Shown: positions 1 to 30,364 of the stretch, piece after piece
Numbering within the stretch: position 1 is the stretch's first letter
How the letters are laid out: each line of letters starts with the position of its first letter
Virus record (IMG/VR): IMGVR_UViG_3300023184_000381
Coordinates: 1-30,364 of that record
Direction: 5' to 3' (one strand)
From: a virus
Length of the DNA: 30,364 nucleotides
Program-made: the position numbers and the translations under genes
Notes under the pieces: model-generated
The model's database searches: none
What the model saw: only the letters and a program-made list of their open reading frames with translations
What the model was told of the DNA's origin: nothing

Positions 1-62
1 AAAACAAAGAATTATATAATGAGTATTATAACTTATTAGACACAAATAAAAGATTAAATTAA
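1..62 (+). CDS. 3' end of small acidic protein (duplicate of the end of 30124-30300)
   Basis: This is the second copy of the last 20 codons of the gene at 30124-30300, created by the terminal overlap. The reading frame enters at the second base of a codon and ends with TAA at 60-62. It should be merged with the right-hand gene when the contig is circularised and not counted as a separate gene. Confidence 0.9.
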   Translation, partial: NKELYNEYYNLLDTNKRLN

Positions 63-91
63 CCCAAAAATAACAAAAAATAAAAATCAAA

Positions 92-102
92 TTGTTATTA
101 AT
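92..102 (+). promoter_or_regulatory. Late promoter-like motif TTGTTATTAAT (site 1)
   Basis: This is an exact copy of the recurrent motif, 17 bases before the ATG of the scaffold gene at 120, at the head of the scaffold-capsid-tail tube unit. Its recurrence before late units, and absence before early genes, suggests recognition by the phage sigma factor at 24051-24605. This assignment is an inference. Confidence 0.65.
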
Positions 103-119
103 AGTAAATCAATTATAAT

Positions 120-917
120 ATGAACGCAAAACAAGTCCTAAGTAAAATAGCTAATATGTTAAATCTAGCAGATGATACAGTAGTAGCAGAGTTCACAGAT
201 GCTAAAACAGCTGATGGAACAATTTTACAATCTCCTACATTTGATTTGAATGAAGATGTAGAAGTAGTTTCAGAAGATGGAACTAAATCTCCAGCACCAG
301 ACGGAGAACACGAAATTTCTTTAAAAGATTCAGAAGGTAATGAAAACATTATCAGAATTGTAACTAAAGATGGTAAAATCGTAGAAAGAGAAAATGTTGA
401 AGAAGAAAAGAATGAAGAAGAAATGGAAGGTGAAATGCCAGCTGATGTAACAATGGAAGGTGAAACAACTGACCAAACTTCAACAATAGGTGGTAAAGTT
501 AATATGGCTAAAGATTTTGTTGAAGCACCTAAAGGAACTTCATCTAAAGAGCCAGCACACGCATTACCTAATACAACTGATGAAGACCCTCGTAACAGAG
601 TAGGACCTGATACAGATGATAAGAAAGACCCTATCATAAGTTTATCTTATAGAATTGCTGAATTAGAAACAATGTTAGCTGATGTTAAAATGGCGATTGG
701 TGATTTAACAGATAGAAAAGATATTTCACATAAAGAAGCACAAACAACTTCAATTGAATCTGATATTAAATTAGCAGAGGAAGAAGAAATAGATGTTCCT
801 AAATTAGATGGTGCACCTGTTGAGATGGATAGAGTTAACTTAAGTGCTTTACACAAACCAAATAATACTAAGCAAGGAAACTATCAAGGTTCTTTCTTAT
901 CAAAATTATATAAATAA
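120..917 (+). CDS. Putative capsid scaffolding protein
   Basis: This 265-residue, very acidic protein has a Glu-rich centre (about 90-110) and lies immediately upstream of the major capsid gene, where a scaffold is expected. Residues 20-95 carry the pattern seen in Bacteroidetes phage scaffold proteins: AEFTDAKTADGT, then a VVSEDG / SPAPDGEHE segment, then a DGKIV segment. Residues about 175-200 could form a coiled coil, and the C-terminus is basic, as in scaffolds that bind capsid subunits. It probably chaperones prohead assembly and is lost or cleaved before maturation, perhaps by the XkdF-like protease at 17179, which is unusually far away. It starts 17 bases after a TTGTTATTAAT motif. The function is inferred from context and composition. 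Confidence 0.65.
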   Translation: MNAKQVLSKIANMLNLADDTVVAEFTDAKTADGTILQSPTFDLNEDVEVVSEDGTKSPAPDGEHEISLKDSEGNENIIRIVTKDGKIVERENVEEEKNEEEMEGEMPADVTMEGETTDQTSTIGGKVNMAKDFVEAPKGTSSKEPAHALPNTTDEDPRNRVGPDTDDKKDPIISLSYRIAELETMLADVKMAIGDLTDRKDISHKEAQTTSIESDIKLAEEEEIDVPKLDGAPVEMDRVNLSALHKPNNTKQGNYQGSFLSKLYK

Positions 918-937
918 ACAAAAAAAATTATTCAACA

Positions 938-1912
938 ATGAAACAAGTTCAAAACTTTACTCAACCAACAATCAGTACAACGTACGCTGGTGAGTTCGCA
1001 GGTCAATATATCGCAGCAGCGTTATTGAGTGCAAAAACATTGGATAACAAATACATCACAATCATGCCGAATGTGAAGTATAGAGAAGTTATCCAAAAAA
1101 TCGCAGTTGCTAACATCGTAAATGATGCTAGTTGTGATTTTACAACTTCAGGAAGTGTAAACTTATCTGAAAGATTAATTACTCCAAAAGAATTACAAGT
1201 TAACTTAGAATTGTGTAAGCAAAACTTCGTTCAATCTTGGGAAGCTTTACAATTAGGCTACTCGGCTTTTGATGAAATTCCAAAGAGCTTCACGGATTAT
1301 TTAATCAGCTACGTAGGTGGTGTTGTAGCTCAAGCAACTGAAATTTCTATTTGGCAAGGTGTTAACGCAACTAATGGTCAATTCGGTGGTTTATTCACTG
1401 CATTATCAGCATCATTAGCAGCTGGTGATACAGACCATCCTTTAGCAGCAAGAGCAAGTGGTTCTGGAGCAATTATCTCTGGTTCTATTAACTCAGCTAA
1501 CGTATTAGGTGTATTAAACGATATCGTTGAAACTATCCCTAACACAGTTTATGGTAAAGAAGACCTTTTACTTTATGTACCAACAAACGTAGGTAAAGCT
1601 TATCAACAAGCTTTAGCTGGTGGTGCAGTAGGTGCAAATGGTTGGAACAACCAAATGAACGTTGGTGACAAGCCTTTCAACTTTAATGGTATTGAAATCG
1701 TAATGTGTCCAGGTATGGCTGCTTCAACAGTTGTAGCTGCTCAAAAATCTAACTTATATTTCGGAACAGGTTTATTATCTGATTACAACGAAGTAAAAGT
1801 ATTAGATATGAGTAACATCGATGGTTCTCAAAACTTTAGAGTAATTATGAGATACACAGCTGGTACACAATTCGGTATCGGAAGTGATGTAGTTATCTAC
1901 GGAGCATACTAA
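938..1912 (+). CDS. Major capsid protein, HK97-fold type
   Basis: This 324-residue protein follows the scaffold gene after a 20-base gap. It has the length and character of a small HK97-fold capsid subunit: an N-terminal arm (1-60), a central domain, and a C-terminal stretch (NLYFGTGLLSDYNEVKVLDM, then NFRVIMRYTAGTQFGIG) resembling the end of HK97-like capsid proteins. The segment near 215-225 (LLLYVPTNVGKAYQQAL) is like the spine-helix region of capsid proteins. Codon use includes more C- and G-ending codons than neighbouring genes, consistent with high expression. It would form the icosahedral shell. No other gene here is a better candidate. Confidence 0.85.
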   Translation: MKQVQNFTQPTISTTYAGEFAGQYIAAALLSAKTLDNKYITIMPNVKYREVIQKIAVANIVNDASCDFTTSGSVNLSERLITPKELQVNLELCKQNFVQSWEALQLGYSAFDEIPKSFTDYLISYVGGVVAQATEISIWQGVNATNGQFGGLFTALSASLAAGDTDHPLAARASGSGAIISGSINSANVLGVLNDIVETIPNTVYGKEDLLLYVPTNVGKAYQQALAGGAVGANGWNNQMNVGDKPFNFNGIEIVMCPGMAASTVVAAQKSNLYFGTGLLSDYNEVKVLDMSNIDGSQNFRVIMRYTAGTQFGIGSDVVIYGAY

Positions 1913-1922
1913 ATATAACTGA

Positions 1923-1961
1923 TTGGTCGGTGGGGAGTATCGTAGAACAGAAACCCACCAA
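1923..1961 (+). promoter_or_regulatory. Hairpin between capsid and tail tube genes
   Basis: GGTGGG (1929-1934) pairs with CCCACC (1954-1959) around a 19-base loop, and TTGG/CCAA offers an alternative outer pairing. It is a GC-rich island in AT-rich DNA and is followed by only a weak T run. It could be a leaky terminator, or an mRNA 3' end stabiliser that sets the capsid to tail-tube ratio. Confidence 0.5.
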
Positions 1962-1995
1962 CTAATTTTAACTAACAAAATAAAAACTAAAATAT

Positions 1996-2541
1996 ATGTC
2001 TTGTAATTTATCAGCAGGTAGACAAGAAGTTTGTAAAGAAAGTATCGGTGGTTTACAAGGAGTTTACTTCTTAAACTACACTACTTCATCTTTCACAAAA
2101 AATGCAGATGGAGAAGTAACCGCTTTACCTTCTGGAAGTACTGTTTACTATTATCAATTGAAAGGTTCAAGCACATATACTGAAGCTGTTAACTCTTCAA
2201 GAAATAACGGAACTACTTTCTTCACTCAAACAACAGTTTTGAATTTGAAGAAATTAACTAACGAAATGACCACTCAATTAAAATTGATGGCTTACGGAAG
2301 ACCACAAGTTATTCTTTGGACAAACAACGGCCAAGCTTTGTTAGCTGGTGAACATTTAGGATGTGATGTAACTGCAGGTTCAATCCAAACAGGTGGAGCA
2401 TTGGGTGACCTTTATGGTTATTCAGTTACTTTGACTGGTATGGAACAATTGCCAGCAGCTTTCTTAAGTGGGTCAACAACTAGTAATCCTTTCGCAGGGT
2501 TATCTACTCAACCAACAATAGTAACTGGCTCAGCAGCTTAA
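1996..2541 (+). CDS. Major tail tube protein
   Basis: This 181-residue protein begins SCNLSAGRQEVCKESIGGLQ and contains the pattern seen in tail tube proteins of Bacteroidetes siphophages. The elements are two early cysteines, an N-terminal 'GG-x-x-x-VYF-x-NY' strand, a central 'ETxNSSRNNGTTFFTQTTVLNLKKL' type segment, and a C-terminal 'DLYGYSVTLTGME' segment. Monomers would stack as rings around the tape measure protein (15522-17144). It shares a transcription unit with scaffold and capsid genes and is followed by a strong terminator (2567-2602). Placement of the tube gene directly after the capsid gene and before the portal is unusual. Identification is from remembered family pattern and length. 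Confidence 0.7.
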   Translation: MSCNLSAGRQEVCKESIGGLQGVYFLNYTTSSFTKNADGEVTALPSGSTVYYYQLKGSSTYTEAVNSSRNNGTTFFTQTTVLNLKKLTNEMTTQLKLMAYGRPQVILWTNNGQALLAGEHLGCDVTAGSIQTGGALGDLYGYSVTLTGMEQLPAAFLSGSTTSNPFAGLSTQPTIVTGSAA

Positions 2542-2566
2542 TCAGTAAGTGCTAGAAAAAAATATT

Positions 2567-2602
2567 AATTAGCTACTCTTTAAATAGGGGTAGCTAATTT
2601 TA
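2567..2602 (+). terminator. Rho-independent terminator after tail tube gene
   Basis: AATTAGCTACTC (2567-2578) pairs with GGGTAGCTAATT (2588-2599) as a 12-bp stem with one T-G wobble and a 9-base loop, followed by a short T-rich tail. It lies 25 bases after the stop codon at 2541 and ends the scaffold-capsid-tail tube unit. Confidence 0.85.
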
Positions 2603-2613
2603 TGTCAAATAAA

Positions 2614-2645
2614 TTTGGAAATATCAAAAAAATTTCGTAACTTCT
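2614..2645 (+). promoter_or_regulatory. Weak Bacteroidetes-type promoter candidate in the 2542-2892 gap
   Basis: TTTG (2614-2617), a 20-base spacer and TAACTTCT (2638-2645) resemble TTTG-N19-21-TAnnTTTG, with two mismatches in the -7 box. If active it would transcribe the long inverted repeat at 2707-2769. In AT-rich DNA such a match may be chance. Confidence 0.25.
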
Positions 2646-2706
2646 AATAAGAAAGAAAGCAGATAAATAATAAACACTAAAAATAAAATAGATTATAAAT
2701 AAAAAT

Positions 2707-2769
2707 GTAAATGTAGATACTGATTACAGAATAGGAAAATAAGTACTTACATAGTCAGTATCACTTTAC
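2707..2769 (+). ncRNA. Candidate structured RNA element (long bulged hairpin)
   Basis: GTAAA-t-GT-a-GATACTGATTA (2707-2726) can pair with TAGTCAGTATC-AC-TTTAC (2752-2769), giving about 18 pairs with two bulged bases and one wobble. The loop (2727-2751) contains the palindrome TAAGTACTTA. The element lies in a 351-bp gap without a plausible reading frame, between a terminator and the late promoter motif at 2851. It could be a small RNA, a 5' leader element, or a DNA site for replication or packaging. Only the pairing potential is visible. Confidence 0.45.
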
Positions 2770-2850
2770 AGATTTAAAATAAAACTTCCTAATTAGAAAT
2801 ACATAACCAATACTTTGTCTTAAATCAATTCAGTAAATTTAATTCAGTAT

Positions 2851-2861
2851 TTGTTATTAAT
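2851..2861 (+). promoter_or_regulatory. Late promoter-like motif TTGTTATTAAT (site 2)
   Basis: This exact motif copy is 31 bases before the ATG at 2893 and heads the portal-connector-tail terminator unit. The upstream terminator at 2567-2602 isolates this unit, so a promoter is needed here. Confidence 0.65.
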
Positions 2862-2892
2862 GTAATAGATAAAGACAGGATAAATACAACGT

Positions 2893-3282
2893 ATGTTAGC
2901 ATATTATATATCAGGAAGTAATGGTTTTACAATTAGAACATCAGCTGTAACTCAAAGTAATGGTACATATAACTTTGGACCATTGTCATTACAGAATATG
3001 ACTACTTTATATAATTCTACTGCTAGTTTAAGTAGTATAACTTATAATCCATATGAAAGTTTATTATCTTTTACAGCAAGTATAGATAAAGCAATCGTTG
3101 GAGCTGAGTATAGAGCAGTATTGTATGCTGTTAGTGGCAGTACTGCATTATGGAATGGTTCAATACAAGTATACACTTCTCAGTCTATTGATAAACCTAA
3201 CTACACAAATCAAATACCATTAGAGAATCAATATAAATCTAATGTAACAGAAAATAGATACACAGAATATATAATAATGTAA
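2893..3282 (+). CDS. Hypothetical virion-associated protein upstream of portal
   Basis: This 129-residue protein is rich in Ser, Thr, Tyr and Asn and predicted to be mostly beta strand. It has no cysteines, signal peptide or membrane segment. A central stretch (about residues 55-90, NPYESLLSFTASIDKAIVG, then EYRAVLYAVSGSTALWNGSIQVY) looks like a beta-sandwich of an Ig-like or minor structural protein. It ends one base before the portal gene, so it is almost certainly translated with it. I do not recognise a named family. A minor capsid, decoration or neck protein is the likeliest role, judged only from context and composition. Confidence 0.6.
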   Translation: MLAYYISGSNGFTIRTSAVTQSNGTYNFGPLSLQNMTTLYNSTASLSSITYNPYESLLSFTASIDKAIVGAEYRAVLYAVSGSTALWNGSIQVYTSQSIDKPNYTNQIPLENQYKSNVTENRYTEYIIM

Positions 3283-3283
3283 T

Positions 3284-4582
3284 ATGGATAGTAAAAAATT
3301 CAAACAAAATTTCTCAATAGTAAATCTTAATCAACAGGATGTACCTTTTGTAAATGAAGATGTAAAAAGCAGAACTCAATGGGTTCAAGTTGGTCTACAT
3401 CATACAGATGATTATTTCTTTAAATTAAATGAAGCATATAATACTTCTACAACTAATGCAGCTTGTATTGAAGGTATATCAGATTTAATTTATGGTAAAG
3501 GATTGTATACTAAAAATGCAGGATTTGCTGATACATTAAAAAAGATATTACCACAAGAAGAATTAAAGAAAACTATTTTTGATTTAAAATTATTTGGTAA
3601 TGCAACTTTACAAGTAGTTTGGAATAAAGAACATACTCAGATTATTAAATTCTATCACGCTCCTGTTCAACATTTTAGAGCAGAGAAGTTAAGAGGAATA
3701 CCTAAGATAGAAAATTATTACTATTGTACTGATTGGTTTGACCAAAAAGCAATTAGAAATAAAATTAAAGTTCCAGCTTTTGGAACATCTAATGAACAAA
3801 CTGAATTATTATACATTAAGAATTATTCTCCTGGTCATTTCTATTATTCTTTACCTGATTGGTTTCCTTCATTTCAGTTTTCACAAGTTGAAGCTGAATT
3901 AAGTAATTTACATTTAAACAATATTGAAAATGGTTTCTTACCTATGGTTATGGTTAATTTCAACAATGGAGTTCCAGCACCTGAGGAAAGAGAGACGATA
4001 GAAGGATTGCTAGGGGCTAAATTTACAGGTACTAGAAACGCAGGTAGGTTTATGACATCATTCAACGATGACCCAACTACGAAGCCGACAATCGATGTAA
4101 TACAGATTGATAACCTACATGAGAAGTTTGAATATGTTGCTAATTACGCACAAGAAAAAATATTAGTAGCACATAGAGTTACTTCACCTTTATTATTTGG
4201 TATTACTACTAAAGAAAAAGGATTTAGTTCTAACTCAGAGGAGATGATGACAGCATTTAGTATTATGCAAACTATGACAATATCTCCATTCCAAAATTTA
4301 ATTCTTAATACATTAGAAAAAGCATTGGGTGAAGGTGGATATGATAGTACTGATTTATACTTTGACCAATTAACTCCATTAGCTTTATTATCTCAACAAG
4401 CAGATGATACTAAACAAACAATTGATGAAGTAGCAGATGAAACTAATAAACAAATGGAAAATCCTTCTACAACTGATAATAATGAAGAGGCAATGGATAA
4501 CCAAAGTATTAATACACAACCTAATGTTCAATTAAGTTCAGCATTTTTTAGAAACGAATACGAAATATATAATACAAAATAG
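3284..4582 (+). CDS. Portal protein
   Basis: This 432-residue protein has the typical portal order: a polar N-terminus, the 'ITNAACIEGISDLIYGKGL'-like segment (about 48-66), a long beta-rich wing, a helical region with 'YAQEKILVAHRVTSPLLFGI' (about 286-305), and a Gln/Asn-rich C-terminal tail. Dodecamers form the DNA entry channel at one capsid vertex and dock the terminase (25185-26345). The segment AHRVTSPLLFGITTKEKGFSSN matches the stem/helix region of portals in the SPP1/HK97-like superfamily. It is slightly short for the family. The connector gene at 4586 follows directly, which supports the call. Confidence 0.85.
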   Translation: MDSKKFKQNFSIVNLNQQDVPFVNEDVKSRTQWVQVGLHHTDDYFFKLNEAYNTSTTNAACIEGISDLIYGKGLYTKNAGFADTLKKILPQEELKKTIFDLKLFGNATLQVVWNKEHTQIIKFYHAPVQHFRAEKLRGIPKIENYYYCTDWFDQKAIRNKIKVPAFGTSNEQTELLYIKNYSPGHFYYSLPDWFPSFQFSQVEAELSNLHLNNIENGFLPMVMVNFNNGVPAPEERETIEGLLGAKFTGTRNAGRFMTSFNDDPTTKPTIDVIQIDNLHEKFEYVANYAQEKILVAHRVTSPLLFGITTKEKGFSSNSEEMMTAFSIMQTMTISPFQNLILNTLEKALGEGGYDSTDLYFDQLTPLALLSQQADDTKQTIDEVADETNKQMENPSTTDNNEEAMDNQSINTQPNVQLSSAFFRNEYEIYNTK

Positions 4583-4585
4583 AAT

Positions 4586-5104
4586 ATGTCATACGCACTT
4601 TTTATAACTAGAAACGATATTATTAAGAATACTCCCTTACAAGGAGCAATAGATGCAGATGCAGTACTACCCTTTGTAAGAACGGCGCAAGATAAGTACA
4701 TGAAAAACTTATTAGGAACTGTCCTATTCTTTTATTTACAAGCACAAATAGAAGCTGGGACAGTAGATACTTTACCGGCTGTATATCAAGTCCTTTTAGA
4801 TGACCATATTAAAAATACTTTGATATGGTATGCGTGTGTAGAATATATTCCATTTAGTTCTATCAGTTTTAAATCTTTAGGTGCAGTGAAGCAAGTAAGT
4901 GATACAGGAACAGCACCTTCAACAACTGAAATTTCTTTTTTACAAGAGAAAGCAAGAAACAATGCTGATTACTACGCATTACGATTACAGAATTATTTAA
5001 TTGCTTACTCAGGTCAAATACCTCAGTTCTTAGCATCGGTAGGAAACGCAACTCAAATATTCCCAGACCAAAGTAACCAATACTTCGGTGGTATAAACTT
5101 ATAA
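4586..5104 (+). CDS. Head-tail connector (DUF6712-like adaptor)
   Basis: This 172-residue, mostly helical protein directly follows the portal gene. The N-terminus (LFITRNDIIKNTPLQGAIDA), with 'VLPFVRTAQDKYMKNLLGT' next, resembles the Bacteroidetes phage adaptor family I remember as DUF6712, similar in role to HK97 gp6 or SPP1 gp15. The helical pattern with 'YACVEYIPFSSISFKSLG' in the middle and a C-terminal helix rich in Tyr and Asn also fits. It would form a ring under the portal, bridging to the tail terminator. Position between portal and the tail terminator/gp10 genes supports the assignment. The exact family number is from memory. Confidence 0.7.
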   Translation: MSYALFITRNDIIKNTPLQGAIDADAVLPFVRTAQDKYMKNLLGTVLFFYLQAQIEAGTVDTLPAVYQVLLDDHIKNTLIWYACVEYIPFSSISFKSLGAVKQVSDTGTAPSTTEISFLQEKARNNADYYALRLQNYLIAYSGQIPQFLASVGNATQIFPDQSNQYFGGINL

Positions 5105-5111
5105 TTGAATT

Positions 5112-6752
5112 ATGGCAGTAGTAAATAATAGTGGATTAAATTATACTCTATATTATAGTGTATTAGATTATTTCAAAACAATAATGAGTAATCATCCTTC
5201 GATAGCACAAGTATCGACCGGTGATAGATTTGGTATTGATGATGTTGAATATCCTTATTATCCATTAGGTAATGTTTTAATTACAGAATCTACGTTTGGT
5301 ACTAATACAACTGAATTTAGTATTCAACTTACTATTGCAGATAAAATAAAATTAAAAAACAATGAAAGTTCAGGTAGTGCAAACTATTTAACAGTTCCAT
5401 ATTTAGGTGTAGATGATGTTGTTGATATTCACGCTAATACTCTAGGTATATTAAATGATTTAACAGCTTATACACAACGTTCTCAACAAGCATTTCAAAT
5501 TAATTCAGATATTAATTGTACTCCATTTAAAGACCAATTTGATAATGGATTAGCAGGTTGGGTTTCTAATTTTACTCTTACTACACATAATGATAAAAAT
5601 ATGTGTTTGTTTGATTTGAATCCACAAACTACAACTTCTACAACAACAGCAGGTCCTACTACGACAACAACTACGTTACAGCCAACTACTACTTCAACGA
5701 CAAGTACAACTTCAACGACAAGTACAACTACATTAGCACCAACGACTACAACAACAACGTTAGAGCCAACAACTACTACGACAAGTACAACTACTGCAGG
5801 ACCAACAACTACAACTACAACGGCAGCATTACCTGGATATAGTTATTATAGAACACTTAATTGTATAACTTCTAGTCTTAGTAGTGTAATTGCAATTGCT
5901 GATTCAATTAGTTCAAGTTTAACACCAGGACAAGTTGCGTGGGGTAATGGAGTTTGTTCAACTTTACCTAATCCACTTACTACAATATCACCTACAACTC
6001 CTAACTTTATAGTAAGTAGTTCATTACAATTTAATTCTTGGTATGGTGGGAATCAATGTGGATATTGTCAGAGAGACCATTATAATGATATAATTATTCC
6101 TTCAGGTTGTTTATCTTATACATATGATTTCTTTGGAGCTGGTATTGGTGATGTTTCAATGACAGCATCATATTTAGATTGTAATTCAAATCCTATAACA
6201 CAATCATTATATATTAGTGGTGCATATGGAGATTTGACATTTGGATTAGCAGCTTCTACAAAACCAGTTATTACTAATTTAGTAACATCAGCAAATATAA
6301 TTAATTCGGCATATACAATAAATGCTTCTCCAACTATTGGTTTACCGGTGAATCCTTACAATCTTTATTTGTACGCAAATGATGGAGGAGCTGGATTAAG
6401 ATATAGTTCTTCTTATAGTAGAGAAGGAAGTGGTACTAATTTAGGATTCAATGGTTCGTATGTTCAAGTTTCACAATTTGACGCTTCATCAGCATTATGT
6501 GATAGTGGAAGCAGAGTTGCAGTATTAGGTAGAGTTAATGACAGTTATGGATTAAATACCGGGGCGAATACATTATCTATTGCAACATTAAGCGGTAGTG
6601 AATCTAATTCTAATAAACAAACTTTAGAATATATTCAATTAAGAAATGACCAGAATTATTGGACACCTAATACAAACCAATTAATACATAATAATTATGG
6701 CGATTGGTTTAATATTAACTTTATGGTAACTTGTTCAATTTATACACCTTAA
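5112..6752 (+). CDS. Tail terminator-like protein fused to Thr-rich linker and Cys-containing display domain
   Basis: This is a 546-residue, three-part protein. Residues 1-170 look like a tail terminator or head-tail joining protein: 'VLDYFKTIMSNHPSIAQVSTGD', then 'YPLGNVLITESTFGTNTTEFS' giving the expected alpha-beta pattern. Residues about 173-240 are a linker of almost only Thr, with Ser, Pro, Ala and Gly interruptions (TTAGPTTTTTT units). Residues about 241-546 form a Tyr/Ser/Asn-rich region with C316-x2-C319-x13-C333-x23-C357. That region shares a pattern with the C-terminal region of 10385-11608. A normal terminator ends near residue 170, so the rest is an extension that probably projects from the neck. 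Its ligand is unknown. Thr repeats may be targets of the nearby glycosyltransferases. Confidence 0.7.
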   Translation: MAVVNNSGLNYTLYYSVLDYFKTIMSNHPSIAQVSTGDRFGIDDVEYPYYPLGNVLITESTFGTNTTEFSIQLTIADKIKLKNNESSGSANYLTVPYLGVDDVVDIHANTLGILNDLTAYTQRSQQAFQINSDINCTPFKDQFDNGLAGWVSNFTLTTHNDKNMCLFDLNPQTTTSTTTAGPTTTTTTLQPTTTSTTSTTSTTSTTTLAPTTTTTTLEPTTTTTSTTTAGPTTTTTTAALPGYSYYRTLNCITSSLSSVIAIADSISSSLTPGQVAWGNGVCSTLPNPLTTISPTTPNFIVSSSLQFNSWYGGNQCGYCQRDHYNDIIIPSGCLSYTYDFFGAGIGDVSMTASYLDCNSNPITQSLYISGAYGDLTFGLAASTKPVITNLVTSANIINSAYTINASPTIGLPVNPYNLYLYANDGGAGLRYSSSYSREGSGTNLGFNGSYVQVSQFDASSALCDSGSRVAVLGRVNDSYGLNTGANTLSIATLSGSESNSNKQTLEYIQLRNDQNYWTPNTNQLIHNNYGDWFNINFMVTCSIYTP

Positions 6753-6758
6753 TCCATT

Positions 6759-7115
6759 ATGCCAGGTCCTACTTTAAAACAAATAGCTACTGAATATCAA
6801 TCTTTAGCCAAATTAGCAATCCAAAGAAAACCTAATAGAGCAATAGATACTGGTACATTAAGAGATAGTATAAAAGTAATACAAACGCAAACTAATAAGA
6901 AGGGTGGAGCAATCTTTGATTTAAAGACCGTATACTATGGTTACTTTGTAGAGAATGGAACAAAATATATGAAAGCTAGACCATTCGCAGCAGAAGCAGC
7001 TGATTCTGATACACTTAAAGCAATGATTGATGATTACTTTAAATCTGAGGTTGAATTAACTTTAATGGCAGTAATGCAGGCAACTGATAAGAGATTAAAA
7101 AAATACGCTAAGTAA
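6759..7115 (+). CDS. HK97 gp10-like neck/tail completion protein
   Basis: This 118-residue protein has the two signatures of the HK97 gp10 family: an early 'DTGTLRDSIKV' segment (about residues 30-40) and a 'YGYFVENGTKYMKARPF' segment (about 66-82). A basic C-terminal helix follows. Family members act at the head-tail interface during tail completion. The gene starts six bases after the tail terminator-like gene, and the order portal, connector, terminator, gp10 is standard for siphophage neck modules. The end of the unit lies just upstream of the next late promoter motif. Confidence 0.8.
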   Translation: MPGPTLKQIATEYQSLAKLAIQRKPNRAIDTGTLRDSIKVIQTQTNKKGGAIFDLKTVYYGYFVENGTKYMKARPFAAEAADSDTLKAMIDDYFKSEVELTLMAVMQATDKRLKKYAK

Positions 7116-7140
7116 TCATTCAATAAAATTCCTTTTCAAT

Positions 7141-7151
7141 TGGTTATTAAT
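7141..7151 (+). promoter_or_regulatory. Late promoter-like motif TGGTTATTAAT (site 3, one mismatch)
   Basis: It differs from TTGTTATTAAT at the second base. It lies 14 bases before the ATG at 7166, in a 50-bp gap between neck and baseplate genes. Confidence 0.6.
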
Positions 7152-7165
7152 AGAAAGGTATTTAA

Positions 7166-8332
7166 ATGAGTATTTCGATTACACAAACACCAACATCGGC
7201 ATCATTAGCACAATCTCCAATAGTATTTTCAGTATTAGAAAGTAATACATTGGTAATTGGCTCATCTTCATTTCAATATGTAGCAGATTTATATTATTGG
7301 ACAGGAAGTGTTTTTCAAAGTGGCAGTGTAGATTACACATTAGTAAAATATCCTAATACTTCAAACACAGGTATCTTTGAGATATCACAAATAATGAACT
7401 CTGTTTTAAGAGATTTAGCACAAGCAAATCCTTCTAATGTTTATTACTTTGCGTGTGATTTCTATTTTCAATATTTAAATGGAACTACGTTTGTAACAGG
7501 TTCTCATACTAAATCAAATGTTTATTCTGCATTAGATGGATATGGAATATTTCCAGAAACCATTTCACAACCAATTTATAATAAAACTCCATATTGGCCT
7601 ATAATGACCGATGGACCTGCAACACAATCTGTATTTACAAATAATTACGGAAGTGGCAGTGTATTTGTTGGAGTAACCGGAGCAACTAGACCGTCTTCAA
7701 TAATTTATAGTGGCAGTAATGGTAGTAATGGTATATATTTTGTATCTCAATCATCTAACTCATCAGCCTCAGTAGCACACTTTCCACAATATCCTTCACA
7801 AGTAGGATTTCCTATATCACAAGTAGGATTAACTTATTATACAATTCAAGCTCAAGGAGGTGCATCAGTTTTAAACACACCAATCCGTTTTGAATTAGAT
7901 TGTGTACAAAAATATCCAAACGTAAGAATTAAATGGAAAAATAGATTTGGACAATTTGATTTCTTTAATTTTTATATGGTTAACAGACAATCATTTACTA
8001 CAATGAGAAAAACTTACCAACCACAATTAGGTAGTTGGCAATCAACTGGATTATCATACAATAGTTATGATTCACAAACTCTAAATTATATTGTAGATTC
8101 TAAGCAAGGATTGCAAGTTAATTCATTTTGGATATCTGAATCATACAACGATATATTAAAAGAATTATTAGTAAGTGATGAAATATATTGGGTTACTACG
8201 GAATCAACAGATGAATGTAAACCATTAACAATATCTACATCTAATGTAGTATTTAAAACAGGTGTTGTAGATAAATTAATTCAATACCAATTTGATTTCA
8301 ACTTCGGACAAAACTATAAATTAATATTATAA
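7166..8332 (+). CDS. Tail tip / baseplate structural protein
   Basis: This 388-residue protein is rich in Ser, Thr, Tyr and Asn. Residues about 240-300 contain a pattern common in tail-tip proteins of Bacteroidetes phages (NVRIKWKNRFGQFDFFNFYM, then 'RQSFTTMRKTY'). The C-terminus (VDKLIQYQFDFNFGQNYKLI) is a strand-rich closing segment. The N-terminal third looks like an Ig-like or fibronectin-like sandwich. No signal peptide, membrane segment or enzyme motif is visible. It begins the baseplate unit and precedes a larger hub-like protein by three bases. It probably forms part of the distal tail ring or an associated receptor-binding structure. Confidence 0.6.
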   Translation: MSISITQTPTSASLAQSPIVFSVLESNTLVIGSSSFQYVADLYYWTGSVFQSGSVDYTLVKYPNTSNTGIFEISQIMNSVLRDLAQANPSNVYYFACDFYFQYLNGTTFVTGSHTKSNVYSALDGYGIFPETISQPIYNKTPYWPIMTDGPATQSVFTNNYGSGSVFVGVTGATRPSSIIYSGSNGSNGIYFVSQSSNSSASVAHFPQYPSQVGFPISQVGLTYYTIQAQGGASVLNTPIRFELDCVQKYPNVRIKWKNRFGQFDFFNFYMVNRQSFTTMRKTYQPQLGSWQSTGLSYNSYDSQTLNYIVDSKQGLQVNSFWISESYNDILKELLVSDEIYWVTTESTDECKPLTISTSNVVFKTGVVDKLIQYQFDFNFGQNYKLIL

Positions 8333-8335
8333 GAA

Positions 8336-10372
8336 ATGGGAGTTACTTCACAACAATCCTTTAATTTTAGATTAGTAGCGAATGGAACACAATTAGACAC
8401 TTTTACAGATGAAATTATAAAGGTTTCTAATAACGTTACAGGTCTATTTGATATTGGTTTACTTCCATCAGATTTTACTCGTCAGATTACCCTACCTGGT
8501 AGTAAAACTAATAATGCTTTTTTTGAGCATGTATATGATATTTCCGTACTAAATCCTTTCTTATTTGCAACGAATGTAAAAGTTCCTTGTCATATTGATT
8601 TCGATGGTATTTATATTTCACAAGGATATTTACAATTAAATAAAGTAAATGTATTAGCAAATAAATTTATTGATTCATACGAAGTTAGTATATATGGAAT
8701 CCTTTCATCATTTAGTAGAGAAATTAATAGATTATTTTTAACTGATTTAACTGTACTTAACAAATATAATCATACTTCATCATTGCAAGCAATAACTTCG
8801 AGTTGGAGTGGCAGTTTATTTGATGGTAATATAGTTTATCCTTTAGCAGAATACGGACAAAAACTTAGTTATACTCCAGAAGAAAATTCTTTTGGAATGG
8901 ATTCACCTTATGGTGGTTTATGTGTGCAAGATTTCAAACCTGCAATTAGAATGAAAGCAGTTTGGGATGCAATATTTGAACAAACAGGATATACATACGA
9001 ATCAACATTTTTAAATGAAGATATACACCCTTGGATAAATGATATCTATATGATTTGTAATTACAAATTAAGATATCCAATATATTCAAATGTAGATGCA
9101 GAAACATATGGTTTATTTAAGATGGGACCAATAAGTGGCAGTAATATGACCAACGTAACAATGTCAGCGGGAGTTGATTTAAGATTACCTTGGTATAATA
9201 TTGAAACTAACCCAGGTGGTAATATGGGTGGAGATTTAGTTTGGAATACATCATTTCCTACTCAATTAAGAGGAGTAATAAATTTAGATTTTAATATTAG
9301 TTCATCTACACAAGCTGTACCTACTTTTGCATTTAGAATAAAAGATGCAAATACTGGAACTACAATATCAAACCAAAGATTAGGTATTATAAATAATTAT
9401 ATGGACCAAATACGTTTATATAATTCAGGACCTACTAAACCACAAACACTTCAAGTATCTCAACAATTTAATTCTGATTTATTACCATCGGGCAGTTATA
9501 AATTTTATTTAGAATATGAAAATTCATTTGAATCAGTTGGTGGAGTTAGAGTTGTTTTAGACCCAGGTAATACAGTAAATTCTTATTTAGAAGTAGAAAA
9601 ATGTGCACAAGTTGGTGATGGTTTAATACTGGATATTCCTTCTAATATGCCATATGGGACAGTTGGAATTAAATTAGTAGATTTTTTAAAAGGTATTCAA
9701 AGAAAATTTAATTTAGTAATACAACCATCTAAAACAAAATTAAATCATTTTGAAATTAGTACATTTAATGATTGGTATAAGACAGGAACAATTCGTTCAT
9801 TTGATAGATACATAAACTTAGATGAAAAGATAGAAGTAATTCCATCCAACAATTTAGCAGTAAACCAATTAAATTTTGGTGATACCTTAGACCAGGATTA
9901 TATATCATTACAATTTAGTAAGGGTGCAAATAGAGAATTTGGTAAACAATATTATATTGATACACAAAACTTTTTCTCACAAGGAACATTTGAAGTTAAA
10001 ACAACATTTGCATCTACACCCCTAATTAGATTAGCAGGAACAGGTCAATCGGGTTCGGTTGAAGGTATTAATCCTCCTGTTGTAGCATATCCTGTAAATG
10101 GTGATGGATTAGTTCAATTATCAACGTATAGTGATTATTATGATGTATGTAGTGGATATTATTCACCACAAAGAATTGTATATTCAACAACCGGATTAAT
10201 TGAAGCTAGTGCAATATTATATTTTGACCCGTATGGAACTAGTTTAGTAACTGGTTACATTTATGTAGTAGATAGTGGTAATTATTGTTCTATATGGAAT
10301 TTAAGTATGTATACAGGAGAAGTTCTATCATACGCAGATGAAAGATGTACCGATTGGGGAGGTTGTATTTAA
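8336..10372 (+). CDS. Large baseplate / tail-associated structural protein with C-terminal Cys-containing module
   Basis: This 678-residue protein resembles the first part of the large tail-tip protein of Bacteroidetes siphophages. The N-terminus (residues 10-70) has the 'FTDEIIKVSNNVTGLFDIG' and 'DFTRQITLPGSKTNNAFFEH' pattern. The middle has strand-rich hub-like regions and a helical segment 'LVDFLKGIQRKFNLVIQPSK' (about 450-470). Residues about 585-678 form a separate module with four cysteines and repeated Tyr/Ser strands, ending GGCI. In relatives as I remember them, the part resembling the N-terminus of the next gene (10385) belongs to the same polypeptide. Here a stop and the extra module separate the two. 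It probably builds the tail tip. Confidence 0.65.
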   Translation: MGVTSQQSFNFRLVANGTQLDTFTDEIIKVSNNVTGLFDIGLLPSDFTRQITLPGSKTNNAFFEHVYDISVLNPFLFATNVKVPCHIDFDGIYISQGYLQLNKVNVLANKFIDSYEVSIYGILSSFSREINRLFLTDLTVLNKYNHTSSLQAITSSWSGSLFDGNIVYPLAEYGQKLSYTPEENSFGMDSPYGGLCVQDFKPAIRMKAVWDAIFEQTGYTYESTFLNEDIHPWINDIYMICNYKLRYPIYSNVDAETYGLFKMGPISGSNMTNVTMSAGVDLRLPWYNIETNPGGNMGGDLVWNTSFPTQLRGVINLDFNISSSTQAVPTFAFRIKDANTGTTISNQRLGIINNYMDQIRLYNSGPTKPQTLQVSQQFNSDLLPSGSYKFYLEYENSFESVGGVRVVLDPGNTVNSYLEVEKCAQVGDGLILDIPSNMPYGTVGIKLVDFLKGIQRKFNLVIQPSKTKLNHFEISTFNDWYKTGTIRSFDRYINLDEKIEVIPSNNLAVNQLNFGDTLDQDYISLQFSKGANREFGKQYYIDTQNFFSQGTFEVKTTFASTPLIRLAGTGQSGSVEGINPPVVAYPVNGDGLVQLSTYSDYYDVCSGYYSPQRIVYSTTGLIEASAILYFDPYGTSLVTGYIYVVDSGNYCSIWNLSMYTGEVLSYADERCTDWGGCI

Positions 10373-10384
10373 AAATAAATTATT

Positions 10385-11608
10385 ATGAGTCAAGTTATCC
10401 CATTATATCTTCCAACTTACATTAGCTCGATAGATTATCAGCCAGCAAGAGTATTACCTAGATTATTATTTTATAATGGTCAAGTTGATTGCCAAAGTTG
10501 GTATGTAGAAGGATTTCTAAATTCTACTACATCATCAGTATATGGATATGAACAAAACACTTTTCCATATTTTGATAACTACAATGTAGTAAGTGGGTCT
10601 TTTCCAACAACAGATTCACTATCGTTACTTTTTAATAACGAAACATCACCTTACGGAGCAATACCAACCGCTAATTTATATACTGATTATTGGGAAACTT
10701 ATATTCAATTATTATATAATCCATATACAAGATTATTGAATTGTTCAGCAATTATTCCATTAGCAGATTATTTTCAAATGAACTTAAATGATATAGTTGA
10801 ATTTAGAGGAAACTATTATCACTTAAGAGCAATCAATGATTATAATTTACAAAATGGTGAATGTAGTTTACAATTATTAGGACCAATTATTCCAGATTCA
10901 CTTAGTGGTATATTATTCCCTTGTAATTTTGATTTTAGTGTTACTGGATTAACTACGACTACTACAACTACAACCGCAGCACCAACTACAACAACTACAA
11001 CAACGGCAGCACCAACTACAACAACAACCGCAGGACCTACTACGACGACAACTATTGGTCCTAGTACAACTACAACAACAGTAGGGCCTATTGGTGGATA
11101 TTATTATTATGCGGTTAGTGATAGCTGTTGTGGTAGTGAATTAGATAGAGCAATTGCAGGAGTTGTAGCAATTACATCATCATTAGGAATATTCTCTCAA
11201 TATAGAGTAGTTGCTGGAAATACATGGACAGGCAGTACTGGTAGACATTGTGCGGTAATTGAATATGTAACATCATCTACTACTCCATTATTGTTTACTA
11301 TTGAACAAACACAAGCTAATAGTAATACTTATGGTATTGGCCAATGTGGTAGTTGTAATAGAGATTATGTTCCTTCAATAATAGATAATAATTGTCAATA
11401 TTTGGTTGTATCAACTATTTATGGTGAGGGTATATCAACCGCAAGTTGGAATGATTGTACAACAGGAACTGCTATAACACAAAGTAGTAATGGTGATACT
11501 TTAATAACTATGTGTTCAAGAACATCACCTATTTTAAGTTGGCCAAATGGGGTAGAAAAAAGTAAAACAAGATTATCTGTGAGTTGTTCATATTGTGGAA
11601 CGTTTTAA
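10385..11608 (+). CDS. Baseplate protein with Thr-rich linker and Cys-containing display domain
   Basis: This 407-residue protein is in three parts. Residues 1-185 continue the baseplate pattern: 'ARVLPRLLFYNGQVD', then 'YWETYIQLLYNPYTRLLNCSA', then a strand-rich end 'GECSLQLLGPI'. Residues about 190-236 are an almost pure Thr linker with AAP, AGP and IGP breaks. Residues 237-407 are a display-like domain with C321-x2-C324-x12-C337-x20-C358 and 'QCGSCNRD'. That region lines up with 'QCGYCQRD' in the tail terminator fusion at 5112-6752. The AAAAATAAATT leader before the ATG is typical of Bacteroidetes genes. Likely role: tail-tip ring carrying an adhesin or decoration domain. Confidence 0.65.
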   Translation: MSQVIPLYLPTYISSIDYQPARVLPRLLFYNGQVDCQSWYVEGFLNSTTSSVYGYEQNTFPYFDNYNVVSGSFPTTDSLSLLFNNETSPYGAIPTANLYTDYWETYIQLLYNPYTRLLNCSAIIPLADYFQMNLNDIVEFRGNYYHLRAINDYNLQNGECSLQLLGPIIPDSLSGILFPCNFDFSVTGLTTTTTTTTAAPTTTTTTTAAPTTTTTAGPTTTTTIGPSTTTTTVGPIGGYYYYAVSDSCCGSELDRAIAGVVAITSSLGIFSQYRVVAGNTWTGSTGRHCAVIEYVTSSTTPLLFTIEQTQANSNTYGIGQCGSCNRDYVPSIIDNNCQYLVVSTIYGEGISTASWNDCTTGTAITQSSNGDTLITMCSRTSPILSWPNGVEKSKTRLSVSCSYCGTF

Positions 11609-11617
11609 AAATAAATT

Positions 11618-12955
11618 ATGAGTGTAGCTAAAATAATAACATTGACAAACAAAGGAAACGCAGCAGGACCTTACTATGAAGTAAGTTGTTCTAACGATTG
11701 TGTAACTTATGGTTCATGTGTAACAACAGGAAGTGTATATTTACCTACTATTGGTAGTACCGCTACTATTAATATTTATGATACTACAACTTGTATTAAA
11801 TTAGTAAATTATAATACTGAATGTAATAATTCACAAGTACAAACTTTTGCAGCAAGTGGTTCTACAACTTCTACTACAAGTACAAGTACAACTACAACTT
11901 CTACAACTACAACAATATCTCCACTTACAACAAATGGATTAGTATCTTGGTTAAGTTGTAATTCATTAACAGGTTCAATTTGGTATGATAAATCAGTAAA
12001 TGGTAATAATGCATTAGTTAGCGGAAGTGCATTAACACAATCAGGCAGTTTAGGAATTGCATTTAATGGTACAAACAATTATTTAACTTATACTCAGCCA
12101 ATAACAAATCAACCTAGTGCTATTTACACATATCAATTTTATGGTACATTACCATTGACTGGAGCAAATGAATGGATGTTTGTGAATGGTAATGGTAGTA
12201 ATAGAAATGGTTTAATTTGGTCACCAACAACTAGTCAATTTATATGGATAAGCACGGGTCCAGCATATGCAATTACAGTTTCAGTTGCATCTGCTGAAAA
12301 AGCAGTATGGACAATTTTATTAGATTGGAACTTTGGTGGTTTTGAGATTTGGAAAAATAATTCATTTGTTGGATATATAACTGCTGGAGTTTATAAATTT
12401 GATAACTTTGGTGGTTTTGAATTTGGATATTTACAAGGAACAGATGCAACAGGAACATACTTTGCTGGCGCTGCACAAGATTTAATAGTATATAATAGAA
12501 GATTAACAAATGGTGAAATTACAACTAATTATAATTATTTAACTGCACAAAGTTGTAATTATGCACCTACAACAACTACAACAGCAGCACCTACAACAAC
12601 TACAACAACAGCTTCAACTGCAACATTAAATTGGTCATATTCAATAACAGGTGGGCCAACTTCTAATTATATGTACCTTTATATTAATGGTAGTATTGTA
12701 GAAACTAGAAGTTCTACATCATCTGGAAATTATTCGGTAAATTTAGGTGATGTTATTTATGTTGATTTAGGTGCAAGCGGATGTGGTGGAGGAAGTCCTA
12801 AAGCAAATGCATATACGAGTGGAATTATTTCTGATGCAAGTTGTGCAAATGGTACAACAACATTAAGTTCATACAGCTACACAGTAGTATCTGGCGATTT
12901 AGGAAATGTTTTACATTTAGATTGTTTTGCATCTTGTGATTATGGATGTTTGTAA
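11618..12955 (+). CDS. LamG-like adhesin / receptor-binding protein with Thr-rich linkers
   Basis: This 445-residue protein has a Cys-rich N-terminal domain (residues 1-80, with C23, C27 and C33 among others). A Thr/Ser linker follows (about 82-103). Residues about 105-310 form a concanavalin-like (LamG-type) domain: 'LVSWLSCNSLTGSIWYDKS' at its start and 'AAQDLIVYNRRLTNGEITTN' at its end are the usual LamG landmarks. A second Thr linker (316-332) leads to a C-terminal strand-rich, Cys-containing domain ending CFASCDYGCL. LamG domains in phage tails bind glycans, so a role in host surface recognition is likely. It ends the baseplate unit. Confidence 0.65.
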   Translation: MSVAKIITLTNKGNAAGPYYEVSCSNDCVTYGSCVTTGSVYLPTIGSTATINIYDTTTCIKLVNYNTECNNSQVQTFAASGSTTSTTSTSTTTTSTTTTISPLTTNGLVSWLSCNSLTGSIWYDKSVNGNNALVSGSALTQSGSLGIAFNGTNNYLTYTQPITNQPSAIYTYQFYGTLPLTGANEWMFVNGNGSNRNGLIWSPTTSQFIWISTGPAYAITVSVASAEKAVWTILLDWNFGGFEIWKNNSFVGYITAGVYKFDNFGGFEFGYLQGTDATGTYFAGAAQDLIVYNRRLTNGEITTNYNYLTAQSCNYAPTTTTTAAPTTTTTTASTATLNWSYSITGGPTSNYMYLYINGSIVETRSSTSSGNYSVNLGDVIYVDLGASGCGGGSPKANAYTSGIISDASCANGTTTLSSYSYTVVSGDLGNVLHLDCFASCDYGCL

Positions 12956-12963
12956 AATAAAAA

Positions 12964-13010
12964 ATTAATTTGAATTTGTTATTTATTTAATGGCAAATCA
13001 AATTTAATTA
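12964..13010 (+). promoter_or_regulatory. Inverted repeat around late promoter-like variant
   Basis: TTAATTTGA (from about 12965) and TCAAATTTAATT (12999-13010) form a near-perfect inverted repeat with one extra T. An inner AATTTG / CAAAT pairing is also possible. The loop contains the motif variant at 12976. There is no T run, so a terminator is unlikely. It may be a regulatory site for the glycosyltransferase cassette. Confidence 0.35.
12976..12986 (+). promoter_or_regulatory. Late promoter-like motif TTGTTATTTAT (site 4, one mismatch)
   Basis: It has one mismatch to TTGTTATTAAT and lies 27 bases before the ATG at 13014, ahead of the glycosyltransferase/methyltransferase cassette. Confidence 0.45.
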
Positions 13011-13013
13011 GTT

Positions 13014-13985
13014 ATGAATCTTCGTTTTGTAAGTGCACAACCTGCAACTGAATACTATGTTTGGCAAGTAGAAGTAATGCTAAACAATTTTACTAAAGTA
13101 GGAATTAATTTAAACAATGTAGATATTGTTTGTTGGAAACAAAATGGTGTAATACCAGATAGTTGGTCTAAATTAGCAAATAATTATCCTGCTCGTTTTT
13201 TCTTTTATGATGATGAAAGAAAAACTAAACATTACATATCATCAATCCGTCCTAATATCTTAAAACAACATTGGAAACAATATCCTGAATTAAAAGATGA
13301 AGCAATCTTTTATCATGATTGTGATATTGCTTTTACTAAACCTATCGATTGGAATCAGTTTCTAAATGATGATAAATGGTATGGTAGTGATACAAGATGG
13401 TATATAGGACATGATTATATTATCGGTAAGGGAGAAGATGTTCTTAGTGAAATGTGTAAGATAGTTGACATAGATAAAGATTTAGTTAAACAAAATGAAC
13501 TAAACTCTATTGGTGCACAATACATAATGAAAGGAATAGATTATCAGTTTTGGGATAATGTAGAAAAAGATTCAGAAAATTTATTTAGAGAAATTAATTT
13601 ATTAAGTAATAAAAAGAAATTGATAGAACCTTCTTATCACGAGTTACAAATATGGTGTGCAGATATGTGGGCAGTATTATGGAACGGATGGAAATTAGGT
13701 AAAGAAACAATTTGTCATCCTGCATTAGAATTTAGTTGGGGAACATCAACCGAAGATGATTGGAATAGATTAAATATATTTCATAACGCCGGTGTAACAG
13801 GTGAAGGACAAGGATTATTTTATAAAGCAATTTATATGAATAGATATCCTTACAATGATAATATTATTGTTAATGAAGGAACAGCAAGTTGGCATTATTG
13901 GCAATTAATTAAAGAAGTAGCACAAAAATCAGTATTAATAGAAGAAATAATAATTCCTGTAAGGGGAATATACATTGGAGATTAA
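13014..13985 (+). CDS. Putative glycosyltransferase (GT-A-like)
   Basis: This 323-residue cytosolic protein has no signal peptide or membrane segment. The stretch AIFYHDCDIAFTKPIDW holds a DxD-type motif (D102-C103-D104) after a hydrophobic strand. That is the metal/nucleotide-sugar site of GT-A glycosyltransferases. Downstream, 'SDTRWYIGHDY' and 'IGAQYIMKGIDYQFWDNVE' match the acceptor half of such enzymes. The last third is rich in Trp. It is joined to a methyltransferase-like gene with no intergenic base and a second glycosyltransferase-like gene. The set could glycosylate virion proteins or host surface glycans. Substrate and sugar are unknown. Confidence 0.6.
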   Translation: MNLRFVSAQPATEYYVWQVEVMLNNFTKVGINLNNVDIVCWKQNGVIPDSWSKLANNYPARFFFYDDERKTKHYISSIRPNILKQHWKQYPELKDEAIFYHDCDIAFTKPIDWNQFLNDDKWYGSDTRWYIGHDYIIGKGEDVLSEMCKIVDIDKDLVKQNELNSIGAQYIMKGIDYQFWDNVEKDSENLFREINLLSNKKKLIEPSYHELQIWCADMWAVLWNGWKLGKETICHPALEFSWGTSTEDDWNRLNIFHNAGVTGEGQGLFYKAIYMNRYPYNDNIIVNEGTASWHYWQLIKEVAQKSVLIEEIIIPVRGIYIGD

Positions 13986-14468
13986 ATGAAAAGAATAATA
14001 TCAGAAGAACCGGATTTACATTGGGGATTTTTAGATTTCAAAGATAAAATAGTTTTAGATTTAGGATGTGGTAAATTTTATTCTAAATTATCAACTGCAG
14101 AATGGTTTGTACAAAACGGAGCATTAAAAGTAATTGGTATAGATTTAGGAACTGAAATAGTTGATGATAATAAGTTTATATATCATACATTAAACATAGA
14201 TTCTACCCAAAAGATTAAAGGTCTTATTGAAACATATAAACCACATATTATTAAAGCAGATATTGAAGGTGCAGAAAAGTATTTTGATGATTTAAAATTA
14301 GATGAATTGGGTAGAGTTAATGAAATAGCAGTAGAATATCATTCACATAATTTAAAATTAGGATTTGAATTAAAATTGTTAGAGTGGGGATTTAATATCA
14401 TTGATATATACGGATTATTTGATGAAGATATACATAGAGTTGGAGTTATACACGCAAAAAGAATTTAA
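13986..14468 (+). CDS. FkbM-like SAM-dependent methyltransferase
   Basis: This 160-residue protein has a glycine-rich SAM-binding motif, VLDLGCG (D25 to G29), followed by an acidic strand end 'VIGIDLG'. The FkbM-family signature 'IKADIEGAE' falls at residues 90-97. FkbM-type enzymes add a methyl group to oxygen, often on sugars. It is shorter than free-standing family members (about 200-250 residues) but keeps the core fold elements. Its start is directly after the stop of the glycosyltransferase-like gene and it abuts the next one, so the three are expressed together. It probably methylates the sugar added by its neighbours. Confidence 0.65.
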   Translation: MKRIISEEPDLHWGFLDFKDKIVLDLGCGKFYSKLSTAEWFVQNGALKVIGIDLGTEIVDDNKFIYHTLNIDSTQKIKGLIETYKPHIIKADIEGAEKYFDDLKLDELGRVNEIAVEYHSHNLKLGFELKLLEWGFNIIDIYGLFDEDIHRVGVIHAKRI

Positions 14469-15332
14469 ATGAAAATATTATCAGCAACATATGGTGGACA
14501 ACCAATCACAGAGTTAATTAGCTCTAAAATTTCGGGTGATAAATTACTTTTGAAGGTATCCAATGATATCATAGGTGACCCTCAACCAGGCACCTTAAAA
14601 TACTTACAAATACAATACGAACATAATGGAGAAATTTTAAACGGAAGTTATAAAGAAAATACAATTTGTTCTTTACCAAAATCTAATACAAATAAATTAG
14701 GAATCTTTTATTCTAATAATAATAATTCAACAATTTATCCTACTATTGAAAAATCGTTAGAAACTATAAAAATAGCCTCTGAAAATAAGGCTGATATACT
14801 AACATGTGTATGGAATCACATACCAAATAACCCTTTTAGTGAAATAATTAGTTGGTATCAATCTCAATCTCATTTAAATCAATTATTACAAATAATGCAA
14901 TGTTTATATACAGCAAGAGAAATGGGAAATTATGAGTATGTATCATTTTTAGAGCATGATGTTCTATATGCAGAAGGCTATTTTGATTATCCTGAATTTG
15001 AAAGTGGAAATATATACACAAATATGAATTTTATTGGTGTAAATAAAGAAGGTTGGCAACCATTAGGTCAAAGAGATGAGCCATTTCACCAAATGACAAT
15101 GAAATTTGATGATGCAATTAAACATTGTGAAAGAATAATTGGAAATGCATTAATAAGAAATAGTGGTATGATTGAACCACAAGATATGAATAGAAAACAA
15201 TGGGAATCATCTAATCCATCAGTTCACGTAAATCACGGACATCACTTTACTTCACACTATTCAATTTATAAAAAAGCAGATTCAAAAGAGAATCCTTATT
15301 GGGGTAATTTCTCAGAATATATATTACATTAA
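14469..15332 (+). CDS. Putative glycosyltransferase with N-terminal DUF3395-like domain
   Basis: This is a 287-residue protein. Residues 1-70 (ILSATYGGQPITELI, then GDPQPGTLKYLQIQY) resemble a small beta domain I recall as DUF3395, with the 'GDPxPGxxKxLxxxY' pattern. Residues about 80-287 look like a glycosyltransferase core: 'LGIFYSNNNN', then 'YVSFLEHDVLYAEGYFDYPEF' with H163-D164-V165 in the DxD position, then a His-rich end 'VHVNHGHHFTSHYSIYKKA'. No membrane segment is visible. The gene is fused operon-style to the methyltransferase. Sugar donor and acceptor cannot be read from sequence. The domain name is from memory. Confidence 0.55.
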   Translation: MKILSATYGGQPITELISSKISGDKLLLKVSNDIIGDPQPGTLKYLQIQYEHNGEILNGSYKENTICSLPKSNTNKLGIFYSNNNNSTIYPTIEKSLETIKIASENKADILTCVWNHIPNNPFSEIISWYQSQSHLNQLLQIMQCLYTAREMGNYEYVSFLEHDVLYAEGYFDYPEFESGNIYTNMNFIGVNKEGWQPLGQRDEPFHQMTMKFDDAIKHCERIIGNALIRNSGMIEPQDMNRKQWESSNPSVHVNHGHHFTSHYSIYKKADSKENPYWGNFSEYILH

Positions 15333-15358
15333 ATCCTCCATAAAATAATCACTTAGGT

Positions 15359-15369
15359 TTGTTATTAAT
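15359..15369 (+). promoter_or_regulatory. Late promoter-like motif TTGTTATTAAT (site 5)
   Basis: This exact copy is only 3 bases before the ATG at 15373 and 153 bases before the tape measure start. If it is a promoter core, the transcript would be leaderless for 15373, or it serves mainly the tape measure gene. Confidence 0.6.
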
Positions 15370-15372
15370 GTT

Positions 15373-15522
15373 ATGATACAAGGAATTTTAGATTTATTAC
15401 AATTAGATAACTTTTATGGTGTATCAAATAATATTGATATAGCTAAAGGATTATATAGTATACCAAAATCTATTTCAGATGGTACTACACAAATTAAAAG
15501 AGCTTGGAAATCTAAGAAGTAA
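15373..15522 (+). CDS. Small hypothetical protein upstream of tape measure
   Basis: This 49-residue basic protein starts MIQGILDLLQLDNFYGVSNN and ends with a Lys-rich tail. The stop overlaps the tape measure ATG by one base (TAATG), an arrangement repeated at other gene pairs here, so it is probably translated and coupled. A short tail component or chaperone accessory is possible. No family is recognised. The start lies only 3 bases after a promoter-like motif, which makes initiation at this ATG uncertain. Confidence 0.5.
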   Translation: MIQGILDLLQLDNFYGVSNNIDIAKGLYSIPKSISDGTTQIKRAWKSKK

Positions 15523-17144
15523 TGGCGGATAATACAACCACATATAAAGCCGTAATTGAGACCGAAGTAAAAGGTCAGAAGCAAGTTGATGATTTAAACA
15601 AATCATTAGACACAGGTGATGAAAAGTTTGTTTCTTTAAGAAAACAAATTAGAGAAACTACTGTCGCATTGCAAGAGATGGCAGATAAAGGTCAAACTGG
15701 AACTAAAGAATTTAAACAACTATCTGATAAATTAGATGATTTAGGAGATGCACAAAAAAGAGTTGCATTCCAATCAGGTCAAATTGAAGATAAATTATCT
15801 GCATTACCTGGTCCAATCGGACAAATAGGTAAGGGGTTTGCAGCAGCAAAAGATGCAGTAGATACATTTGGTGTTAACTTAGCAATTGCAACAGGTGGTA
15901 TTACCTTAATCATTGGTGCAATTATTGCAATGAAAGATGCAATGGGTAAAACCAAAGAAGGTAATGAGGCATTAAATAAAGTAACTGAAGCATTAGGTAA
16001 GGTAATGGCCCCTATATTTGCTTTATTAGAAAAAGTAGCAATACCATTATTCTTAAAATTTGCAGAAGTATTAGAATGGGTAGCAGGTAAAGTAACTAAA
16101 TTTGTAGAATGGTTAGGTGTATCAAAAGGTAAAATTGGAGAAATTGCAGCAGAAGGTGATAAAGCATTTTGGGATGCTAGAGAAAAAGATTTAGAACATG
16201 CTAAACTTGTGGCAGATACCTATAAAGCAATTGATGATAAAAATAAAGCAGAAGCATTAGAAAGACATAAGAAATGGTTAGATAAACAAGCTGAATTACA
16301 AAGAGAAGCTGATGAAAAAGAAAAGCAAAGTTTAGCTGACCAATTAGCTAAATTAGAAGCTCTTAAAAAGAAATTTAGAGCAGTTAACTTAGACCCAATT
16401 GGTTCAGATGGTTTAACTGTAAAAGAAAGAGAAAAGGCATTAAAAGAAGAAGCAGATAGAAAGAAGTATTTCCAAGATAAAATGGATGCAATGACCAAAG
16501 AACAGCAACCAAAAATGCTAGCTTGGGCATTGGCAAATACTAAAAGTGCATTATCAAAAGAAATAGAATTAAAAAATGCATCAGCTAAAAAAGAAAATGC
16601 AGTTGATACATGGTTGAGTTCTGAAAAGAAAAAGAAATTAGACCAAAACTTACAGGCAGTTAAAGCAGGATTAAACATTGCTGGTAATTTAGTTGATGAA
16701 GGTAGTGGAGCAGCAAAAGCAATTGCAGTAGCACAAACAGGTATAGATACTTATCAATCAGCAACGGCAGCATATAAAGCAGTTGTTGGTATTCCAGTTG
16801 TAGGACCTTTCTTAGCACCGGTAGCAGCAGCGGCAGCAATTGCAGCAGGTTTAATGAGTGTTAATAAAATACTTTCAACACAAATTCCTAAAATGGGAGA
16901 TGGTAGTAGTGGTGGAGGAGTAGGTGCAGAATCAGTATCAATTACACCTCCAACAGCACCTTCACTTCCTTCAATGCAATTTAATGATAGTTCAATGAAT
17001 GTAGGTGGTAATAATCCAACTTCACAAATTGCAAACACATTAGCACAAACAACAAAGAAACCAATTAAAGCATATGTAGTTTCAACAGATATGAGTTCAG
17101 CGCAAGCATTAGATAGAAGAACCAACGTTGCAGCTACATTTTAA
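15522..17144 (+). CDS. Tape measure protein
   Basis: This 540-residue protein is mostly helical with heptad-like Lys/Glu/Ala regions (residues 20-80 and 210-380). Hydrophobic stretches fall near 110-140 ('LAIATGGITLIIGAIIAM'), 160-190 and 415-450 (Ala-rich with 'PVVGPFLAPVAAAAAIAAG'). The C-terminus 'KAYVVSTDMSSAQALDRRTN' is the typical end of Bacteroidetes phage tape measures, which join the tail tip. Length sets tail length: at about 0.15 nm per residue the tail would be near 80 nm, short for a siphovirus. It would be wrapped by chaperones from the frameshifted gene at 26561, which lies elsewhere in the genome. The start overlaps the previous stop. Confidence 0.8.
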   Translation: MADNTTTYKAVIETEVKGQKQVDDLNKSLDTGDEKFVSLRKQIRETTVALQEMADKGQTGTKEFKQLSDKLDDLGDAQKRVAFQSGQIEDKLSALPGPIGQIGKGFAAAKDAVDTFGVNLAIATGGITLIIGAIIAMKDAMGKTKEGNEALNKVTEALGKVMAPIFALLEKVAIPLFLKFAEVLEWVAGKVTKFVEWLGVSKGKIGEIAAEGDKAFWDAREKDLEHAKLVADTYKAIDDKNKAEALERHKKWLDKQAELQREADEKEKQSLADQLAKLEALKKKFRAVNLDPIGSDGLTVKEREKALKEEADRKKYFQDKMDAMTKEQQPKMLAWALANTKSALSKEIELKNASAKKENAVDTWLSSEKKKKLDQNLQAVKAGLNIAGNLVDEGSGAAKAIAVAQTGIDTYQSATAAYKAVVGIPVVGPFLAPVAAAAAIAAGLMSVNKILSTQIPKMGDGSSGGGVGAESVSITPPTAPSLPSMQFNDSSMNVGGNNPTSQIANTLAQTTKKPIKAYVVSTDMSSAQALDRRTNVAATF

Positions 17145-17162
17145 TAATTTTTAACTTTAACA

Positions 17163-17173
17163 TTGTTATTAAT
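17163..17173 (+). promoter_or_regulatory. Late promoter-like motif TTGTTATTAAT (site 6)
   Basis: This exact copy is 5 bases before the ATG at 17179. The start of the XkdF-like gene fits the family N-terminus well, so a leaderless or nearly leaderless transcript would result if the motif is a promoter core. Confidence 0.6.
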
Positions 17174-17178
17174 ACATT

Positions 17179-17949
17179 ATGGATAACTTATTTGAACTTA
17201 CATTAGAAGATGGTGATGAAGGAGTCTTCGCAGTATCATTCGTAGCTGAACCAGCTATTGAAAGAGATTTTGTTTACTTAAACAAAGCAGAAGTTAAATT
17301 TACTGCTATTGATGAAGAAAAACATTTAGTAGCAGGACCTTTATTAATACCTGATAAAAAGATTTTAAGATTAGATTCTTTTAATCAACCTTATCATGTA
17401 TACTTTAAATCTGATACAATTGAACAAATTGCACAACAATACCTAACTAAGAAATATAATGATAAAGTAACTTATGAACATAGTTCTCCGGTTAAAGATG
17501 TTAGTTTAGTAGAAAGTTGGGTTGTAGCAAATCCAACAAAAGATAAATCTAATATATACGGATTTACAATGCCAAAAGGAACATGGTTTGGAATTATGAA
17601 AGTAAACAATCCGGAACTTTGGGCAGATGTAAAAGCTGGTAAAGTAAAAGGATTTAGTATTGAAGGTGAATTTGAACATACGGAAGTTAAGAACTCAATA
17701 CAAATAGATTTAACCAAAGCAATCGTTGATTTAAGTGATGCAGAAGCAAGACAGGTATTAGATAAGATTAAACATATCTTAAAGAACGATGGTAGATATA
17801 GAAAAGGACAAAGAATAGATAAAGTGAATATGGAAGGTGAAGGTGGGCAACCATCAATCATTTCATCTTATCCTGGACAATTCGGACCTGGTAAAAAGAA
17901 AAAGGGAACAAACATTCATCCAGCATTAATTAAAAGAAAAACGATATAA
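17179..17949 (+). CDS. Prohead protease, XkdF-like
   Basis: This 256-residue protein matches the XkdF-type phage protease: 'VSFVAEPAI' (residues 18-27), 'LVAGPLLIPDKKILR' (about 50-64), 'VTYEHSSPV' with H101, 'SLVESWVV' (about 109-116), 'PKGTWFGIMKV' and 'VKGFSIEGEF' with S160. The conserved His and Ser are candidates for the catalytic pair. The enzyme would cleave scaffold (120-917) during head maturation. It lies about 13 kb from the capsid genes around the circle, instead of next to them. The C-terminal 55 residues are Lys/Gly-rich and could bind DNA or the prohead. It heads a unit that runs to 20098. Confidence 0.75.
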   Translation: MDNLFELTLEDGDEGVFAVSFVAEPAIERDFVYLNKAEVKFTAIDEEKHLVAGPLLIPDKKILRLDSFNQPYHVYFKSDTIEQIAQQYLTKKYNDKVTYEHSSPVKDVSLVESWVVANPTKDKSNIYGFTMPKGTWFGIMKVNNPELWADVKAGKVKGFSIEGEFEHTEVKNSIQIDLTKAIVDLSDAEARQVLDKIKHILKNDGRYRKGQRIDKVNMEGEGGQPSIISSYPGQFGPGKKKKGTNIHPALIKRKTI

Positions 17950-17951
17950 CA

Positions 17952-18320
17952 ATGGCGACATTTACAGAATTTTTATCAGTATTAAACTCAGCTAAACAAC
18001 AAACTATTTTTTGGCATAATCAAACCGAATCATATAGTGAACATAGAACTCTTAATGGTTTCTATGATAGAATATTAGACCTATTAGATGGTTTAGTAGA
18101 GAGTACAGCAGGTATATATGGTAGACCTAAAGGATATGAAGCACATGATTTTGTAGATTGGGCATCAACTGATGAAACAATTAAATACTTTCAGAACTTA
18201 TACAAATATGTTGAAACTGAAAGAACATCCCTTTATTCAGAGACTTGGTTTCAAAATCAAATAGATGAAATCTCTGCACAAATAGCACAAACAATTTACT
18301 TACTTACATTAAAGAAATAA
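17952..18320 (+). CDS. DUF5856-like ferritin/Dps-like helical protein
   Basis: This 122-residue, all-helical protein has a pattern seen in phage proteins I recall as DUF5856: 'QTIFWHNQTESYSEHRTL', then 'FYDRILDLLDGLVESTAG', then 'IYGRPKG'. The spaced His and Glu residues (WHNQ, EHR, LVES) resemble ferritin-like/Dps four-helix bundles, although a complete diiron site cannot be confirmed by eye. The related phage proteins have no settled function; a role in protecting or organising DNA, or in the virion, has been suggested only by fold. It starts 2 bases after the protease gene and so is co-expressed with late genes. Confidence 0.5.
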   Translation: MATFTEFLSVLNSAKQQTIFWHNQTESYSEHRTLNGFYDRILDLLDGLVESTAGIYGRPKGYEAHDFVDWASTDETIKYFQNLYKYVETERTSLYSETWFQNQIDEISAQIAQTIYLLTLKK

Positions 18321-18321
18321 T

Positions 18322-18738
18322 ATGTTAGGTAATCAACAAATATTAACTAAGTTAAAAGGATTAAGATTAGCAACGTGTCCTACGGCAACAAAGGATATAC
18401 CAACTAATTTAAAGAATAGACAAAGATGTATTGACGAGGCGAATTATGGTCCTCTTAATCCAAACGAACCTAACGAAGATTATTGGATTGCAAAAGCAAA
18501 AGTATTCGGTGGTGAAGATATAGAAAGTGCAAAGAAAGCCCTATGTGGTAATTGTTCTTTCTTTGTTCAAACTAAAGCAATGTTAGAATGTATTGCAGAA
18601 GGTATAGGTGGTGAAATAAAAGATGAGTGGGATACAATTGATGCAGGTAATTTAGGATATTGTGAAGCATTTGATTTTAAATGTGCAGCAAATAGAACGT
18701 GTGATGCATGGGTTGTTGGAGGTCCAATTAAAGATTAA
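18322..18738 (+). CDS. Cys-rich phage protein with eight cysteines (possible metal site)
   Basis: This 138-residue protein has eight cysteines, including 'ALCGNCSFF', 'GYCEAFDFKC' and 'RTCDAWVVGGP' near the C-terminus. The final segment (GYC...FKC...RTCDAWVxGGP) is one I remember from hypothetical proteins of many marine and freshwater phages. The spacing could hold an iron-sulfur cluster of the high-potential type, or zinc, but nothing in the sequence proves a cofactor. The gene follows the DUF5856-like gene by one base. It is probably virion-associated or an assembly factor; the role is unknown. Confidence 0.5.
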   Translation: MLGNQQILTKLKGLRLATCPTATKDIPTNLKNRQRCIDEANYGPLNPNEPNEDYWIAKAKVFGGEDIESAKKALCGNCSFFVQTKAMLECIAEGIGGEIKDEWDTIDAGNLGYCEAFDFKCAANRTCDAWVVGGPIKD

Positions 18739-18743
18739 ATAAT

Positions 18744-18872
18744 ATGATACAATTTACACAATTAACACAAGAACAACAAGCAGAATTATTTGCTTCTCAC
18801 TCTTTACACATTGAATTAGTAACTCAATATTTAACAGAAGTTTCTGCATCATTAAGTGGGTCAACTGAATAA
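18744..18872 (+). CDS. Small hypothetical protein, 42 residues
   Basis: This short protein is Gln- and Leu-rich and starts MIQFTQLTQEQQAELFASHS. It is predicted to be helical, with no cysteine, membrane segment or known motif. It is spaced tightly between the Cys-rich protein (5 bases before) and the next gene (2 bases after), with an in-frame ATG in the usual A-rich context. Its phase and spacing argue that it is a real operon member. The function is unknown. Confidence 0.5.
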   Translation: MIQFTQLTQEQQAELFASHSLHIELVTQYLTEVSASLSGSTE

Positions 18873-18874
18873 TA

Positions 18875-19201
18875 ATGTTACCAAATAAAAACATATTATC
18901 AAAGATTAATAAATTTGCAATAGAAAGAATTGATATTGGTAAATTTCAATTTATGTTAGAGAAATCTAAAGCATATAATCCAATTGAAATATGGTGGGAA
19001 ACATTAGATGGTAGTAGAACTAATAGAGAAATGTATTGGAATAGTGCGGCATATACTCCTTCTAATAAAGCAACGCAGACAAGAGAAAAAGAAGATTTAC
19101 AAGCACTTCAATCATTAACAAATAGTAATGAATGGAGAACAATAGATTATAGTTCAGTTTGGAAATGCAGATTTGAAGAAAAAACTTATTACGTTAAATA
19201 A
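18875..19201 (+). CDS. Hypothetical protein, 108 residues
   Basis: This is a mixed alpha/beta protein rich in Lys, Trp and Glu, with four Trp-containing segments (EIWWETLDGS, EMYWNSAAYT, NEWRTIDYS, VWKCRF). It has no signal peptide, membrane segment or known catalytic motif. It starts two bases after the preceding stop and precedes the gene at 19208 by six bases. I do not recognise a family; the context implies a late, possibly virion-assembly or accessory function. Confidence 0.55.
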   Translation: MLPNKNILSKINKFAIERIDIGKFQFMLEKSKAYNPIEIWWETLDGSRTNREMYWNSAAYTPSNKATQTREKEDLQALQSLTNSNEWRTIDYSSVWKCRFEEKTYYVK

Positions 19202-19207
19202 AAATAT

Positions 19208-19804
19208 ATGAACGAAATTAAATTAGGAGCAGTTGAAGGTAAAACTAAAACTAAAGAAGTAGCACCAGAAGAACATTATGTACATCATGGAGCAGCATCA
19301 GATAAAGCAAAAGAAGCAGTTAGACCAAAAGGAATTGGTGCTGATGAAGAATTAGCAGAAGTAGATATACCTTTAGATATAATTGGTGATAATGAAGTAA
19401 AAATTTTAGAATACTTACCTGAACCAACGGCACATGAAATGGAAGATACATACCTAAACAGATGTGTTCCATTATTATATCCAAAGTATTATGACCAAAC
19501 AGTAGCAACGGCATTATGTGCAGATAAATTACAACGTAAAACAACAGTAACAAACCTTAAATCAATTAAAAAAATTATGAAACAAGAAAAGATGAGTGCA
19601 TTTGAAAGAAATAAATTAGATTTCTTAGTAAGATTCACAGAAGCTAAATTAAGAGGTGATGGTATTTTATTAGCAGATTACCCATGGGAAGATTGTATTG
19701 CAGACCAAATCAAACAATATGGTGATAAAGATATCGCTGCAGCAGTTTGTGGTAAGATAAAAGCAGAAAGTGGTGGTGGTTCTAAAACTGAAAAGGGTAA
19801 GTAA
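19208..19804 (+). CDS. Hypothetical protein with two C...(A/V)CxxK motifs
   Basis: This 198-residue protein has an acidic, low-complexity N-terminus (1-80). Two similar elements follow: 'NRCVPLLYPKYYDQTVATALCADK' (split here as NRCVPLLYP and TALCADK) and 'WEDCIADQI' with 'AAAVCGKIKAE'. Both have a Cys, about 15-20 residues, then Ala-(L/V)-Cys-x-x-Lys. The same motif occurs in several phage head-associated and hypothetical proteins, where a structural or metal-binding role is guessed. The C-terminus is Gly/Lys-rich. The function is not established. Confidence 0.5.
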   Translation: MNEIKLGAVEGKTKTKEVAPEEHYVHHGAASDKAKEAVRPKGIGADEELAEVDIPLDIIGDNEVKILEYLPEPTAHEMEDTYLNRCVPLLYPKYYDQTVATALCADKLQRKTTVTNLKSIKKIMKQEKMSAFERNKLDFLVRFTEAKLRGDGILLADYPWEDCIADQIKQYGDKDIAAAVCGKIKAESGGGSKTEKGK

Positions 19805-19806
19805 TA

Positions 19807-19983
19807 ATGTTTAAGTTTAATAATTGTAAAGAAAAAATCTTACAATTAGAACTAACAATAGAACATCAACAACATCAGATGGATGAGTTGAGAAGTATTG
19901 TATTATCATTATCAACCCAAATAGACAAATTACAAAAAGAAATACATATATTAACAGAAAGTAAACATGGCAAAAGCATCTAA
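19807..19983 (+). CDS. Small coiled-coil hypothetical protein, 58 residues
   Basis: This short helical protein starts MFKFNNCKEKILQLELT. Leu/Ile residues recur with heptad-like spacing (LQLELT, LRSIVLSLSTQIDKLQKEI), so it probably forms a coiled coil. Two bases separate it from the preceding gene, and its last codons overlap the next small gene (19967) by 17 bases in a different frame. It could be a small tail or assembly accessory. No family is recognised. Confidence 0.5.
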   Translation: MFKFNNCKEKILQLELTIEHQQHQMDELRSIVLSLSTQIDKLQKEIHILTESKHGKSI

Positions 19984-20098
19984 AGTAAGTTCTAATAAAA
20001 CTTCATTCGGTACTAGAAAAAGTGGACAACCAAACGGAAAGAAATCATTTAATAAGCATTCTCCGAGACCAAAAGCATATCGCTCGCAAGGTAGATAG
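19967..20098 (+). CDS. Small basic protein ending YRSQGR
   Basis: This 43-residue, strongly basic protein is rich in Lys, Arg, Ser and Gly, with 'KKSFNKHSPRPKAYRSQGR' at the C-terminus. Short basic proteins with this type of ending (lysine-rich core, then YRGQGR-like tail) occur in many Bacteroidetes phages as I recall; their function is unknown, though nucleic acid binding or packaging is plausible from charge. The start overlaps the preceding gene by 17 bases. It is the last gene before the terminator at 20182, so it closes the late unit. Confidence 0.6.
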   Translation: MAKASKVSSNKTSFGTRKSGQPNGKKSFNKHSPRPKAYRSQGR

Positions 20099-20181
20099 TA
20101 AAAATTAGGTTCTTACCTAATATAACCTAAATCTAACCCCTCAAATATAAAAGTAAGGTAATCATACCAAAAGTGATTAAG

Positions 20182-20212
20182 ACCCGTTAATTAAAAGCTA
20201 ATGGGTTTTTTT
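20182..20212 (+). terminator. Rho-independent terminator ending the late unit
   Basis: ACCCGTTA (20182-20189) pairs with TAATGGGT (20199-20206) with one G-T wobble and a 9-base loop, followed by six T. It separates the late genes to 20098 from the early region and lies in the 381-bp gene-free gap 20099-20479. Confidence 0.9.
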
Positions 20213-20229
20213 GTGTCTTTATGTTTTTT

Positions 20230-20250
20230 ACCCTAAAAAGTGGGTTTTTT
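20230..20250 (+). terminator. Weak second terminator-like hairpin
   Basis: ACCC (20230-20233) can pair with GGGT (20242-20245), followed by TTTTT. The stem is only 4 bp, so alone it would be weak; it may reinforce the terminator at 20182. Confidence 0.45.
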
Positions 20251-20272
20251 GTAACTAATTGAGCGTCAGTGA

Positions 20273-20303
20273 CTTATAAAACCTTATAAATCAACGACTT
20301 ATA
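20273..20303 (+). repeat. Three CTTATA direct repeats
   Basis: CTTATA occurs at 20273-20278, 20283-20288 and 20298-20303, twice within a GACTTATA context. The group is in the gene-free gap before the early promoter. Operator or iteron use is possible but unproven. Confidence 0.4.
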
Positions 20304-20357
20304 CTCAAATATTACGATTTTATTACATATTAAAAAAATATATGTGTATATAATTGA

Positions 20358-20390
20358 TTTTCAATAAAAGACTTTTCAAAATAGTTTCAA
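20358..20390 (+). repeat. Three TTTCAA direct repeats upstream of early promoter
   Basis: TTTTCAA at 20358-20364 and 20373-20379 and TTTCAA at 20385-20390 lie 30-60 bases upstream of the TATCTTTG box. This is a plausible place for an activator or repressor to bind, but AT-rich DNA makes such repeats common. Confidence 0.35.
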
Positions 20391-20419
20391 AAGCAGTAGG
20401 AAAGTCCAAAATATTGGTG

Positions 20420-20441
20420 TATCTTTGGGTATATATCCCAA
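20420..20441 (+). promoter_or_regulatory. Early promoter -7 box TATCTTTG with overlapping inverted repeat
   Basis: TATCTTTG (20420-20427) is a perfect match to the Bacteroidetes -7 box TAnnTTTG. No clear TTTG is found about 20 bases upstream, so activation may be needed. TTGGG (20425-20429) and CCCAA (20437-20441) form an inverted repeat over the box and start site, suggesting an operator. It would drive the gene at 20480 and the small genes after it. Confidence 0.6.
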
Positions 20442-20479
20442 TTGTGAGATATATTAATAAACCTTAAAATTTAAGAAAA

Positions 20480-20773
20480 ATGACAAAATTAATGAGTAAC
20501 AAATTAAAAGAAAAAAAACAGTATTACATTTCCGAATTAAAAAAGTTAGGATTTAAGAAATATGGCTTATACAATGGAAAAAATGTAAACATTGAAATTA
20601 CTGACGAGGAATTTACATTAAGAAATTGGGATATAGACGTAGTTAGATTTGTTGTATCAATTCAAGATAAATACGGATATGAAATTGAGTGGGGTATGTT
20701 TGATGAAAGTGCCACTAAAAAAGCTATGAATGAAAGTATTAATCAAATTAAACAATTAAATAACTTAAAATAA
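20480..20773 (+). CDS. Hypothetical early protein, 97 residues
   Basis: This is a Lys-rich N-terminal helix ('NKLKEKKQYYISELKKLGF') followed by a small beta domain ('YGLYNGKNVNIEITDEEFTL') and a C-terminal helix. There is no cysteine, signal or membrane segment. It sits about 50 bases downstream of the perfect TATCTTTG box and is followed by a terminator at 20777, so it may be the first and most strongly expressed early gene. Host takeover or transcription control is a typical job for such a gene but is not shown here. Confidence 0.6.
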   Translation: MTKLMSNKLKEKKQYYISELKKLGFKKYGLYNGKNVNIEITDEEFTLRNWDIDVVRFVVSIQDKYGYEIEWGMFDESATKKAMNESINQIKQLNNLK

Positions 20774-20776
20774 AAT

Positions 20777-20802
20777 AAGGGGAATTAATTTTCCCCTTTT
20801 TA
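20777..20802 (+). terminator. Terminator after early gene 20480
   Basis: AAGGGGAA (20777-20784) pairs with TTCCCCTT (20791-20798) around the loop TTAATT and is followed by T residues. It lies just after the stop at 20773 and 12 bases before the next ATG, so it probably acts as a partial terminator or attenuator for the genes that follow. Confidence 0.75.
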
Positions 20803-20813
20803 ATTACAAACAT

Positions 20814-20951
20814 ATGACTAGAAAATTAACCAATGAGGAATTAGCCATAGCACTCATTAAATTAAAAAAAGAGTTCAATCAGTTAAGTGACAAAGTTGAG
20901 CGAATGGCTGAGTATTTAAGACAACAACATATAAAACAAAATAAAAAATAA
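20814..20951 (+). CDS. Small coiled-coil early protein, 45 residues
   Basis: This protein starts MTRKLTNEELAIALIKLKKE and is predicted to be a single charged helix with heptad-like Leu/Ile/Met spacing. No family is recognised. It begins 12 bases after the terminator-like hairpin at 20777 and precedes another short reading frame by 3 bases. It could be a small regulator or interaction peptide; only size and helix propensity can be stated. Confidence 0.5.
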   Translation: MTRKLTNEELAIALIKLKKEFNQLSDKVERMAEYLRQQHIKQNKK

Positions 20952-20954
20952 GTT

Positions 20955-21011
20955 ATGACTCGTAGAGAATTTATCAAAGAATTATTAAAGTTATTTAACC
21001 TTAAAAAATAA
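20955..21011 (+). CDS. Possible 18-residue peptide
   Basis: The frame encodes MTRREFIKELLKLFNLKK with an ATG in the usual context (TAAGTT-ATG) and sits exactly between two genes with 3-base gaps on each side. It would form a short basic amphipathic helix. It could also be a leader for the GNAT-like gene at 21015. Such a short frame can occur by chance. Confidence 0.3.
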   Translation: MTRREFIKELLKLFNLKK

Positions 21012-21014
21012 ATT

Positions 21015-21668
21015 ATGAAATTTGAAGAAGTACAAAGTAAATATCAATTAGGTGGTGGTACTAACAAAAGAGAACAATGGCCGATTGAAGCACAACGAAA
21101 CTCAAATATTATTGCGGGGTTTGATAGTGAAATATATAATTGTGTTATGTTTATAAATCCAGCAACCGATAACTATAACAAATTTATGAACGAATTGGAA
21201 TTAGGTAAACTTAAAGATTTGGAAGTAGAGGAATTTGCATATAATGAAATAATATCAGTTCCAGAAAATCCATACGATAAACAACTTAATATAAAAGTAT
21301 GGACTGATTTAGCAGTTAGAGTTACACATAAAGATTATGAATTAATATTTGTTCCTTATTGTAATGGTGTAATGTTACATTCAATTAAAGTAAACCAAAA
21401 TAAAAGAGGTAAAGGAGTTGGTACTAAAGTAATAAATAAATTATACGATTGTTCGGAGAAGTTAGATATACCACTATTTTTAACCCCATATCCCGATGAA
21501 ATAATTGAAAAGGATACATTATGGACTAGAATAGAGAAGTTACGAAATTGGTACTCTAAATTAGGATTTGGAGGTATATTCGGAAGTGAATGGATATGGA
21601 GTAATTATTATGAACAAGATTTAAATAATTTAACTACTTTTTCTGCGAGTAATGTTACAAGTATATAA
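21015..21668 (+). CDS. GNAT family N-acetyltransferase
   Basis: This 217-residue protein carries the acetyl-CoA pyrophosphate-binding motif of GNAT enzymes at residues 128-136 (QNKRGKGVG, the Q/R-x-x-G-x-G/A pattern). It is preceded by the strand 'GVMLHSIKVN' and followed by a helix, then 'LDIPLFLTPYPDE' and a late 'NWYSKLGFG' segment typical of the C-terminal part of the fold. The N-terminal 100 residues are not part of the core and may set specificity. Phage GNAT proteins modify host proteins or small molecules; the substrate cannot be read here. It lies in the early region, consistent with host modification. Confidence 0.7.
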   Translation: MKFEEVQSKYQLGGGTNKREQWPIEAQRNSNIIAGFDSEIYNCVMFINPATDNYNKFMNELELGKLKDLEVEEFAYNEIISVPENPYDKQLNIKVWTDLAVRVTHKDYELIFVPYCNGVMLHSIKVNQNKRGKGVGTKVINKLYDCSEKLDIPLFLTPYPDEIIEKDTLWTRIEKLRNWYSKLGFGGIFGSEWIWSNYYEQDLNNLTTFSASNVTSI

Positions 21669-21705
21669 ATAAAACAACGGGTGGTTTCCGTAACAACCAA
21701 ACACA

Positions 21706-22041
21706 ATGAATATAAAAGATAGATTAAAAGAAAGAGAACAACACAAATTACTTACATTTTTTAGTATGGATGAAGTAGAGGATTTGAACTCAATCATTCC
21801 ATTTACTGCAACTACAATAGAATATAATTACAATACCTATTGGTCAGATAATAATCATCCGGGTGTAGATAAAGTAATTACTGCAAAGGTAAAAGAAGGA
21901 ACAACTTGGTTAGATTTATGGAAAGTAATAGATAAGATGGTTAAGAAATCAAAAGATTATCATCATATCTTTATTGAGGAAGTAAAATTATCTAAAAGTT
22001 ATGGATATGATAAAACATTGATTGTATTTATGGGTAGTTAA
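21706..22041 (+). CDS. Hypothetical early protein, 111 residues
   Basis: This is an alpha/beta protein with N-terminal basic helix (IKDRLKEREQHKLLTFFSM), a Tyr/Asn-rich centre ('IEYNYNTYWSDNNHPGVDK') and a C-terminal strand-helix segment ('DYHHIFIEEVKLSKSYGYDK'). It has no known domain, signal peptide or membrane segment. A short hairpin (TGGTT 21682-21686 / AACCA 21695-21699) lies just before its start and might affect initiation. It is the last gene before the 419-bp gene-free locus 22042-22460. Confidence 0.55.
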   Translation: MNIKDRLKEREQHKLLTFFSMDEVEDLNSIIPFTATTIEYNYNTYWSDNNHPGVDKVITAKVKEGTTWLDLWKVIDKMVKKSKDYHHIFIEEVKLSKSYGYDKTLIVFMGS

Positions 22042-22059
22042 AAAATAAATCTTAAATAA

Positions 22060-22091
22060 TTTGTTGGTTTGAACTTTCTTTCTTATATTTA
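22060..22091 (+). promoter_or_regulatory. Bacteroidetes-type promoter before the structured RNA locus
   Basis: TTTG (22060-22063), a 20-base spacer and TATATTTA (22084-22091) match TTTG-N19-21-TAnnTTTG with one mismatch in the last base. No plausible gene follows for 370 bases, so it would produce a noncoding transcript through the tandem repeats at 22107-22205. Confidence 0.6.
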
Positions 22092-22106
22092 ATAATATGG
22101 TAGTAG

Positions 22107-22205
22107 ACTACTGGGGCAACTGACGGCTGATACATTACACCGAATGAAATAGTTTGGGGGGACACAGGGGGGCTGACAACTGAAAACATTTCCCAAATGA
22201 AAGAC
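22107..22205 (+). repeat. Two imperfect 53-bp direct repeats, G-rich, in gene-free DNA
   Basis: Two units repeat the order G run (4 or 6), CTGAC, NN, CTGA, CATT, then ATGAAA: unit 1 at about 22113-22149 and unit 2 at about 22167-22202, both spaced 53 bases apart. The G runs (GGGG, GGGGGG, GGGGGG) are exceptional in this AT-rich genome and could form a G-quadruplex. No reading frame longer than 8 codons is present. It may be part of a structured RNA, an iteron-type origin or a packaging site. Confidence 0.6.
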
Positions 22206-22253
22206 TAAAGCAGACAGCAGCTAAAGAAAGTAAATAAAAAAATAAATTAAAGT

Positions 22254-22264
22254 TTGTTATTAAT
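22254..22264 (+). promoter_or_regulatory. Late promoter-like motif TTGTTATTAAT (site 7) before an RNA gene
   Basis: This exact copy is followed by no gene start but by three hairpins and a terminator, so if it is a promoter its product is a short noncoding RNA. Confidence 0.65.
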
Positions 22265-22365
22265 CAGTCAGTTCTTTATTGCCATTTAGGCTGACTCCTT
22301 AGTAAATTATGTAGAGGCAAAATAATACTCTACCAACCCTCATCAGTTCTCGGTGAGGGTTTTTT
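22265..22365 (+). ncRNA. Candidate phage small RNA with three hairpins
   Basis: About 100 bases downstream of the promoter-like motif contain three stems in a row. Stem 1 is AGTCAG (22266-22271) with CTGACT (22291-22296), loop 19. Stem 2 is GTAGAG (22311-22316) with CTCTAC (22328-22333), loop 11. Stem 3 is the terminator at 22335-22365. No start codon with a convincing frame is present. The combination of promoter, ordered stems and terminator is the typical layout of a small regulatory RNA. CTGAC in the upstream repeats is complementary to GTCAG of stem 1, so the two parts could interact. Confidence 0.6.
22335..22365 (+). terminator. Strong terminator of the RNA candidate
   Basis: AACCCTCATC (22335-22344) pairs with GGTGAGGGTT (22352-22361), one T-G wobble, loop of 7 bases, followed by TTTT. 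A 10-bp stem with GC core is the strongest hairpin in the early region. Confidence 0.9.
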
Positions 22366-22395
22366 AATGTCTATAAAAAATAATACTAATAATAT

Positions 22396-22426
22396 TTTGA
22401 AAATTAAAAAAAATGATATATATTAG
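22396..22426 (+). promoter_or_regulatory. Bacteroidetes-type promoter for the HNH gene and early cluster
   Basis: TTTG (22396-22399), a 19-base spacer and TATATTAG (22419-22426) match TTTG-N19-21-TAnnTTTG with one mismatch. The ATG at 22461 follows after 34 bases. It would drive the tightly packed small genes 22461-24856, including the sigma factor. Confidence 0.6.
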
Positions 22427-22460
22427 TAGTAATACAATTTATTAAGAAAAAACAAACATT

Positions 22461-22973
22461 ATGGCGATGTCAAACACACACAATTTACCACAAGATTATT
22501 TAAAGAAATTATTTACCTATGATTCAGTAGAAGGTCATCTTATATGGGCATTGAATAAACCTAGAGGTAAAAAATTAAAGGGAAAGAGATTTGGATTTGA
22601 AGAACCGGGTGGCAGACGAAAGGGGATGATTAATAGTAAGAATTATAGAGAAAGTAATTTAATATGGATGTATCATTATGGAGATATACAAAACGGAATG
22701 TATATAGACCATATGGATAGAAATCCTTCTAATAATAGATTAGATAATTTAAGATTAGCAACACCTAAACAAAATGCTGGAAATAGAGAACAAAACATTA
22801 ATTCTCCACATAAATACAAAGGAGTATATAAATCAGGCAAAGCAAGTTGGAGAATGATGTGTGCTGATAAATATTATGGTGTATATAAAACAGAAGTAGA
22901 AGCTGCTATTAAATACAATGAAATAGCAATACAAAGATGGGGTGAATTTGCAAATCTTAACATTATAAAATAA
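22461..22973 (+). CDS. HNH endonuclease with C-terminal AP2-like domain
   Basis: This is a 170-residue, two-domain protein. The HNH motif is in 'YIDHMDRNPSNNRLDNLRLA' (D83-H84 as metal/general base site, N residues about 10 later). Residues about 115-168 ('KYKGVYKSGKASWRMM', then 'YGVYKTEVEAAIKYNE') match an AP2-type DNA-binding fold that often follows HNH in phage homing nucleases. A second ATG two codons later could also be used. It may be a mobile homing nuclease, or a host-DNA nuclease or packaging helper. It stands alone behind its own promoter, as free-standing homing endonucleases often do. Confidence 0.8.
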   Translation: MAMSNTHNLPQDYLKKLFTYDSVEGHLIWALNKPRGKKLKGKRFGFEEPGGRRKGMINSKNYRESNLIWMYHYGDIQNGMYIDHMDRNPSNNRLDNLRLATPKQNAGNREQNINSPHKYKGVYKSGKASWRMMCADKYYGVYKTEVEAAIKYNEIAIQRWGEFANLNIIK

Positions 22974-22979
22974 AGAATT

Positions 22980-23162
22980 ATGTGTATATTTCGTTTTGGA
23001 ACATGGTTAGAAGGATTATTAAATGTAATCAGTTTAGGTCACTCTAAACAAATAGCGGGATGGATAGCTAATAAATTAGGCTATTCAGATTGTGGATGTG
23101 ATAGGAGACGTGATTTTTTAGATAAACTATTTAAGTGTGATAATAGAATAAAATTATTCTAA
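22980..23162 (+). CDS. Small Cys-containing phage protein (DCGC-RRR motif)
   Basis: This 60-residue protein has an amphipathic N-terminal half ('LEGLLNVISLGHSKQIAGWI') and a 'SDCGCDRRRDFLDKLF' segment. The CGC followed by basic residues and 'xxLNxLF'-like end occurs in short hypothetical proteins of Bacteroidetes phages as I remember them. The function is unknown, but zinc binding is possible with the third Cys near the end. It starts 6 bases after the HNH gene and its stop overlaps the next ATG by one base (TAATG). Confidence 0.55.
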   Translation: MCIFRFGTWLEGLLNVISLGHSKQIAGWIANKLGYSDCGCDRRRDFLDKLFKCDNRIKLF

Positions 23163-23557
23163 TGCCAATAAAGAAAGAGTTAAGCAAAAAGTGTGGAGCG
23201 TGTGGTGTAGTATTTGATAAAGATTTAAGTAATAAACAACCAAAGAGAGCACTATGTAAGGAATGTTATAGAGCTGAACTGCAAGCACTTTGTAAAAAAC
23301 AAAAGGATAAACGAGCAGAGATAGGAGCAATAGTAAATAGAGTAGCAATATATAATGATTATAAATTTGAGAATAGAACAGAATTTTGGAAAGGGATAAA
23401 TAAACAAATAAAACCATTAACAAAGAGAGCAGATATAAGAGAATTCTTATCAAAACAAATGGATAGGATATTAGCAGATGATAATTTAATGAAGTATCTA
23501 AACTCAGTAACATTGGCAGAACAAATGAACGAATATAGAAACAATAAAACAAAATGA
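23162..23557 (+). CDS. Zinc-ribbon protein, 131 residues
   Basis: The N-terminus has C11-x2-C14 and C32-x2-C35, a four-Cys zinc ribbon spaced 17 residues apart (KKCGACGVVF and RALCKECYRAE). The rest is helical and Lys/Arg-rich, without another domain I recognise. A ribbon plus basic helix suggests binding to DNA, RNA or RNA polymerase, fitting a transcription-related early role. It overlaps the preceding stop by one base, and its own stop is one base away from the next start. Confidence 0.6.
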   Translation: MPIKKELSKKCGACGVVFDKDLSNKQPKRALCKECYRAELQALCKKQKDKRAEIGAIVNRVAIYNDYKFENRTEFWKGINKQIKPLTKRADIREFLSKQMDRILADDNLMKYLNSVTLAEQMNEYRNNKTK

Positions 23558-23558
23558 T

Positions 23559-23819
23559 ATGATAGAAGTACAAAGTACCTTAAATGGTGAAACAAAAGAA
23601 ATAGACCCAACAAAAGCATATATGGTAGATTTCAGTAAGTTACAATCAGTAAATGATTTAGTAGTAATCCTAAGTGGATTAGGAATTACATTCCCGGGCA
23701 ATCACCCAATTATACCACACATCAAACAATTCTTAAACTTAGACAATCCAATTGATGTTCAACAACCACCAACTAAAGCAGAGTTTGTTCCATTAAAGAA
23801 AGATGATTTAGGAGAATAA
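23559..23819 (+). CDS. Hypothetical early protein, 86 residues
   Basis: This is a small alpha/beta protein with 'TLNGETKEIDPTKAYMVDFS', 'LVVILSGLGITFPGNHPII' and an acidic C-terminus. There are no cysteines, signal peptide or membrane segment; the middle segment is mildly hydrophobic but too polar for a transmembrane helix. It sits in the tightly packed early cluster, one base after the preceding stop. No family is recognised. Confidence 0.5.
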   Translation: MIEVQSTLNGETKEIDPTKAYMVDFSKLQSVNDLVVILSGLGITFPGNHPIIPHIKQFLNLDNPIDVQQPPTKAEFVPLKKDDLGE

Positions 23820-23820
23820 T

Positions 23821-24051
23821 ATGAGTGATAACAAATACGAACCATTAAGTGAAATCGAGTTTATAGAATTAAATAGAGTCTTAAATGAGATAGGAGCATA
23901 CCTACCAGATAACCAAATGAGTTATATATGGAGTAACTTTAATAGAGTAAGGAATGCAACTGAAAATCAACCTTGTGGATGTGCATCAGCCGGCGGTCAT
24001 TGGAAAAGAGCGGTAGAGCATTTGAAACAATGGGTAAAAGAGAGAACATAA
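23821..24051 (+). CDS. Small protein with CGC-x-GGHWKRA motif, 76 residues
   Basis: The N-terminal half is helical and acidic ('SEIEFIELNRVLNEIGAY'); the C-terminal part has 'QPCGCASAGGHWKRAVEHLK', which could bind a metal with the two Cys and His. It starts one base after the previous stop and its stop overlaps the sigma-factor ATG (TAATG), so the two are translationally coupled. Coupling to the sigma factor hints at a partner or control role. The function is otherwise unknown. Confidence 0.55.
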   Translation: MSDNKYEPLSEIEFIELNRVLNEIGAYLPDNQMSYIWSNFNRVRNATENQPCGCASAGGHWKRAVEHLKQWVKERT

Positions 24052-24605
24052 TGTTTGATTCAGGAAGTATGCAAGAAAACACAGAACGATTAGGTATATT
24101 ATATACTAAACATCATCAATGGTTATTAGGAACAGCTTATAACATTTCAAAAAAGCAAGAATTCGCAGAAGATTTAGTCGGTGAATTATATTGTTACTTA
24201 GGAGAAAAAGTAAATCCTAAACTATGGGCTAAAGATTCATTCAACATTCTATATTGTATTCAGTTTATTCAAAGTAGATTTATTAACAAAGTAAAGAGAG
24301 ATGCGAGAATACAATACAAAGGTATAATAACTGAGGAGTATAAGGATAATGAATACGATATAGAATATGATGAAAGATTAGAAAAATGTTATGATGAAGT
24401 ACTAAGAGAAATACAATCAGTAGAAAAGACAGGTATGTGGGTAAGTGCAAAATTGTATAAGATGTATTGGATAGACGAACCAGATGAAACGTTAGAAGGT
24501 ATAAGTAAAAAGATTGGTATAAGTAATAGTACAGCCTTCTTACATATTAAAAAGATGAAAGGACATTTAAAAGATAAATTAAAAAATCCATTTGATAATG
24601 AATAA
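24051..24605 (+). CDS. Sigma-70-family RNA polymerase sigma factor (phage)
   Basis: This is a 184-residue protein. Region 2 is visible at about 14-75 ('LYTKHHQWLLGTAYNISK', then 'EFAEDLVGELYCYL'), the core-binding and -10-recognition helices, with the AEDLVxE pattern of ECF-type sigmas. Region 4 is at about 148-178 ('LEGISKKIGISNSTAFLHIK'), a helix-turn-helix. It is probably the activator of late transcription and would read the TTGTTATTAAT motif present before late units. The upstream in-frame region (from 23973) is shared with 23821-24051; the ATG at 24051 overlaps that gene's stop, so I chose it. No anti-sigma gene is recognised. Confidence 0.8.
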   Translation: MFDSGSMQENTERLGILYTKHHQWLLGTAYNISKKQEFAEDLVGELYCYLGEKVNPKLWAKDSFNILYCIQFIQSRFINKVKRDARIQYKGIITEEYKDNEYDIEYDERLEKCYDEVLREIQSVEKTGMWVSAKLYKMYWIDEPDETLEGISKKIGISNSTAFLHIKKMKGHLKDKLKNPFDNE

Positions 24606-24606
24606 T

Positions 24607-24708
24607 ATGATAATAGTAATAATGTTATTGATAATAGTTTACACACTATACAAAAGAGATAAAAGAACAAATGATTTTTGGAAAGAATATAAAGATAAAT
24701 TAAAATAA
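24607..24708 (+). CDS. Small membrane protein, 33 residues
   Basis: The first 15 residues (MIIVIMLLLIIVYTL) form one clear membrane segment; a short Lys-rich tail follows. Such single-segment proteins with a basic tail sometimes act as holins, lysis peptides or membrane anchors, and no other lysis candidate is seen here. It is one base after the sigma-factor gene. The lysis role is a guess. Confidence 0.5.
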   Translation: MIIVIMLLIIVYTLYKRDKRTNDFWKEYKDKLK

Positions 24709-24709
24709 T

Positions 24710-24856
24710 ATGAATGAAGAACAATTAAAAGAAATAGCAGAAAAGTTTAAAGCTAGTCTAAGCTTAGAAGAATTAGATGAATTAGAAAGACAATATAATG
24801 AGATGTATCAGAAACTAAAGTCACAACAAAGTAGTTCAATAGAAAAAAAAGATTAA
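24710..24856 (+). CDS. Small helical protein, 48 residues
   Basis: This acidic helix ('MNEEQLKEIAEKFKASLSLE', then 'LDELERQYNEMYQKLKS') has strong coiled-coil potential and a polar Ser/Lys tail. It is the last gene of the early cluster and lies directly before the terminase promoter motif. It could be an anti-sigma or assembly helper, but no motif shows this. Confidence 0.5.
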   Translation: MNEEQLKEIAEKFKASLSLEELDELERQYNEMYQKLKSQQSSSIEKKD

Positions 24857-24857
24857 G

Positions 24858-24868
24858 TTGTTATTCAT
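24858..24868 (+). promoter_or_regulatory. Late promoter-like motif TTGTTATTCAT (site 8, one mismatch)
   Basis: It is one mismatch from the consensus, 33 bases before the ATG of the terminase small-subunit gene, in a 45-bp gap between early and late genes. Confidence 0.5.
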
Positions 24869-24901
24869 ATATACAGAATATAATAACGACAAATAACGAT
24901 T

Positions 24902-25219
24902 ATGGCGAAGTTTGAACAAGGAAATAAGATAGGTAAAGGTAGACCAAAAGGTAAACCAAATAAAACAACTGCAGAGATAAAAGATATTATTACTCGTATT
25001 GTTGGTAATCAGTTAGAACATATAGAAGCTGATTTAGAAAAGATAAGAAAGAATGACCCTGCAGAAGCAATGAGGTTATCATCTAAGTTTATAGATTATG
25101 TTATACCAAAACAAACTAAGATAGATTTAGAAGGTGAGTTAAGACATAAGGTAGATAAATTAGTTATTGAGATTAAAACAAACAATGGCAAGAACAGCGA
25201 CGATAGAAACAACGATTAG
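24902..25219 (+). CDS. terS: Terminase small subunit
   Basis: This 105-residue protein starts with a Gly/Lys-rich arm ('KFEQGNKIGKGRPKGKPNKT', i.e. the GN-x-x-GKGRPKGxPNKTT pattern of Bacteroidetes phage small terminases) and continues as helices. It ends with a polar Asn/Asp tail. It would recognise packaging initiation sites and feed DNA to the large subunit. Its 3' end overlaps the large-subunit gene by 35 bases, which supports co-translation and the call. It is shorter than many small terminases (about 130-180 residues). Confidence 0.7.
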   Translation: MAKFEQGNKIGKGRPKGKPNKTTAEIKDIITRIVGNQLEHIEADLEKIRKNDPAEAMRLSSKFIDYVIPKQTKIDLEGELRHKVDKLVIEIKTNNGKNSDDRNND

Positions 25220-26345
25220 TTTTGAGCACTTACTAAACTCAACTAAAAGAATATCACATCATATTGGTGGTACGAGAAGTGGTAAAACATTTGCAATACT
25301 ACAATACCTAATTACAAAGGGTTTAGAAACAAAGCAAGATATAACCATTGTCCGTAAAACAATTCCATCTCTTAAGAAAACTGTCATAAAAGATTTCAAA
25401 GAGATAATGGAAAAGATTGGTCTATGGGAAGATGAGGCAATGAATATAGCTGATAGGGTATATAAACTCTATAACGGAACTATCTTTCAATTTGTGAACA
25501 CAGACGACGCAGATAAACTAAGAGGTTTAAAATCAAGCACACTGTATATCGATGAGGCAAGTGAGGTAGACGAGGAATCTTACTTTCAATTAAGTATCAG
25601 AACAGAAGGTCAAATTATTTTAAGTTATAACCCGACTATCTCGCCTTATCATTGGTTAAGAGTAATGGATAATTGTGATAGATTTAATACGAGCTATAAA
25701 GATAATCCATTCTTACCTGAGGATATGGTAAAAGCAATTGAAGATTTACAATTTAAGAATCCTAAGTATTGGGCTATATATGGTAAAGGTGAATACGCAG
25801 CAAATGATAAAGCAATATTTGTATTTGATATAGTAGAAGAATACGAAGCAGAGTTTGTATCGTTTGGATTAGATTGGGGATATGCAGGTGATGAATTAGC
25901 GTTAGTAGCAGTGTTTAAGAATGGTGAACATATATACATAAACGAATTAATATATGAGAAAGGATTAGTAATGAATGATATTATAAGTAAATTAAAATCA
26001 TTAGGAATTAAAAGAGAAGAGATATGGTGCGATAGTTCAGAACCACGCTCTATTGAAGAATTATGTAGAAGTGGATTTAATGCAAAAGCAGTTAAGAAAG
26101 GACCAGATAGTATTAAGTTTGGTATTAACACATTACTAAACTATAAAATACATTTAGATAAGGATTCACAAAACTTAATCAATGAGTTCTATGGTTATCA
26201 ATGGGCAACTGATAAGTATGGTCAGACAACTGATACACCTGAAGGTGGATTAGACCATCTAATAGATGCGGCAAGATATGTAGCGATGAGTAAGTTAAGT
26301 TTAAAAGCAACTAATAAAGGAACATATACAATAGGATTTTTATGA
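25185..26345 (+). CDS. terL: Terminase large subunit
   Basis: This 386-residue protein has the ATPase Walker A (G28-GTRSGKT35) and Walker B with catalytic Glu ('LYIDEASE', D123-E124). A nuclease domain with acidic residues in the RNase H-like pattern follows: D230 ('GLDWGYAGDE'), D283 ('WCDSSEPRS') and D357/D361 ('LDHLIDAARY'). It pumps DNA into the head through the portal and cuts it. I chose the ATG at 25185; the TTG at 25167 would add six residues and is unlikely in this start context. It overlaps the small subunit gene upstream and the next ATG (ATGA). Confidence 0.9.
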   Translation: MARTATIETTISFEHLLNSTKRISHHIGGTRSGKTFAILQYLITKGLETKQDITIVRKTIPSLKKTVIKDFKEIMEKIGLWEDEAMNIADRVYKLYNGTIFQFVNTDDADKLRGLKSSTLYIDEASEVDEESYFQLSIRTEGQIILSYNPTISPYHWLRVMDNCDRFNTSYKDNPFLPEDMVKAIEDLQFKNPKYWAIYGKGEYAANDKAIFVFDIVEEYEAEFVSFGLDWGYAGDELALVAVFKNGEHIYINELIYEKGLVMNDIISKLKSLGIKREEIWCDSSEPRSIEELCRSGFNAKAVKKGPDSIKFGINTLLNYKIHLDKDSQNLINEFYGYQWATDKYGQTTDTPEGGLDHLIDAARYVAMSKLSLKATNKGTYTIGFL

Positions 26346-26557
26346 TAAATAAAGATATGAATGAATTAAAATGGAGTGATGATGATATTGTACAATTAAG
26401 AGGTGCAATTAATCATCTATTGGAAATAAACGAAACACTTAATGCAAATATAATTGCAATGAATGCTAAATTATTAAATGAAGAAAAGAAAGTTAAAGAC
26501 CTACAATATAAATTGTGGTTATTACAAATGGATACTATAAACAAATACGAAGCATAA
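26342..26557 (+). CDS. Small coiled-coil protein, 71 residues
   Basis: This is a helical protein with heptad-like Leu/Ile/Met spacing ('LRGAINHLLEINETLNANII', then 'LLNEEKKVKDLQYKLWLL'). The start overlaps the terminase stop (ATGA). It probably acts as an oligomerising accessory, such as a packaging or tail chaperone helper. It has no recognised family. The next gene starts 3 bases after it. Confidence 0.55.
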   Translation: MINKDMNELKWSDDDIVQLRGAINHLLEINETLNANIIAMNAKLLNEEKKVKDLQYKLWLLQMDTINKYEA

Positions 26558-26560
26558 TAT

Positions 26561-27333
26561 ATGAAACAAGAAATTACCATTGAAGTACCTAATGATTGGT
26601 CAGCGATTACATTAAGAAAATATTTAGAATTATCAGCAGATTTAAAAGCATATGAAGGTGAAGCAGAAGCAACTCAAGCCGCTTTATTTTATCACTTATG
26701 TGGATTAACGCCTGAGCTAATGTTAAAATTAGATACTGAAACGTTTATTAAAATTAAAAATAAATTAAACTCATTTGTACAAGAGATTGAATTACCATTA
26801 GTCCGTACATTCTTTAGAAATGGAGTTGAGTATGGTTTTTATCCTAACTTATCAAAGATTGAGTATGGTGCTTATATTGATATAGCTAAATTAAATTCAG
26901 TAACTATAAACGAAGATTGGGCAAAGATAATGGCTATACTATATCGTCCTATTACAAATAAGTTAGCAAAAGGATATGAAGTAAAATCCTATAATGGTAA
27001 TGAGGAATGGGATTGGTTTTTAGATTTAGGAATGGATGTTCACTTTGGAGCATGGTTTTTTTTTATCAATTTGTCAATGGACTTATTGAGCTCTATCCCG
27101 AACTCTATGATGAAGAAAGTAATGGAAATGTCACCCAATATCAAATCAACTTTGGAAAAAAGTGGGGTAACTATTCAGCAGTAATTGAATTAGCTAATGG
27201 TAATATTAATGAAATAGATTTAGTAGTCAAACAACCATTAGAGAAATGTTTATTACTCCTAGCGTTTAAAGCAGATACTAACTATGTATCTGAGATGATT
27301 CATAAAGAACAGATGGCTAAAATAAGTCAATAA
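26561..27333 (+). CDS. Tail assembly chaperone with -1 frameshift (G/GT type)
   Basis: The in-frame product runs from 26561 to 27184 (207 residues; 'EVPNDWSAITLRKYLELSAD' near the start). At 27056-27064 there are nine T in the 0 frame (TGG-TTT-TTT-TTT-ATC), containing the slip heptamer T-TTT-TTT. A second frame (-1) is open across this point to 27333 ('YQFVNGLIELYPELYDEESN', then 'NFGKKWGNYSAVIELANGN'). A -1 slip gives a 257-residue product. This is the arrangement of siphophage tail chaperones: the short form and the long form bind tape measure and tail tube. Separate initiation of the second frame is unlikely because the two frames overlap by about 180 bases. It lies unusually far from the tape measure gene. 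Confidence 0.75.
27056..27064 (+). other. Frameshift slip site (run of nine T)
   Basis: The T run is in phase with codons TTT TTT TTT, preceded by GG, and gives T-TTT-TTT for a -1 slip. Polymerase slippage on the same run could also produce both products. No strong downstream stimulatory hairpin is visible. Confidence 0.65.
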
Positions 27334-27348
27334 TTTTTCTTTACTACT

Positions 27349-27359
27349 TTGTTATTAAT
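27349..27359 (+). promoter_or_regulatory. Late promoter-like motif TTGTTATTAAT (site 9)
   Basis: This exact copy is 14 bases before the ATG at 27374, ahead of the tail fiber unit, which ends near 30300. Confidence 0.65.
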
Positions 27360-27373
27360 AGAAACGATTAACA

Positions 27374-27649
27374 ATGGGAATTGATTGGAGCACGATTAGG
27401 GGTAAAGGAGCTGGAGCATTAATTAACTCAGGCATTTACATTGGCCCTACACGTGGATTAAGTTCACCTAAGAATAGTAGAAGAGCATGTCTTTGTTTAC
27501 ATTCAAATACTTACAGCAGAAAATGTTGTAATGGAGCATTGATGGAACAAGGAGTTGGTGTTATTTCAACATCTGCACATTTTGCAACTAGAGGTGGATT
27601 TAGTACTGGCTTCTCTGATGGATTCGATATTGGTACACCTGTATATTAA
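27374..27649 (+). CDS. Small Cys-rich virion-associated protein, 91 residues
   Basis: This is a Gly/Ser/Cys-rich protein with 'RRACLCLHSNTYSRKCCNG' and a following 'MEQGVG' segment. A pattern of 'CLCxxxNTYSxKCCxG...QGxG' is familiar from small proteins near tail fiber genes in Bacteroidetes phages, though no function is assigned. Four closely spaced cysteines could bind metal or form disulfides. It starts the tail fiber unit and is 14 bases before the fiber gene. Confidence 0.6.
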   Translation: MGIDWSTIRGKGAGALINSGIYIGPTRGLSSPKNSRRACLCLHSNTYSRKCCNGALMEQGVGVISTSAHFATRGGFSTGFSDGFDIGTPVY

Positions 27650-27663
27650 AATAAATAAAAGAT

Positions 27664-30120
27664 ATGAGCTTAACAAAACAACAGTTAGAAGCACTAAATA
27701 ATAATTCGTTTCCTAATAACAATGCGGGAGCAATTACACCTGATATATTAAGACAATATAACACAGCAACAATTGATTCAACTGTCAATCAAGATGTATA
27801 TACAGCAGATAGTGCAAGTTTTTCACAAAGAATAAATTCAGTTGCTAATATTGATACTGCATCTTTTGCAACAACGGGTAGTAACACATTCATAGGTGAC
27901 CAAACAATTGTTGGTAATGTAACTTTCCCTAGCAGTTCTTTTATATCAACAAACAATGTAAGTGGTAATTTATATTTCTCAGCATTGAATGGTGGTATAC
28001 TACATTTAAATGATGATGGTGGTGAAGGTGATGTAATAATTGGATATGTAGGAAGTGCAGGTAAATTAAAAGTAAAAGAAGATTCAGAATTTACTGGAAG
28101 TATATATCAGAGTGGTACATTTTACGCAGACCAAATAGATGTATCATTAGGTGGTATTGTAGGAACAACGGGCTCATTTATAGCAACATTTACAAGTGGT
28201 GGAGTATTAACTTATGCTGATTATCAAAATGTAGCAACAGCATTACAACCTTATATTCAAACGGGTAGCGCAATAGATACAGGTAGTTTATTAACAACTG
28301 CATCTTTCAATTCGTACACTTCATCACAAGATTTTAAGAATACAACATTCGCAACAACAAGTAGTGTAACTGCATTATCTCAATCATTATATTTTACTGA
28401 TACAACTCAAAGTGCTAATATAGCAACTAATAGTTCTTCAATTGGATTACTACAAACATTCTCTGGTTCTCAATATAAAAATGATAGTTCTTCTTTCAAT
28501 AGTAGAATAAATGCAATTACAGGTAGTGGTGGAAGTGGAACAGGAGCAACAACAGGAAGTAATTCATTTACTGGTTCTCAAACAATCAATGGTAATATTA
28601 TTTTAACTGGAAGTAGTGCTGAAATACAAAATGCTAAAAAAGTTGGTATATTTAATTCATTATATAATTTAGATTATAGTTTAGCAATGCCAATACAAAA
28701 TACTATTGGATATATTGATGAATTAAATTTACCACATTATTACAATGGTGGTGTTCAACCAACTATTAGTGCAAGCGCTACAATAAATAATCATAACTTA
28801 GTTAAGGTAACTCCACAGCAATGGTTTAATTTAACTGCAAGTGTGGGAGATAATCATACTGGTATATTATCAGTTGAACAATCTACTGGATGGAATGATA
28901 TTAATAATACGTTTGGAGTACATGGTAACTATGTAACAAGCGGCTCAGTAAATTATATTACACAAAGAGGTTTAAGTAAAATTGGAATATTCCCATTAGG
29001 TGGAAACCCAACACAACCTTATATCGGACAACCTATTTATGTTGATGATAATGGTTATCAATTAACAACAGGATATCCGAGTGGTTCAAGAGTATTAAGA
29101 TATGGTTATGTTGCTTCATTTGAGCAAACAGACCCAATGAATATGTATGTTAGACAAATATTCGTAGACCCTGTTTGGGAGAAAGGAGAAACAATTACAG
29201 ATTTAAATGTTAGTTCATCCCTAAGAGTGACTGGTAGTTTAAATGTGACGGGTTCTACAAATTTTAGTGAATTAACTGGAAGTTTAGCAACATATAGTGC
29301 TAGTGTTAGTAGTAGAATTAATGCAATAACAAGTAGTGCAACAATTAATACTGGCAGTTTTGCAACAACGGGTAGTAATACATTTGTAGGTAATCAAACT
29401 ATAACAGGTAGTTTATCTATTAGTTCATCTATACAAAAAGATGTATTAGTTGAAGGACAATTATGGATTAGTAGTTCAAACTTATTTGCATCTGGAGCAA
29501 CGGTTCAACCACAAATTAATCTTTCTGGTCCAACGCAAGGAACTACATATGGTGCAAGAAGTGGTTCAATGACTATTAGACCAGCAGCAATTACTATACT
29601 AAGAGGTAATACTACTTCTGATTACACAGCAGGTGGTATTAATTCAACTGGACCGGCTTTGGCAAATAGATTACAGGCAGTAACTTCAGCAGAATATACT
29701 TTAGCTGTAACAGATGCTGCTACCTATCAAAATGAATTAAAATTATTAGTAGATACAACAGGTATAGCATTAAAAGATTTTGATAATACATTAAACGATT
29801 ATACAAGTTTCTTAACAATAGCACCTAACGATGGTGTAACAATACCTCCGGTTAAATTCCAAAGAGCAGTTAACTTTACAACTGGTTCTAATCAGCAAGC
29901 AGGAACTGCAACACTTAATGGTGGTAATCCAGGAACTGTGACAGTATCTAACTCATTGGTAACTGCAAACTCAATCATTATGTTAACTAAACAAACTAAT
30001 ACAAATACTAATGCGGGGCCGGTAGTTGTAAGTGCAAAGACTAATGGTAGTTTTACTATAACATCTAATCATAATGGTGATTCAGATACAGTAGGATGGT
30101 TTATCATAAATAACTCATAA
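27664..30120 (+). CDS. Tail fiber / tail appendage protein with repeated ATTGSNTF-x-G units
   Basis: This 818-residue protein starts 'MSLTKQQLEALNNNSFPNNN' with 'AGAITPDILRQYNTATIDS', the N-terminal anchor seen in many phage fibers from aquatic metagenomes. It contains three copies of an ATTGSNTF-x-G-x-QTIxG element at about residues 69, 295 and 567, and shorter 'SFxSRINAIT' coiled-coil-like segments at each. These are fiber shaft repeats. The C-terminal 200 residues are strand-rich and have no repeat, so they may hold the receptor-binding tip. No chaperone or peptidase domain is recognised at the end. It is the longest gene in the genome. Confidence 0.75.
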   Translation: MSLTKQQLEALNNNSFPNNNAGAITPDILRQYNTATIDSTVNQDVYTADSASFSQRINSVANIDTASFATTGSNTFIGDQTIVGNVTFPSSSFISTNNVSGNLYFSALNGGILHLNDDGGEGDVIIGYVGSAGKLKVKEDSEFTGSIYQSGTFYADQIDVSLGGIVGTTGSFIATFTSGGVLTYADYQNVATALQPYIQTGSAIDTGSLLTTASFNSYTSSQDFKNTTFATTSSVTALSQSLYFTDTTQSANIATNSSSIGLLQTFSGSQYKNDSSSFNSRINAITGSGGSGTGATTGSNSFTGSQTINGNIILTGSSAEIQNAKKVGIFNSLYNLDYSLAMPIQNTIGYIDELNLPHYYNGGVQPTISASATINNHNLVKVTPQQWFNLTASVGDNHTGILSVEQSTGWNDINNTFGVHGNYVTSGSVNYITQRGLSKIGIFPLGGNPTQPYIGQPIYVDDNGYQLTTGYPSGSRVLRYGYVASFEQTDPMNMYVRQIFVDPVWEKGETITDLNVSSSLRVTGSLNVTGSTNFSELTGSLATYSASVSSRINAITSSATINTGSFATTGSNTFVGNQTITGSLSISSSIQKDVLVEGQLWISSSNLFASGATVQPQINLSGPTQGTTYGARSGSMTIRPAAITILRGNTTSDYTAGGINSTGPALANRLQAVTSAEYTLAVTDAATYQNELKLLVDTTGIALKDFDNTLNDYTSFLTIAPNDGVTIPPVKFQRAVNFTTGSNQQAGTATLNGGNPGTVTVSNSLVTANSIIMLTKQTNTNTNAGPVVVSAKTNGSFTITSNHNGDSDTVGWFIINNS

Positions 30121-30123
30121 TAT

Positions 30124-30300
30124 ATGAATGAAGATACCGCGATATTAGAAATAATGTTAGAGTTATGTGAAGATGAAAATGAGGATTTGAAGCATGAAAA
30201 TGAATACTTACTCGCATTGACAAGGTATTTGGAATATAAAAACAAAGAATTATATAATGAGTATTATAACTTATTAGACACAAATAAAAGATTAAATTAA
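30124..30300 (+). CDS. Small acidic protein spanning the contig junction
   Basis: This 58-residue, Glu/Asn/Leu-rich protein starts MNEDTAILEIMLELCEDENE and is predicted to be one helix with coiled-coil potential. It follows the fiber gene by 3 bases and is cut by the 126-bp terminal overlap, so its end appears again at 1-62. A fiber-assembly chaperone or attachment helper is possible from position, but no motif supports this. Confidence 0.6.
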   Translation: MNEDTAILEIMLELCEDENEDLKHENEYLLALTRYLEYKNKELYNEYYNLLDTNKRLN

Positions 30301-30364
30301 CCCAAAAATAACAAAAAATAAAAATCAAATTGTTATTAATAGTAAATCAATTATAATATGAACG
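30239..30364. repeat. Terminal direct repeat, right copy
   Basis: These 126 bases are identical to 1-126. See the left copy for interpretation. Removing one copy gives a circle of 30,238 bases in which the small gene 30124-30300 is followed by a promoter-like motif and then the scaffold gene at 120. Confidence 0.95.
30330..30340 (+). promoter_or_regulatory. Duplicate of late promoter-like motif site 1
   Basis: This is the same site as 92-102, repeated by the terminal overlap. It should be counted once in any motif tally. Confidence 0.6.

Follow-up and report, generated by a model that had tools for sequence, protein, structure and literature searches.

The window analysed here is the whole of one virus record (IMGVR_UViG_3300023184_000381), 30,364 bases in length. 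Its structural module is siphovirus-like, with a portal gene at 3284, a neck protein gene at 6759, the tape-measure gene at 15522, and a terminase gene at 25167. Three plus-strand open reading frames within this module abut exactly, as the original prediction had described: gene A (13014-13985), gene B (13986-14468), and gene C (14469-15332). They are flanked by genes for Thr-rich virion proteins on one side and, downstream, by the tape-measure gene (15522-17144; phrog_2854, E 1e-9). Gene C is followed by a 49-codon open reading frame (15373-15522) that reaches the tape-measure gene and overlaps its start codon (TAATG). Some relatives carry open reading frames of about 69 residues at this site.

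Three proteins of the structural module, all encoded on the plus strand, had been singled out as Thr-rich, and Thr arrays were located in each. The protein immediately upstream of A (11618-12955) contains a mixed Thr/Ser array (11843-11932; 16 Thr in 30 residues) and a second Thr array (12569-12625; 13 in 19). Next upstream, the virion protein at 10385-11608 comprises a core of about 172 residues, a Thr linker (10943-11080; 31 Thr in 46 residues), and a C-terminal domain. The third, at 5112-6752, contains the longest array (5628-5822; 44 Thr in 65 residues). Each is a candidate acceptor for glycosylation. The arrays mix ACT, ACA, ACG, and ACC codons and therefore are not pure DNA microsatellites; a microsatellite artefact was considered as their source and rejected on these grounds.

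Gene A encodes a protein of 323 residues that matches phrog_4417, a family annotated as of unknown function, over its full length (E 3.9e-65; residues 4-303 aligned to positions 2-292 of the 293-position profile). Searches of Pfam and NCBIfam yielded no family for it, and no annotated PHROG matched. An AF2 model built from 40 relatives (pLDDT 94.8, pTM 0.91) aligns over most of the protein with glycogenin (VIA-align Z 14.9), LgtC (14.5), and UGGT (13.8), the lowest Z being 13.0. The alignment to glycogenin covers 226-231 residues (rmsd 3.5 at 226 aligned), and Foldseek, run on the same model, also supports a GT-A fold. Residues D102 and D104, which form a DxD motif, are invariant in two alignments that reach down to 30% identity; H257-N-A-G260 and K271 are conserved as well. 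The CAZy GT8 signature HxxGxxKPW was not found in A with its canonical spacing, the gap between His and Lys being 14 residues, not 6, and A is therefore termed glycogenin-like rather than GT8. Both the predicted fold and the DxD motif support A as a GT-A glycosyltransferase of glycogenin/LgtC-like type, proposed here to prime Thr residues.

Gene C (287 residues) is supported as a second predicted GT-A glycosyltransferase, so that structure prediction backs both of the glycosyltransferase-like genes originally proposed. Its AF2 model (pLDDT 89, pTM 0.85) aligns with GT-A enzymes through residues 73-283 (VIA-align Z 13-15), and an acidic metal-binding motif, E162-H-D164, is invariant in 28 sequences. 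Neither Pfam nor NCBIfam supplied a family for C, nor did the annotated PHROGs. The N-terminal beta domain may be lectin-like, of the rhamnose-binding type: the first 90 residues include a GD...G..KYLE motif in common with L-rhamnose-binding lectins. The match to one such lectin (5h4s) has a whole-sequence E of 1.3e-8 that sums three repeats, the best single-domain i-E being only 0.13.

Gene B (160 residues) may encode a short class I SAM-dependent methyltransferase, proposed here to O-methylate the glycan. Its Pfam matches (FtsJ, E 0.0014; Methyltransf_31 and Methyltransf_32) lie at E 0.001-0.004, all under the gathering score, and its profile finds methyltransferases in the PDB at E 1e-4. 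About 30 relatives occupy the same position and conserve the motifs DLGCG and KxDIEGxE. The earlier description of B as FkbM-like holds loosely: a motif of FkbM type, KADIEGAE, is present, but PF05050, the FkbM model of Pfam, was not among the hits of B at E 0.1; a true FkbM domain (E 1.2e-17) is present in another cassette (L040). A search of viral contigs with B alone returned nothing, though relatives of B do occur beside A.

Relatives of the window phage were collected by similarity to a different gene, encoding the structural protein at 8336-10372, and 29 with at least 7 kb of downstream sequence were kept. A Thr array was scored as at least 14 Thr in 30 residues. Gene A and Thr arrays agree in all 29: 13 relatives have both, 16 have neither, and none is mixed (Fisher p 1.5e-8). 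(One of the 13, L333, has its array in a 79-residue open reading frame that is cut by the locus end and falls just under the initial length cut-off.) The absence of A from the 16 was confirmed by searching whole records. On a tree of the 8336-10372 protein, the trait changes five times, A and arrays being gained or lost jointly; all five independent pairs agree, for which the sign p of 0.0625 is the lowest attainable. The co-occurrence that the original prediction proposed to check in related genomes is therefore complete in this set. In relatives without A, the 10385-11608 orthologue has no Thr array and mostly consists of a core of 170-190 residues alone, with the tape-measure gene immediately after it; some encode a longer version, again without an array. 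The counterpart of 11618-12955 occurs only in some of the relatives with A.

Phages of Bacillota provide a second setting. A scan of bacterial genomes for A yielded 55 loci, of which 36 are from Bacillota, and all 36 have poly-Thr open reading frames within 4.5 kb of A, compared with 1 of 332 distant open reading frames. Here the poly-Thr mostly is C-terminal, on capsid, tail, or connector proteins, and unrelated capsid and tail proteins of the same phage bear near-identical Thr tails. As a control, 249 genomes of the order Bacillales were searched with one capsid protein, which 27 of them have. Four of these capsid proteins have a poly-Thr tail, each with A about 2 kb downstream; the other 23 are untailed, and none of their genomes has A anywhere (p 5.7e-5). 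Both of the independent pairs agree, although such pairs are few in this set (two) as in the window lineage (five). An unrelated capsid family from Lactobacillales behaves similarly: two of 14 members are tailed, both adjoining A, and none of the 12 untailed members has A adjacent, although in one case A is present on a separate contig.

Cultured phages that carry A show the same association. Poly-Thr stretches occur on capsid and tail proteins of Enterococcus phage phiFL2A; on a tail protein of Lactococcus phage bIL285; on capsid, tail, and a small Thr-array protein of Lactobacillus phage iLp84; and on tail proteins of Staphylococcus phage SA2 and Arcanobacterium phage TPWB06. Chryseobacterium phage MA9V-3 has such a stretch, and in Enterococcus phage 9183 the poly-Thr is short and interrupted. 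That A is almost always accompanied by Thr stretches in unrelated phages suggests a widespread, portable sugar coating of virions. The proposal that linkers are the acceptors thus fits the window itself, but elsewhere the candidate acceptor often is a C-terminal poly-Thr tail on a capsid or tail-tube protein.

The major tail proteins of SA2 (L097, 5117-5930) and TPWB06 (L099, 5164-5926) end in TTTTTTTTP-CCC-TAA; beyond CCC, a long Thr array continues in the +1 frame. Because CCC-TAA is kept in both phages, a programmed +1 frameshift is suggested, which would give some subunits a long Thr extension.

Might the arrays simply be unmodified linkers, flexible or rigid, with A co-travelling in one exchangeable adhesin module? 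The joint appearance of linker, C-terminal domain, and cassette in the window lineage would fit this reading, as would the many contigs that have Thr arrays without A. Yet four relatives without A (L307, L308, L312, and L322) have the adhesin extension and no Thr array. Moreover, the Thr runs of Bacillota phages are C-terminal tails, carried at once by several proteins that are unrelated to one another, and A follows different genes in different phages. Unmodified linkers thus are a quite unlikely explanation. As to arrays without A, 50 records were picked by scanning viral contigs for the DNA pattern (ACN)12; A is present in eight and absent from 42. The implication claimed here is therefore one-way, from A to Thr runs. 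Profile HMMs from our own alignments, run against 44 Thr-array contigs, detected no divergent copy of A, B, or C. Arrays in contigs lacking A would be served by other enzymes, or by none. (In L131-L248, which are viral contigs, Thr arrays commonly occur with no phrog_4417 relative.)

Relatives of A were found in at least 298 stretches of viral contig. Among the 94 sequences first compared, relatives of C accompany A in 67 and relatives of B in 30, with A-(B)-C as the usual order. A Thr-rich open reading frame lies directly upstream of A in 48 of 72 distinct viral-contig cases, compared with 36 of 846 other open reading frames, an adjacency beyond chance. The genes after A vary but mostly are glycan genes: where C or B is missing, the slot holds GT2, GT25, Gly_transf_sug, true FkbM, other methyltransferases, NAD epimerase, APS kinase, or radical SAM genes. 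A constant A followed by variable genes suggests that A acts first. The original idea of a self-contained system that glycosylates Thr linkers is supported in outline, with the amendment that A alone is constant and B and C are exchangeable.

Two occupants of the slot deserve separate mention. In some phages (L056, L075, and L093) the gene after A encodes a radical SAM/SPASM protein, which is found also in Thr-array contigs that lack A (L136 and L198). In L044 the slot holds an APS kinase-like gene (13867-14337), a hint of sulfated glycans.

Several genes in this slot (Gly_transf_sug/Caps_synth, GT25, FkbM, epimerase) are typical of surface polysaccharide loci. The cassette might instead alter the host surface (O-antigen or capsule) against superinfection, its location among tail genes being incidental; and in one clade A-B-C indeed lies away from Thr-rich genes. 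Such a role, however, predicts neither the agreement between A and Thr arrays nor the position of A adjoining capsid and tail genes in Bacillota; the Bacillota phages examined have A beside structural genes, with other glycan genes absent. Inspection by eye also finds no long hydrophobic stretch in A, B, or C, as would be expected of a flippase or membrane glycosyltransferase. Surface modification is accordingly judged very unlikely.

In the remaining 24 of the 72 cases, none of the three open reading frames upstream of A is Thr-rich; most belong to the single clade just mentioned, which has larger genomes. Six records with A but no Thr-rich neighbor were read nearly in full, and all six encode Thr-rich proteins elsewhere. 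(An exact (ACN)9 pattern misses the Thr/Ser arrays in these 60-kb genomes; reading the open reading frames finds them.) The cassette is thus not widespread in phages lacking Thr-rich proteins, as judged from 29 of 29 relatives, 36 of 36 Bacillota loci, and these six of six records.

Other exceptions are L353, a MAG contig, and the chromosomal paralogues of A, which are without poly-Thr virion proteins. Long relatives of A in Sphingobacteriales and Chitinophagales are two-domain proteins, in which A is fused to a second glycosyltransferase-like domain; they lie on the chromosomes of Sphingobacterium, Pedobacter, Chitinophaga, and Mucilaginibacter (L350-L367). Their neighbors include GG-leader peptides, C39 exporters, thioredoxins, and LanC-like genes, and the core of one nearby GG-leader peptide reads SWTTTTTTSS. 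These clusters apparently resemble glycocin or RiPP clusters, which makes a peptide acceptor plausible for the A family. (In L362, a GG-leader precursor beside the A relative, at 9609-9857, has a core that starts SWTTTTTTSSVPVT.)

This bears on another possible substrate. Phage glycosyltransferases often act on DNA (PMC12619734), and some copies of A lie outside the structural module, so A might modify phage DNA bases in the manner of the T4 glucosyltransferases. Against this stand the link between A and Thr-rich proteins and the location of its chromosomal relatives in peptide clusters; base-modification genes next to A are not in evidence. A role in DNA modification appears exceedingly improbable.

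Very probably, then, A-B-C is a cassette with which the phage O-glycosylates Thr-rich proteins of its own virion. A, predicted to be soluble, would use a nucleotide-sugar donor to place the first sugar on Thr (and Ser) in the poly-Thr arrays of the proteins at 5112-6752, 10385-11608, and 11618-12955. This step would take place in the cytoplasm of the host, either ahead of assembly or in the course of it. C would then extend the first sugar, perhaps aided by its putative lectin-like N-terminal domain, and B would methylate the glycan, with the exchangeable neighbors of A contributing decoration alongside C and B. Thr runs would serve as a portable tag, placed as linkers between adhesin domains in the window and as C-terminal tails of capsid and tail-tube proteins in phages of Bacillota. 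For the virion, the benefit might lie in linkers that are stiff and resist proteases, in shielding, or in a change of adhesion.

A broader reading is put forward with moderate confidence. Here, the members of phrog_4417 are peptide-Thr O-glycosyltransferases of a new family, which employs a portable poly-Thr tag on capsid, tail-tube, and adhesin proteins in phages whose hosts span at least two phyla; its two-domain relative in Bacteroidota chromosomes glycosylates bacteriocin-like peptides; and the genes downstream of A constitute an exchangeable slot for glycan decoration. This provides a testable function for a family common in environmental and Bacillota phages, and would explain the puzzling poly-Thr tails and linkers of virion proteins. 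It also predicts that glycosylated virions are far commoner than the mycobacteriophage cases. Several cultured phages carry A, Lactobacillus casei phage PLE3 among them, and A plus a simple Thr tag might serve for protein glycosylation in bacteria.

Three known enzyme systems resemble parts of the cassette. Glycogenin, LgtC, and UGGT (GT8 and GT24) have in common with A the fold over most of the protein and the DxD motif, but identity is only about 10%, the spacing of the GT8 HxxGxxKPW motif differs, and A has no Pfam family. Polypeptide GalNAc-transferases also are GT-A enzymes with Thr/Pro-rich acceptors, and join a glycosyltransferase to a lectin domain, as C would with its putative lectin-like N-terminus; the C model aligns with GalNAc-T2 at Z 13.0, a structural likeness rather than demonstrated homology. 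Their lectin domain is of a different type (ricin-type), and the setting of the cassette is the bacterial cytosol. Glycocin-type bacteriocin clusters contain GG-leader precursors, C39 ABC exporters, and thioredoxins, as found around the chromosomal relatives of A. These clusters, however, are not phage encoded, and there the A relative is fused to a second glycosyltransferase-like domain; the known glycocin glycosyltransferases belong to GT2.

The closest functional precedent comes from mycobacteriophages. The virions of Che8, Corndog, and Myrna are reported to be glycosylated, and phage-encoded glycosyltransferases modify capsid and tail-tube proteins, reportedly at their C-termini (Freeman et al. 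2023, as described in PMC12363180, PMC11256854, PMC12619734). Phage-encoded enzymes acting on capsid and tail proteins would be the feature in common with the system proposed here. By sequence, A matches 74 phage records, none of them from a mycobacteriophage. The capsid and tail proteins of Che8 end in KTGS and YSDGS, not poly-Thr, whereas the window type has a poly-Thr tag and hosts that are mainly Bacteroidota and Bacillota. No prior report of polythreonine or Thr-rich phage glycosylation was found in the open-access literature. Virion glycosylation thus is known from mycobacteriophages, whereas the phrog_4417 enzyme family and its poly-Thr acceptor appear to be new.

Follow-up and report, generated by a model that had tools for sequence, protein, structure and literature searches.

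The gap between genes at positions 22042–22460 of the window, by which we mean the whole 30,364-nucleotide stretch of viral DNA analysed here (IMG/VR record IMGVR_UViG_3300023184_000381), is predicted by sequence comparison to encode in its 3′ half (about 22266–22365) a conserved structured RNA that was previously uncatalogued. The complementarity of an exposed loop of this RNA to the start codon of the adjoining first gene in many relatives suggests a viral RNA switch. The RNA belongs to an apparently undescribed family in uncultured phages, whose host group has been little studied for small RNAs and for the control of phage genes. Its seed, loop against start codon, is simple to test, and it comes with a late promoter motif specific to the phage and with a sigma factor candidate.

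The source virus is uncultured and its hosts are probably Bacteroidetes bacteria. A perfect 126-base direct terminal repeat (positions 1–126 and 30239–30364) indicates that the window probably represents an entire phage genome that closes into a circle at about 30.24 kb. DNA comparison found no near phage isolate, and terL was at 37% to Flavobacterium phages. Searching with the 60-aa protein encoded at 22980 (p60) identified no credible host genome, and the exact RNA pattern had no match in bacterial genomes. As the original prediction had it, the gap at 22042–22460 appears to hold no gene: stops occur throughout all three forward frames and no ORF of at least 50 aa lies in 22098–22440. The gap ends at an HNH endonuclease gene (22461–22973, plus strand; HNH_3 in Pfam, phrog_99; start ATGGCGATG), the proposed target of the RNA, whose 170-aa product has HNH_3 as its sole Pfam match. 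The adjacent operon usually runs from an endonuclease gene through small genes to a sigma gene. Its first gene is usually an endonuclease of a family that differs among relatives, HNH in the window and, by our reading, GIY-YIG-like in L001, L003, and L008. Positions 22461–22973 and the equivalent place in relatives form a hot spot, where endonuclease genes of differing families are flanked by the RNA on one side and by the small gene at 22980 on the other. A promoter had also been proposed ahead of the HNH gene and was not confirmed: sigma-70-style sites in the region, the one ahead of that gene included, are at chance level (5 found versus 5.1 expected) in a scan that did not cover Bacteroidetes promoters.

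The predicted small RNA is about 100 nt long (22266–22365, plus strand, the 5′ end being deduced rather than mapped) and was delineated by covariance matches and compensatory changes. It had been described as three stem-loops followed by a strong terminator. The terminator stood: the terminator scan and covariation place it at 22335–22365, as a hairpin (22335–22361) followed by a T-run, with 1 found versus 0.2 expected. Instead of three stem-loops, folding and compensatory changes resolve two, in addition to the terminator hairpin. Hairpin P1 (22266–22296, AGTCAG/CTGACT) presents GCCATT in its loop at 22281–22286, and hairpin P2 (22311–22333, GTAGAG/CTCTAC) has a loop with AAATAATA. The stretch comprising P1, P2, and the terminator (about 22257–22365) folds with a z of −5.1 relative to shuffles; the entire 273-nt segment folds no better than chance (z −0.9).

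We gathered relatives by scanning IMG/VR with TerL and the 60-aa protein as guides. A covariance model built from five sequences gave 126.9 bits for the window and 49.9 bits for L003. A 16-sequence model retrieved 18 loci at E < 1e-9, some contigs being entered under two locus ids, and its weaker matches were loci already picked by the loop motif (e.g., L053, L095, L096, L048, and L059). L173 (76.6 bits) and L178 (67 bits) were added by a later set fetched via the sigma gene. Judged by strong covariance matches, about 20 related phage contigs in IMG/VR carry the RNA, none in more than one copy. In 14 distinct sequences, whose alignment was fitted to the structure and so leans towards it, 97.4% of the cells pair; shuffles give 79%, and sliding gives no more than 52%. 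Two-sided changes affect 13 of 22 pairs, a level reached in 0 of 500 shuffles. The comparison of relatives recovered conserved stems with the compensatory changes that had been proposed as a check. RNAalifold returned nearly the same structure from the same alignment, with 12 two-sided pairs. The P1 loop GCCAUU is invariant among the 14 aligned sequences and the P2 loop AAUAAUA nearly so; the position of the GCCAU motif varies, in that it occurs in different hairpins in different relatives. The expectation that no described RNA family would fit holds as far as Rfam is concerned: Rfam 15 has no match in the window at the gathering threshold, and the best sub-threshold score is 20 bits versus 60.

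By sequence and comparison, the predicted RNA has its own promoter motif in addition to its intrinsic terminator. The late promoter-like motif claimed at 22254 proved to be an 11-mer, TTGTTATTAAT (22254–22264, plus strand), found at 7 sites in the window versus 0.25 expected, all on the plus strand and mostly just upstream of late genes; one of the 7 duplicates another via the 126-base terminal repeat. We call the motif “late” on the strength of the genes that follow it (capsid, tail, and terminase region) and not from timing. A looser form, TTGTTATTNAT, is also present ahead of the gene at 13014 and of a small terminase candidate at 24902. This form occurs phage-wide, always on the plus strand and mostly just before genes (window positions 92, 2851, 12976, 15359, 17163, 24858, and 27349). 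Relatives have their own TTGTTA versions at the same late genes: TTGTTATCTAT in the genome of L003, TTGTTAAATA in those of L018, L024, and L008, and TTGTTAATAT in that of L020. The core recurs at the RNA 5′ end in those relatives, with one base changed in L008. As for the extension 3′ of the core, the window has the late-gene form itself, L003, L020, and L008 come close to it, and L018, L022, and L024 diverge from it. This pattern suggests that the RNA starts at the virus’s own late-type promoter, and the motif and the compensated stems support the predicted late noncoding RNA. Because start codons lie 13 nt after TTG in several genes, transcription may start about 12 nt after TTG, which would place the RNA 5′ end at the first base of P1. 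In many relatives, the late core coincides in part with a sigma-A type promoter (TTG-N19/20-TATATTTG), which is degraded in the window.

A candidate reader of the late motif is a sigma-factor-like protein encoded at 24051–24605 on the plus strand, 1.7 kb downstream of the motif and the RNA. Its predicted structure (mean pLDDT 77.6) has sigma factors, mostly of the ECF type, as the top PDB matches for both domains (region 2 and region 4). The top Foldseek rows are also sigma factors, at E values of 1.5e-3 and weaker. Single-domain matches to sigma factors are at 2.3–2.8 Å with a Z of about 9, close to what helical bundles can attain by chance, and sequence profiles for sigma factors scored below curated cut-offs for this protein. 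The protein is the probable reader of the TTGTTA late motif. A sigma-like protein with region 2 and region 4 folds is conserved in the same operon, adjoining the small terminase gene.

We compared the hairpin loop with the starts of neighboring genes. In most relatives, the next operon opens with a gene whose start codon is matched by 6–11 nt of complementarity in the loop that presents GCCAU(U). GUGCCAU loops pair off with AUGGCAC starts in L003, L020, L008, L051, L027, L030, L025, and L089, where the third codon varies and begins with C, and UUGCCAU loops pair off with AUGGCAA starts in L095, L075, L080, and L059. AUGGCAC is a rare start (6 out of 499). With ancestry uncorrected, the match of the flanking bases has a p of 6e-5 across 21 lineages and 0.036 when these are collapsed to 10. 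For a separately fetched set, in which the downstream starts were hand-picked after the loops had been seen and ancestry is again uncorrected, 8 of 10 first genes are in the top two of all gene starts in their own contig (p 1.5e-4), with up to 11 contiguous pairs (L201) and 9 in L176. In the window, the loop matches the HNH start weakly, by 5 contiguous Watson-Crick pairs (7 when one G-U is allowed); this start is second of 37 by duplex energy and mid-rank by contiguous Watson-Crick pairs. Loop and start match poorly in L018, L042, L049, L048, L071, L190, and L197, several relatives have 5 pairs or fewer, and an energy permutation of loop/start pairs over 22 lineages gave a p of 0.14. In L003 (about 7312–7326) and L020 (about 1120–1135), a four-codon frame, ATGGCACAATTATGA, overlaps the endonuclease start and bears AUGGCAC, complementary to the loop. 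Start-codon pairing is the best-supported mechanism, though no more than moderately supported.

The mechanism that we propose, to which we give somewhat less than an even chance, is a late small RNA of about 100 nt that arises from a phage-specific late-type promoter, has its own terminator, and blocks translation of the adjacent operon through its loop. The sigma-like protein (24051–24605) would read the promoter, and transcription from the late motif would end at the RNA’s own terminator. The GCCAU(U) loop would then pair with the AUGGC start region of the operon’s first gene and block translation of that gene, damping the operon when late transcription begins. Blocking by a loop is plausible because flavobacterial mRNAs have no Shine-Dalgarno sequence and initiation on them needs an unstructured start region (PMC6847099). 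A further step, which we regard as doubtful, would make this a feedback switch: the sigma factor would turn on an RNA that blocks the first gene of the sigma factor’s own operon, with loop and start co-evolving as endonuclease genes replace each other.

The RNA could also be read as a cis-acting leader: late transcription would start here, readthrough of the terminator would control the endonuclease/sigma operon, and within one transcript the loop could reach over to the start codon downstream. The RNA is co-directional with the operon and directly upstream of it in most relatives, and in L048 and its kin, the next ORF begins about 25 nt past the terminator T-run with no promoter-like box between. 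However, many relatives do have such a box between the terminator and the next gene, and in L030, L025, and L089, whose model matches are weak, the RNA lies on the strand opposite to the operon and the start is still matched. These opposite-strand cases favor action in trans, and we consider a leader unlikely. Action in trans could mainly concern other targets, either host mRNAs or several phage genes with AUGGC starts together. Such starts occur often in these genomes, several contigs contain other genes that equal or surpass the endonuclease gene in pairing, and GCCAU is kept where the next gene has no match, but the variable loop bases are tracked by the next gene in many lineages, and we think this reading quite unlikely.

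That the loops bind a protein would fit their invariant motifs and the synteny with the terminase module, where a packaging or structural RNA might be expected; the pRNA of phi29 is such an RNA. This would not explain why variable loop bases match start codons, and it sits poorly with the occurrence of GCCAU in different hairpins in different relatives, and we judge it improbable. Expression is so far predicted from sequence, and the locus might instead be a small coding gene or a regulatory element that acts as DNA. Both are opposed by the compensatory changes seen in P1, P2, and the terminator. A frame comparison made in search of a coding gene adds to this: the longest sense frame starting in the window’s RNA is 7 codons, and no frame is common to all relatives. 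We regard the absence of an RNA gene as very improbable, and the noncoding character that had been predicted is upheld.

We compared the proposed start-codon switch with known systems. HEARO/OMEGA RNAs are structured RNAs adjoining an HNH gene, as is the RNA of the window, which differs in having no Rfam match and a neighbor that may belong to another endonuclease family in relatives. A HEARO/OMEGA guide RNA was rejected for the lack of an Rfam gathering-score match and because the 170-aa neighbor has HNH_3 only, not an IscB-like RuvC plus HNH arrangement. The resemblance of GUGCCA/AAUAAUAC to the 16S 530 loop was set aside, as the stems differ. The lambda late leader (6S RNA, tR′) and the HK022 put RNAs are structured leader RNAs that likewise place a short structured RNA behind a promoter, with a terminator, at the border of late genes; the opposite-strand relatives set the present RNA apart from them. 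P22 sar, lambda OOP, and lambda PreS are phage antisense or regulatory RNAs that act on mRNAs, and base pairing by sar blocks translation initiation (PMC12197685). They share with the window RNA that they are small phage RNAs acting on mRNAs, here by the proposed blocking of a start codon. Compared by description only, sar and OOP come from the strand opposite their targets and share long complementarity with them, and PreS is Hfq-dependent, whereas the window RNA does not lie antisense to the target proposed for it and would rely on a 6–11 nt loop. Rfp18 of Flavobacterium psychrophilum is a flavobacterial sRNA with one stem-loop predicted for its targets (PMC9723704), but it is chromosomal; this comparison, too, is by description.

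Upstream of the RNA lie two G-run repeats, which the original prediction had joined with the hairpins into one RNA design. By comparison of relatives, the repeats are a separate conserved element. They were not found in L001, L003, L017, L020, and L038, and an endonuclease-like ORF follows the element in L022 and L042, parting it from the RNA. The suggested pairing of GTCAG in stem 1 with CTGAC in the repeats also fails, given that the repeats of L023 and L042 read CTGC or CGGC and stem 1 has no matching change. Since no terminator was found between the element and the RNA in the window, transcription from 22098 could also yield a longer RNA, of about 268 nt.

The element is conserved in 7 contigs, along with a promoter-like box and a small 5′ hairpin. 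Where a Bacteroidetes-type promoter had been predicted, at 22060–22091 (plus strand), there is a promoter-like TTTG...TATATTTA box, the sole match to TTTG-N14-24-TATATTTA in the window, and its last base departs from the sigma-A −7 consensus TAHHTTTG (PMC6847099). Similar boxes precede the element in six relatives. Window folding places the hairpin at 22099–22112 with a UAGA tetraloop; by eye, relatives have GAAA or UAAA loops on differing stem sequences. In viral contigs, 7 stretches fit the G-run pattern, and on inspection those in L104, L106, L109, and L110 seem unrelated. A coding reading of the element was rejected, as the 42-codon frame seen over it by eye in L023 and L024 is interrupted in the window and matches no PHROG. 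Guide-like use of the repeat cores was also rejected, with few 11–13 nt matches elsewhere in their own contigs and none in L022, L023, L027, and L042.

The two imperfect repeats that had been noted are confirmed and lie at 22113–22149 and 22167–22202 (plus strand); their best alignment score is equalled by 3–5 of 1000 shuffles, and they share the core CTGAC..CTGA.ACATT. Twin repeats whose cores are alike within a genome and different between genomes occur in the window (22113–22202), L008 (1728–1880), L022 (3750–3890), L027 (370–520), and L042 (3230–3328). The core common to both repeats within each genome is CTGAC, CTGC, CGGC, TTCAA, AGCTG, or TGTAAG, and the genomes’ own pairing is the best of 720. 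Because the cores match within genomes and differ between them, we infer that the repeats may be twin binding sites for a fast-changing partner.

Follow-up and report, generated by a model that had tools for sequence, protein, structure and literature searches.

The open reading frame at 24051-24605 (+ strand) of the window, by which the whole analysed stretch of 30,364 nucleotides is meant, raises the question whether this phage pairs a sigma factor of its own with a genome-wide set of late promoters. Such a pairing had been proposed in an earlier, sequence-only reading, and it was supported computationally. The window is an IMG/VR-type virus record in its own right and amounts to one complete virus-like genome, in which 30,238 bases are unique and a terminal repeat takes up 126; nearly all of its genes are carried on the + strand. 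Well over 100 related contigs were recovered from IMG/VR by terminase and sigma searches. In contigs G038 and G041 the share of sequence that seems intergenic was unusually large (5.7 and 6.8 kb), which may come from frame errors or unannotated genes. Three virion-region genes of the window (5112-6752, 10385-11608 and 11618-12955) contain long threonine-rich repeats of the TTTTTSTTS type.

GTDB genome contigs (84,980 cellular species genomes) scanned with the sigma alignment gave 65 pattern matches with 0 confirmed relatives, and neither a host nor a prophage. The host is likely to be a member of the Bacteroidota, because the cultured phages closest to it in terminase, portal and capsid-region protein have Flavobacteriaceae and other Bacteroidota as hosts and because Shine-Dalgarno-like words were depleted before genes (40/782 versus 77/782 in a control interval); flavobacteria are the most likely hosts of this small-virus family.

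A predicted ECF-type sigma factor near the terminase genes

The product of the open reading frame is 184 amino acids long, with region 2 at approximately residues 7-90 and region 4 at approximately residues 104-176, and its gene precedes that of the large terminase by the width of three ORFs. The position of the gene agreed with the earlier claim, as did the presence of regions 2 and 4, since both folds were found by per-domain alignment of an AlphaFold2 model. At the level of sequence, Pfam Sigma70_r2 matched the window protein with an E-value of 0.0064 and 16.7 bits, below the curated cut-off of 24 and hence short of a curated ECF family score; the same profile gave sub-threshold matches in 5/7 family members (best E 0.00036), while Sigma70_r4 scored in one member only (E 0.037). 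The window protein was also matched by PHROG 1740 (RNA polymerase sigma factor; E 0.0011). A profile search of PDB sequences gave no sigma hit, the assignment having come from the fold search, and when the sigma was compared directly with 50,697 phage records by tblastn, the matches were all spurious.

The AlphaFold2 model was built from 7 relatives (mean pLDDT 74.9, pTM 0.42), and ECF sigma factors headed its Foldseek list. The rmsd of the whole model was large because the two domains were placed differently, but each domain fitted well by itself: region 2 alone (model residues 7-90) was superposed on RpoE (5uxx) with Z 9.4 and 2.1 Å over 81 residues and on the N-terminal fragment of SigR with 2.3 Å over 75 residues, and region 4 alone (residues 108-182) on region 4 of E. 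coli SigmaE on -35 DNA (2h27) with Z 9.6 and 2.2 Å over 69 residues. Neither region 1.1 nor a region 3 domain was seen, as only a 15-residue low-confidence linker lies between the two domains. By its modelled fold the protein is a divergent ECF-type (group 4) sigma factor, and it is filed by fold because the Pfam family scores fall below the cut-off. In a scan with the sigma profile, the gene was found in 31/32 larger related contigs, near the terminase genes; in the lone exception (G039) the contig starts near the terminase gene, perhaps through truncation.

Promoter-like sites before late units

Nine positions had been listed as carrying the motif, and on comparison with the ORFs all nine proved correct, on the + strand and intergenic. 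Six are exact copies of TTGTTATTAAT (92, 2851, 15359, 17163, 22254 and 27349) and three have one mismatch (TGGTTATTAAT at 7141, TTGTTATTTAT at 12976 and TTGTTATTCAT at 24858); the exact word also stands at 30330, where the terminal repeat duplicates the site at 92. The exact word was counted 6 times on the + strand and 0 times on the - strand, with a mean of 0.06 and a maximum of 2 in 300 dinucleotide shuffles, and when post-hoc choice of the word was allowed for, some 11-mer reached at least 6 copies in 4/300 shuffles. The one-mismatch count on both strands, also set against shuffled sequence, was not convincing alone (11 found, 6.2 expected, 5/100 shuffles as high). Taken by itself, the window makes a solid case for the six exact sites and only a suggestive one for the three with a mismatch.

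The strong evidence comes from the relatives. When a matrix built from relatives only was run on the window, eight of its nine sites took the top places on the + strand with scores of 17.7 to 12.1, the next-best + site scoring 10.3 and the site at 22254 scoring 6.9; on the - strand, the highest scores (12.5 and 12.1) fall in the range of the weakest true sites. The usual core at the 7141-type site is TGGTTA (22/31 relatives), and the mismatch at 7141 is therefore not noise. Comparison with relatives rescues the one-mismatch sites, which are conserved types. Related phages were found to carry the sigma gene and to have sites at the same loci, and over the family the predicted promoters precede nearly all of the virion genes.

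The predicted promoters, all on the + strand, precede late units and one RNA gene, as had been claimed. The promoter at 70-105 (-10 core 92-97; leave-one-genome-out score 14.6) lies before the gene at 120-917, which starts the head gene unit and whose product has the N-terminus MNAKQV; this site belongs to orthologous-site class 3, with the core TTGTTA in 40/43 relatives. The highest score (17.7) was obtained for the promoter at 2829-2864 (core 2851-2856; class 0, 41 relatives), before gene 2893 and the portal gene at 3284. The promoter at 7119-7154 (core TGGTTA, 7141-7146; score 12.1) precedes gene 7166 in the virion region, and that at 12954-12989 (core 12976-12981; score 16.6; class 9, few relatives) precedes gene 13014 (phrog_4417). 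At 15337-15372 (score 13.0; class 4) the promoter stands before a 49-aa ORF (15373-15522) and the tape measure gene at 15522, with an ATG 3 nt past the 11-mer, and at 17141-17176 (score 14.6; class 2) before the head protease gene at 17179 (Peptidase_S78_2, Pfam), with an ATG 5 nt past it. The 49-aa ORF follows the 15359 promoter immediately and overlaps the start of the tape measure gene; its short homologues in relatives have leaderless-type starts. The promoter at 22232-22267 (core 22254-22259), the weakest by the matrix, precedes the small RNA, and this arrangement of promoter and hairpin is kept in relatives. The presumed small terminase gene at 24902 and the large terminase gene at 25167 follow the promoter at 24836-24871 (core 24858-24863; score 12.9), which belongs to class 5, the class with the most variable core. 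The last promoter, at 27327-27362 (core 27349-27354; score 14.2; class 1, 45 relatives), lies before gene 27374 and an 818-aa gene at 27664.

A two-block element in related phages

A family logo was made from 164 intergenic TTGTTA sites near ORF starts of related genomes, index 0 being the first T of TTGTTA. In this logo the -10 core TTGTTA is followed by W and A at +6 and +7, and a -35 block stands before it at fixed spacing (index -22 to -12), with a consensus near TTAACTATAAA and A at -16 in 94%; A was present at index 13 in 75% of leadered sites. The window's own -35 element is AATAA-like. In a leave-one-genome-out scan of 33 genomes, 179 matches were + intergenic, 10 - intergenic, 8 + coding and 19 - coding, where the + intergenic count is inflated by the choice of the training sites from + intergenic DNA near ORF starts, but each genome's matches still came from a matrix that never saw that genome. 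In the same scan FPSV-S2 and PM708P4, two phages lacking the sigma, had 1 and 0 + intergenic matches.

The predicted promoter is a two-block one, not T4-gp55-like: the one-block late promoter of the T4 gp55 type that had been suggested is not supported, given the conserved -35 block at fixed spacing and the region-4 fold. The TAnnTTTG-type promoters that had been assigned to the early genes did not hold up over the family either, with no strand bias among intergenic matches (109 on + versus 124 on -).

Concerted change of the sites and covariation of the -35 block with the sigma factor

Private versions of the -10 element were found in individual genomes, namely TTGTTATTAAT in the window, TTGTTATCTAT in G003 and TTGTTATTATT in G006, with TTGTTAAATAA in many. 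Concerted change was tested by shuffling sites among genomes within each orthologous-site class. For the tail bases +6 to +10, identity between different sites of one genome was 0.602, versus 0.447 after shuffling (z 12.5, 0/1000), and the -35 block also changed in concert (z 5.6); the upstream and downstream controls gave -1.0 and 1.3. Composition plays some part, because the spacer control likewise showed mild concerted change (z 2.7) and mild covariation. Agreement between different sites cannot be produced by separate descent of each site, and these private variants therefore point to a shared trans-acting reader.

Divergence of the -35 block was then set against divergence of the sigma with ten other phage proteins controlled, which gave a partial rho of 0.44 (0/999 permutations as high), and covariation was higher with region 4 (0.39) than with region 2 (0.29). 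This covariation supports the phage sigma as the probable reader. For the -10 tail and overall sigma distance, with the other proteins controlled, the partial rho was 0.08 and not significant (190/999). Links of residue 67 with +6 and of residue 64 with +7 were marginal as a test of region 53-75 (p 0.04-0.09, phylogeny uncorrected), and single-residue links of the sigma to promoter bases are suggestive only. The largest shift among the IMG/VR relatives was seen in G043 (loci L225 and L226), which had a GTGTTTTTA-like core at all five sites found.

Predicted transcription start, leaderless genes and a small RNA

The ATG was exactly at index 13 in 24/31 relatives for the protease class and in 19/27 for the 15359 class. 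The earlier suggestion of leaderless mRNAs thus stood for the relatives, and in the window itself the two ATGs fall at index 14 and 16, so that the mRNAs of these two close sites would be leaderless or have a very short leader. Three independent features (A enrichment, the position of the ATG and the start of the small-RNA hairpin) meet at index 12-13, and we infer an RNA start some 13 nt beyond the core's first T. In Flavobacterium psychrophilum, few mRNAs (5.5%) are reported to be leaderless (PMC9723704).

The small non-coding RNA (22265-22366, + strand) has three predicted stems, the last of which is an intrinsic terminator with a T run, and the first stem starts 0-3 nt past the 11-mer. Among 11 relatives, 9/17 predicted pairs were changed on both sides in a compensating way. 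The RNA is present in many relatives, with GCCATT conserved in its first loop, and in several the sigma gene follows it at a distance of 1.6-2.9 kb. No Rfam family was above threshold for the small RNA, and a weak match to a Staphylococcus sRNA upstream of it was below the Rfam threshold as well. A late-expressed regulator and a packaging-related RNA are guesses at its role.

Comparison with known phage sigma factors

In T4, gp55 is a sigma factor without region 4 that reads one TATAAATA block, aided by gp33 and the sliding clamp. It resembles the window protein as a phage sigma for late genes and differs from it in that a -35 block and region 4 are present here; the window system has neither the one-block promoter nor the lack of region 4, and gp55 is a poorer analogy than gp47 of Salmonella phage 7-11. 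The latter is the closest known system, a phage-encoded sigma with bipartite phage-specific promoters before late genes: gp47 acts with host core on GTAAtg-(16)-aCTA, a consensus present at eight sites before late genes, and RNA starts 6-9 nt past the -10-side element (PMC8948821). Phage 7-11 differs in its consensus and in being a 90-kb enterobacterial phage, and leaderless mRNAs are unmentioned in PMC8948821. In phiEco32 the phage-encoded gp36 serves middle and late promoters with the single element tAATGTAtA, compared with two blocks here, and PMC8948821 reports no region-4 homology for it. Comparison by hhalign, with a shallow profile against a single sequence in each case, gave no homology to gp47 (probability 1.5%) or gp36 (probability 1.4%). 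The window sigma may accordingly be said to work like gp47 by analogy, and it is not filed as a member of a gp36/gp47 family.

A cultured relative was reached by way of the portal and capsid-region proteins of the Nonlabens phages P12024S and P12024L (Inhavirus), which are homologous to those of the window family. Near their terminase these phages encode sigma-like proteins (gp33/gp35) homologous to the window sigma; gp33 of P12024S is shorter and about 25% identical, and was aligned with the sigma family by hhalign at 93.6% (E 2e-7). In the P12024S genome (NC_018271, L231), AAAAC followed at the same spacing by GTTA occurs at seven sites before annotated genes (166, 3018, 5399, 21268, 23948, 25188 and 26789) and at one other. 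The two-block form before late units is common to P12024S and the window phage, whereas the elements of P12024S are AAAAC and CGTTAAT/CGTTACT rather than those of the window family. The ATG is at index 13 in 6/7 of these sites, and nearly all late mRNAs of P12024S would be leaderless.

Discussion

The explanation that best fits what was computed (the sites, their two-block form and conservation, the concerted change, the sigma fold, the co-occurrence and the covariation of -35 block and sigma) is, with high probability, that the phage's own ECF-type sigma drives the nine two-block promoters. The sigma would bind host core RNA polymerase and direct it to these promoters by direct recognition, region 4 reading the -35 element and region 2 the -10 element (TTGTTATTAAT here, with a TTGTTA core in most relatives), and the RNA would begin some 13 nt past the core's first T. 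In this way the units for head, tail, packaging and fibre would be turned on jointly with one small RNA, presumably late in infection, and at two genes the start would fall on or next to the ATG, leaving an mRNA that is leaderless or nearly so. Since a single protein would read every site, the specificity of the sigma and all of its sites would drift jointly, which would give each phage a private version of the promoter.

A host sigma factor, whether an alternative (ECF) or the primary one, could instead read the sites, the phage protein acting otherwise and the private variants reflecting different hosts. Flavobacteria have several ECF sigma factors (PMC9723704), and binding of the phage sigma to the sites is here deduced from sequence; but the -35 block diverges more closely with the phage sigma than with ten other phage proteins, the gene is kept in 31/32 relatives, the two phages without this sigma are also without the sites, and the host primary consensus TAnnTTTG is neither enriched nor seen in the site logo, which leaves this reading improbable. 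RinA, ArpU and Xpf are late regulators of the activator kind. So is Ltr of phage Phi13 (PMC13123087), and a sigma-like activator of this style, recruiting host holoenzyme to late promoters instead of taking the place of host sigma, would have its gene in a similar position near the terminase. We regard it as no more probable than a host sigma, as a region-2 fold is present besides region 4 and the -10 and -35 blocks stand at sigma-like spacing with no host -7 box.

Two further readings of the sites were given still less weight. The proximity of the sites to ATG codons, some only 2-5 nt off, would suit another repeated signal, such as the operator of a regulator, a processing site or a translation signal; it is very unlikely, given that the distance to the ATG varies from 1 to more than 40 nt by site class, that one site precedes a non-coding RNA with a stem right behind the motif, and that A is found at index 13 in leadered and leaderless sites alike. 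One-block late promoters like those of T4 gp55 are suggested by the exact 11-mer, the most visible part when the window genome is taken alone, and have a similarly slight probability in view of region 4 in the protein and of a -35 block that keeps its distance and changes in concert.

With the phage's own sigma as the preferred reader, the mechanism is of a known kind, and what is new is the group of phages that uses it, together with a two-block code that drifts in concert, the small RNA and the conservation of leaderless late genes. The literature, subscription papers and preprints aside, yielded no account of such promoters for the group. There is perhaps an even chance that a widespread and almost wholly uncultured group of flavobacterial-type phages is characterized by an ECF-type sigma, a fast, jointly drifting code, late mRNAs that start with AUG (some of them, and nearly all in P12024S), a sigma-controlled small RNA and promoter sets largely private to their own sigma. 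Dozens of genomes, each with one recogniser and five to nine targets changed in concert, would make natural variation a readable code of sigma specificity and a record of how a regulator and all of its sites move together. They also provide a genome-based map of late transcription for a phage group often met in metagenomes and scarcely studied by experiment, with P12024S and P12024L as a cultured pair for testing. For work in Bacteroidota they offer a candidate toolkit of orthogonal sigma-promoter pairs. How translation is started by ribosomes that do not use Shine-Dalgarno sites is a question on which the conserved leaderless late genes would bear.
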